This document shows, piece by piece, positions 1 to 43,239 of a stretch of 43,239 bases of DNA. Numbering within the stretch: the stretch's first letter is position 1; the number at the start of each line of letters is the position of its first letter. Source of the stretch: Eubacteriales bacterium (GTDB lineage: Bacteria > Bacillota > Clostridia > Christensenellales > Aristaeellaceae). The position numbers and the translations under genes were made by a program. The notes beneath the pieces were generated by a model, which saw only the letters and a program-made list of their open reading frames with translations, was not told where the DNA came from and did not search any database. The stretch lies in assembly GCA_028693055.1 (NCBI GenBank), contig JAQUWD010000034.1, positions 1 to 43,239 on the forward strand, written 5' to 3'.

Positions 1-25
1 CTGCGCCCTTTTCAAAAACAACCAT
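1..25 (-). CDS. Start of a DUF2344-type protein (partial)
   Basis: Only the first eight codons lie in the window. An ATG on the minus strand at 25-23 overlaps the TGA of the preceding radical SAM gene by one base (TGATG) and opens a frame reading MVVFEKGA. Proteins of the DUF2344/TIGR03936 family start in a similar way and commonly follow TIGR03960 radical SAM genes in Firmicutes, so this is probably that partner, translationally coupled. The call rests mostly on gene order; the visible sequence is too short to prove it. Confidence 0.45.
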
Positions 26-1869
26 CATTCGCATGCCATGCATAACCCCTTCAAGGTCTGCAAGCCGCAGCCGTTGCAGCCCTCCCGGCAGACTCGCGTT
101 GTTTCGCCCCGCATGGATTTTTCATATTCTCTGCGAAGGAAGCTCTTTGAAATATACGCGTCAATATGATCCCACGGCAGCGTCTCGTCCAGACCGCGCT
201 GACGGTGGGCATAAAAGTCGACGCTTAGGCCGCAATCCTCAAAGGCCTGCAGCCACAGATCATAGCGGAAATACTCGTTCCAGCCGTCCAGCATGCAGCC
301 CAGCTCCCATGCCCGGTACAGCACGTTAGCCAACCGACGGTCACCCACGGCAAAGCATGCCTCGATGCGGCTTACCGCCGAATCATGGTAATTAAAATGA
401 GCGGTTTTAAGGGGTACAAACAAATCCTTCACCATGCGCTGCTTACGTTTGACCTCTTCAGGCTTGTCCTGAGGGCACCATTGGAAGGGGGTAAAGGGCT
501 TGGGTACAAAGACGCTGGCGCTGCACGTAATGCGAAGCCCCTTGGCGCGCTGAGGCTTGGGAATAGCATAATAGGCGGAAGCAGCTTTTTTTGCCAGCTC
601 TGCGATGCCGCATAAATCCTCGTCCGTTTCCGTAGGCAGGCCCGTCATGAAATACAGCTTAACGCCGTTCCAGCCGTTGGCAAAGGCATGGCCCAGCGTA
701 TTCATGAGATCCTCTTCCGTAACGCCCTTATTGATCACGTCCCGCAGGCGCTGGGTTCCCGCCTCCGGCGCAAAGGTCAGGCTGCTCTTTTTAACCCGTT
801 GGGTTTGGCTGAGGGTATCCTGTACAAACTTATCCACCCGAAGACTTGGCAAAGACAAGGATACGCGCTGACTGCCCAGCTCGTCGGTCAACCTTGTGGC
901 TAATTCATTGATATTGGAATAATCGCTGCTGGATAGCGAGGACAGAGAAATTTCTTCGTAGCCCGTATTTTCCACGCTTTGCCGCGCCATGTCGCAAAGG
1001 TTGTCCACACTGCGTTCCCGCACGGGTCGGTACAGCATTCCCGCCTGACAAAAGCGGCAGCCGCGGGTGCAGCCCCGCATGATTTCCAGCATGATACGGT
1101 CAAAAACCACCTGCATATAGGGAACCGGCGGATGGGTGGGACAATAAGCCTTGTCCATATCCGTAAAAATACGCTTATGCACCACGCTGGGGGCGGCGTC
1201 GTCAATAGGCACAAGGCTTTGCAGGGTACCGTCGGGGTTGTAGCTGTCCTGATAAAAAGCAGGCGCATAAACGCCCTCCAGCTTTGCAAGGCGGCGCAGG
1301 CATTCCGTGCGGGATGCGCCTTCCTTCTTCCATTGACGAACCGTGTCCGTCACCTCGATGATGGACTCTTCTCCGTCGCCGATCATAAATGCGTCGATGA
1401 ATTGGCAGAGGGGCTCCGGGTTAAAGGCGCAGGGGCCGCCCGCCACCACAATGGGATCATCCTTCTGCCGAAGGGCCGATTTGACGGGCACCTTTCCCAA
1501 CGAGAGCATCTCCAATATATTGGTGAAGCTCATTTCGTACTGCAATGTGAAGCCGACGATATCAAATTGATGTAAGGCAGTGCGGCTTTCTAAGGAAAAC
1601 AGCGGGATCTGCTCTTTTTTCATTTCCCTCAGCATATCTGCCCAAGGCATACAAACCCGTTCGCACAAGGCGTAGGGTAAATCATTCAGGATCCCGTAAA
1701 GAATTTTCATTCCCAGATGGCTCATCGCCACCTCATAGGTATCGGGAAAACAAAAGGCAAAGGTAACCTCCGCTTCCGAAAAAGGCTTTTGAACAGCGTT
1801 CATTTCGCTACCTGTATATCGCGCGGGCTTTTCCACCCGGGTGAGTAGTTCGTCAATCGTTACGGGCAT
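25..1869 (-). CDS. TIGR03960-family B12-binding radical SAM protein
   Basis: This 614-residue protein has the layout of the TIGR03960 family. The N-terminal part resembles a B12-binding region (residues about 30-200, with FCFPDTYEVAMSHLG and GGPCAFNPEPL). The radical SAM core carries the CX3CX2C cluster motif (CTRGCRFC, about residue 265) that would hold a 4Fe-4S cluster for S-adenosylmethionine cleavage. The C-terminus has an extra cysteine group (CREGCNGCGLQ and a final CMACE) that could bind another metal site. GGGAGG sits nine bases before the ATG. The exact substrate of this family is not known to me; relatives are found beside DUF2344 and ribosomal or RNase genes, which hints at RNA or tRNA modification (inference). 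Confidence 0.9.
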   Translation of the reverse strand: MPVTIDELLTRVEKPARYTGSEMNAVQKPFSEAEVTFAFCFPDTYEVAMSHLGMKILYGILNDLPYALCERVCMPWADMLREMKKEQIPLFSLESRTALHQFDIVGFTLQYEMSFTNILEMLSLGKVPVKSALRQKDDPIVVAGGPCAFNPEPLCQFIDAFMIGDGEESIIEVTDTVRQWKKEGASRTECLRRLAKLEGVYAPAFYQDSYNPDGTLQSLVPIDDAAPSVVHKRIFTDMDKAYCPTHPPVPYMQVVFDRIMLEIMRGCTRGCRFCQAGMLYRPVRERSVDNLCDMARQSVENTGYEEISLSSLSSSDYSNINELATRLTDELGSQRVSLSLPSLRVDKFVQDTLSQTQRVKKSSLTFAPEAGTQRLRDVINKGVTEEDLMNTLGHAFANGWNGVKLYFMTGLPTETDEDLCGIAELAKKAASAYYAIPKPQRAKGLRITCSASVFVPKPFTPFQWCPQDKPEEVKRKQRMVKDLFVPLKTAHFNYHDSAVSRIEACFAVGDRRLANVLYRAWELGCMLDGWNEYFRYDLWLQAFEDCGLSVDFYAHRQRGLDETLPWDHIDAYISKSFLRREYEKSMRGETTRVCREGCNGCGLQTLKGLCMACE

Positions 1870-1899
1870 GTCTCAACCTCCCAATCTGCATACTGAGTT

Positions 1900-1928
1900 A
1901 TGATATCATGACGTGCTCGAGGATGCAA
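1900..1928 (-). promoter_or_regulatory. Probable sigma-A promoter for the radical SAM gene
   Basis: On the minus strand, TTGCAT (1928-1923) and TATCAT (1905-1900) are separated by 17 bases, with TGA directly before the -10 giving an extended -10 (TGnTATCAT). The -35 is weak, so the extended -10 carries most of the call. Confidence 0.45.
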
Positions 1929-2022
1929 GAAATTTGTCAAAAGAATCAGTTTCGCTGTCGGCTGCAGCTGCTGAAAAAAGGATAGATACTAAAGTACGAA
2001 CTAGCCTCTTCTTTTCCTCGTC

Positions 2023-2051
2023 TTGCCTTCCTAATTTCAGTATGCTATACT
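2023..2051 (+). promoter_or_regulatory. Probable sigma-A promoter for the HD nucleotidase operon
   Basis: TTGCCT (2023-2028) and TATACT (2046-2051) are 17 bases apart, and TGC before the hexamer forms an extended -10. The start would leave a leader of about 115 bases before the ATG at 2174. I see no clear riboswitch or attenuator in that leader. Together with the divergent promoter at 1900-1928 this accounts for the gap at 1870-2173. Confidence 0.5.
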
Positions 2052-2173
2052 TTGCATGCTTTTGCGGTTGTCGATTGCAGGGCGTCATTTTTAACCTTCG
2101 ACAGCAACCAAAAGGCCCGTTGGTAATGAGGAAAGCCGCTGAAGCAAGTCAACAAAAAATGGAGGGATGATCT

Positions 2174-2755
2174 ATGTATCCTTTTTTTGCCTATTTAGAT
2201 CGATTAAAGCTGATTAAACGCTGGGGGCTGATGCGTAATACGGAACCAGAAAACGATATGGAGCACAGCATGCAAACCGCCGTAATCGCTCACGGCCTCG
2301 CTCTGCTGGCTCGCGAGCGCTTTGGCCGAGCCGTAAACCCGGAAGCCGTTGTTACCATGGCGCTGTACCATGACGCCAGCGAGGCGATCACCGGGGACTT
2401 ACCCACACCCATTAAATACAGAAATCCCGCCATTCAGGACGCATATCAAGAAATAGAAGCAAAAGCAAGACAGCAGCTGCTGGAAATGCTGCCAAAGGAT
2501 TTGCAGGATGGGCTTTCCGGATATGTACAGCCTGACGAAGACACGCTGGAATGGAAGCTGGTCAAGGCGGCAGATCGAATCAGCGCCTATTTAAAGTGCG
2601 TCGCGGAGGAAAAGCTGGGAAACCGAGAATTCATACAAGCAAAGGAAAGCATACAAATCTATCTGGAGCAAAGCCAGCTGCCTGAGGTGCGGGTCTTTAT
2701 GGAGGAGTTTGTGCCGCCCTACAGCCTGTCGCTAGACGATCTAAGCCGCCTCTAA
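2174..2755 (+). CDS. YfbR-like HD-domain 5'-deoxynucleotidase
   Basis: The 193-residue protein matches the YfbR family, which removes phosphate from deoxynucleoside 5'-monophosphates in pyrimidine salvage. The family signature is clear: LMRNTEPENDMEHSMQTA near residue 20-40 supplies the first metal-binding histidine, and YHDASEAITGDLPTP near residue 68-82 supplies the HD pair; a later aspartate lies in KLVKAADRISAYLKC. The length fits the family (about 200). A GGAGGG site precedes the ATG. The gene is followed closely by a radical SAM gene, probably in one transcript; no functional link between the two is obvious. The protein should be soluble and cytoplasmic. Confidence 0.88.
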   Translation: MYPFFAYLDRLKLIKRWGLMRNTEPENDMEHSMQTAVIAHGLALLARERFGRAVNPEAVVTMALYHDASEAITGDLPTPIKYRNPAIQDAYQEIEAKARQQLLEMLPKDLQDGLSGYVQPDEDTLEWKLVKAADRISAYLKCVAEEKLGNREFIQAKESIQIYLEQSQLPEVRVFMEEFVPPYSLSLDDLSRL

Positions 2756-2783
2756 GCGAGGAGAAATGGGAGGAACTGAGCTA

Positions 2784-3674
2784 ATGATCTGCACTCTTTG
2801 CCCCCGCCGCTGCGGAGCATGGCGGGACGAAAACGAGGGAAACGGTTTCTGTCACATGGGCACCTTGCCCATGGTATCCCGCGCTGCGGTTCACCGCTGG
2901 GAAGAGCCGTGCATCAGTGGAAAGAGGGGCAGCGGAACAATCTTTTTTACAGGCTGCTCTCTAGGCTGCGTGTTTTGCCAAAACGAACGGATCAGTCATC
3001 ACCCGCTGGGACGGCGAATGTCTGTCAGCGAGCTTAGCGAGCTGTTTCGGCGGGTTGAAGAGCTGGGTGTACATAATATCAATCTGGTTACGCCCACACA
3101 TTTTGCCCCGGCAATTTTAGAGGCTCTTTCCATGCGCAAGCCTAGCGTGCCTGTGGTATGGAACTCCAGCGGCTATGAGGCCTTGGAGACAATCCAGGCT
3201 GCAAAAGGGCTAGTAGATGTATATCTGCCGGATTTTAAATATTTTTCGGAAAAAACTGCCGCTGATCTGGCAGACGCGCCGGACTATTTCCCAGTAGCCC
3301 TTGCCGCCATTCAAGCCATGTGCAGCCAAACGGGATTGCCTGTCTATGACGAGGAGGGCATGATGCTCAAGGGCACCATGGTGCGGCACTTAATCCTCCC
3401 GCTACGGATCAATGAAAGCTTGGCGATTTTGGATACCATAGCGGATCAACTCCCAAAGGGTACCCCCGTCAGCTTGATGCGCCAGTATACGCCCATGAAT
3501 GTCACCGAAAAAAAAGGCTTGGATCGTCTCTTGACAGCCCGAGAGTACGCAAGAGTTTTTGATCATATGTTGGCGCTTGGCTTGGACGGTTATGTGCAAG
3601 AGAAAAAGGCTGCCGACAGCGGCTATACGCCTGATTTTATGGATGAGGAAAGCGTTCGCTTGTTTCCGACGTAA
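2784..3674 (+). CDS. PflA-like radical SAM protein (COG1313/PflX type)
   Basis: This protein of about 296 residues belongs to the COG1313 radical SAM group, related to pyruvate formate-lyase activating enzymes. The core cluster motif is GCSLGCVFCQN at about residues 57-67 (CX3CX2C). An N-terminal cysteine set (CTLCPRRCG) and a further CHMG may bind an accessory cluster. An in-frame ATG exists at 2766, but it overlaps the GGGAGG at 2768-2773 that is correctly spaced for the ATG at 2784, so I prefer 2784. No glycyl radical enzyme is encoded nearby, so the partner is unknown. Family assignment is firm; the reaction is not. Confidence 0.85.
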   Translation: MICTLCPRRCGAWRDENEGNGFCHMGTLPMVSRAAVHRWEEPCISGKRGSGTIFFTGCSLGCVFCQNERISHHPLGRRMSVSELSELFRRVEELGVHNINLVTPTHFAPAILEALSMRKPSVPVVWNSSGYEALETIQAAKGLVDVYLPDFKYFSEKTAADLADAPDYFPVALAAIQAMCSQTGLPVYDEEGMMLKGTMVRHLILPLRINESLAILDTIADQLPKGTPVSLMRQYTPMNVTEKKGLDRLLTAREYARVFDHMLALGLDGYVQEKKAADSGYTPDFMDEESVRLFPT

Positions 3675-3754
3675 CGTTTTTCTATAGAAGCATCAAAACG
3701 GATTCTGTTGTCTATCATTTCACAAAAACAAGGCTTTCATTAAATAGGAATTCT

Positions 3755-3785
3755 CGCATACCAACCCGTTCTTTTCGCCATACTG
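3755..3785 (+). promoter_or_regulatory. Sigma-G/sigma-F-like forespore promoter of the spoVA block
   Basis: CGCATA (3755-3760) and CATACTG (3779-3785) are 18 bases apart. This is close to the forespore consensus TGAATA and CATACTA (four of six and six of seven positions). spoVA operons are known members of the sigma-G regulon, so position and family agree. The call comes from inspection only. Confidence 0.5.
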
Positions 3786-3808
3786 GTGGGGAAAGGACGG
3801 TTTTTTGC

Positions 3809-3955
3809 ATGCAGCACAGCCATCAGCAGTTCATTCCAAACGATTTGCAGCCGCGCCCACGTCCCTCCGACCGAGAGATTTATCTGCGTCCCGCTTCCAC
3901 AGCTCATTTGGAGCGAAGCGATAACGGCATAACGGAAGGAGAGCTTCGGAAATGA
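3809..3955 (+). CDS. Small 48-residue ORF overlapping spoVAC start
   Basis: An ATG at 3809 opens a 48-codon frame that ends with TGA at 3953-3955, sharing ATGA with the spoVAC start (4-base overlap, a typical coupling arrangement). It lies wholly between the forespore-type promoter and spoVAC. The upstream GGGGAAAGGA could serve as ribosome binding site, about 12 bases away. The product starts MQHSHQQFIPND, has an RPRPSDREIYLRP stretch, is hydrophilic and has no membrane segment. I do not recognise it. It may be a small forespore protein or just a leader peptide coupling spoVAC translation. Confidence 0.45.
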   Translation: MQHSHQQFIPNDLQPRPRPSDREIYLRPASTAHLERSDNGITEGELRK

Positions 3956-4410
3956 ATAGGCAAAGGGTGCATTCCGATCCAAAGCATTATTCCCAACTAA
4001 CGGATCAATTCTCCCCGCCCAGTAAAATTGGCATGGGGCTGTTCAACGCCTTTTGGGTAGGCGGCTTGATTTGCGTACTGGGGCAGGCGCTATGCGACGT
4101 TGGCGTACAGCTGATGAAAATGACTGCACGAGACGCAAGCAGCTTTGCCAGTATTATTCTTGTGTTTCTAACGGCTCTTTTAACAGGTTTGGGCGTATTT
4201 GACAAAATCGGAAAACTTGCCGGCGCCGGTTCCTTTGTTCCCATTACAGGCTTTGCTAACGCTATGGTCTCCCCTGCTCTTGAATTTCGACGGGAGGGAC
4301 TGGTGCTGGGTCTAGGTGCAAAGCTTTTCACCATCGCTGGGCCGGTGCTTGTCTATGGCGTGAGCACGTCGGTGATCGTGGGGGTCATTTTTGCCTTGTT
4401 TATTTATTAA
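3952..4410 (+). CDS. spoVAC: Stage V sporulation protein AC
   Basis: The 152-residue protein is a clear SpoVAC: WVGGLICVLGQAL near residue 35, then DKIGKLAGAGSFVPITGFANAM and LEFRREGLVLGLGAKLF, all strongly conserved in the family. It has about four hydrophobic segments. SpoVAC sits in the inner forespore membrane and takes part in moving dipicolinic acid into the forespore and out at germination; B. subtilis SpoVAC behaves as a mechanosensitive channel. GAAGGAG precedes the ATG. The gene overlaps the small ORF before it and is followed 17 bases later by spoVAD. Length and domain are normal, so this gene appears intact. Confidence 0.95.
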   Translation: MNRQRVHSDPKHYSQLTDQFSPPSKIGMGLFNAFWVGGLICVLGQALCDVGVQLMKMTARDASSFASIILVFLTALLTGLGVFDKIGKLAGAGSFVPITGFANAMVSPALEFRREGLVLGLGAKLFTIAGPVLVYGVSTSVIVGVIFALFIY

Positions 4411-4427
4411 GGCGAAGGAGAATGGCA

Positions 4428-5408
4428 ATGGATTCAAAACGACTCGGACAACAAACCATCGAGCTTCCCTCCCGCCCGTCGCTATGCGGCAATGCGTCCT
4501 TCGTTGGCAAAAAGGAGGGAGAAGGACCACTGGCGGCTTGCTTCGACCATATTGCTAAGGATGAGCTTTATGGTCAGGAAAGCTTTGAATTAGCGGAAAA
4601 GCAGCTCTATTTGGACGCGATCCATGCCGCTATCGAAAAGGGTGGCTCCAAGGTAGAAAACGTTCAGTTTTTACTGGGCGGCGATTTGCTAAACCAGATC
4701 ATTACCGCCTCTTTTTCCGCGCGGGAGCTAGGTATCCCCTTTATTGGGCTCTATGGAGCCTGTTCTACCATGTCGGAAAGCCTCTGCTTAGGCGGTATGC
4801 TCTTGGATGGCGGTCATGCCCAGCAGGTCGTATGCGCGGCGAGCAGTCATTTCTGCACGGCGGAACGTCAGTACCGCTACCCTCTTGAATTTGGTTCGCA
4901 GCGTCCCCCTAGCGCCCAATGGACGGTGACGGGTACGGGAGCCACGCTTTTATCAAGCGTTCCTGCTGTCAAACCGTTAGCGCAGATTGCGCGCGTCTGT
5001 ATGGGACGTGTGATTGATCTTGGCATTACCGACGCAAACAATATGGGGGCTGCAATGGCCCCCGTTAGTGTTAATATAGGGCCATGCTTTCCACGGGCGA
5101 GCCGCAAGGAGGAACGGCAGGCTGGCGACCTATGGAGCCTAAGCGTCTATAGCGGCCGAAATAATGGAAACCGCAGAAAGCAAAGCAAAAAAGATGGCGG
5201 TATAGGACGCTTTAAACCGATAGCACGCAAGATTTTGCAAAATGATGTTGAAATTTCTGGATTAACCATGTATAATCAAAAAGTTAGAGGAAGGACGGAC
5301 GTCGGGGAAAGGGTTCCGCCGATGCTTCGTCCATATCATGAGGAGGAAAAAAACAGCTATGACCAAGTACGTTTACCTGTTCAAAGAGGGCAACGCCAAC
5401 ATGCGTGA
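4428..5408 (+). pseudogene. spoVAD: spoVAD, disrupted: C-terminal third lost
   Basis: Residues 1-212 are a good SpoVAD (EGPLAACFDH, GGDLLNQIITASF, GACSTMSESLCLGG, SSHFCTAERQYRYP, GRVIDLGITDANNMGAAMAP). SpoVAD is a thiolase-like protein that binds dipicolinic acid and is normally about 338 residues. After AMAP (base 5063) the homology stops; the frame runs on through unrelated, lysine- and arginine-rich sequence and would overlap the ppdK start at 5359. The missing part holds the conserved C-terminal TGDLG and HNDCG regions. spoVAE, which should follow, is absent. The preferred start is ATG 4428 (AAGGAG seven bases upstream) rather than 4422. It could be a genuine deletion or a misjoin in assembly. 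Confidence 0.75.
5248..5276 (+). promoter_or_regulatory. Sigma-A promoter of ppdK
   Basis: TTGAAA (5248-5253) and a perfect TATAAT (5271-5276) are 17 bases apart. Transcription would start near 5283 and leave a leader of about 75 bases with AGGAGG at 5341-5346. The promoter lies inside the spurious C-terminal extension of the spoVAD frame, which supports that extension being non-coding. Confidence 0.75.
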
Positions 5409-7986
5409 GCTGCTGGGCGGCAAGGGCGCCAATTTGGCCGAAATGACCAACATTGGCCTGCCGGTACCCCAAGGCTTCACCATTTCCACGGAGGCTTGCA
5501 CTCGCTATTACACGGACGGAAAGAAAATCGCTCCCGAAATTGAGGAGCAGATTTACGCCGCTCTTGCCCAGACCGAAGCGATGGTTGGTAAAAAATTCGG
5601 CGACGAGAACGATCCTTGGCTGGTATCCGTGCGCTCCGGCGCTCGCGCTTCCATGCCCGGCATGATGGACACCATTTTGAATCTAGGCTTAAACGACGTG
5701 TCCGTTAAAGGCCTAGCGAAGCTGACCGGCAACGAGCATTTCGCTTATGACGCTTATCGCCGCTTCATCGCCATGTTCTCCGACGTGGTTATGGAAATCG
5801 AAAAGCGCAACTTTGAGGATGTGCTGGACGAGTTCAAGAGCAAAAAGAACGTTAAGTTCGACCGCGACCTGACCGCCGACGACCTCAAAGAGGTTGTCAA
5901 TCGCTTTAAAGCCATCTACCAAGAGAAAAAGGGCGAGGCTTTCCCCCAGAACCCCAAGGATCAGCTGATGGAATCCATCAAGGCTGTTTTCCGTAGCTGG
6001 GACAACCCCCGCGCCAACTACTACCGCCGCATGAACGACATCCCCGGCGATTGGGGCACCGCCGTCAACGTGCAGTCGATGGTATTCGGCAACATGGGCG
6101 AAACCTCCGGCACCGGCGTTGCCTTTACCCGTAACCCCTCCACTGGCGAGAAGAAGCTGTACGGCGAGTACCTGCTGAACGCTCAGGGCGAGGACGTGGT
6201 TGCCGGTATCCGCACCCCCCAGCCCATCGCTCAGCTGCAGGAGCAAATGCCTGAAGTGTACCAGCAGTTCACCGATATCGCCGCCAATTTGGAGAACCAT
6301 TATCGCGATATGCAGGATATGGAGTACACCATCGAGCGCGGTAAGCTATACATGCTACAGACCCGTAACGGCAAGCGCACCGCCGCCGCGGCTTTGAAAA
6401 TCGCCGTGGATTTGGTTGACGAGGGAATGCTCACCGAGAAGGAAGCCGTCCTGAAGGTGGAGCCCAAGCAGCTGGATACCCTGCTGCACCCCAACTTTGA
6501 CGCTGCCGCCATCAAGAAAGCGCCCGTGATTGCCAAGGGCTTGCCCGCCTCCCCCGGCGCTGCCACCGGCGGTATCTATTTCACCGCTGACGAAGCGGCA
6601 CAGCACGGCAAGAACAAGGAAAAGGTTATTCTGGTGCGCCGCGAGACCACGCCCGAGGATATCGAAGGCATGGATTTCTCTCAGGGCATCCTGACCGTAT
6701 TCGGCGGCATGACCTCCCACGCGGCGGTTGTTGCTCGCGGCATGGGCCGCGCGGCTGTGGTTGGCTGCGGCGAGCTGAAAATTGATGAAAAAGCCAAGAC
6801 CATGACCGTTGGCGAAAAGGTCTACCATGAAGGCGACTTCATCTCTTTGGACGGCTCCACCGGTAATATTTACGACGGCATGATCGCCACCGTAGAGGCT
6901 TCCATTTCTGGCGATTTCGCCAAGTTCATGAGCTGGGCCGACGCTGCCCGCACCTTGAGCGTGCGCACCAACGCCGATACGCCCCGCGACACCAAGAAGG
7001 CCGTTGAGTTCGGCGCCGAGGGCATTGGTCTGTGCCGTACCGAGCATATGTTCTTCGAAGCTGACCGTATCGCGGCTGTCCGCGAAATGATTTTGGCTGA
7101 CACCGAGGCGCAGCGCCGTAAGGCTCTAGCCAAGATCGAGCCGATGCAGCAGGGCGACTTTGAAGCCATGTACAAGGCTTTGGAAGGCCGTCCGATGACC
7201 GTTCGTTATCTGGATCCGCCTCTGCATGAGTTCCTGCCCCAGAAGGACATGGTGGAAGAAATTGCCGCTTTGGCCAAGGAGCTGAACACCACCAGCGAGA
7301 AGATCATTGCCAAGATTGAAGCTCTGCACGAGTTCAACCCCATGATGGGCCATCGTGGCTGCCGTCTGGCTGTCACCTATCCCGAAATTGCCGAGATGCA
7401 GACCCGCGCCGTATTGCAGGCCGCTATCAAGGTAACCAAGGAATGCGGCTACACCATCGTGCCCGAGATCATGATCCCGCTGGTTGGCTCCAAGAAGGAG
7501 CTGGCCTATGTAAAGAAGATCGTGACCGATACCGCCGCCAAGGTCTTTGAAGAGCAGGGCGTGAAGCTAGATTACCATGTCGGCACCATGATCGAGATTC
7601 CTCGCGCCGCCGTAACTGCCGATGAAATTGCTGAGGAGGCCGAGTTCTTCTCCTTCGGTACCAACGACCTTACCCAGATGACCTTCGGCTTCAGCCGTGA
7701 TGACGCCGGCAAATTCTTGGACAGCTACTACGAAGCCAAGATTTTCGAAAGCGATCCCTTCGCTCGTCTGGATCAGGGCGGCGTAGGCAAGCTGGTCAGA
7801 ATGGCTGCCGATCTGGGCCGCAAGACCCGCCCCAACATCAAGCTAGGCATCTGCGGCGAGCATGGCGGAGATCCCAGCACCATCGAGTTCTGCCACAACA
7901 TTGGCTTGAACTACGTGAGCTGCTCTCCCTTCCGTGTACCGATCGCGCGTCTGGCTGCCGCTCAGGCCGCTATCAAGAGCAAGTAA
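5359..7986 (+). CDS. ppdK: Pyruvate, phosphate dikinase
   Basis: The 875-residue protein interconverts pyruvate, ATP and phosphate with phosphoenolpyruvate, AMP and pyrophosphate in central metabolism. All parts are visible: the N-terminal ATP-grasp domain (LLGGKGANLAEMTNIGLPVP; VSVRSGARASMPGMMDT), the phosphohistidine domain (GGMTSHAAVVARGMGRAAVVG, with the catalytic His), and the C-terminal PEP/pyruvate barrel (GTNDLTQMTFGFSRDD; GICGEHGGDP with the catalytic Cys). The start at 5359 is set by AGGAGG at 5341 and by family alignment; the frame is open seven codons further up. Codon use is strongly biased to C- and G-ending codons (GCC, ACC, AAG), unlike its neighbours, as expected for a highly expressed gene. 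It produces or uses pyrophosphate, as does the hppA product at 25745-27784. Confidence 0.97.
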   Translation: MTKYVYLFKEGNANMRELLGGKGANLAEMTNIGLPVPQGFTISTEACTRYYTDGKKIAPEIEEQIYAALAQTEAMVGKKFGDENDPWLVSVRSGARASMPGMMDTILNLGLNDVSVKGLAKLTGNEHFAYDAYRRFIAMFSDVVMEIEKRNFEDVLDEFKSKKNVKFDRDLTADDLKEVVNRFKAIYQEKKGEAFPQNPKDQLMESIKAVFRSWDNPRANYYRRMNDIPGDWGTAVNVQSMVFGNMGETSGTGVAFTRNPSTGEKKLYGEYLLNAQGEDVVAGIRTPQPIAQLQEQMPEVYQQFTDIAANLENHYRDMQDMEYTIERGKLYMLQTRNGKRTAAAALKIAVDLVDEGMLTEKEAVLKVEPKQLDTLLHPNFDAAAIKKAPVIAKGLPASPGAATGGIYFTADEAAQHGKNKEKVILVRRETTPEDIEGMDFSQGILTVFGGMTSHAAVVARGMGRAAVVGCGELKIDEKAKTMTVGEKVYHEGDFISLDGSTGNIYDGMIATVEASISGDFAKFMSWADAARTLSVRTNADTPRDTKKAVEFGAEGIGLCRTEHMFFEADRIAAVREMILADTEAQRRKALAKIEPMQQGDFEAMYKALEGRPMTVRYLDPPLHEFLPQKDMVEEIAALAKELNTTSEKIIAKIEALHEFNPMMGHRGCRLAVTYPEIAEMQTRAVLQAAIKVTKECGYTIVPEIMIPLVGSKKELAYVKKIVTDTAAKVFEEQGVKLDYHVGTMIEIPRAAVTADEIAEEAEFFSFGTNDLTQMTFGFSRDDAGKFLDSYYEAKIFESDPFARLDQGGVGKLVRMAADLGRKTRPNIKLGICGEHGGDPSTIEFCHNIGLNYVSCSPFRVPIARLAAAQAAIKSK

Positions 7987-8016
7987 GTAATAGAGCTGTA
8001 GTTGCAGCTTAAAGAA

Positions 8017-8247
8017 AGCAGCGTATCATTAGCAATAATGATACGCTGCTCTAGTTGTCGAAAACCTCTTGAGAGGGTGTCGGGGGAGCCCGTAGGCTAC
8101 CCTGACTGCATTCGTATCGACCGGCTTTGCCGGTCGGACGGGCAGTTTGCGGCAAAGCCGCAAACATTACCCGTAACTGGCGAAAAAGCGCATAGCGCTT
8201 TTTTGACACGCTGAGCAGCGTATCATTAGCAATAATGATACGCTGCT
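8017..8247. repeat. Hairpin cassette bounded by two identical 34-nt hairpins
   Basis: Bases 8017-8050 and 8214-8247 are identical: a perfect 15-bp stem (AGCAGCGTATCATTA and its complement) closed by a GCAA tetraloop. Between them lie three more perfect hairpins: 8118-8136 (8-bp stem, TTT loop), 8145-8165 (9-bp stem, AAA loop, enclosed by ACGGG/CCCGT) and 8183-8203 (9-bp stem, ATA loop). No ORF with a ribosome binding site is present. The arrangement resembles an interspersed palindromic element or a structured RNA more than a simple terminator. It spans most of the gap between ppdK and the next gene. Confidence 0.7.
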
Positions 8248-8251
8248 TTTT
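8214..8251 (+). terminator. Rho-independent terminator (second hairpin copy)
   Basis: The second copy of the 15-bp stem with GCAA loop is followed directly by a T run (TTTTT from 8247), so it can act as a terminator. The first copy at 8017-8050 is followed by CTAG and lacks a T run, so it should not terminate by the same mechanism. Confidence 0.7.
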
Positions 8252-8268
8252 CAAAGGAGGCTCTAGCC

Positions 8269-8991
8269 ATGCCGATGTGGAACCCATGGCGCGGCTGCCA
8301 TCGTTTCAGCGAAGGCTGCGCCCATTGCTACATACATAAGGGTGATTCCAAACGGGGTGTAGATACCAACGAGATTGTTAAAACGGACCATTTCTTCGCA
8401 CCCATCGAAAAAAATAAATCTGGTGCTTATAAAATGAAGCCCGATCAATTGGTGTATCTATGCTTTTCCACCGATTTTCTTCTACAGGACGCTGATCTAT
8501 GGCGAGAGGAATGCTGGGCTATGATTCGGGAACGAACGGACCTGCGTTTTCTGTTCCTGACCAAGCGTATTGAACGATTTATGGATTGCGTTCCATCGGA
8601 CTGGGGCGATGGTTATGATAATGTGATTGTCGGCTGCACGGTTGAGAATCAGATACGCGCCGAAGAGCGGCTGCCCGTCTTTATGCGTCTACCGATCAAG
8701 CACAAGGATATTATCTGCCAACCGATGATTAGCGCCATCGATCTTTCCCCTTATTTAGAGGGCGTAGAACTGGTGGTGGTGGGCGGCGAGTCAGACCGGG
8801 AAGCCCGCCCGTTAGACTATGACTGGGTACTTACCATTCGTCAGCAATGCATCGCTCAAAATGTAAGCTTTGAGTTTCGTCAATGCGGAACCTATTTTAT
8901 CAAAGAAGGAAAGACATATACATTAAATGTTCGCCAGTTATGCGCGCAAGCCAAAAAGGCGGATATTAACTTTCTGGCTTCCCAACTGTAG
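8269..8991 (+). CDS. DUF5131 (phage Gp37/Gp68-type) protein
   Basis: The 240-residue protein carries the DUF5131 pattern: WNPWRGCHRFSEGCAHCY at the N-terminus with three cysteines (CX6CX2C, about residues 10-20), then FLFLTKRIERF, VIVGCTVENQ and VVGGESDREARPLDYDWV. The family was first named from phage genes and looks like a radical-SAM-like barrel; its reaction is not known to me. AAAGGAGG lies eight bases before the ATG. It directly follows the hairpin cassette and precedes a GNAT gene by 15 bases, so the two are probably co-transcribed. The phage-type family next to a repeat element may suggest acquisition by transfer (inference). Confidence 0.8.
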   Translation: MPMWNPWRGCHRFSEGCAHCYIHKGDSKRGVDTNEIVKTDHFFAPIEKNKSGAYKMKPDQLVYLCFSTDFLLQDADLWREECWAMIRERTDLRFLFLTKRIERFMDCVPSDWGDGYDNVIVGCTVENQIRAEERLPVFMRLPIKHKDIICQPMISAIDLSPYLEGVELVVVGGESDREARPLDYDWVLTIRQQCIAQNVSFEFRQCGTYFIKEGKTYTLNVRQLCAQAKKADINFLASQL

Positions 8992-9006
8992 AAGGAGAAA
9001 TGAGCA

Positions 9007-9549
9007 ATGGGAAAACTTATCCTAGAAACCCCGAGGCTCACCTTGCGTGAAATAACCATGGACGACTTTACACCATGGCATCGAATCCTTTCAGACCCGG
9101 AAACAATGCAATACTATCCCAGCCCCTTTAGCGAAGAAAAGACCAAGAGCTGGATTGATTGGAGCATCGATAATTATCAAAAATATGGCTTTGGACTATG
9201 GGCCGTTCTGTTAAAGGACAGCGATCAATGGATTGGCGACTGCGGTATCACAATGCAGAACATCTATCATGACGGGCGACTATTTCCCGAAATTGGTTAC
9301 CACATCGATAAGCAATTTTGGAACATGGGATACGCTTCGGAGGCTGCCAAAGCGTGCTTGCAATTTATTTTCAAAAATACAGATTACGACGAAGTATTCT
9401 GCTATCAAAAATGGACGAACCTACCCTCCAGAAGAGTAGCGGAAAAAATGGGTATGTTTCTACGCAAAGAATACGCGGACGAAAAAAATGGAAAGACAAG
9501 CGTCTATTCCATCACTAGAGCTGGTTGGGATTCTTCCTTCCCTGAATAG
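9007..9549 (+). CDS. GNAT-family N-acetyltransferase (RimJ-like)
   Basis: The 180-residue protein begins LILETPRLTLREITMDDF, the usual start of RimJ/RimL-type acetyltransferases, and has the acetyl-CoA region IGYHIDKQFWNMGYASEAAKACLQF (residues about 97-122) followed by VFCYQKWTNLPSRRVAEKMGM. Members transfer acetyl from acetyl-CoA to amines on proteins, antibiotics or metabolites; the substrate cannot be read from sequence. GAAGGAG precedes the ATG. It is the second gene of a short operon with the DUF5131 gene. No clear terminator follows. Confidence 0.85.
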   Translation: MGKLILETPRLTLREITMDDFTPWHRILSDPETMQYYPSPFSEEKTKSWIDWSIDNYQKYGFGLWAVLLKDSDQWIGDCGITMQNIYHDGRLFPEIGYHIDKQFWNMGYASEAAKACLQFIFKNTDYDEVFCYQKWTNLPSRRVAEKMGMFLRKEYADEKNGKTSVYSITRAGWDSSFPE

Positions 9550-9573
9550 ATTCCCTTTGCCAAAACCACCAGC

Positions 9574-10193
9574 CGCCATCCGTATACGCTACTGGCAATG
9601 CTGGAAACATTAAACATTTGAATCTCATTGGTTTTGCGGGGCGAGTATGCAAGCTTCATCGAACTCTACTTTGATAAAAAGATAGTGCGACTTAACGTAT
9701 CGACAGTTGGTTTGTTCCTTATCCCATGGCGGCATTCAATCAATCCAGCGGATTTGTACCTGCGGAGACCGTCGCGACGATTGCCATATTTGCGTGACTG
9801 ACGGATAGGCTGCAACTGCGCCAAAAACCGGATGCAGGCTCCAAATCACTGGGCATGTTCTACGGCGGCGTATCCGTCACCGTCACAGCGCAGGACGTGA
9901 AAGATGCGCAAGGCGGCGTGTGGTGCGAGGTGTGCGTAGGCGATCTGACGGGCTATATGAAGCGGCAGTATTTGTCGTTTTTGTCGGGAGATTTCGCTTT
10001 TGAATATCCGCTGGTAACGCTGACGGCAACGGCGAATGAGGATGTTGGTTTAGAAACTGGCGATGGAACCCTTTCGCTGCCGACTGGGTCTGCAGTACAG
10101 CTACTGGGCGCAGCGGGAGATCGCTACTACGTTAAGGCAAATGAGCGATATGGCTGGCTTGCGCAGAAGTTCGTAACGATTTTAGAACCATAA
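9574..10193 (+). pseudogene. Decayed SH3-domain protein gene
   Basis: Coding-like fragments run in order but in a broken frame. Frame one reads HPYTLLAMLETLNI, a TGA at 9619, then a stretch including GEYASFIELYFDKK; near 9693 the signal moves to another frame (DSWFVPYPMAAFNQ, FVPAETVATIAIFA), which meets a TGA at 9795; it then continues in the same frame as DRLQLRQKPDAGSKSLG to 10193. The last part matches the SH3 segment of the two following genes (DRLHLREKP..ARSLGKYY). An ATG at 9855 gives 112 residues, but it falls inside the SH3 domain and lacks a signal peptide. I read it as a degenerate gene with two stops and one frameshift. A short functional gene from 9855 is the alternative. Confidence 0.6.
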
Positions 10194-10206
10194 GGAGGAC
10201 GATTGG

Positions 10207-11724
10207 ATGGAAAGGCTTAGTCATACGTGGTTAGTGCTGCTGCTCGTTTTGCTTTGCACCTTACCGCTTGCTGCATTCGCTGATTCGGCAGAGGAGCGAA
10301 TTCTGGTCAGCCTGATGGCGGCTCATCCTGCGGCACAATCCGTGCAAACGGTATGCGAAGGCGACATTGCCGCGGCAGTGCTAACCGACGGCGATACAAA
10401 GGTGCTGTGTATTTGGGAAAAGCAGGCCGATCAATGGCAACTTGTTTGCGACAATCCTAAGGCGCTGTTGCCCAACGAACCACTACCTGCGCTCTCACTG
10501 AATAGCGATCAGATGCTGCAATGGCAATACGTTGGAGATAACGGGCCGTCCGCTTTCACCACTTGGAAGAATCTAGATGGCAGCTGGAATCCAGTAGGAC
10601 AAAACGTAATAGATCATCTGACCGATGGCGGACGGTTTGTTCATCAGGTACAATGGAGCGTCGACAGCATGATGACGCGCTGGAACGTTGTGTACGATGC
10701 GGCGGAAAAGCTCATGTCCGAATCGGCGGATGCGTTTCCTGCGCCGTGGCTCGCAGACTGCATTCGTCCGGCGAATTTCGACGTTTCCCGTTTCCCTGTT
10801 TACACCTTTGAGGAGTACGATGGTCAATGGCCTGCGCAGGACTTCATCCGCGAGGCAGCCCGTCAGCTGCTGCCAAACGACAGGTTCGTGAGCGGCTCGC
10901 TATCCAACGGAAATTTGCAATTTCTGATGGAGAAACCCGATGGAACGCGCGTGTTTGCGGGCGTCACAGGGGATGCCAATCAACTCTCGATCTGCGAAAG
11001 CTCGCCGTTGCCCGATGGTAGTTATTACGGCGTGGAGAACTTCACCAATTCGCTACAAATCAACGGCCTTTGCGTCACCCTGAAAAAGCAGGAAAACGCG
11101 CCCTGTTGGGGCGTATATTCCCTGATGGGCTATCATCGTGACAGCGAGGATTTGATATTTGGTCCAAACGTACTGTACCGCGCGGAGGATCCCAGCACGC
11201 TGTGCATCGGCGCGCATCCATGGAGCGACATTCGTTCCATCGATTGGTCGACACTGCCCACGAGCTTTGATGAGGCCGTCGATTCGGTCAATGGCGACGA
11301 CTGGGCAATTGTGCGTAACCCCAACCCACAAGATCGGCTTCATCTGCGTGAAAAGCCTGACAAAACAGCGCGTTCGTTGGGCAAGTATTACAGCGGCACG
11401 CCCGTGCGCGTGCTGGAAAGTGTAGGCGCATGGACGCGCGTCAATATTGGCGGCATTGTCGAGGGCTGGATGATGACGGAGTATCTGAGCTTTCAACAGC
11501 CCTATGTTGTTTCGCTGAATGCAATGCCCGAACTGTACTTCAAAAACGGTTCGGCAGAGCTTTACGCGCAGCCAAATACGTCCGCGGAATGTCGCGTTGT
11601 GACCAACGATTACGGCATGAAGGTCATTGGCGTGATCGGTGACGAATGGACGCATGTCTGGTTTCCGCTAACGGCTGAGACGGGATATATCATGGCAAGC
11701 GAATTATTCAAAGGCAACGGCTGA
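10207..11724 (+). CDS. Secreted SH3-domain protein, tandem paralogue 1
   Basis: The 505-residue protein starts with a signal peptide (hydrophobic LVLLLVLLCTLPLAAFA, cleavage likely near residue 25). A bacterial SH3-type domain lies at about residues 370-430 (NPNPQDRLHLREKP, SLGKYYSGTPVRVLE, GWMMTEYL), and the last 75 residues look like a second, weaker SH3-like repeat. Residues 30-365 contain no domain I recognise. SH3 domains of this type usually bind cell-wall peptides, so a wall-associated or secreted role is likely. AAGGAGG precedes the ATG by eight bases. The next gene encodes a paralogue of nearly equal length, with matching HPWSDI, DWxxLPTS and LHLR blocks. Confidence 0.75.
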   Translation: MERLSHTWLVLLLVLLCTLPLAAFADSAEERILVSLMAAHPAAQSVQTVCEGDIAAAVLTDGDTKVLCIWEKQADQWQLVCDNPKALLPNEPLPALSLNSDQMLQWQYVGDNGPSAFTTWKNLDGSWNPVGQNVIDHLTDGGRFVHQVQWSVDSMMTRWNVVYDAAEKLMSESADAFPAPWLADCIRPANFDVSRFPVYTFEEYDGQWPAQDFIREAARQLLPNDRFVSGSLSNGNLQFLMEKPDGTRVFAGVTGDANQLSICESSPLPDGSYYGVENFTNSLQINGLCVTLKKQENAPCWGVYSLMGYHRDSEDLIFGPNVLYRAEDPSTLCIGAHPWSDIRSIDWSTLPTSFDEAVDSVNGDDWAIVRNPNPQDRLHLREKPDKTARSLGKYYSGTPVRVLESVGAWTRVNIGGIVEGWMMTEYLSFQQPYVVSLNAMPELYFKNGSAELYAQPNTSAECRVVTNDYGMKVIGVIGDEWTHVWFPLTAETGYIMASELFKGNG

Positions 11725-11758
11725 GTCAAAAGGCCGTCAACAAAAGGGAGAGTAAACC

Positions 11759-13279
11759 ATGAAGCGAGTATTTTTGGTGATCCTAATGGCGATTCTATTC
11801 GCTTTTGCTTCCGGCGGCCTTGCGGAGGAACAGACGGTGGACGCCGCCGCGCTGGAAGCACTAGGCGCAGCCCATGTGGGCTATGCCGTTGTTTCACCGA
11901 CGCAATGGGGCGACACAGCGGCGGCCGCCTTATGCAAAGACGGTGAAAGCATTCTTTGTGTTGCGCAGAAGCAGAACGGCGCATGGCGCGTGACCGTCGA
12001 CAACAAGAACGCGCTTGGGAAGGTCGATCGGCTTTCTTCCATTACGCTGGACACGGACACAACGCTGTTTTGGCGCTATCTGTGGAATGATCATTCCTGC
12101 ATCTATACGGCAATCTGCAAGGATGGCCTTTGGCGTGTGATCAATTGGATGCTCTTCATACCAACCGATGACGGAATCCGTGAGGAGCGAATGTCCTTCC
12201 TCGATGTGGGCGGCGTTCCTACGATGATGCATACGGTTTATGACGAGGATGAAAATGGAAACGTTTTGTCTTGCGTCAACAGCATTCCCTATCCGATTGG
12301 GGAACTAGCCGATCTGTCATCGCTCGCGGACTTTGACGTGACTCGCTTTCCTGACTACGCTTACCCTTTGACAGATATGTCGAATGAATCCATCAAGGCC
12401 GCTGCAGCTGCCTATTTGTTTCCTGAGGATATCTATTTAGGCGGTTCGCTTACAGAAAACTCCATGCAGTTTCTGTTGGGCAAACCAAACGGAGCCTTGG
12501 TGCTTGCAGGCGTGACATTTACGGAATCGAACGGCTGGAAAGTCGTTGAAAGCACGCCGCTTCCGGAAGGCACCGTCTACGGGTATCAGAATTTCGACAC
12601 CTCGCTGTACTTCCCCAATGGGCTGCTGGCTGATGTGAGCCTGTTTGCTGATGGCAAATGGGGCGTTTCCCTGGTTGTGGGAAATAATAACGAAACGTCA
12701 TCTATTGTGCTGGGGGAAAACTGGCTTGCAGACCAACTGCTTGCAGCCAGTACATGCTACTACGGGGATCATCCGTGGAGCGACATCACATGCATGGATT
12801 GGAACGCGCTGCCCACAAGCCTTGAAAGCGCTGTGCAGCGGATAGATCAGTCCGCCTGGGCGGTTGTCAATAATCCCAATCCGACGGACAGGCTGCATCT
12901 ACGCACAGCGCCGCAAAAGGACGCGTCCTCCTTAGGCAAGTATTACAACGGCACAGCGGTTCGCGTGCTGGACGAAAACGGCGAGTGGCTTCATGTGGAC
13001 GTATACGGCGTGGAAGGCTGGATGATGAAGCAGTATCTTGCGCGCGGTGAAGCCATGAAAGCGGTCATTCCAAGAGTGCCGACGCCAAATGCTGCAACTC
13101 ATCTGATTAATCTGTATGAAACCTCCAACAGCGAGTATCCGTTCTATAAGCTAACCAGCGATGGTGATTGGCTTGACATGCGGATTTGCGGCGTTGTAGG
13201 AGGCGATTGGTTTCACGTCTGGTTTATGGACTCGGGACGCAGCGGATATGTGCGGCAAAGCGCGCTTACGCTTGAATAG
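11759..13279 (+). CDS. Secreted SH3-domain protein, tandem paralogue 2
   Basis: The 506-residue protein has a signal peptide (MKRVFLVILMAILFAFASGG, then LAEEQ) and the same layout as its upstream neighbour: an unrecognised N-terminal region of about 360 residues, an SH3-type domain at about 370-430 (NPNPTDRLHLRTAP, SLGKYYNGTAVRVLD, GWMMKQYL) and a C-terminal SH3-like repeat. Shared blocks include HPWSDI, LPTS and GKPNGALVLAGVTF against EKPDGTRVFAGVTG. The two genes are 34 bases apart and diverged well before now, so this is an old tandem duplication. AAGGGAGAG serves as ribosome binding site. Function unknown; the protein is presumably exported. Confidence 0.75.
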   Translation: MKRVFLVILMAILFAFASGGLAEEQTVDAAALEALGAAHVGYAVVSPTQWGDTAAAALCKDGESILCVAQKQNGAWRVTVDNKNALGKVDRLSSITLDTDTTLFWRYLWNDHSCIYTAICKDGLWRVINWMLFIPTDDGIREERMSFLDVGGVPTMMHTVYDEDENGNVLSCVNSIPYPIGELADLSSLADFDVTRFPDYAYPLTDMSNESIKAAAAAYLFPEDIYLGGSLTENSMQFLLGKPNGALVLAGVTFTESNGWKVVESTPLPEGTVYGYQNFDTSLYFPNGLLADVSLFADGKWGVSLVVGNNNETSSIVLGENWLADQLLAASTCYYGDHPWSDITCMDWNALPTSLESAVQRIDQSAWAVVNNPNPTDRLHLRTAPQKDASSLGKYYNGTAVRVLDENGEWLHVDVYGVEGWMMKQYLARGEAMKAVIPRVPTPNAATHLINLYETSNSEYPFYKLTSDGDWLDMRICGVVGGDWFHVWFMDSGRSGYVRQSALTLE

Positions 13280-13492
13280 CATTGACCCGTATAGCGACAA
13301 GAAGCAGCTTCCTATTCATACCGTTGTTCTCTCCATGACGCACAACAAAACCGGCGCAGAGCTTATTTACTTTGCTACGGATGCTCAGAGCGCTCCTTTC
13401 AATTGCCTTTCGCACGCCCGCACCCAATGACAAAGGCGTTGCGCGTGGCGCATCCTCCTTTCTTTGTCTTTTGAAGCTAACAGCAAAGAATA

Positions 13493-13543
13493 GTGCGTGG
13501 CTATCACGGCATCAATACCGTCGATCCAGCCACGCACCATTTT
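13493..13543 (+). terminator. Hairpin, possible terminator of the SH3 operon
   Basis: GTGCGTGGCT (13493-13502) pairs perfectly with AGCCACGCAC (13528-13537), with a small inner ACGG/CCGT stem, and is followed by TTTT after CA. A second 8-bp hairpin (CAGACCTT / AAGGTCTG) lies at 13551-13573. The T run is short, so the terminator role is uncertain. The rest of 13280-13766 holds no intact gene that I can support. Confidence 0.45.
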
Positions 13544-13612
13544 CCGTTATCAGACCTTAATGCTAAAGGTCTGCCGATCCCTGAACAGTCCCCTAGGCTA
13601 CAATTCTCAAAT

Positions 13613-13759
13613 CTATTTCGTAGTTAAGCTCTCATTACATGAAATTGTGTAGGTACTTCCGTTCCCAAACCTCAAGGTTGCATCGTCAAGAATCATACAA
13701 TCGCTATACTGCATAGATCCCTTCCGCAGTGCAATACATAAGGTATCACCGTTGATCTT
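13613..13759 (-). pseudogene. Possible C-terminal gene remnant
   Basis: The minus strand has 48 open codons ending in TAG at 13615-13613 (reading KINGDTLCIAL, then DDATLRFGNGSTYTISCNE). A TAA lies directly upstream of the first codon, and only an internal ATG (codon 16, after GGAAGGG) could start it. The composition looks protein-like, but the length is short enough to occur by chance. It could be the tail of a lost gene downstream of the permease. I do not recognise it. Confidence 0.25.
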
Positions 13760-13769
13760 TTAACGAGGT

Positions 13770-15767
13770 TCACTGCTTCTCGTTCACAATCCGATAGTAG
13801 ACCTTCGCTGTCAGCAGATATACCGCGCCATAAATAAGCGCGAACACGATAAAGCTGCAAATTAAGCAGATCAACATCAGCGTTTTATTAAACATACCCA
13901 GCGCCATAAACATACGCGTGATACTGGGAAATGAGAAGGCGGTGTGAACGCCCGCCGCCGCTAATGGTAGGAAGAACACCATAACAATCTGGGAGCTGAT
14001 GCTGCGCTTGATTTCCTTTTGGCTTAGGCCAACCTTACGCATAATGTGGAAGCGTTCCTTATCCTCATAGCCTTCTGATATCTGCTTATAATAAATGATT
14101 AGAATCATTGCCATCATAAACAGCAATCCGAGAAAAAGGCCTACAAAGAGCAGCCCGCCGTAAAGCTGGCGTAAATCATCCGCCATCTCCGGGCGGCTGT
14201 CCACATTAATCGAGTTTATTTCATTTTCTTGGAAGGCAGCCTTCAAGGCGGTGCGATTATCGCGAATCGCTTGCTGGTTATGCCCTGTCAAGTCATAGCA
14301 CAGGTAGTACTGCTGATTGCTAGCATATTTACCATAGCTTTCCCGTTGCTTTGCGTCGATCCAATTCAGCGTCTCCTGGTCTCGTACGATCATCCAATAC
14401 ACATTGTAGACCACATAACCGCTGACGTCATTGCCCAGCACCTGTTGATCAAACGAGCCTTTAATCTGATAGGTGTTGTTAAATACGGTGAAGGTATCCC
14501 ATGGAAATTCTCCATCCCGGACGGACAAAAGAATTTCGTTTTCTTCTAACGTTTCATTGCTGCCCGTTAAGCGGTTGTAATCATCTAAGGTCATGGACAG
14601 TAAATAAGACGTGGCGTCCCCTAGAAGCAGCTCCTCCTCTGGAATCTCCGAGATATCATCAATAAAGACGTTATCCTTTCGATAGGTTGCATAGGCCAAA
14701 TAGGTGTAATCTCGCGTGTTCTCAAGCTGCACGCCCTGTTCCGTTGCAACCTTCTGCGCTAGCTCCAGCACCTGATCTCTTTTTTCTACCTCTCGTACGG
14801 AGGTGCAGATATCCCGTGGAGAACGCAGATTTACCATATCCTCCATGCCAAACCATAGAGAGCAGGTAGCGAACACCGTCACCAAAACCATGGTGCATAG
14901 GATGCTTACGTTTGCCAACCCGATGGCGTTCTGTTTCATACGGTAGATCATGCCGGACACGTTGATAAAGTGATTGGGCTGATAGTAAAAGCGCTTATTT
15001 TTTCTCAGCGCCTTTAGCAAGCTTATGCTGCCCGCCGTGAACAGTAAGTAGGTACCCAGAATGACCATGACAACGGCGATAAAGAAGAGCAAAATGGAAG
15101 CTACCGCATTGGTCACCTTAATACTGATAAAGTAACCGCCTCCCAGCAGCAGCAAGCCCAATACAGCCAGCACCCATTTGGCCTTTGGCTCCTTCTCCCC
15201 CACCTGACCGCCATGCAAAAGCTCGATGGGCTTGGCAAGATGAATTTGACGGATTGAATTGAGAAGAATCAATGCAAAGGTGGCGGATACGATCATCGCT
15301 GCAAATAGCAATGCGGGAACCGATACATAGAAGGAAAAATCCCCAATCACGCCGCCGAGCATTTTCAGTAGTATGAAGTACAGCACCCTGTCCAGCAAAA
15401 CTCCAAGACCAAAGCCAAGGAACAGGCTGAGCGCAAGGATCATCAGCGTTTCATAGCATACCACCCGGGAGATATGTTTCTTTTCCATCCCAAGGATGTT
15501 CAGCAGCCCAAACTCCATCTTGCGACGCTTCATCAGAAAGCTGTTGGTATAAAACAAGAACACAACCGTAAAAAGGGTGGTGACCCATTGGCCCAAGTTC
15601 AGCGTGAAAATCATATTGCCGTCCTTAAGCGTTGGGTTTTGTGCCAAAGAGGTGATGATGTACAGCATCATGACGGTCAAAACTGCCGTCAGCATGTAGG
15701 GATAGTATATTTTACGATGCTTGCGAATGTTGCCGGCCGCAAGGCGAATAAAAAATCCCTTACCCAT
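13770..15767 (-). CDS. BceB-like ABC transporter permease (FtsX family)
   Basis: The protein of about 665 residues has the BceB layout: an N-terminal MGKGFFIRLAAGNIRKHRKIYYPY, one membrane segment, an FtsX-type group of helices (FLMKRRKMEFGLLNILGMEKKHI), a large extracellular region of about 200 residues in the second half, and a final FtsX group (YEDKERFHIMRKVGLSQKEIKRSI). BceB-type permeases sense and detoxify cell-wall-active peptides such as bacitracin with the ATPase and pass the signal to the kinase. The ATG at 15767 overlaps the ATPase stop by eight bases (ATGGGTAA); the frame is open to a TTG seven codons upstream. It is the last gene of the four-gene module. Confidence 0.88.
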   Translation of the reverse strand: MGKGFFIRLAAGNIRKHRKIYYPYMLTAVLTVMMLYIITSLAQNPTLKDGNMIFTLNLGQWVTTLFTVVFLFYTNSFLMKRRKMEFGLLNILGMEKKHISRVVCYETLMILALSLFLGFGLGVLLDRVLYFILLKMLGGVIGDFSFYVSVPALLFAAMIVSATFALILLNSIRQIHLAKPIELLHGGQVGEKEPKAKWVLAVLGLLLLGGGYFISIKVTNAVASILLFFIAVVMVILGTYLLFTAGSISLLKALRKNKRFYYQPNHFINVSGMIYRMKQNAIGLANVSILCTMVLVTVFATCSLWFGMEDMVNLRSPRDICTSVREVEKRDQVLELAQKVATEQGVQLENTRDYTYLAYATYRKDNVFIDDISEIPEEELLLGDATSYLLSMTLDDYNRLTGSNETLEENEILLSVRDGEFPWDTFTVFNNTYQIKGSFDQQVLGNDVSGYVVYNVYWMIVRDQETLNWIDAKQRESYGKYASNQQYYLCYDLTGHNQQAIRDNRTALKAAFQENEINSINVDSRPEMADDLRQLYGGLLFVGLFLGLLFMMAMILIIYYKQISEGYEDKERFHIMRKVGLSQKEIKRSISSQIVMVFFLPLAAAGVHTAFSFPSITRMFMALGMFNKTLMLICLICSFIVFALIYGAVYLLTAKVYYRIVNEKQ

Positions 15768-16527
15768 GGATCGCACCACCCGTCGCAAGCATGGTCAGGC
15801 TGTCCGAGATCTTTTGGTACAGCTCTTCCGTGGTGCATTTCCCCCTGTAAAGCTGATGGAACACCTCGCCATCCTTAATGAACAGCACCCGTCCGGCATG
15901 GCTGGCAGCCTTCACCGAGTGAGTCACCATCAAGATGGTCTGCCCCTCGTCGTTAATTTCTCCAAAGAGGCGCAGCAATCCATCGGTGGCCTTGCTGTCC
16001 AACGCGCCGGTGGGTTCATCCGCTAAAATCAGCTGAGGCTTTGTGATCAACGCTCTGGCCACTGCCGCCCGCTGCTTCTGGCCGCCGGATACCTCGTAGG
16101 GAAATTTAGAAAGGATGCCGCCTATGCCCAGCTTCTGTGCAATGGGCTGCAGGCGCATTTCCATCTCTTTGTATTCCTTGCCCGCCAGTACCAGCGGCAG
16201 AAAAATGTTATCGCGAATGGAAAAGGTATCCAGCAGGTTAAAGTCCTGAAATACAAAGCCCAGATTGTCCCGACGGAAAGCGGAAATTTCTTTTTCGCGG
16301 ATGCTTACAATGTTCTTGCCCTGCAATAGCACCGTGCCGGAGGTAGGCTTATCCAGCGCCGCCAGAATATTTAGCAGCGTTGTTTTTCCGCTGCCGCTTT
16401 CCCCCATGATGGCAACGTATTCGCCCTCTTCCACGGTAAAGTGAACGTCATGCAGCGCCTGTACTTGATTACCGCCGAAGCGGGTCGTATAAATTTTTTG
16501 GAGATGCTCCACTTCAAGGATCGACAT
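15760..16527 (-). CDS. BceA-like ABC transporter ATP-binding protein
   Basis: The 255-residue ATPase has all nucleotide-binding motifs: Walker A GESGSGKTT, Q-loop FVFQDFNLLDT, signature VSGGQKQR, Walker B LILADEPTGALDSKAT and the H-loop MVTHS. The sequence is typical of the MacB/BceA subgroup that powers FtsX-type permeases. The start at 16527 (MSILEVEHLQKIY) follows an AAAGGAGGGG site; the longer frame from 16590 lacks support. It should form a complex with the permease encoded immediately downstream at the cytoplasmic membrane. A gap of about 117 bases separates it from the kinase gene upstream; I saw no clear promoter there. Confidence 0.92.
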   Translation of the reverse strand: MSILEVEHLQKIYTTRFGGNQVQALHDVHFTVEEGEYVAIMGESGSGKTTLLNILAALDKPTSGTVLLQGKNIVSIREKEISAFRRDNLGFVFQDFNLLDTFSIRDNIFLPLVLAGKEYKEMEMRLQPIAQKLGIGGILSKFPYEVSGGQKQRAAVARALITKPQLILADEPTGALDSKATDGLLRLFGEINDEGQTILMVTHSVKAASHAGRVLFIKDGEVFHQLYRGKCTTEELYQKISDSLTMLATGGAIHG

Positions 16528-16644
16528 AGCAAATCCCCTCCTTTGTTTTTTACCCTGCCAGTATAACAGCGGAAGGGATCGCGCCGCCATCTAACAATCT
16601 TACATTACCGTCCGTAACCTTACAAAGCTGTAAGCTTGCGAAGT

Positions 16645-17649
16645 TCATTCGTGAACGACCTTTTCCCGATTGAGATCAATAATAGCGGTGGTTCCTTTAC
16701 CCAGCTCGCTGACCAGCTGAATATCATGCCCAAGCTTTCTCAGCGTGCGTCTGCACAGATAAAGCCCTAGCCCGGTTGCCCGTTTGTCGCTTCGACCATT
16801 ATAGCCGGTAAAGCCCTGCTCAAAAACTCTGGGCAAATCCTCTGCTGCAATACCGATGCCAGTATCAGAAATTGTGAGCAGACCATCTTTATCCTTGATA
16901 GCGATTTCCCCTGTGTTGGTATATTTGATAGCGTTGGATAGCACCTGCTCTAGTGCGAATAAAAGCCATTTCTCATCCGTCAACACCTTCCGTTCCACCG
17001 GCTCGTAACAAATTCTAAGCTTTTTTTGGATAAACAAGGGGGCGAATTTACGGATCAGCTGCCGTAAAATGCCGTCTAAATCACATTCGCGAATGACATA
17101 ATCCGTAGCGGATGCATTCATACGCGCATAGTTCAGCGCCATATCGGTATATTGCTCAATTTTAAACAGCTCTGCCAGCAAGGCCGCGCTCTGAGCGTCC
17201 GTCCGTTGCTCTAACAGTAAACGCATGGCAGAGATTGGCACCTTCATCTGATGGGTCCACAGGGAGTAGGTGCCCAATTGGTTTCGGCTGTTTTCCGTCA
17301 TTTTACCGCGCAGCGTGTCATTCTCTTTGCATGCTCTGCGGATTAACACATCGTATCTTCGAGCTGTTTCTGTCTGGGGCTGAGGAAAAGGCGTTTCTTC
17401 GTTGAGCGGTGCTTCCATAAGCATCCGCAGCGCGTTTATATGCGATCGCCAACGCATAAAATCAATCATCAGCAGCGCCGCACCTACTACCGCGCTTAAT
17501 AGAGCGCCGTAAAGCGCGGCGGTCAACGGCATATCATACAGCCAAGTCAGCAGACAAAAAATGCCTAGGGTCGCCCCGCTCCAAAGAAAAACCTGCTTGT
17601 GCTCCCTTAAATAGGTGAGCAGCAATCTTTCTGTCCTATTTTCGCTCAT
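16645..17649 (-). CDS. BceS-like intramembrane-sensing histidine kinase
   Basis: The 334-residue kinase has two closely spaced membrane helices (about residues 18-38 and 42-64) with almost no extracellular loop, the mark of intramembrane-sensing kinases that rely on an ABC transporter for input. The phosphoacceptor is His133 in SLWTHQMKVPISAM. The ATPase domain follows with an N-box (ALEQVLSNAIKYTNTGE), DTGIGI and ATGLGLYLCRRTLRKLG. Its start overlaps the response regulator stop by four bases (ATGA), so the pair is translationally coupled. The expected partner is the regulator at 17646-18320 and the expected sensor the Bce-like transporter. Confidence 0.9.
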   Translation of the reverse strand: MSENRTERLLLTYLREHKQVFLWSGATLGIFCLLTWLYDMPLTAALYGALLSAVVGAALLMIDFMRWRSHINALRMLMEAPLNEETPFPQPQTETARRYDVLIRRACKENDTLRGKMTENSRNQLGTYSLWTHQMKVPISAMRLLLEQRTDAQSAALLAELFKIEQYTDMALNYARMNASATDYVIRECDLDGILRQLIRKFAPLFIQKKLRICYEPVERKVLTDEKWLLFALEQVLSNAIKYTNTGEIAIKDKDGLLTISDTGIGIAAEDLPRVFEQGFTGYNGRSDKRATGLGLYLCRRTLRKLGHDIQLVSELGKGTTAIIDLNREKVVHE

Positions 17650-18320
17650 TCGATGCGATAACCCAAGCCTTTCTTGGTTTTAATCATATCCTCAATTCCG
17701 GCGGCTTCAAGCCGTTTACGCAATCGATTGATGTTGACCGTCAACGTGTTGTCGTCTACAAAGGAATCCGTTTCCCACAGCTTATTCATCAGCAGCTCGC
17801 GGCTGACGGTTTCGCCCTTATGCTGCAGCAGTACGCCCAGTATCCGACTTTCGTTCTTACTCAACTCGGTTTTTTCACCGCGAATGGTGACGGACCCATC
17901 AGCCGGAGTAAAGACCAGCTCTCCATGGCTGAAAAGAGGCTGAGCGCTTTGGGAAAAATCATAGGTTCGGCGTAGCATTGCTTGCACCTTCGCCATCATC
18001 ACGCCCAGATCAAAGGGCTTGGAAATAAAATCATCCGCTCCAGCATTTAGCGCCATGAGGATATTCATACTTTCATTCGCCGAAGAAATAAAGATGATGG
18101 GAGCCTTGCTTATTTTACGAATTTCCCCGCACCAATGATATCCATCGTAAAATGGCAACGTAATATCCATCAATACCAGTTGTGGGTCAAAGGTTGCAAA
18201 TTCAGCGATTACGTCTTGAAACCTCTCAACGCCCTTTGCTTCAAACCCCCACTTGACCATGTAGGCGCAAAGGGCCTCCGTGATCACGGGGTCATCCTCT
18301 ACAATAAAAATACGATACAA
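17646..18320 (-). CDS. BceR-like OmpR-family response regulator
   Basis: The 224-residue regulator has an N-terminal receiver (FIVEDDPVITEAL; phosphoacceptor Asp in LVLMDITLPFYDG, about residue 52) and a C-terminal winged helix (ILGVLLQHKGETVSRELLMNKLWETD, VNINRLRKRLEAAG, GLGYRIE). It should control the ABC transporter genes of its own operon in response to antimicrobial peptides. GGAGGTGA lies about 12 bases before the ATG, and a strong promoter is present at 18353-18381. It is the first gene of the module. Confidence 0.92.
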   Translation of the reverse strand: MYRIFIVEDDPVITEALCAYMVKWGFEAKGVERFQDVIAEFATFDPQLVLMDITLPFYDGYHWCGEIRKISKAPIIFISSANESMNILMALNAGADDFISKPFDLGVMMAKVQAMLRRTYDFSQSAQPLFSHGELVFTPADGSVTIRGEKTELSKNESRILGVLLQHKGETVSRELLMNKLWETDSFVDDNTLTVNINRLRKRLEAAGIEDMIKTKKGLGYRIE

Positions 18321-18352
18321 ACGCTTTTCACCTCCATGCTGCGTTTTAGCTT

Positions 18353-18381
18353 ATTATACAATGGTTTTTTCGCGCTGACAA
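18353..18381 (-). promoter_or_regulatory. Sigma-A promoter of the Bce-like module
   Basis: On the minus strand TTGTCA (18381-18376) and TATAAT (18358-18353) are 17 bases apart, nearly the full consensus, so basal expression should be considerable. I could not identify a clear inverted repeat for the response regulator. Confidence 0.75.
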
Positions 18382-18448
18382 TGGATAGCAAAAAGGCAGG
18401 ATAATTCTGCTCTTCATGGACACAATACCCAGCGGAGGTGATGGGAGT

Positions 18449-18622
18449 ATGAGTCCCAAGGAGCTTTTATACATCGAGGATGCGCTGGGTCACGAGCAGT
18501 TCTTGCAAACCCAGTGCCAGCAAGCCGCGCAGGCATTGCAAAACGCGGAGCTCAAAAACTATGTAAACCAACTGGCTCAGCAGCACTCGCAGCTTTTCCA
18601 AAAGCTGTATGGCCTTGTTTAA
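18449..18622 (+). CDS. Small protein of a CotF-type gene pair
   Basis: The 57-residue protein (starting MSPKELLYIEDALGHEQ) is mostly helical and glutamine-rich, with no membrane segment. Small proteins of this kind are commonly encoded just before a CotF-like coat gene in Clostridia. The start at 18449 is fixed by GGAGGTGAT at 18434-18442, a near-perfect anti-16S match six bases upstream; the frame from 18416 includes that site and is wrong. The gap to the next gene is 16 bases, so the two form an operon. A role in the spore coat is inferred from the neighbour. Confidence 0.75.
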   Translation: MSPKELLYIEDALGHEQFLQTQCQQAAQALQNAELKNYVNQLAQQHSQLFQKLYGLV

Positions 18623-18638
18623 GGAGGGAGGAAACGAC

Positions 18639-18887
18639 ATGAACAGCGATAAGGACATTATGGAGAACCTTTTGCAGACCACCAAAGGGGTCTGCGACCT
18701 GTACATGCACGGCGCCATTGAGTCCGCCACGCAGAACGTTCACACGGCCTTTGACGACGCCTTGAACGAAAGTCTCTGTATGCAAAGTCAGATTTATGAC
18801 CGGATGGCTCAACAAGGCTGGTATCCTACCGAGCAAGCGCAGCAGCAGCAAATCGCCAAGGTTAAAAACAAATACGCAGGTGTGTAA
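18639..18887 (+). CDS. CotF-family spore coat protein
   Basis: The 82-residue protein matches short CotF-like coat proteins of Clostridia: KDIMENLLQTTKGVCDLYMHG, then a helical TAFDDALNESLCMQSQIYDRMAQQGWYP and a glutamine-rich tail. Such proteins are deposited around the developing spore by the mother cell. AAGGAGGGAGG precedes the ATG, giving strong translation. No sigma-E or sigma-K promoter could be assigned with confidence upstream of the pair. A bidirectional terminator follows directly. Confidence 0.8.
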   Translation: MNSDKDIMENLLQTTKGVCDLYMHGAIESATQNVHTAFDDALNESLCMQSQIYDRMAQQGWYPTEQAQQQQIAKVKNKYAGV

Positions 18888-18925
18888 AAAAGGAAGGATG
18901 CTGCTCGTCAGCATCCTTCCTTTTT
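18887..18925. terminator. Bidirectional rho-independent terminator
   Basis: AAAAAGGAAGGATGCTG pairs with CAGCATCCTTCCTTTTT around a CTCGT loop. The stem is flanked by an A run on one side and a T run on the other, so it can stop transcription of the coat pair (plus) and of the sugar-phosphate transport operon (minus). Confidence 0.9.
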
Positions 18926-18935
18926 ATAAAAGAGA

Positions 18936-20261
18936 CTATTCGTTGGTCAGATTGTAGATTTCAATGGCACTGTTGATCTCTCCGGCTAAAGCGGTGACCG
19001 TCGCGTCCACGTCCATTTCGCCATTGATCAGCTTTTCGGTATAGGTCTGTACCAATTGACGAGCTTCGGGGAAAACGCTCAGCAGAGAGCCCACATACTC
19101 GGAAGAGGTGTCATGGAGCTGTTCGATCGCGGTGCTGAACTGGGGATACTTCTCCATATTGGCTTTAAAAGCGTCCAACTCGTGGGTGGCTACGGTAATG
19201 GGGAAATAACCGGTCTGTGCGTTCCAGTAAGCTTGTTGATCGGGGCTGATCATGAACTTAATAAATTCCCAAGTCGCCTTCTGACGGGCTTCGTCGCCGG
19301 TATTCAGCATCCACAGGGAACCGCCGCCGATGGACACGCCGCCCACGTCGTTCGCATTGATGGAGGGGAAGTAGCCAGTGCCGATTTCAAAGCTGTCGCC
19401 AACATTAACTAGCAAGCTTTTCAGAGCGGCGGTAGATTCCAGCGTAATCGCGATATTGCCGCTGATGAAGGCGGCCTTCGCGCCGTCGTTGCCCTGTCCT
19501 AGATAAGTAATAACGCCGTTGTCAATGAGCTTCTTCCATGTGCCCAGAATGTCCTTGGCAGCGCCGTTTTCGTCAAAAGCAACCTTGGTGGCGGGATCAG
19601 CGCCGCGGCCATTGTTGTTATCAACGTAGTGCTTGCCCATTTTGCCGGTCCATTGCTCGAAGAACCAGCCGTAGTTGCCCATACCAAAGCCATATTGAAT
19701 GACTTTGCCGCTTTCATCCTTAATGGTGAGCTTCTCGGCCATTTCGATAATCTCGTCAAAATTCTTGGGCGGGGTATTGGGGTCTAAGCCGGCTTTTTCA
19801 AAGGCGGTCTTGTTGTAGTACAATAGCGGGGTAGAGCTGTTAAACGGCATGGAATACAGCTTGCTGTCTATGGTGTAGTAGGCGGCGATGTTGGGCTCAA
19901 CCTGAGATAGATCATAGCCTTCACCGTCAATCATGTCCTGCACAGGCAGCGCCCAGCCGCTGTCAATCATGAAGCGGGTGCCGATATCGTAAATCTGCAC
20001 CACGTCGCAAGGCATAGCGCTCATGCCGGCTGCCTGAATCTTGTTGATCGCGTCGTCGTAGGTTCCTTGATACTCTGTGTTGACCTTGATTTTGCCGACG
20101 TTTGCCGTGTTGAAGTCCTCTACCATCTTGGCAATGGCTTCACCGTTAACGCCGCCCATGGAGTGCCAGAAGGTCAGTTCCACTTCTCCTTCAGCCTGTG
20201 CAAATGAGCAGAGACTTACGAGCATGGCAATTGAGAGAACGAGAGACAACAGTTTCTTCAT
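18936..20261 (-). CDS. UgpB-like ABC transporter substrate-binding protein
   Basis: The 441-residue protein has a signal peptide (MKKLLSLVLSIAMLVSLCSF) and the UgpB-type mature start VELTFWHSMGGVNGEAIAKMV, with NTEYQGTYDDAINKIQ soon after. This family captures glycerol-3-phosphate or related glycerophosphodiesters, or oligosaccharides, outside the membrane. The start at 20261 follows AAAGGAG; the longer frame from 20318 overlaps the permease end. Linkage to a glycerophosphodiester phosphodiesterase favours a glycerophosphodiester or glycerol-3-phosphate substrate. It is the last gene of the operon, 57 bases after the permease. Confidence 0.85.
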   Translation of the reverse strand: MKKLLSLVLSIAMLVSLCSFAQAEGEVELTFWHSMGGVNGEAIAKMVEDFNTANVGKIKVNTEYQGTYDDAINKIQAAGMSAMPCDVVQIYDIGTRFMIDSGWALPVQDMIDGEGYDLSQVEPNIAAYYTIDSKLYSMPFNSSTPLLYYNKTAFEKAGLDPNTPPKNFDEIIEMAEKLTIKDESGKVIQYGFGMGNYGWFFEQWTGKMGKHYVDNNNGRGADPATKVAFDENGAAKDILGTWKKLIDNGVITYLGQGNDGAKAAFISGNIAITLESTAALKSLLVNVGDSFEIGTGYFPSINANDVGGVSIGGGSLWMLNTGDEARQKATWEFIKFMISPDQQAYWNAQTGYFPITVATHELDAFKANMEKYPQFSTAIEQLHDTSSEYVGSLLSVFPEARQLVQTYTEKLINGEMDVDATVTALAGEINSAIEIYNLTNE

Positions 20262-20318
20262 GGTTAGATTCTCCTTTTGCTCCTTTATTTTGATGCGCAC
20301 TACACTCGGCGCATTCAA

Positions 20319-21185
20319 TCAACCCTTAACCGCTCCAGCCATCAAGCCGTTAATCAGCTGCTTTTGCATGAAGATAAAAATGCTTAGAGAAGGAACGATG
20401 ACAATGACCACGCCAGCCATCATCAGTCCTAAAGCTTCTGCGTCGATATCATACAGCATACTGATCCCGATTTGCACAGTACGGTAGCTAGCGCTATTGG
20501 TTACCAGCAGTGGCCACATATATTGGTTCCAAGTATTCAAGAAGATGTACGCGCCCAAAGCGCCCAATGCCGGGCGGCTAAGCGGTGTAACGATAGAGGC
20601 TAAAAAGCGCCAGTTGCCGCAGCCGTCCAAACGCGCCGCCTCGTGCAATTCCTTGGCAAAGGTAAGGTAGTTCTGACGCAGCAGAAAGATACCCATGGCG
20701 CTTGTTAAGTAAGGTACAATCAGCGCTTGATAGCTATCAAGCCAGCCCCAGCTGCTGACGGTTAAATAGTTTGCGATAATGGTTGCTTCTCCGGGAACCA
20801 TCATGGTTGCCAGAATGATCAGAAACAGAAACTTCTTTCCCTTAAACTCAAGGAAGGAAAAGGAAAACGCCGCCATGGAGCAGGTTACCATCTGCCCTAG
20901 CATTACGCAGGTAGATACAATAAAAGAATTGAGAATGAAACGGAGAAAGCTGTAGCTTGGGTTTGTAAAAGCCTTCACATAGTTAACGAAATCGACGGAG
21001 GTTGGAATCAAATGGTTCTGATAGATTTCATCCGAAGGCATCACAGAAATGCTGATGGTATAAATCAGCGGTACCAAGATGATCATCATCAAAGGAAGAT
21101 TCAACAAAAAATTGCCTAAATTTTTGAGGTGGAGCCGCTTTTGGGTGCGGGTCATTCCCCTTTTGCTGAGAGAAGCCGTGCTCAT
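20319..21185 (-). CDS. UgpE-like ABC sugar-phosphate permease
   Basis: The 288-residue permease has about six membrane helices and the coupling motif ELHEAARLDGCGNWRFLASIVTPLSRPALGA (the EAA loop, about residues 185-215) that contacts the ATPase. It ends NGLMAGAVKG, a common end of MalG/UgpE-type permeases. The start overlaps the stop of the partner permease as TAATG. It forms the membrane channel together with the UgpA-like protein. No ATPase gene is present in the operon. Confidence 0.9.
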   Translation of the reverse strand: MSTASLSKRGMTRTQKRLHLKNLGNFLLNLPLMMIILVPLIYTISISVMPSDEIYQNHLIPTSVDFVNYVKAFTNPSYSFLRFILNSFIVSTCVMLGQMVTCSMAAFSFSFLEFKGKKFLFLIILATMMVPGEATIIANYLTVSSWGWLDSYQALIVPYLTSAMGIFLLRQNYLTFAKELHEAARLDGCGNWRFLASIVTPLSRPALGALGAYIFLNTWNQYMWPLLVTNSASYRTVQIGISMLYDIDAEALGLMMAGVVIVIVPSLSIFIFMQKQLINGLMAGAVKG

Positions 21186-22090
21186 TAGTAATTCACACTC
21201 CTTTTCTCATTGCTAAACTGGATAACGGTAATGGCCAACACAATGAGGAATAGAATCACAGATCTGGCGGCAGCCGTTCCAAAGCGGAAGTTAAAGAACG
21301 CGTCGCGGTAGATCGCATAGACGATCACGTTGGTAGCTTCCCCGGGGCCGCCCTGCGTTAACAGCTTTATCTGACTAAAGGATTGGAACGCATTAATGAT
21401 ATTGATCAAAATTTGGAAAAATAACGTAGGTGAAAGTGCGGGTAAGGTTATGTAGAAAAGGCGCTTCCAGTAACCTGCGCCGTCAATGGAAGCGCTCTCG
21501 TACTGCTCCGCTGGAATGTTACGCAGACCGGCGCTGATAAAAATAAAGTTGATACCGGACGCCAGCCAGACGGTCATAGCCGAAACGGAGAACAAGGCCC
21601 AGCTGGGATCGGTCGTCCACCCAATCTGGGTTCCCATGAGAATGTTGATTAAACCGTTGGTAGGATGCAAAATCATTTTAAACGCCATGGACGCAGCCGC
21701 CGAAGCAATGGCTACGGGCATTGCGTAGGTTGCGCTGGCAAAGGTGACGCCGCGATATTTGTTCACTGTCAGAAGGCTGGTAATCAAGCCGACAATCAAT
21801 CCGCCCAGCGCCACAAAAAGAACAAATTGAAGCGTTACCCCAAGGCTGTTCCAAAAGGAGGAGCTGCTAAGAATGTCCGAATAGTTCTTAAACCCCACAA
21901 ATACTTTGGCCTGACCCAGCTTATTGGTCAGGAAGGTGCTTAAATATAACGTTCGTATAAAAGGATAATATAAAAAGCAACCAAAAATTATCAATGCGGG
22001 TAATAAAAACAAATAGGGCTCAATCCGTTCGTAGGGAGTCATAGCGTTCAGCTTTCGCTGCGCCTTTGCGCGTTGGGTTGCGCTCGACAT
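21185..22090 (-). CDS. UgpA-like ABC sugar-phosphate permease
   Basis: The 301-residue permease has about six membrane helices (LFLLPALIIFGCFLYYPFIRTLYLS is the first) and the EAA motif EQYESASIDGAGYWKRLFYITLPALSPT (about residues 207-235). It ends with INAFQSFSQIKLLTQGGPGEATNVIVYAIY, typical of the UgpA/MalF group. GGAGG precedes the ATG. It should pair with the UgpE-like permease encoded immediately downstream (one-base overlap). Confidence 0.9.
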   Translation of the reverse strand: MSSATQRAKAQRKLNAMTPYERIEPYLFLLPALIIFGCFLYYPFIRTLYLSTFLTNKLGQAKVFVGFKNYSDILSSSSFWNSLGVTLQFVLFVALGGLIVGLITSLLTVNKYRGVTFASATYAMPVAIASAAASMAFKMILHPTNGLINILMGTQIGWTTDPSWALFSVSAMTVWLASGINFIFISAGLRNIPAEQYESASIDGAGYWKRLFYITLPALSPTLFFQILINIINAFQSFSQIKLLTQGGPGEATNVIVYAIYRDAFFNFRFGTAAARSVILFLIVLAITVIQFSNEKRSVNY

Positions 22091-22114
22091 GATGCAGTCC
22101 TCCTTTATGGTGGT

Positions 22115-22852
22115 TTACGCCTTTAAGCCCAGTTCATGAAAAGCTTCCAGCCCACGGTCAGGATAGTTGCCAATAAGCACGTCCACCCCGTCCCGCAAAA
22201 GACTTCTGATTTGATCCGGCTCGTTAGCCGTCCATACGAAGGCTTGCATGCCAGCCTGTTGAATTTCGCTGATAATTTCTTTGGAAAAATAGCTCACATT
22301 GCCGTTGATGGTTTGCATTCCAAGGCGTTTGCCATATTCGCCGATGCCGACTATCCAGCAGTCTAGCAGCAGCCCGCATTGGGCTTTGGGGCACGCCTTT
22401 TTGACCTGTAGCATAGTATAATGGTTGAAGGACGAATAGCGAATACGATCGGTTAGCCCAAATTTTTCTACCATAGGCACAACCTTTTCTACTAGTCCTG
22501 GATAATCATATACGCTCGTCTTCATCTCAATATTAGTAATGAAGTTTTTTGTGGACATGTATTCCAGATACTCCTCCAAGGTAGGAATTGTTTGAAGGGG
22601 TACGCTGTTTCCAAACTTCCATCGTGCATCCAGCTGTTGAAGCTCCTTCAGGGTAAAATCCCGCACATAGCCGCTGCCGTTGGTGGTGCGGTTCAAGGTT
22701 TCATCATGAATAAGCACCGGAATGCCGTCCTTGGAAAGCTGAACGTCCGTTTCAATCCCATGAGCTCCTAACTCTATAGCCTTTTGAAAGGCGAGCATCG
22801 TATTCTCGGGATACTGACCGCTAAAGCCTCGGTGTGCAAAAATCATAGCCAT
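22115..22852 (-). CDS. Glycerophosphodiester phosphodiesterase (UgpQ-like)
   Basis: The 245-residue enzyme hydrolyses glycerophosphodiesters to glycerol-3-phosphate and an alcohol. The family signature is present: [18 protein letters not shown] (catalytic HRG, residues 6-8), then [30 protein letters not shown] with the metal-binding Glu and Asp and the second His. There is no signal peptide, so it acts in the cytoplasm on imported substrate. AAAGGAA is the likely binding site. It sits between the regulator and the transporter genes, so uptake and cleavage are co-regulated. Confidence 0.92.
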
Positions 22853-22871
22853 ATAAAATCTACGTTCCTTT

Positions 22872-23915
22872 CTATCTCCGCTGCGGCGGCGCCGTTGTGC
22901 CGCGCAGTACTAATTTGCTTTGGTACTCAATACTGGTATAGGTTTCCCGTTCCTCGCTTTGCGCTTGGATTTTCTCCAAAAGAAGCGACAGTGCCGCGTG
23001 CCCCAGCTGTATGATGGAATGGTCTACGGTGGTCAGGCTTACACGAGCCATTTGAGAAGGATAAATGTTATCAAAGCCGCACACGCTGTACTCCGTCGGC
23101 ACCTGCTTGCCATGGGCGTGCAACGCATCCAGTACGCCATAAGCGACCATATCGTTAATCGCTACGATAGCCGTTACCTCCGGCTTCTCCAACAGCAGCC
23201 GTTCCGTCAAGCGAAAACCCGTATCATGCTCAATGTTCGGTGTATTCAATTCCTGCGCTGCATTTACCTCGGTAGTGAATACGCTTAACGTTGCGCCTTC
23301 CACAGCCTTGATCTCGCTTTCCAATCCGCGAAGGCGAAGCACTCTGGCTGAGTGGGTATCATCCAGCGTTGTGGAAACATAAGCGATAGATCGATGCCCC
23401 AGCTCCAGTAAATGCTGTGCCAGCATTCGGCTAGAACGCAAATTATTTACGTCCACCGTATTAAGCTTCAGCTCGCTTCGCCTGTCGCCGATGGTAACAA
23501 TGGGAAGTAGCCGCCGTCTCTGCTCCGCCAGCAAAGGCTGCTGCGGTATCATGGTAAAAATAATACCAGAGGAATTATCCTTCGAAAAGCTTTCTAGCAG
23601 CTCCCTTTCCATCTCCTGATCCCAATAGGTTGCGTAAAGGGCGCTGATACAACGACTGGAAATCGCTTGCTGTTGAATTCCCTGTATCAAAGTGGCATAG
23701 TAGGGATTCATTACCGAAGGGCACACAATGCGGATTGGTTTTAACTTCAAGGAATGTTTGGGGCGATAGTTTAAAGATTCTGCCGCCTTCCGTACCCGAA
23801 CCACGGTAGCATGAGAGAACCTAGACAATGACCGCTCGTTTAAAATCATAGAAACGCTTGCGGGAGATACGTTCGCTAATGTGGCTATCTGTGCGATGGT
23901 AGGTGTCTTTTCCAT
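22872..23915 (-). CDS. LacI-family transcriptional regulator
   Basis: The 347-residue protein has the N-terminal LacI helix-turn-helix ([23 protein letters not shown]) and hinge ([13 protein letters not shown]), followed by a periplasmic-binding-protein-like effector domain ([42 protein letters not shown]). It probably represses the operon it heads in the absence of a glycerophosphodiester or sugar phosphate. GAAGGAG lies seven bases before the ATG. It is first in the transcript, giving autoregulation. Confidence 0.92.
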
Positions 23916-23960
23916 TGACGCTCTCCTTCCATTGCATAGAATATCTTTATGATGGCATAA

Positions 23961-23990
23961 ACTATACTTTTAAGTTTCAACGTTTTTCAA
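23961..23990 (-). promoter_or_regulatory. Promoter of the LacI-Ugp operon
   Basis: On the minus strand TTGAAA (23990-23985) and TATAGT (23966-23961) are 18 bases apart. Transcription would begin about 35-40 bases before the regulator ATG. Confidence 0.6.
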
Positions 23991-23993
23991 CTT
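23972..23993. promoter_or_regulatory. Candidate LacI-type operator
   Basis: A 22-base imperfect palindrome (outer arms AAGTT and AACTT; 7 of 11 pairs match) overlaps the -35 and spacer. It contains two GTTGAAA repeats. The placement suits a repressor site, but the match to a LacI consensus is loose. Confidence 0.35.
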
Positions 23994-24180
23994 TCATTCT
24001 TCTCTTTTATTATAGCGTGTCTCACAGCAAAATGCAACACTTTGGAAATTATTTTACCAAATAATATAACGATTTATCCTGTCGAAAACAAATTTTAACT
24101 TCAATTTACCCACAGGCATGATTATATTTGTTAAAATTTTGCTTATTAAATGGAAATTATTTTCAGCCTTTGCGTCAAAA

Positions 24181-24225
24181 AAACCGCGGCAGTTTCTATC
24201 AGGCTATAGTAAGCTGCCGCGGTTT
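24181..24225 (-). terminator. Terminator of the small secreted-protein operon
   Basis: AAACCGCGGCAG (24181-24192) pairs with CTGCCGCGGTTT (24214-24225). On the minus strand the stem is followed by TTTTTTG, so it ends transcripts coming from 24251-25428. Confidence 0.8.
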
Positions 24226-24250
24226 ATACAAACGTTATTTCACAGAAGAA

Positions 24251-24805
24251 TTACTTTTCAACCGGCCACATATCGGAAAGGATTTTCATAGCCAGATCGA
24301 TATCATCCTGCGTCAGCTTATCATAATCGCCACGCGTGACGAAAATCTGAATAAAATATCCCTTATAGATGGTGAAGCCGCTGGCGAAGGAGCAATCTGC
24401 GTCGTCATTCTCAGCGCCTGTTTCGTTGACAATATACACTTGGGTGCCGTTTTCCGTGGTGAGATCGTGAATCTCAGGTACATTAAAATCGTCATCCATG
24501 GTATCCAGCAGTTGTTTTTTATCTTCCTCGGACATGTCGTTCAGCGTAATTCCGTCATAGGCTTCGCTATAAGCGATGGATGCGACGAATTCGGTCTTGT
24601 CCTCTTCGTCAGGGGCAAAGTATACATAAATCGTGTCGTCGAAACGATGCTCCTGCATAGTATAGCCATCAGGCACAACGCAAGTAACATCGAAGTCTGC
24701 CTGTAATTGCTGCAAAGCAACTTCATCGGTGCTTTCGGTGGCCATCGCTGTAGTCATGCCAAGCATCATGGCGAGCGCTAAAAGCAAAGCAAAAATTTTC
24801 TTCAT
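24251..24805 (-). CDS. Secreted protein of unknown function
   Basis: The 184-residue protein has a signal peptide (MKKIFALLLALAMMLGMTTAMA) and an acidic mature part rich in Asp and Glu (TIYVYFAPDEEDKTEF; QLLDTMDDDFNVPE). I do not recognise a domain. The start at 24805 follows GGAGGG; the longer frame from 24838 lacks a site. It follows an SH3-domain protein gene by 44 bases and the two are probably co-transcribed and both exported. The acidic nature may point to an outer or wall location, but no function can be assigned. Confidence 0.7.
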   Translation of the reverse strand: MKKIFALLLALAMMLGMTTAMATESTDEVALQQLQADFDVTCVVPDGYTMQEHRFDDTIYVYFAPDEEDKTEFVASIAYSEAYDGITLNDMSEEDKKQLLDTMDDDFNVPEIHDLTTENGTQVYIVNETGAENDDADCSFASGFTIYKGYFIQIFVTRGDYDKLTQDDIDLAMKILSDMWPVEK

Positions 24806-24849
24806 ATTGATTGTCCCTCCATCTTTCGTTGATTTCAATCCGTCAGAAA

Positions 24850-25428
24850 TTAAGAATCAGCGCCCGTATCGTTCAGGAAAGCGCGCATAATAAAGCCGAC
24901 TGCGCCGCTGCTCTCCACACGAACCTGGGCCCATGTTTCGTTCTGAGCAATGATCGTCAGCTTTTGGCCGTCAGCCAGCTTGGCTTCGATTGCCTCGGAC
25001 TTGCTGGGTGCCCAGCGCAGATTAACAAATCCACCCGGAGCGGAAGAGCGTACGGTAGCGCTATAGGTAACCTCTACAAAGCCGTTAAAGCTCGCTTTTT
25101 GGCTGCTGGTTGAAGTCGAAGAAGCAGCTTTGGCAGCAGGCTGATTCTTAACCAGATAGCGGCTCATAACATAGCCCCACTTGCCGTTATACTCTACATA
25201 TGCCCACGTATTTCCATTTACATAGCTGTCAACCGCCACCTTAGCTCCGTAAGGAATATTGGCGACCCGATTGTTAGCGTGGGTTATCGGCGCGCTGCGT
25301 TGGTTGAGGGATTTTCCATTGCTGGTGTACACATACCGATACTGCATATTCGCCAAAGCAGTCAGTGGCAGCGCCGTGGTCAGAACGAGAATCAAGGCGC
25401 AAATCAAGGCTAGGGTTCTTTTTTTCAT
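24850..25428 (-). CDS. Secreted protein with two SH3-type domains
   Basis: The 192-residue protein has a signal peptide (LALICALILVLTTALPLTALA), an SH3-type domain at about residues 30-93 (SLNQRSAPITHANNRV, WAYVEYNGKWGYVMSRYL), a serine/threonine-rich linker, and a second domain at about 120-190 (GFVNLRWAPSKSEAIEAKL, WAQVRVESSGAVGFIMRAFL). Such tandem domains usually bind peptidoglycan peptides. It has no catalytic domain, so it may act as a wall-binding or sensor protein. AAGGAGG precedes the ATG. It is not close in sequence to the larger SH3 proteins at 10207-13279. Confidence 0.82.
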   Translation of the reverse strand: MKKRTLALICALILVLTTALPLTALANMQYRYVYTSNGKSLNQRSAPITHANNRVANIPYGAKVAVDSYVNGNTWAYVEYNGKWGYVMSRYLVKNQPAAKAASSTSTSSQKASFNGFVEVTYSATVRSSAPGGFVNLRWAPSKSEAIEAKLADGQKLTIIAQNETWAQVRVESSGAVGFIMRAFLNDTGADS

Positions 25429-25477
25429 GGTTTGAAACCTCCTTCGTAACTTTACCTACAAATTCCAGTACCAGTAT

Positions 25478-25483
25478 ATTATA
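25478..25483 (-). promoter_or_regulatory. Possible -10 for the SH3/secreted pair
   Basis: A perfect TATAAT lies on the minus strand about 50 bases before the ATG at 25428. I find no good -35 at 16-18 bases, so this is tentative. Confidence 0.3.
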
Positions 25484-25568
25484 TCCTTTTAAGTCGTGCA
25501 TCACTTTTTTCCATAAACCAAATTAAATTCTGCCAGTCTTTACGTGCCAGTCTCATTTTAACGGCAAA

Positions 25569-25608
25569 GCCGCCCAGAACGCATCCGCATTGCTATGTTC
25601 TGGGCGGC
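25569..25608. terminator. Hairpin at the end of the hppA operon
   Basis: GCCGCCCAGAAC (25569-25580) pairs with GTTCTGGGCGGC (25597-25608), a perfect 12-bp stem with a 16-base loop. The better T run (CATTTTTATT) is on the plus strand; on the minus strand it is followed only by TTTG. It may still end the hppA transcript, less efficiently. Confidence 0.55.
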
Positions 25609-25629
25609 CATTTTTATTGATAGGGTCTG

Positions 25630-25719
25630 TTATCCCTTCGAAAACCGATCCGAAAAGAAACTAAGTACGCATAATCCAACTACAATCACTACAATGATTA
25701 CATCAATAACTGTACTCAC
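25630..25719 (-). CDS. 29-residue single-pass membrane protein after hppA
   Basis: A GTG at 25719 has a perfect AAGGAGG (25732-25726) six bases upstream and opens a 29-codon frame ending TAA. The product starts MSTVIDVIIVVIVVGLCVL and ends FFSDRFSKG: one membrane helix of about 18 residues with a short charged tail. The site and frame start 25 bases after the hppA stop, in the same transcript. I know no family for it. The strong binding site and well-formed helix support translation; the length is below usual gene-calling limits. Confidence 0.6.
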   Translation of the reverse strand: MSTVIDVIIVVIVVGLCVLSFFSDRFSKG

Positions 25720-25744
25720 TTGCAGCCTCCTTTCTCAGATTGCT

Positions 25745-27784
25745 TTAGTGAATCAGCGAATACAGGACGAACAATCCGGCAGCCAAGGAGGATACCAATG
25801 ACACCACCGTTATCTGCGTATTGATCGACGGGCCTGCCGTATCCTTGAACGGGTCGCCCACAGTGTCGCCGATTACCGCCGCCTTGTGAGCCTCGCTGCC
25901 CTTGCCGCCGCAATGGCCGGATTCTATATATTTCTTGGCATTATCCCAGAGTCCGCCAGCATTGCTCATTAAAAGCGCCAGCAGCAGCCCGGATACGATG
26001 TTGCCCGCCAGATAACCGCCCACCGCCTTGACGCCGCCAATCAGGCCGACGCACAGTGTCAATAAAATGGCCATTACGCCAGCGGGAATTAACTCGTGAA
26101 TTGCACCCTTTGCAGCAATATCGATGCAGCGTCCATATTCAGGCTTAACGCCCTCCTTGCCTTCACGCAAGCCAGGAATGGTTTTGAATTGCCGATGGAT
26201 TTCCGCAACCATGGTTTGCGCGTTGCGGTTGACACCGAGAATCAGCATGGCTGAGAACACCGCAGGCACCGCCGCGCCTGTTAGCATGCCGAAGAGCACG
26301 ATGGGATCCATTAGATTGAGCGTAAAGGTCACGCCGAAGCCAGCGACGGTTTCCATAAACGCACCCAGTAGCGCAATAACGGTTAAACCGGCAGCGCCGA
26401 TGGCAAAGCCCTTAGTAATCGCCTTGGAGGTATTACCAGCCGAATCCAGCTTATCGGTAATATCCAGTACTTCATCGCCTAAATCGCACATTTCCGCCAA
26501 GCCGCGGGCATTATCTACGATGGGGCCGTAAGCGTCGTTGCTGATGATCATGCCCACGACGGATAGCATGCCAATAGCAGCGATAGCAATGCCGAACATG
26601 GCGTATCCCTCCCCCAGCGGCGCACACAAGCGATAGGAGAATAAAGCGGATAAGCCGATGCCCGCCATCGACGGTAGCGAGCTCCACAGCCCGTAGGAAA
26701 AGCCAGATAAAATGGTGAACGCCGCCCCGCTTTCACATGCCTTGGCTACCTTGGCGACAGGCTTCTTATCGTCGCCGGTGAAGAAATCACTGGTCAAGCC
26801 GATCACGATACCCGCAATCATGCCCAGCGCCGCCGCGCCCCAAATCCGCAGGCTGTAGCCGCACAGCAGCGAAGTAGCCAACGTCAAAACCAAAAACAAC
26901 CCGCAGGTTACATAGGTGCCACGATTTAGCGCCTTGCCGGGATCACCGTGATCCTGAATCCGAGCCGTTAATACGCCAAGGATGGAAGCTAGCAATCCCA
27001 GTGCGCCAAAGCAAAATACAATTTCCACCTTGCCCAGCGCCGCTGCAATGACGATGGCTGCGGCAAAGGAGGCTACATTGGAATCGAACAAATCCGCGCC
27101 CATGCCCGCTACATCGCCCACGTTATCGCCAACGTTATCTGCAATAACGGCAGGATTTCGCGGATCATCCTCAGGAATCCCCAGCTCCACCTTTCCCGCC
27201 AAGTCAGCGGCAATGTCTGCCGTCTTTGTGAAAATACCGCCGCCCGCCTTGGCAAAAAGAGCCAGCGAGCTTGCGCCGAAGCTAAACGACATCAATGCCA
27301 TTTCGTTGCTCGTCAACAGATACAGTGCCGCTGCACCCATTAGGGATGCGGCGACCACCGCCATGCCCATCACCGCGCCGCCGCGAAAGCCCGCCATAAA
27401 AGCGGGAGCGAGCCCTTTTCGGGCCGCCGAAGCCGCCTTCACATTTGCTACTGTAGCAATGCTGATGCCTACCACCCCCGCTAGCGCGGAGAGAACGGTA
27501 CCCAGCAAGTAGGAGCAAAGCATCATAACATTCGTGCCGATTCCCTTGCCCAGCCAAACCGGATTGGGAAACAGCAGCAAGATAATCAACGATACCGTAC
27601 CACAGAATATCAACAGTGTTTTGTATTCCCGTTTGATAAAGGTAAAAGCGCCCTGCCGAATCAGCAGTCCAACGCTTTCCATACGTGCGTTGGCGCTCGG
27701 CAGTGCAAACACCCAGCGATAGAAGTAAGCGGCTGTCGCCAACGCTAGGAGTGAAATGATAATTGCTAAAATGGGCCAAAGCAT
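25745..27784 (-). CDS. hppA: Membrane-bound ion-pumping pyrophosphatase
   Basis: The 679-residue protein has about 16 membrane helices and couples pyrophosphate hydrolysis to ion export across the membrane. Active-site motifs are intact: DIAADLAGKVELGIPEDDPRN and PAVIADNVGDNVGDVAGMGADLFDS, plus NDAYGPIVDNARGLAEM and GDTVGDPFKDTAGPSIN near the end. At Lys454 and Thr457 it has KAIT in GNTSKAITKG; family studies link Lys/Thr at these positions to potassium-independent, proton-pumping enzymes, whereas Ala with Gly or Ala marks the potassium-dependent group. The ATG at 27784 follows the stop of a small ORF by four bases. It fits a lineage that makes pyrophosphate-linked enzymes such as PpdK. Confidence 0.95.
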   Translation of the reverse strand: MLWPILAIIISLLALATAAYFYRWVFALPSANARMESVGLLIRQGAFTFIKREYKTLLIFCGTVSLIILLLFPNPVWLGKGIGTNVMMLCSYLLGTVLSALAGVVGISIATVANVKAASAARKGLAPAFMAGFRGGAVMGMAVVAASLMGAAALYLLTSNEMALMSFSFGASSLALFAKAGGGIFTKTADIAADLAGKVELGIPEDDPRNPAVIADNVGDNVGDVAGMGADLFDSNVASFAAAIVIAAALGKVEIVFCFGALGLLASILGVLTARIQDHGDPGKALNRGTYVTCGLFLVLTLATSLLCGYSLRIWGAAALGMIAGIVIGLTSDFFTGDDKKPVAKVAKACESGAAFTILSGFSYGLWSSLPSMAGIGLSALFSYRLCAPLGEGYAMFGIAIAAIGMLSVVGMIISNDAYGPIVDNARGLAEMCDLGDEVLDITDKLDSAGNTSKAITKGFAIGAAGLTVIALLGAFMETVAGFGVTFTLNLMDPIVLFGMLTGAAVPAVFSAMLILGVNRNAQTMVAEIHRQFKTIPGLREGKEGVKPEYGRCIDIAAKGAIHELIPAGVMAILLTLCVGLIGGVKAVGGYLAGNIVSGLLLALLMSNAGGLWDNAKKYIESGHCGGKGSEAHKAAVIGDTVGDPFKDTAGPSINTQITVVSLVSSLAAGLFVLYSLIH

Positions 27785-27788
27785 ATCG

Positions 27789-27965
27789 TCAGCACACTCC
27801 TTCCCGTTTCAGCTCTTCGCGCATGATCGGCAACCATTCGCGATATGCAATCACCAACGGCACCCCTAAGCCCACAATCGCCATTGCCCAACAGTTAATA
27901 AACTCCTTGCGTGCAGCCCGATACGCCTCGCTATGCTGAATTCCCGTTGAAGATTTACCACTCAT
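27789..27965 (-). CDS. 58-residue small membrane protein before hppA
   Basis: An ATG at 27965 with GGGAGG nine bases upstream opens a 58-codon frame ending TGA four bases before the hppA ATG. The product starts MSGKSSTGIQHSEAYRAARK, then has one hydrophobic segment (WAMAIVGLGVPLVIAY, about residues 26-41) and a charged C-terminal end (EELKREGVC). The hppA ribosome binding site lies inside its last codons, a coupling arrangement. I do not recognise the protein. It could be an accessory or regulatory subunit of the pump. Confidence 0.65.
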   Translation of the reverse strand: MSGKSSTGIQHSEAYRAARKEFINCWAMAIVGLGVPLVIAYREWLPIMREELKREGVC

Positions 27966-27996
27966 CTATTTTCGCCTCCCGTTATATTCCTAGCAA

Positions 27997-28002
27997 AGTA
28001 TA
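27997..28002 (-). promoter_or_regulatory. Extended -10 of the hppA operon
   Basis: On the minus strand TGATATACT gives an extended -10 (TGnTATACT) 32 bases before the small ORF start. No strong -35 is visible at 17 bases. Confidence 0.4.
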
Positions 28003-28054
28003 TCATCACATCGCGCTAATTTTCCGGAAAGGAAAAGCAGACCCGTCGATTTTC

Positions 28055-28085
28055 TTCTGTGTACTTCACAGAAACATGATATACT
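28055..28085 (+). promoter_or_regulatory. Promoter and inverted repeat of the KdpDE-like operon
   Basis: TGATATACT at 28077-28085 is an extended -10 identical to the one facing the other way for hppA. A 7-bp inverted repeat (TTCTGTG and CACAGAA, 28055-28073) overlaps the -35 position and could be a site for the encoded response regulator. Confidence 0.45.
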
Positions 28086-28109
28086 CTTTTCTGTAGGAGG
28101 TGCTTACCA

Positions 28110-29183
28110 ATGGGGCGTAAGACGATAAAGGATCAAACCATATGGCAAAGCGTAGCCTTGACGCTAGGCATTCTCGTGCTATGCACGGCAGTCGCTAGGC
28201 TGCTGTCCACCCTTAATAACGATAACAACCCCTTTGCGGCCTGTATGTACGTGCTGGGAGTAGCGCTAGTTGCCCGCTACACGTCAGGCTATTGGTATGG
28301 CGTAGCCGCGTCGATCATCAGCGTCGCCTGTGTCAATTTTTTCTTTACCTATCCTTTTTATATGTTCAATCTGTCACTGACAGGCTATCCCCTAACCTTC
28401 GCCGTTATGCTGCTGGTCTCCGTTATCATCAGTGCAATGTCTACGCAGCTCAAACGGCAGGAGCGTCTGCGTTTCGAGGCGCAGAACGAAAGCATGCGCG
28501 CTAATCTGTTACGCTCCATCTCTCACGATATTCGCACCCCCATCGCATCGATGCTGGGTGCAAGCTCTGTGCTGCTGGAAAACCGAGACTTGACCCGTGC
28601 CGAACAAGAAGAAATGCTGCTGGAAATACAATCCGACGCGCGATGGCTGAACCGTGTAACCGAAAACATCCTCTCCGTCACCAAGCTAAACGCCGACGGC
28701 GTGAAGCTACAAAAAAGCGAGGAGGTGGTGGAGGAGATCGTCGGCAGCGCCATCGTTAAATTCCGTAAGCGCCAAGACGCTCTTCCTATTCAAGTAACAA
28801 GCCCTGACGATATTCTGCTTGTGCCCATGGAAGCGACGCTCATTGAGCAGGTGCTGATCAATTTGTTCGAGAATGTGGAGGCTCATGGAAAAACGGCTAC
28901 AAAGATCGATTTGGATATATCGCGCCAATCCGGGCGCGTCGTATTCCGGGTATCCGACGACGGTATCGGCTTTACCCCATCCGCGCTGCAATGCTTCCAA
29001 TCCGGCCAGCCCTTCTCCAGCGGTCAAACCGGTGAGGACGGCCACCGAAACATGGGGATTGGGCTTTCTGTCTGTCAGTCGATCATTACCGCCCACGGCG
29101 GCGGCATGAGTGCGTATAATAACAAAGCTGGCGGAGCAGCTATCGAATTTTGGCTGCCCTGCGAAGGAGAAAACCATGGGTAA
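28110..29183 (+). CDS. KdpD-like sensor kinase lacking the N-terminal domains
   Basis: The 357-residue kinase has a DUF4118 region of four membrane helices (about residues 15-110, with FYMFNLSLTGYPLTFAVML), then HisKA (LLRSISHDIRTPIASMLGASS, His about residue 138) and an ATPase domain (VLINLFENVEAHG, DDGIGFTP, NMGIGLSVCQSIITAHGGGM). This is the C-terminal half of KdpD; the cytoplasmic KdpD and USP domains that normally precede it are absent, so potassium or c-di-AMP sensing through them is not possible. TAGGAGG precedes the ATG. The regulator gene overlaps by eight bases. No kdpFABC genes are in the window. Confidence 0.88.
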   Translation: MGRKTIKDQTIWQSVALTLGILVLCTAVARLLSTLNNDNNPFAACMYVLGVALVARYTSGYWYGVAASIISVACVNFFFTYPFYMFNLSLTGYPLTFAVMLLVSVIISAMSTQLKRQERLRFEAQNESMRANLLRSISHDIRTPIASMLGASSVLLENRDLTRAEQEEMLLEIQSDARWLNRVTENILSVTKLNADGVKLQKSEEVVEEIVGSAIVKFRKRQDALPIQVTSPDDILLVPMEATLIEQVLINLFENVEAHGKTATKIDLDISRQSGRVVFRVSDDGIGFTPSALQCFQSGQPFSSGQTGEDGHRNMGIGLSVCQSIITAHGGGMSAYNNKAGGAAIEFWLPCEGENHG

Positions 29184-29886
29184 CAAGCTAAAGGTGCTGG
29201 TTGTAGAGGATGATTCGGGCATCAGTAAATTCTTAAAAACCACCTTAACAGCCAACGATTATGATGTGGTGATGGCTGCCGACGGTAAAAGCGCGCTTGG
29301 CATGGTTGCATCCCACTGCCCGGATTGCGTGCTGCTGGATTTGGGCTTGCCGGACATGGACGGCAATCAAATTATCCAAAGCATCCGCAACTGGACAGCG
29401 ATTCCCATCGTGATCATCTCCGCCCGCACCACCGAGGGCGATAAAGCGCAGGCGCTGGATTTGGGCGCTGATGATTACCTGACAAAGCCCTTTGGAACCA
29501 TCGAGCTATTGGCGCGCATCCGCACGGCATTGCGCCATACGCGCACCACCTCGCCCAGTGAAGAGCTTGCCCTTACCGGCAGTTATCACGTGGGAGATTT
29601 GCTAATTGACTATCACAAGCGCCGGGCTTACGTGAACGGTACGGATACCAATCTCACCCCTAATGAATTTCGCATCGTCGCGCTGCTGGGCCGATATCCG
29701 GGAAGGGTGCTAACCTACAAGCATATGCTTTCGGAGCTATGGGGGCCGTTAGCCAGCTCTGACAACAAAATACTACGCGTGCACATGGCTAGTATCCGAC
29801 GCAAAATCGAACCGAACCCCAATGAACCCGTCTATATTTTAACAGAGGTCGGCGTTGGCTACCGTATCGCCGAAAGCGCGCAGTAA
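29176..29886 (+). CDS. KdpE-like OmpR-family response regulator
   Basis: The 236-residue regulator has a receiver (VLVVEDDSGISKFLKTTL; phosphoacceptor Asp in CVLLDLGLPDMDG; Lys in DDYLTKPFGTIELLARI) and a winged helix (NLTPNEFRIVALLGRYPGRVLTYKHML, HMASIRRKIEPNPNEP, VGVGYRIAE). The start at 29176 overlaps the kinase stop by eight bases (ATGGGTAA) and follows GAAGGAG; a longer frame from 29110 lies inside the kinase. It is the likely partner of the KdpD-like kinase. Targets are unknown; the divergent hppA operon is an obvious candidate (inference). Confidence 0.92.
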   Translation: MGNKLKVLVVEDDSGISKFLKTTLTANDYDVVMAADGKSALGMVASHCPDCVLLDLGLPDMDGNQIIQSIRNWTAIPIVIISARTTEGDKAQALDLGADDYLTKPFGTIELLARIRTALRHTRTTSPSEELALTGSYHVGDLLIDYHKRRAYVNGTDTNLTPNEFRIVALLGRYPGRVLTYKHMLSELWGPLASSDNKILRVHMASIRRKIEPNPNEPVYILTEVGVGYRIAESAQ

Positions 29887-29935
29887 CCAAGAGAAAAAAT
29901 GGAGAAAAAAATGATTCAGCAACGCAAAGCCGCAG

Positions 29936-29964
29936 TTGTCTAATGCTTCAAGCCGTTGTATAAT
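29936..29964 (+). promoter_or_regulatory. Sigma-A promoter of the signalling operon
   Basis: TTGTCT (29936-29941) and TATAAT (29959-29964) are 17 bases apart. The leader to the ATG at 30139 is about 170 bases; I see no complete riboswitch fold in it. Confidence 0.6.
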
Positions 29965-30138
29965 GGTATAGAATGGTATGGAGTGTACAGATCTCTTGGC
30001 TTGGTCAGAAGCCTCAATGACATGCCTGATGCTGAAAAGCGCGCGCTGCTCAATGTCGGTATTCATTGGTTCGTTTTTATCCAGTCTGAGCAGTCCTTCC
30101 ATTATCCGTGATAGCGTAGAGTGGAAAGAAGGATCATT

Positions 30139-33100
30139 ATGCAAAAGACGATTCTGATCGTAGACGACCAAGCCATTAATCGAACCATTCTCAAAAAGCT
30201 TCTTTGCGATGAATATGAAATTTTGGAAGCAGAAGATGGGAAAGTAGCTCTACGCCTTCTAAACCAGCACAGCAGCTCCATTTCTGCAGTGCTTCTAGAT
30301 TTGATCATGCCTGAAATGGACGGTTATGCAGTGCTGGAGGCCATGTCGCGAGAGGCTGAGCTTTCCGCGATTCCGGTAATCGTTGCCTCCCAGATGGACA
30401 AAAGCGAAACGGAAGGAAAGGCGTTGCAGCTGGGCGCGCGGGATTTTATCGCCAAGCCCTACAATCCTGTCGTTTTACGGAAGCGGCTAGCGAATTTGAT
30501 CGAGCTATACGAATCCAACGTCAATCTGTTGCAGGTGGAGCGAGATATGCTCACTGGGCTTTATAACAAGGACGCTTTCTATCGTCGCGCGTCGAGCATC
30601 CTTCAAAGCGGCTCAGACCAAAGCTATACCCTAATTGTTACGGATATCGAGCGCTTTAAGCTAGTCAATGACTGCTTTGGAACGGCGGCAGGGGACGAGC
30701 TACTGCGTTATGTAGCCCGGCAGTTGGCATACAACATGGGCTTACAGCGCGGCTTGTGCGCCAGAATAAACTCGGATCATTTTGTCGCGCTGGTTCCCGT
30801 AGTCTTTACCGAAGAAACCTTTCGTCCCATTGTTCAAAAGGCGGAGGAGGAGCTATCCGTCTATCCCCTCAACATGAAGATTTCTCTTAAGTTTGGCGTT
30901 TATCCCGTAACAGAGCGGGAGCTTCCCATCTCGCTCATGTGCGACCGTGCGTTATTGGTTGCGGACGGCGTCAAGGGACAATATCAATGCATCTGCTCCT
31001 TCTATGACGATACAATCCGTCAACGTATGCTACGGGAGCAGGAAATATCTAACGAAATGAATAAAGCGATTGAGGAAGACCAATTTTTGGTTTTTCTACA
31101 ACCGAAATATGATATCCGTAACGATTATCTCGTAGGTGCGGAGGCGCTGGTTCGCTGGGACCATCCAACGCTCGGCTTTATGAATCCTGGCGAGTTTATC
31201 CCAATCTTTGAACGTAACGGCTTTATTGCGGAGCTGGACCGTTATATCTGGGATAAGGCCTGCGAAATCATCGAGCGCTGGATCGTTACGGAAAAGAAAT
31301 ATGTTCCCGTTTCCGTCAATGTTTCCCGTAAGGACATCTATCAGGAGGACCTGCCCGATATCCTGTCCGGCATTGTCAAAAAGCATGGTCTGCGTCCCAA
31401 TCAGCTTCATTTGGAAATTACGGAGACCGCTTATACCGAAAACGCGGAGCAGCTGATTGCGGTAGTGTCGAAGCTCAAGCAAATGGGCTTTATTATTGAA
31501 ATGGACGATTTCGGTAACGGGTACTCATCCCTGAATATGCTATCCGAGCTGCCTATTGACGTATTGAAGCTGGATATGCGCTTTATTCAGCGAGAATCAA
31601 AGGAAAACAGCAGCCGAAGCATCTTAAGCTTCATCATCAGTCTAGCCAAATGGATGAATCTGCTGGTGATCGCCGAGGGCGTAGAATCTCAATCTCAGGT
31701 CGAGCTTTTGCGCAACATGGACTGCAATTATGTACAGGGCTACTATTATGCCAAGCCTATGCCTGTATCCCAGTTTTCCGGGCTGCTCACAAGCGCCTGC
31801 CTGGCTCCCGCCACGGTGGGCGAGCAAAAGGATTGGATGAAGGGCACGTTGCAGGTCAACGAAAAAACCGGTGACAAGGTGATGCTGATCATCGATGATG
31901 TGGAACTGAACAGAACCGTATTGGCAGAATATTTTAAAGATATATATACCATCGTAGAGGCGGATAACGGTCAGATTGCCCACCAATACATCGAAGAGCA
32001 TTACGATGAAATTGCCGTGATCATGCTGGACTTGATTATGCCGGTTATGGACGGTTTTCAGCTATTGGAGCTGCTGAAGGAAACGCCCCGGTTTGCTTCC
32101 ATTCCGGTCATCGTTACCTCTCAAGCGGGAGAGGTCAGCGAGGTACACGCCTTTGAGTTAGGCGCCAGCGATTTTCTTGGCAAGCCCTACAATCTGGACA
32201 TTGCTCTGCACCGGGTACAGAACGTAACGGCGCGCAATGCGATCCAAACGCTGGAGCGAGAAAAGCGGATGCTGTCCAAAATGAAGCAGCTGGCGCTGGA
32301 AGCGAAGCTGGACCAAATGACCGGCGTTTATAACCGAATGGAAATGGAACGTCAGGTACAGGATTTCTTCGTAACAAACGAGCAAAAGGATTCCATCTTT
32401 CTGATGCTCGATATTGATAATTTCAAAAGCATAAACGATCAGTTTGACCATATACGCGGAGACGAGACGATCAAAGCCGTTGCCAATGCGCTTCAATCCT
32501 ATTTTCGGGAAGACGATTTGGTTTGCCGTATGGGCGGAGATGAGTTTGCTGTATTTATCCGTTCAAAGCTTGAAAAATCACAGCTATCGCGCCGTTTGGA
32601 TCAGATCAGCGCAAAGCTGAAGCTACAAATTGAAGATATGGAAGTTACCTGTTCCATCGGCGTTTGCGTCGCGCCTGAGGATGGCGCTTGTTATCAGGAC
32701 GTATACCAAAATGCCGATGTGGCGCTATTGATGGCCAAGCGCCTTGGAAAAAATCGCTGGCAGATTTATGGCGGCGAGGCGCGGCTGCCCGATCAGGTGC
32801 TGCATCGCAATATGGATTGGCTGTTGGATGAGTCCAGCGACGCCATTATTGTAAGCGACGCTCAAACCTATGAAATTTATTATCTGAACGACGTGGCTTG
32901 CGCCCTCGCAGGGAAGGATAAGAAAACCTGCTTGTCCATGCCTTGCTATCAGGCACTTTGGAATAACGACGCGCCATGCAGTCATTGCGTGCATATTAGC
33001 AAGCTTACACGGGATTATTGCGAGCATGAGGTTCAGTCTGAAGAAACGGGAAAAAACTATATTATCAAAGGCAAGTTATTTACCTGGGGCACTCACGAGG

Positions 33101-33576
33101 CGCGCATCCAATATATACAAGACAACACCCTTCGTTATCACATGTCCCAGCAGATGAATGCTTTGCTTGAGGATCAGCAAACGCTTCTTGATCTGCTGCC
33201 CAGCGGACTCATCCGTTACAGCGCTCGCACGCAGGAGTTCACCTTTGTAAGTAAAAACACGTTGCGCATGTTAGGTTATACGCAGCAGGAGTTCGAGGAA
33301 AAATTCAAGAATCGTTTTGATTTGATGGTCTGGCACGAGGATAGAGAGCGGGTGCTGCTTGAAATTGCGGAGCAGATCTCGCATTCCAGCGATGATACCT
33401 GCGAATACCGCATTGAAAAAAAGGACGGCACGCTGTGCTGGGTCTATGACATCGGACACCTTCACCCCAATCGCAACGGCGGCGAATTCTATGTCACCTT
33501 TATTGACGCGACACGCCAAAAGACTTTGGAGCAAGAAAATGAACAGCTTCGTCTGGCGCAAGGTAAAACCTGCTAA
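30139..33576 (+). CDS. REC-GGDEF-EAL-REC-GGDEF-PAS-PAS c-di-GMP protein
   Basis: The soluble protein of 1145 residues combines both c-di-GMP activities. In order: receiver (1-115, LLDLIMPEMDG); a degenerate GGDEF domain (about 130-285, active-site motif replaced by NSDHF); an EAL phosphodiesterase (about 310-560) with GAEALVRW, LEITET, DDFGNG, AEGVE and QGY all present, so probably active; a second receiver (about 580-700, MLDLIMPVMDG); a GGDEF domain with intact RMGGDEF (near 799) and an RxxD inhibitory site (REDD) five residues before it; then two PAS-like domains (about 895-1000 with a PCSHC cysteine motif, and 1015-1130). The ATG at 30139 follows AAGAAGG; the GTG at 30121 is less likely. 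No membrane segment is present. Confidence 0.9.
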   Translation: MQKTILIVDDQAINRTILKKLLCDEYEILEAEDGKVALRLLNQHSSSISAVLLDLIMPEMDGYAVLEAMSREAELSAIPVIVASQMDKSETEGKALQLGARDFIAKPYNPVVLRKRLANLIELYESNVNLLQVERDMLTGLYNKDAFYRRASSILQSGSDQSYTLIVTDIERFKLVNDCFGTAAGDELLRYVARQLAYNMGLQRGLCARINSDHFVALVPVVFTEETFRPIVQKAEEELSVYPLNMKISLKFGVYPVTERELPISLMCDRALLVADGVKGQYQCICSFYDDTIRQRMLREQEISNEMNKAIEEDQFLVFLQPKYDIRNDYLVGAEALVRWDHPTLGFMNPGEFIPIFERNGFIAELDRYIWDKACEIIERWIVTEKKYVPVSVNVSRKDIYQEDLPDILSGIVKKHGLRPNQLHLEITETAYTENAEQLIAVVSKLKQMGFIIEMDDFGNGYSSLNMLSELPIDVLKLDMRFIQRESKENSSRSILSFIISLAKWMNLLVIAEGVESQSQVELLRNMDCNYVQGYYYAKPMPVSQFSGLLTSACLAPATVGEQKDWMKGTLQVNEKTGDKVMLIIDDVELNRTVLAEYFKDIYTIVEADNGQIAHQYIEEHYDEIAVIMLDLIMPVMDGFQLLELLKETPRFASIPVIVTSQAGEVSEVHAFELGASDFLGKPYNLDIALHRVQNVTARNAIQTLEREKRMLSKMKQLALEAKLDQMTGVYNRMEMERQVQDFFVTNEQKDSIFLMLDIDNFKSINDQFDHIRGDETIKAVANALQSYFREDDLVCRMGGDEFAVFIRSKLEKSQLSRRLDQISAKLKLQIEDMEVTCSIGVCVAPEDGACYQDVYQNADVALLMAKRLGKNRWQIYGGEARLPDQVLHRNMDWLLDESSDAIIVSDAQTYEIYYLNDVACALAGKDKKTCLSMPCYQALWNNDAPCSHCVHISKLTRDYCEHEVQSEETGKNYIIKGKLFTWGTHEARIQYIQDNTLRYHMSQQMNALLEDQQTLLDLLPSGLIRYSARTQEFTFVSKNTLRMLGYTQQEFEEKFKNRFDLMVWHEDRERVLLEIAEQISHSSDDTCEYRIEKKDGTLCWVYDIGHLHPNRNGGEFYVTFIDATRQKTLEQENEQLRLAQGKTC

Positions 33577-33613
33577 TCATTTACAAATACGAAACAGGTA
33601 AGGAGGTCATAGA

Positions 33614-36600
33614 GTGGAAGAAAAATATATGCTGATTGTCGATGATATCGATGGCAACAGAGGTGTTTTGGAAGCCTGCTTTTGCTCAGAATTCACGATT
33701 TATCAAGCGAACGGCGGTTATCCGGCTATCGAGCTTATTAAGCAATATGGCGATAAGCTTTCGATGATTCTATTGGATATTATGATGCCGGATCTAGATG
33801 GAATCGCTGTTCTAAAATGGCTGCAGGCTTCGCCCTACGCATCCATTCCCGTGATCGCCGTTACTGCGGAGCATAGCTATCAGCTAGAAGCGTTGGAAAA
33901 TGGAGCATGGGACTTTATTGCCAAGCCGGAGGATAGCCGCGTTATACACGCCCGCGTACATAACGTTTTGGGACGGTGTGGGCTGGAGGCCGCTCGCCTT
34001 CGCAACAAGCAGCTAGCTCAGGCAAAGCTTGAAGTGGAGAACCTTGTGAACAGCATTCCCGGTGGCATCGCAACCTACCGGATCAGCGAAAAGGGCTTTG
34101 AGACCCTCTATTTCTCAGACGGTGTTGCCGCGCTGACCGGGCACACCCGCGAGGAATATGAGCAGAGAGTGCGCGGAGACGCCTCGGCGATTATGTATGG
34201 GGAGGATCGGCAACGTCTTTTGGACGCCGCCATGGCGACGCTCAATAGCGGAAATGCCATTGATGAAACCTATCGAATCTATCATAAAAACGGTAGCCTC
34301 GTCTGGGTGCATCTGAATGGAATCCTAATTGGAAAAGAAAACGGCGCTTCCATTATGCATGCCGTTTTTCAGCGCCCCGCCCACATGACGCAGCTTTATA
34401 GCAATTTGGTCAACGAAAGTCTTAGCATCATTTATGTTATGGACGTAAACACCTATGAGCTTTTGTATGTTAACCAGACCGGGCTTAAGGAGCTAGGCAA
34501 AGAAGCCGCCGATTATTCCGGAAAGAAATGCTACGAGTTCTTGTTTGATCTTCCGTCCCCCTGCTCTTTTTGCAGGAAAAACTGCATGCGTGCTGATCGA
34601 TACGATGTACGTGACTTTGCCTACCCCAAAACAGGAAAAATCTATTCCTTAAGAGGAAAGCTGACCGATTGGAACGGTTTGTCCGCTCATATCGAATATT
34701 TGGACGATGTTACCGAGACTCGAAAAGCGGAACGTGATAACGCAGCGCTAACCGCACAGCTCCAATCTGTGATGGAAAATGTGCCGGGTGGAATGTGCGT
34801 CTACCGCATTGATCAAAATGGGATTTCCCCCTTGGTGCACAATCAATCTTTTTTCAATCTTTTAGGCTATTCCGAAGAGCATCGCAACGCGGTTATGAAA
34901 AGCACAAACTATTTAAATGTTCATCAAAAGGACGTTGAAAAGCTACGAGAAAAAGTGAATGAAGCGATTGCCCATAACGCAAGGGTAAATCACACCTATC
35001 GGCTGTTTAACGACACGTTAAATCGCTATATTTGGCTGAACATGAGCGCCGTGGTAATCCCCCAGAGTGACGGAACAAAGCTTTCATATGCCAGCTATAC
35101 GGATGTGACCAGCGAGCGAGAAGCACAGACCAAGCTTATCGAAACGCAATGCGTACTAGACGAGATGCGGAAAAAAGCACAAGACGCGCTGGATAATTAT
35201 GAGTTGCTTGTCAATACGGTTCCGGGCGGAATCGTCCAATACGAGGTTCGAGACGGCAGGATACTGACGCGTTTTTTCAGCGACGGCATCTGCGAGCTGA
35301 CGGGGTATTCCCGTGAGGAGCGCGTGCGGCTGGGAAAGCAGGACATTATGTCCGTCACCTGCGAAGAGGATTTGCCCTTGCTTACATCGACCATCCAAGC
35401 CGCCATTGCTAAAAAAGAGAATATACGGATTACCTATCGTCTCAAAACGAAGAGCGGCCAACTTCGCTGGGTTTATTTAAGTGCGGCTTACTCCGTAGGC
35501 CCTCACGGCGAATGCTTGTATCAGGCGGTTTTTACTGATGTTGACAAGCTGAAAAGGCTCGAAAGGGAATTGCAGGAAAATCAGCTTCGCTATGAAACTG
35601 CCGTTAAGAGCTCTGGGATCAATATCTGGGAGTATGATATTCAAAAGGATTCTCTTTATATTGTGTCGAACTCGGCTCGAATTATGCAAAATTGCTACAG
35701 CATCGAGCATTATATTCAATCGACATTGGATCACGGCTATGTGAGGGAGGATTCGATTCCCAAATTTCTCAGCTTGTTTGAAAGGCTCCGTCAAGGTGAG
35801 CGGGAAATCACCGAGGATATTTGGTACAAAACCACAGACGAAAAAGGCTGGTGGTGCGAGCGTGTCTCCTATACCTCCATTTTCGATAGCAACGGGAAGC
35901 CCAGCAAAGCTTTTGGCGCGGGCAGAGATGTAACCCGTGAAAAAGAAGCTGAAAAGAAATTCCGAGAGGAAATGTCCTATCGCAAAGCTATTCAGAGCAA
36001 TAATCTAGCCTCCGCTGCGTTGGATTTGACAGACAATTGCGTTTTAGAAATCAGCAGTAACTTCTCCTCCGTACTGCAGCTGGAGCATAGTACGGCGGAT
36101 GAGTATTTTTCGCAAACCGAAAAGAATCTGGTTGGCGAGCAGTATATCGCGCAATATCAAAAGCTGTTTAATCGGCAGCATTTGCTCGTTTGCTTTGATA
36201 AAGGGGAGTATTCGCTGTCCATGGAGCTGACGCGGCGTTTTGACACCCCTACTCTGTATTGGGCCAATTATAATGCGCATCTACTGCAAAACCCCGAAAC
36301 AAAGCATATAGTGGCTCATTTTTCCTGCATTGATATTACGCAGGAAAAGGTAATGCAGACGATTATGGAAACCATCGTTAAGTCGGATTACGATTCCTTC
36401 GTGGTGGTAGACGGCTCCACTGACTCCGCGCTGGATTACGGCGTAGAAATCGGAAAGCATCTTTACGATCCCCAACGTTCCTTTGAAGAGCAGATTGAAG
36501 AACAGCTCCGTAGCTATGTTTGTGAGGAAGATGTGGAGCGCGCGGTTGCCGAGTGTAAAATCAATCGTATCTGGCCGCGGATTCAAGCGGGTGGAACCTA

Positions 36601-37945
36601 TAAATTCAGCTTTGGCATGCATATGCCTGACGGAGCGATTCGGCGCAAGCAGATGCAGTTTACCGCAATCGCTTCACCGCGCAAGACCTTCCTCATGACG
36701 TGCATAGACGTTAACGATATTTATGAGGAGCAGCAGTTAGCCAAGGAAAAGCTGCAGCTGGCTCTTTCAGCCGCTGAACAGGCCAATCATGCAAAATCCA
36801 TTTTTCTAAGCCGCATGAGCCACGACATCCGCACCCCGATGAATGCGGTTATTTCTCTTGCGGAGCTTGGACAGGACAGCGAATGCGTAGCCGAAGCGCA
36901 GGACTATTTCCAGAAAATTGGAACCTCCGGGCAATATTTGCTTTCGATTATCAATGACGTGCTGGATCTGAGCAAAATGGAAAGTCACCGCGCCGAGCTT
37001 CACCCGGAGGTAGTCTTTCTGCCTGATTTTATTGAGGATACGGTCGCCATCGTCATGCCAACCGCAGCGGAAAAGCAAATTGATTTACAGGTGAAGCAGT
37101 TTGACATCATCAATCAATACATGAAGCTGGATACCACCTATGTACGGCAAGTAGTCGTAAATTTGCTTTCCAACGCCATCAAATTTACGCAGCCCGGCGG
37201 CACGGTAGAGCTCATACTAAAAAACATATCACGGGGTGAGCGTTCTGTTCGCAACCGCTTGATTGTAAAGGATAACGGGATTGGTATCAGCCCGGAATTC
37301 TTATCGCGCATCTTTAGCCCCTTCGAGCAGGAAAACACCCAAAATGACACAACCAGAAAAGGCACTGGCCTTGGCTTATCCATTGTCAAAAGCATAGTGG
37401 AACAAATGGGCGGAAAAATATGGGTGGAAAGTGAGCAAGGCAACGGCAGCTCTTTTTACGTGGAGTGGACGCTGGAAACCGCAACTGCCGAGGAAGCAAA
37501 GCAGGTCAAGCCCAAGGAGGACGAGCCGACACTGTCAATACTCGCAGGCAAACGAGTTTTATTAGCTGAGGACCAGCCGCTAAACGCAGAAATAGCCAAA
37601 AAGCTTCTAGCTAAAAAAGGCATGATTGTGGACGTGGCGCAGGATGGACAGGCTGCCGTCCAGCATTTTTGCAACGCTAATCCAGAGTATTACGCCGCTA
37701 TTTTAATGGATATTCGTATGCCAGTTATGAACGGTCTGGAGGCGACCCGCGCCATTCGTGCGTTGGAACGCCCGGATGCAAAGAGCATTCCTATTATTGC
37801 TATGACCGCCAACGCTTTTGACGATGATATGCGGGAGTCGATAGCCGTCGGCATGAATGCGCACCTTGCAAAACCAATAGAATTGCCAAAGCTGTATGAT
37901 ACGCTTTCCAAATGGATTGCCAAAGCAGAGAAAAACGAAACCTGA
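33614..37945 (+). CDS. Soluble multi-PAS hybrid histidine kinase
   Basis: This 1443-residue protein has an N-terminal receiver (Asp55 in LLDIMMPDLDG), at least five PAS-like units (about 140-255, 265-375, 385-500, 525-645, 655-775) and further PAS-like sequence to about 1050, then HisKA (His1070 in RMSHDIRTPMNAVISL), an ATPase domain (LLSNAIKFT, DNGIGISPEF, GTGLGLSIVKSI) and a C-terminal receiver (Asp1366 in LMDIRMPVMNG). The second PAS has a cysteine cluster (SPCSFCRKNC, near 313) like the one in the preceding protein. It starts with GTG, supported by AAGGAGG eight to nine bases upstream. The gap from the preceding gene is 37 bases, so the two are co-transcribed. No membrane helices are visible. 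Confidence 0.92.
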   Translation: MEEKYMLIVDDIDGNRGVLEACFCSEFTIYQANGGYPAIELIKQYGDKLSMILLDIMMPDLDGIAVLKWLQASPYASIPVIAVTAEHSYQLEALENGAWDFIAKPEDSRVIHARVHNVLGRCGLEAARLRNKQLAQAKLEVENLVNSIPGGIATYRISEKGFETLYFSDGVAALTGHTREEYEQRVRGDASAIMYGEDRQRLLDAAMATLNSGNAIDETYRIYHKNGSLVWVHLNGILIGKENGASIMHAVFQRPAHMTQLYSNLVNESLSIIYVMDVNTYELLYVNQTGLKELGKEAADYSGKKCYEFLFDLPSPCSFCRKNCMRADRYDVRDFAYPKTGKIYSLRGKLTDWNGLSAHIEYLDDVTETRKAERDNAALTAQLQSVMENVPGGMCVYRIDQNGISPLVHNQSFFNLLGYSEEHRNAVMKSTNYLNVHQKDVEKLREKVNEAIAHNARVNHTYRLFNDTLNRYIWLNMSAVVIPQSDGTKLSYASYTDVTSEREAQTKLIETQCVLDEMRKKAQDALDNYELLVNTVPGGIVQYEVRDGRILTRFFSDGICELTGYSREERVRLGKQDIMSVTCEEDLPLLTSTIQAAIAKKENIRITYRLKTKSGQLRWVYLSAAYSVGPHGECLYQAVFTDVDKLKRLERELQENQLRYETAVKSSGINIWEYDIQKDSLYIVSNSARIMQNCYSIEHYIQSTLDHGYVREDSIPKFLSLFERLRQGEREITEDIWYKTTDEKGWWCERVSYTSIFDSNGKPSKAFGAGRDVTREKEAEKKFREEMSYRKAIQSNNLASAALDLTDNCVLEISSNFSSVLQLEHSTADEYFSQTEKNLVGEQYIAQYQKLFNRQHLLVCFDKGEYSLSMELTRRFDTPTLYWANYNAHLLQNPETKHIVAHFSCIDITQEKVMQTIMETIVKSDYDSFVVVDGSTDSALDYGVEIGKHLYDPQRSFEEQIEEQLRSYVCEEDVERAVAECKINRIWPRIQAGGTYKFSFGMHMPDGAIRRKQMQFTAIASPRKTFLMTCIDVNDIYEEQQLAKEKLQLALSAAEQANHAKSIFLSRMSHDIRTPMNAVISLAELGQDSECVAEAQDYFQKIGTSGQYLLSIINDVLDLSKMESHRAELHPEVVFLPDFIEDTVAIVMPTAAEKQIDLQVKQFDIINQYMKLDTTYVRQVVVNLLSNAIKFTQPGGTVELILKNISRGERSVRNRLIVKDNGIGISPEFLSRIFSPFEQENTQNDTTRKGTGLGLSIVKSIVEQMGGKIWVESEQGNGSSFYVEWTLETATAEEAKQVKPKEDEPTLSILAGKRVLLAEDQPLNAEIAKKLLAKKGMIVDVAQDGQAAVQHFCNANPEYYAAILMDIRMPVMNGLEATRAIRALERPDAKSIPIIAMTANAFDDDMRESIAVGMNAHLAKPIELPKLYDTLSKWIAKAEKNET

Positions 37946-38007
37946 TATTACATACATGTCGATCGATGGATTCTGTACCATCCCGGACGCTAATAGGAGG
38001 AATACGA

Positions 38008-41000
38008 ATGGCGGGATATGATTTGGAAGCGATACGAGCCGTTTACGACCAAAGTCCGTTCGCTTTTGCAGTAATTCGCATCATCACGGATGATCAAGGC
38101 CGGGCGGTGGACTTTTCTTTTGCGTACAAGAACGCGGCGCTTGCCCGGTTGGAGGAGCGCGATCCACAAGCGCCGCTGGGTTTGCAAAGCAATTACCTGT
38201 ACGGAAGCACGAACCAGAAACGCCTGCGCCTATACAGCGACGTGGCTTTTTTCGGCGGTGCAAAGAGCTATACGGAATATAGCCCATTGGTTAAAAAGTA
38301 TATTCATATCCAATATTATCAATTGGATTACGGCGTATGCGGCTTTTTAATGGAGGACGTGACTGAGAAAACCGAAATGGCCCTCGCCCTTAAGAAAAGC
38401 CATTATCAGGCGCAGGTTGATCGGAAAAAGCTGGAGCTTGCCCTGAGTAACTCGGATTTGTATATTTGGGAATATGATTTAATTGGTAAAAGAAGCATTC
38501 AGCAGAATCGGGCGATCTCCGTTTTTAATACCGAACGAGTATTGGAAAATTTCCCCGATTCAGCCATAGAAGCCGGGCTTGTGCATAAGGATAGCGTTGC
38601 CGACTATTTGGAAATGCATAAAGCTGTAGGGCGCGGCGAGAAAAGCGTACAACGGGATATCTGCGTCATTAACGCCAGCGGAAAATCCTTATGGAAGCGC
38701 CTTACCTACACCACTCTTTTTGAGGATGGCAAACCCGTCGGCGCAATCGGCTGCGCGGTGGACATCGAAACCTCTAAGGAGTTGGAGCGGCAATTCAAGG
38801 AAGAAATGCGCAACATCGAGGAGGCGCAGGGTGGAGATCTGTTGGTAAAGCTGCGCATCAATATAACCAAAGGAGTTGTAGAAAGCTATGTAGCTTCGGA
38901 TACGGTCAGTCTTTCTGCGGCTGACACGCCCTATGACGTTGCCATTGAGCAGTTAGCCGCAGCCGGCTTTACGCAGGAGGATCGAGATACCATCCGCACT
39001 CGGTTAAACCGTGAGCGCACGCTTAAGGCTTTTTCCGCAGGAGAAGTACTGTATAGTATGGACTACCGCAGGAAAACTCGTGACGGTGGCGTTCTTTGGG
39101 TAAGAACCACTGTAAAAACCTACCAAAATCCGCAAAGCGGCGACGTAATGTCCTTTATCTATACCCGCGATATCAATTCCGAAAAAATTAGAGAGGGTAT
39201 TATTGAGGCCATCGTTGCCATCGAATACGATTATATCGCCTATGTCGATTTAAAAAGCGATAGCTATCGGCTTTATCTAAGAGACGAGCGTTTGAAGCAG
39301 CTCATGCCCATCAATCCAAAAGGCTACACGCAATCCATTTATTCTATAAACCAAGCGGTTGTCGTTCCGGAGGATCTGGAACGAGCCAACCGTGAAATGC
39401 TGCCGGATGGGATTCGGAAGAATCTGAAAGACACCAACCTATATTCCATGGTGGTTTCCATTTGTGAAGATGGAAAGACGATTCGTCAAAAGCGATTCCA
39501 GTACGCCTATTTAAACGAAGAATGCGAGCAGGTTGTTTTAACGCGCACCGATGTAACGGAGCTGTTGGCGCAACAGCAGCAGCAGCAAAGCATGCTGGAA
39601 ACCGCATTGCTGGCAGCCAAGCAGGCAAGCAGCGCCAAAAGCGACTTTTTATCGCGAATGAGTCACGAAATCCGCACGCCCATGAATGCGATTATCGGTA
39701 TGAGCACCATCGCCGCCCAAGAAATCGGCAACGACGCGCAGGTTGCTGATTGCATCGCCAAGATCGGGATATCCTCCCGCTTTTTATTATCGCTGATAAA
39801 CGATATCTTGGATATGAGCCGTATTGAAAGCGGTAAAATGCTGTTGAAAAACGAAAAAATACCCTTTGAAGAGTTTTTAAACGGAATCAATTCCATTTGC
39901 TATGCGCAAGCAGCCGCCAAGAATATCGACTACGAGAACGTTGTCAATTCGAACCTCGAGGATTACTATATTGGCGACGCTATGAAGCTGCAGCAAATCA
40001 TCATCAACATTGTGTCAAATGCCATCAAGTTTACGCCCGGGCATGGAAAAGTATCCCTTCACGTGCATCAAATGAAGAAAGACAAAGACCGCGCTACCCT
40101 TCGTTTTGTTGTAAACGATACCGGCTGCGGCATATCGGAGGCCTTCATACCCAGTCTTTTTGAGCCCTTCTCTCAGGAGCATTTGGGAACCACCTCCATG
40201 TATGGCGGCACCGGGCTTGGCTTAGCCATCTGTAAAAACCTTGTGGATATGATGGACGGTACCATTACCGTCCGCAGCATCGTCGGCACGGGATCGGAGT
40301 TTACGGTGGACGTGAAGCTGGGAATTACGGGAGAATCCCGAAAACGTTATCTGAATAAACCCCATTATGATTTTGGAGCCCTTCGTGCCCTTGTGGTGGA
40401 TGACGACGTGATTATCTGCCAGCATGCGATTATCACGCTAAAAGAAATTGGGGTCGTTTCCGAATGGGTAGACAGCGGTCGAAAGGCGATTGAGCGGGTA
40501 CGCGAGCAGTGGCAAAGCCAAAAGCATTACGACCTTGTGCTGCTGGACTGGAAAATGCCGGATATGGACGGAATTGAGACGGCAAAAGAAATTCGTAAAA
40601 TCGTCGGTCCCGACGTGACAATCATTATCATGACAGCCTATGACTGGACAATGATAGAGCACGAAGCGAAGCTGGCAGGGGTAAACCTGTTAATCAGCAA
40701 ACCCATGTTTAAATCCTCTCTCATTTCAGCCTTTGAAAAAGTGCTGGGTATGCAGGAGGAAAAAAAGGTGGCAGAAATTCAGGAAGAATACGATTTTACT
40801 GGAAAACGCCTGCTGCTGGCAGAGGATCACCCCCTAAACGTGGAGGTCGCGAAAAGGCTGTTGGAGCGCAAAGGCTTTATTGTTGAGCATGCCGAAAACG
40901 GCCTTCGTGCCTTGGAGCTGTTTACGACAGCTGACGATGGTTATTACGACGCAATCTTGATGGACGTCCGCATGCCCATGATGGACGGTTTACAGGCGAC

Positions 41001-41199
41001 TAACGCTATCCGTCATCTATCAAAGAAATCGTCCAAAAGCATTCCAATTATTGCCATGACGGCGAATGCCTTTGACGAGGACGTTCAGAAATCCCGAGCG
41101 GCTGGCATGAATGCGCATCTGGCAAAGCCTATTGAGCCGCAGCTTTTGTACCAAACGCTGTATCATTATATTTTTGATGAGCCAAAGGCGAACTCTTGA
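38008..41199 (+). CDS. Soluble hybrid histidine kinase with two receivers
   Basis: The 1063-residue protein begins with PAS-like sequence ([14 protein letters not shown], residues about 10-130), has further PAS-like units (about 140-265, 280-395, 400-515), a glutamine-rich helix, HisKA (His553 in [16 protein letters not shown]), an ATPase domain ([30 protein letters not shown]) and two receivers (Asp847 in [11 protein letters not shown]; Asp986 in [11 protein letters not shown]). The second receiver closely resembles the C-terminal receiver of the preceding kinase ([24 protein letters not shown]). The start at 38008 is set by AGGAGG seven bases upstream; the frame is open from 37912. No membrane segment is present. 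Third gene of the probable operon. Confidence 0.92.
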
Positions 41200-41271
41200 C
41201 GCTACGGCTTCAAGGAAAACTGGCTTTAGACACCACGGCAAAACATCGTTCCACTGGCGTCATGACGACCC

Positions 41272-41299
41272 TTGCAATCCCATGTCAACGTGTTATAAT
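41272..41299 (+). promoter_or_regulatory. Promoter of the cyclophilin pair
   Basis: TTGCAA (41272-41277) and a perfect TATAAT (41294-41299) are 16 bases apart, with TGT before the -10 making it an extended -10. The start lies about 35 bases before the first cyclophilin ATG. Confidence 0.6.
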
Positions 41300-41338
41300 A
41301 GCTTCACTGCTTCGCCTACGCGGGAAAGGAATGGCCCA

Positions 41339-41944
41339 ATGCCAAGAGTCAGCGCCTCTAAGAAACGTCCGCTTCCGGTTTTTGAAATAATGATGGATAC
41401 CAATGCCACGATACGAGGGGAACTGTATCCCGCAGCCGCGCCAAACACGGTTGGGAATTTTATCAAGCTTGCCAATAGCGGATTTTACGATCGTCTCTCC
41501 TTTCATCGCTGCATTCCAAATTTTATTATTCAAGGTGGGCGAGGTAGCGGCGCGCCTCCCTACTGCATCGCTGGTGAATTTGAGTTTAACGGTCGCAAGC
41601 GCAGTCAGCTTCCTCACAGGCTTGGCAGTCTGTGCATGTCGCGGGCTGGCCACTACAATTCCGGCTTTTCGCAGTTTTACATCATGGTGACAGACAATCA
41701 GCGGGAATTAGATTGTCTGGACGGCGCTTATACGGTCTTTGGTCAGGTAACGGATGGGCTGAAAGCAGCCGAAGCGATTGCTCAAGTAGAAACAGACGAG
41801 AGCTTTCTTCCGCTAAACGAGCAGGTCATTCGTCGCATCCGCGTGGAAACCTTTGGGATAGAATATCCCTTTGAAACCGTAGAGCCTCCAAAATCCGATA
41901 TCAATGAGCCGGTGGTTCACCACAGAGAACGGAACAAGAAATAA
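41339..41944 (+). CDS. Cyclophilin-type peptidyl-prolyl isomerase, divergent copy
   Basis: The 201-residue protein has the cyclophilin fold (ELYPAAAPNTVGNFIKLANSGFYD, SFHRCIPNFIIQGG) but is less conserved than its neighbour: the GTGTGGPGYSIKGEF loop is replaced by a shorter version with GSGAPPYCIAGEFEF, and the GSQFFV strand is altered to SQFYIMV. Catalytic residues of the FHRCIPxFxIQGG segment are mostly kept. An extra basic C-terminal tail (VVHHRERNKK) is present. The start at 41339 is preceded by GAAAGGA; the frame is open to 41111, inside the kinase gene. It may be active or mainly binding. It lies 24 bases before the second cyclophilin. Confidence 0.85.
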   Translation: MPRVSASKKRPLPVFEIMMDTNATIRGELYPAAAPNTVGNFIKLANSGFYDRLSFHRCIPNFIIQGGRGSGAPPYCIAGEFEFNGRKRSQLPHRLGSLCMSRAGHYNSGFSQFYIMVTDNQRELDCLDGAYTVFGQVTDGLKAAEAIAQVETDESFLPLNEQVIRRIRVETFGIEYPFETVEPPKSDINEPVVHHRERNKK

Positions 41945-41968
41945 GACAAATAGAAAGAAGGTTTTTTC

Positions 41969-42484
41969 ATGAGCAACCCCACCTTTACGATTACCATGGA
42001 AAACGGCGGCGTGATGAAAGGCGAGCTGTATCCCGAAATTGCGCCGGAAAGCGTTGGTAATTTTATTTCCTTGGCAAACAGCGGCTTTTACGACGGCTTG
42101 ATTTTTCACCGCTGCATCCCCGGGTTCATGATTCAAGGCGGCTGCCCCGAGGGTACCGGTACCGGCGGCCCGGGCTACAGCATCAAAGGCGAGTTCTCCT
42201 CCAACGGTGTGCCTAACGTCCTGCGCCATACCTACGGCGTTCTCAGCATGGCTCGCTCCATGATGAAGAACAGCGCCGGTTCCCAGTTTTTCGTAATGAC
42301 CAGCGACAGCCCCCATCTGGATGGCGAGTATGCAGCCTTTGGCAAGGTGACCGAAGGGATGGAGGTAGCGGACGGCATTGTATCCCAAAAGACGGGTCGC
42401 GGCGACAAGCCCTTAACCCCACAGGTGATCAAGTCCATCCGTGTTGATTCGCAGGGACAGGAGTATCCCTTCGCCAAGCTGTAA
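41969..42484 (+). CDS. Cyclophilin-type peptidyl-prolyl isomerase
   Basis: The 171-residue enzyme catalyses cis-trans isomerisation of proline peptide bonds in the cytoplasm. The conserved core is intact: FHRCIPGFMIQGGCPEGTGTGGPGYSIKGEF (residues about 46-76), GVLSMARSMMKNSAGSQFFVM and FGKVTEGMEVADGI. It has no signal peptide. AGAAAGAAGG serves as ribosome binding site. A hairpin terminator follows at 42493-42526. With the preceding gene it forms a tandem pair that arose by duplication and diverged. Confidence 0.95.
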   Translation: MSNPTFTITMENGGVMKGELYPEIAPESVGNFISLANSGFYDGLIFHRCIPGFMIQGGCPEGTGTGGPGYSIKGEFSSNGVPNVLRHTYGVLSMARSMMKNSAGSQFFVMTSDSPHLDGEYAAFGKVTEGMEVADGIVSQKTGRGDKPLTPQVIKSIRVDSQGQEYPFAKL

Positions 42485-42492
42485 GCAACTGT

Positions 42493-42526
42493 CAGGGGCT
42501 GTCAAAAAAATGGCAGTCCCTGTTTT
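42493..42526 (+). terminator. Rho-independent terminator of the cyclophilin pair
   Basis: CAGGGGCTGTCA pairs with TGGCAGTCCCTG (two G-U pairs, A-only loop) and is followed by TTTT at 42523-42526. Confidence 0.7.
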
Positions 42527-42554
42527 GCACTCCCAATGAAAGTGAGTGAACGCC

Positions 42555-43239
42555 ATGATTCATCTGCCCGAACTGCTCTGCCCAGCCGGAGAGGAAGCCG
42601 CCTTGCGCGCCGCCATCGACGAAGGGGCAAATGCGGTTTACCTTGGCTATAAGGCTTACGGCGCCCGTGCCTCTGCTGTCAATTTCGATGCGGAAGCGCT
42701 AGAACGCAGCGTTCGCTACGCGCATCTCTATCATGCACGGGTTCATGTAACCGTCAACACGCTGGTAAAGCCGGCTGAGTTTGAGGGCGTGCGGGAAGCG
42801 CTGCGGGTCATTGCCTCCACAGGCGCAGATGCGGTAATCGTTCAAGATCTTGGCGTGGCGCGGCTAGTACGGGATGATTTTCCAACCCTTGACCTTCATG
42901 CCAGTACTCAAATGGCTCTTTCCAATCGCAGCGATGCGCTGTTTGCCAAGGAGTTTGGCTTTCAACGGGTTGTGCTGGCACGGGAATGTACCCTTGCCGA
43001 GGTTCGCAAGGTAGTGCAGACGGGAATCGAAACGGAGATTTTTGCTCACGGGGCCTTATGCTCCGGGGTTAGCGGGCGTTGCTTAGCCTCCTCCATGGCT
43101 GGAGGACGGAGCGGCAACCGTGGCCGTTGTGCCCAACCCTGCCGCATGCGCATGAAGCTCGGCGAACTAGACGCGGCGCTTTTATCGCTGCGCGATCTAT
43201 GCACATGGCAAGACCTGCCCGTCCTTTGTGAAAGCGGAG
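42555..43239 (+). CDS. U32-family peptidase/hydroxylase (cut by window end)
   Basis: The frame is open from ATG 42555 to the end of the window, giving the first 228 residues. It opens PELLCPAGEEAALRAAIDEGANAVYLG and contains IFAHGALCSGVSGRCLASS and GGRSGNRGRCAQPCR, the U32 signature with conserved cysteines. Members include collagenase-like peptidases and the YrrN/YrrO, RlhA and TrhP proteins that hydroxylate tRNA or rRNA. The motifs fit the RNA-hydroxylating branch, but the C-terminal half is missing. The site before the ATG is weak. It follows the terminator of the cyclophilins. Confidence 0.88.
   Translation, partial: MIHLPELLCPAGEEAALRAAIDEGANAVYLGYKAYGARASAVNFDAEALERSVRYAHLYHARVHVTVNTLVKPAEFEGVREALRVIASTGADAVIVQDLGVARLVRDDFPTLDLHASTQMALSNRSDALFAKEFGFQRVVLARECTLAEVRKVVQTGIETEIFAHGALCSGVSGRCLASSMAGGRSGNRGRCAQPCRMRMKLGELDAALLSLRDLCTWQDLPVLCESG

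Follow-up and report, generated by a model that had tools for sequence, protein, structure and literature searches.

A divergently encoded KdpD/KdpE-like two-component system is predicted to have one detected target promoter in the window (the whole 43,239-nucleotide stretch of DNA analysed here), and that promoter would drive both a 58-codon microprotein gene and the H+-pyrophosphatase gene hppA. With modest confidence, we favour a reading in which the small protein serves as a membrane effector for the module itself, not as a subunit of HppA, the regulator switching on the small gene and the pump. The existence of the small-gene family, the selection acting on it, its pairing with one kinase clade, the geometry of operator and -10 box, the exchange of genes behind the small gene and the failure to find hppA in most carriers are all read from comparisons of sequences; the function assigned to the protein is proposed from them.

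Organization of the locus

The features of the locus are as follows.

28014..28031, minus strand: predicted operator CTTTCCG-GAAA-ATTAGCG, an 11-bp-phased direct repeat (position weight matrix, PWM, over 37 loci)
27997..28002, minus strand: putative -10 box TATACT, 11 nt past the operator, its position read from the sequence
27975..27980, minus strand: Shine-Dalgarno (SD) sequence GGGAGG of the 58-aa gene, read from the sequence
27789..27965, minus strand: 58-aa small protein gene, first in the operon, ATG start, one predicted membrane helix, member of a conserved family
25745..27784, minus strand: hppA, membrane pyrophosphatase of 679 aa, ATG at 27784 (PF03030, E 3e-222)
25630..25719, minus strand: 29-codon mini-ORF with a GTG start, perfect SD and one very hydrophobic segment; status as a protein unproven
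25568..25609, minus strand: strong hairpin 3' of the 29-codon frame
28110..29183, plus strand: short KdpD-like sensor kinase, 357 aa, divergent from the operon (Pfam DUF4118-HisKA-HATPase_c)
29176..29886, plus strand: KdpE-like response regulator of the OmpR/PhoB family (Pfam Response_reg and Trans_reg_C)

A sequence-only reading of this DNA had described two unannotated small frames flanking hppA, and the coordinates bear out its gaps of 4 bases between the stop of the 58-codon frame and the hppA ATG and of 25 bases between the hppA stop and the 29-codon frame. The strong and well-spaced ribosome binding sites that it reported are likewise present: GGGAGG lies 9 nt 5' of the ATG of the 58-codon frame, and AAGGAGG lies 6 nt 5' of the GTG of the 29-codon frame. 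The divergent KdpD/KdpE-like pair was absent from that account of the locus. The regulator frame is open from a GTG at 29110, and its likely start is the ATG at 29176. Folding of 25555-25640 (minus strand) gave -32.8 kcal/mol (z -4.6), and the hairpin at 25568..25609 is probably the operon terminator and may be used on both strands; it is not among the calls of a terminator scan of the window, and an Rfam search of the window matched no RNA element.

A conserved small protein family

The 58-aa protein matched no Pfam or NCBIfam family at E<=1. A search of a 5.8-billion-protein set returned 21 relatives, and a profile search added 36 genomic loci, which with the window make 37 confirmed loci. 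Genomes with a profile match number 32 of 308 in the window's taxonomic family, 8 of 396 in a sample of the order and 2 of 291 in a sample of the class; the three sets overlap, the window's own genome is counted in each, and the other class match is unconfirmed. A marginal match (G710, E 3e-4, with an internal stop) was unconfirmed by the profile and excluded from the counts, and L207, a duplicate of L206 (one genome, two contigs), was counted as a locus and omitted from the kinase tree described below. Many carriers of the small gene are incomplete assemblies, so that some absences reported below for carriers may be false.

Eleven positions are invariant in a 24-row alignment of the family (A18, K20, E21, F22, N24, C25, W44, P46, I47, M48 and E51), and C25 is not conserved in L213. 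Protein-level selection on the frame, which would be expected of a real gene, is evident: the median dN/dS over a 45-codon core is 0.23 (Nei-Gojobori), and the ratio lies below 0.5 in 96% of the usable pairs (217 of 630, from 36 of the 37 loci, with dS between 0.05 and 1.5). AlphaFold2 models the protein as a single helix over residues 13-57 with a mean pLDDT of 82, in agreement with the one hydrophobic helix that had been predicted for it. Pfam searches with 24 family members gave two stray single-member matches (E 0.025 and 0.094), neither of them MgrB, and a single match at chance level (E 0.14) came from searching the PDB with the family. The comparisons indicate that the 58-codon frame, first put forward as an unannotated small membrane-protein gene, is a real, conserved and overlooked small protein gene whose family is under purifying selection.

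The partner two-component system

A KdpD-like kinase gene adjoins the small gene at 31 of the 37 loci, divergently at 30 and convergently at one (L193). The loci with no adjoining kinase are L175, L176, L177, L179, L190 and L212, and L175 has just a KdpE-like remnant of 35 residues. By this comparison, the small gene is usually partnered by a short two-component system that resembles KdpD/KdpE. In the window, Pfam shows a DUF4118-HisKA-HATPase_c kinase with an OmpR-type regulator, both scoring below the NCBIfam equivalog cut-offs for KdpD (164 of 1123 bits) and KdpE (196 of 325 bits).

Such a kinase is found at 1e-70 in 76 of the 308 family genomes, at most six candidates being scored per genome. 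An unrooted tree was built for 79 of 88 oriented loci, leaving aside L207, the six loci without a kinase, and L196 and L208, which lack the 230-residue piece used; internal stops were written X. In this tree the 28 kinases linked to the small gene group with six others, set apart from the rest by a branch with 100/100 support. These six (L231-L236) have no adjoining small gene: in two genomes (G027 and G921) it lies elsewhere, away from the clade kinase, and in four (G848, G035, G906 and G925) no small gene was found. None of the remaining 45 kinases has a small gene beside it, fewer than 500 bases being present on the divergent side at L249 (14) and L270 (273). The pairing is not obligatory, since three family carriers of the small gene (G023, G086 and G894) show no clade kinase at 1e-70. 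Linkage of the kinase family to hppA also recurs where the small gene is missing, once in the clade (L231) and three times outside it (L258, L262 and L263), which hints that HppA itself may matter to the system.

The architecture calls to mind the KdpD/KdpE-KdpFABC system, where a KdpD/KdpE pair likewise goes together with an ion pump and a small membrane peptide encoded alongside it. KdpD architecture includes an N-terminal KdpD/Usp part. The window kinase, by contrast, shows DUF4118, HisKA and HATPase_c only; both window proteins stay under the equivalog cut-offs; and KdpA was found in none of the 32 carriers, the window's own genome included. An identity of either small frame with KdpF was considered and rejected, there being no Pfam or NCBIfam match and no KdpA in the carriers.

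A phased operator next to a -10 box

Upstream of the small gene lies a direct repeat with 11-bp phasing and the consensus CTTTCCG-GAAA-ATTAGCG. At 34 of the 37 loci its best PWM match exceeds all 1850 pooled shuffles; p values are 0.001-0.004 at the other three (L176, L179 and L175). The matrix was built on the same loci that it scored; the checks independent of it are a genome-wide count with a control, the 11-nt spacing, and kinase loci outside the training set. As to the last, the operator is present at all six clade kinase loci lacking an adjoining small gene (scores 23-37), and at the 45 non-clade kinase loci scores reach at most 9.6, including five (L264, L268, L271, L274 and L276) whose nominal p, from 60 shuffles per locus, is 0.00.

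The arrangement TTA[AG]C[GA]-N11-TANNNT occurs at 36 of the 37 small-gene loci, against a random expectation of 0.0012 per 200 nt, and the 11-nt spacing from repeat half to -10 box is missing at L175. An earlier count had found this spacing at 30 of 32 loci, the two exceptions having a second repeat half that is correctly spaced. The same geometry stands before hppA (L231), TctB-TctA (L236) and a TctB-like gene (L234), all without an adjoining small gene, and, read by eye, before TctB-TctA in L338; the operator-bearing kinase loci L232, L233 and L235 show no 11-nt spacing to a -10 box.

Exact copies of the 18-mer, the form covered by the family-wide search, occur at 29 sites in 28 of the 308 family genomes, against 10 for a reversed control, and 27 of these 28 genomes have a single copy. 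Small-gene or kinase loci account for 25 of the 29 sites and TctB-TctA for one (G927); the three left over comprise one site within a coding frame and two with no correctly oriented gene behind them. The exact operator is unique in the window's genome, where a second copy with one mismatch sits inside a coding frame. With up to two mismatches, 41 matches there do not exceed the 57 of the reversed control, so that weaker real sites are indistinguishable from chance. A sigma-70 scan called no promoter at the operator, and its calls were no more numerous than in shuffles; the rules of the scan need a -35 hexamer, which is absent there.

An abstract describes the boxes of PhoP, a regulator of the same family, as 7-bp repeats with a 4-bp spacer. 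The operator has this PhoB-type layout, a 7-4-7 direct repeat closely 5' of a -10 box, and differs in its half-sites CTTTCCG and ATTAGCG and in that its assignment to the KdpE-like regulator is predicted. PhoB-type activators bind a repeat that overlaps the -35 region, with 11 nt between its end and the -10 box.

Genes behind the small gene

Behind the small gene lie hppA at eight of the 37 loci, dctQ (a TRAP transporter component) at five, tctB at three, oadB (256 nt away) at one, and none of these at 20. The eight hppA loci come from seven genomes and include L202, where hppA lacks its first 220 residues and the small frame runs into it. A convergent neighbour accounts for the lack of a visible partner at, for example, L180, L187, L192, L197, L199 and L205, and unrelated co-directional genes follow at L174, L177, L212 and L214; these neighbours were called from codon-position GC and named by eye. 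The absence of a partner is unsure at L189, L190, L195, L196 and L208, because the sequence ends within 1.6 kb downstream. Some genomes (for example G862, G879, G895 and G897) have one exact operator copy and a small gene without a co-directional partner.

HppA and the small gene

The window HppA is an ordinary full-length membrane pyrophosphatase: PF03030 covers it from profile position 1 to 644 of 645 (E 3.3e-222), and its motif GNTSKAIT supplies K12.46 and T12.49, the signature given for K+-independent H+-PPases in one source (PMC10897367). What sets it apart is its place behind a small membrane protein gene and a predicted two-component-type promoter.

The small gene had been suggested as a partner of HppA. 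This holds as adjacency in the window, but it fails as a rule from either side. A profile scan covered 116 fetched hppA loci, corresponding to 110 distinct places (six fetched twice; the window's own, 29 from related genomes and 80 from a genome collection), and found the small gene in none of the 109 others, of which 102 have at least 300 bases upstream of hppA and seven have fewer. HppA relatives 73-79% identical to that of the window (L181-L184) have no small gene, two-component pair or operator motif nearby, the sequence at L181, the closest of them, reaching 463 bases upstream of hppA. Conversely, no hppA was found at 1e-20 in 22 of the 32 family carriers of the small gene (11 of 15 among high-quality carrier genomes). 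Of the ten carriers with hppA, G086, G897, G898 and G900 have it on a contig other than that of the small gene.

The expected conservation of the 58-codon frame with hppA is likewise not seen for the window's HppA subtype but is seen for another class. In five family genomes (G735, G815, G875, G878 and G087) and one outside the family (G249), the small gene precedes an HppA 34-37% identical to that of the window, and two HppA classes therefore occur behind it. In G087 and G249, the two whose motifs were read, the signature positions hold A and G, residues that the part of PMC10897367 available to us lists for a Na+-PPase. Since most carriers show no hppA, the small protein probably belongs to the response that the signalling pair controls and is not a pump component, and as a general rule the HppA-subunit reading is rejected.

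The 29-codon frame

The second small frame does have a strong SD and one very hydrophobic segment, as had been described, but no convincing relative. It is the sole hydrophobic mini-ORF (20-60 aa) behind a strict 6-base SD in the 43-kb window, and its hydropathy of 3.07 compares with no value of at least 2.0 in 40 single-strand letter shuffles. The SD of the 58-codon frame does not itself pass this strict 6-base criterion.

No Pfam or NCBIfam family matched the 29-aa product at E<=1. Behind other hppA genes, the best other score was 29 against 139 for the frame itself (among the best 60 of 123 loci), and a match at E<=1 was obtained in 21 of 120 related genomes, none convincing; the best outside its own genome (E 0.005) lies inside a 1020-codon frame. 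A look-alike elsewhere in the same genome (G000:C28, 45%, E 0.06) proved to be the beginning of a Cys-rich frame of 52 aa, which we take to belong to the FeoB-associated family, and was set aside as a similarity of transmembrane type. The mini-ORFs that follow hppA at five further small-gene loci do not resemble the 29-codon frame; at L213 there are two hydrophobic frames that overlap and have no SD, and the sequence at L203 extends only 86 bases behind hppA. The conservation in relatives with hppA that had been expected of this frame was not found, and it was dropped as a candidate conserved gene. Its translation is plausible, given the perfect SD, the hydrophobic segment and the hairpin that follows, and it may be a young gene.

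Proposed role of the small protein

We propose that a signal activates the DUF4118 kinase and that the KdpE-like regulator would then bind CTTTCCGGAAAATTAGCG, the predicted operator before the small gene. Bound to the repeat over the -35 region, the regulator would activate the single promoter; activation and not repression is suggested by the repeat covering -35 and ending 11 nt before the -10 box, as for PhoB-type activators. The small gene and hppA would be one transcript from the shared operator-promoter, and the small protein would be made and act in the membrane, a transport machine being co-made wherever one has been recruited behind it. In the window, a PPi-driven proton pump of the K+-independent type would be part of the output as well. 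We read the small protein as the effector because it is the sole detectable output in some genomes with one exact operator copy.

The main rival to the effector reading is feedback of the MgrB kind, in which the induced small protein would bind the KdpD-like kinase in the membrane and damp or tune it, hppA being the real output here; we hold this to be possible, if on the unlikely side. It draws on a protein of about 50 aa with one predicted helix, whose gene adjoins that of the kinase and is linked to a single kinase clade, and on two precedents: the 47-aa MgrB, a member of the PhoQ/PhoP regulon, inhibits PhoQ through contacts mediated by its transmembrane region (PMC8404706), and KdpF bound KdpD in a two-hybrid test (PMC3618439). 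The latter peptide had no critical role in kdp expression according to the same source, a warning against inferring function from linkage. The present protein resembles MgrB as a very small membrane protein predicted to be under the two-component system of its partner kinase; in contrast to MgrB, its gene lies beside that system, holds its own genome's only exact operator and can head transport genes, and the protein has no detectable sequence relation to MgrB (no Pfam match). Against feedback, it would be the only detectable output where the small gene is partnerless (as in G895 and G897), and the clade kinase is found without the small gene in four genomes, the converse holding in three.

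A broader form of the effector reading, in which a microprotein under one promoter plugs into and retunes unrelated pumps and transporters, evolution swapping the machine and keeping the microprotein and the switch, strikes us as rather doubtful. Quite unlikely, in our estimate, is an interchangeable adaptor that binds the co-encoded pump or transporter, or distant ones where it stands alone; this is a special case of the effector reading, and the two overlap in probability. A membrane transport protein (HppA, DctQ, TctB or OadB) is encoded behind the small gene at 17 of the 37 loci, as such an adaptor would lead one to expect, yet no sequence feature examined unites the four partners, none of them is present at the other 20 loci (five of which end within 1.6 kb), and unrelated genes come next at some (L174 and L214).

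That the 58-aa protein, and with it the 29-aa one, are accessory subunits of HppA is very improbable: the 4-base gap in the window and the presence of hppA, in two classes, next to the small gene at eight loci speak for it, but the small gene was found at none of the 109 other hppA loci and no hppA in 22 of 32 carriers, TRAP, Tct or OadB genes occupy the same place elsewhere, and membrane pyrophosphatases are described as homodimers in the literature.

Significance

Within the open-access literature searched, as represented by titles and the beginnings of abstracts and with most subscription journals outside it, nothing appears on the small-gene family or on two-component control of hppA. The analysis names a protein family that had been overlooked, together with its probable regulator and, at base resolution, a predicted promoter, and each step of the proposed mechanism is testable. 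A membrane pyrophosphatase is linked here to a sensor-kinase switch. If the broader form of the effector reading were true, a microprotein retuning swapped machines (two HppA classes, TRAP, Tct and OadB) would be a new kind of signalling output. With a membrane protein of about 50 residues as the only detectable target in some genomes, such a two-component system would allow the question of what small membrane proteins of this kind do to be put to a direct test.

Genes around the operon and the two-component pair

Downstream of the predicted operon that holds the conserved 58-codon small gene and hppA, the window carries two further genes on the same strand; the 195-aa product was assigned to no family by Pfam.

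within 24251-25428, -, bacterial SH3-domain protein
within 24251-25428, -, 195-aa protein

Beyond the divergent KdpD/KdpE-like pair lie three very large signalling proteins encoded consecutively (30121-41199, +), with the frames of the two hybrid kinases overlapping, and a cyclophilin gene comes next.

within 30121-41199, +, 1151-aa protein with receiver, EAL, GGDEF and PAS domains
within 30121-41199, +, 1443-aa multi-PAS hybrid kinase with receivers
within 30121-41199, +, 1095-aa hybrid kinase with receivers

At two other small-gene loci (L203 and L213) the regulator gene is followed by a DUF1538-type gene and, as judged by eye, a PII-like gene; both also lie beyond the regulator remnant at a third, L175, the only one of the three at which the DUF1538-type assignment was tested with Pfam.

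hppA in other gene contexts

In three genomes of the same genus (G005, G006 and G008; loci L258, L262 and L263), hppA (62-65% identical) is directly divergent from a related kinase pair, the small gene is absent from these loci, and TTAGC-type direct repeats, exemplified at L262 by TTAGCGGTATTTTAGC, lie between the pair and hppA. Elsewhere in the order, hppA adjoins a gene for an OadB-like Na+ pump subunit at loci L039 and L050.

Variants of the operator arrangement

An exact copy of the operator, with a -10 box read by eye 11 nt beyond it, precedes TctB-TctA at locus L338 (G927:C234), in a genome where no kinase of the clade holding the small-gene-linked kinases was found at a search threshold of 1e-70. 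Two tandem repeat elements stand upstream of the small gene at L189, L190 and L197, and there the element nearer the small gene is the one that lies 11 nt from the -10 box.
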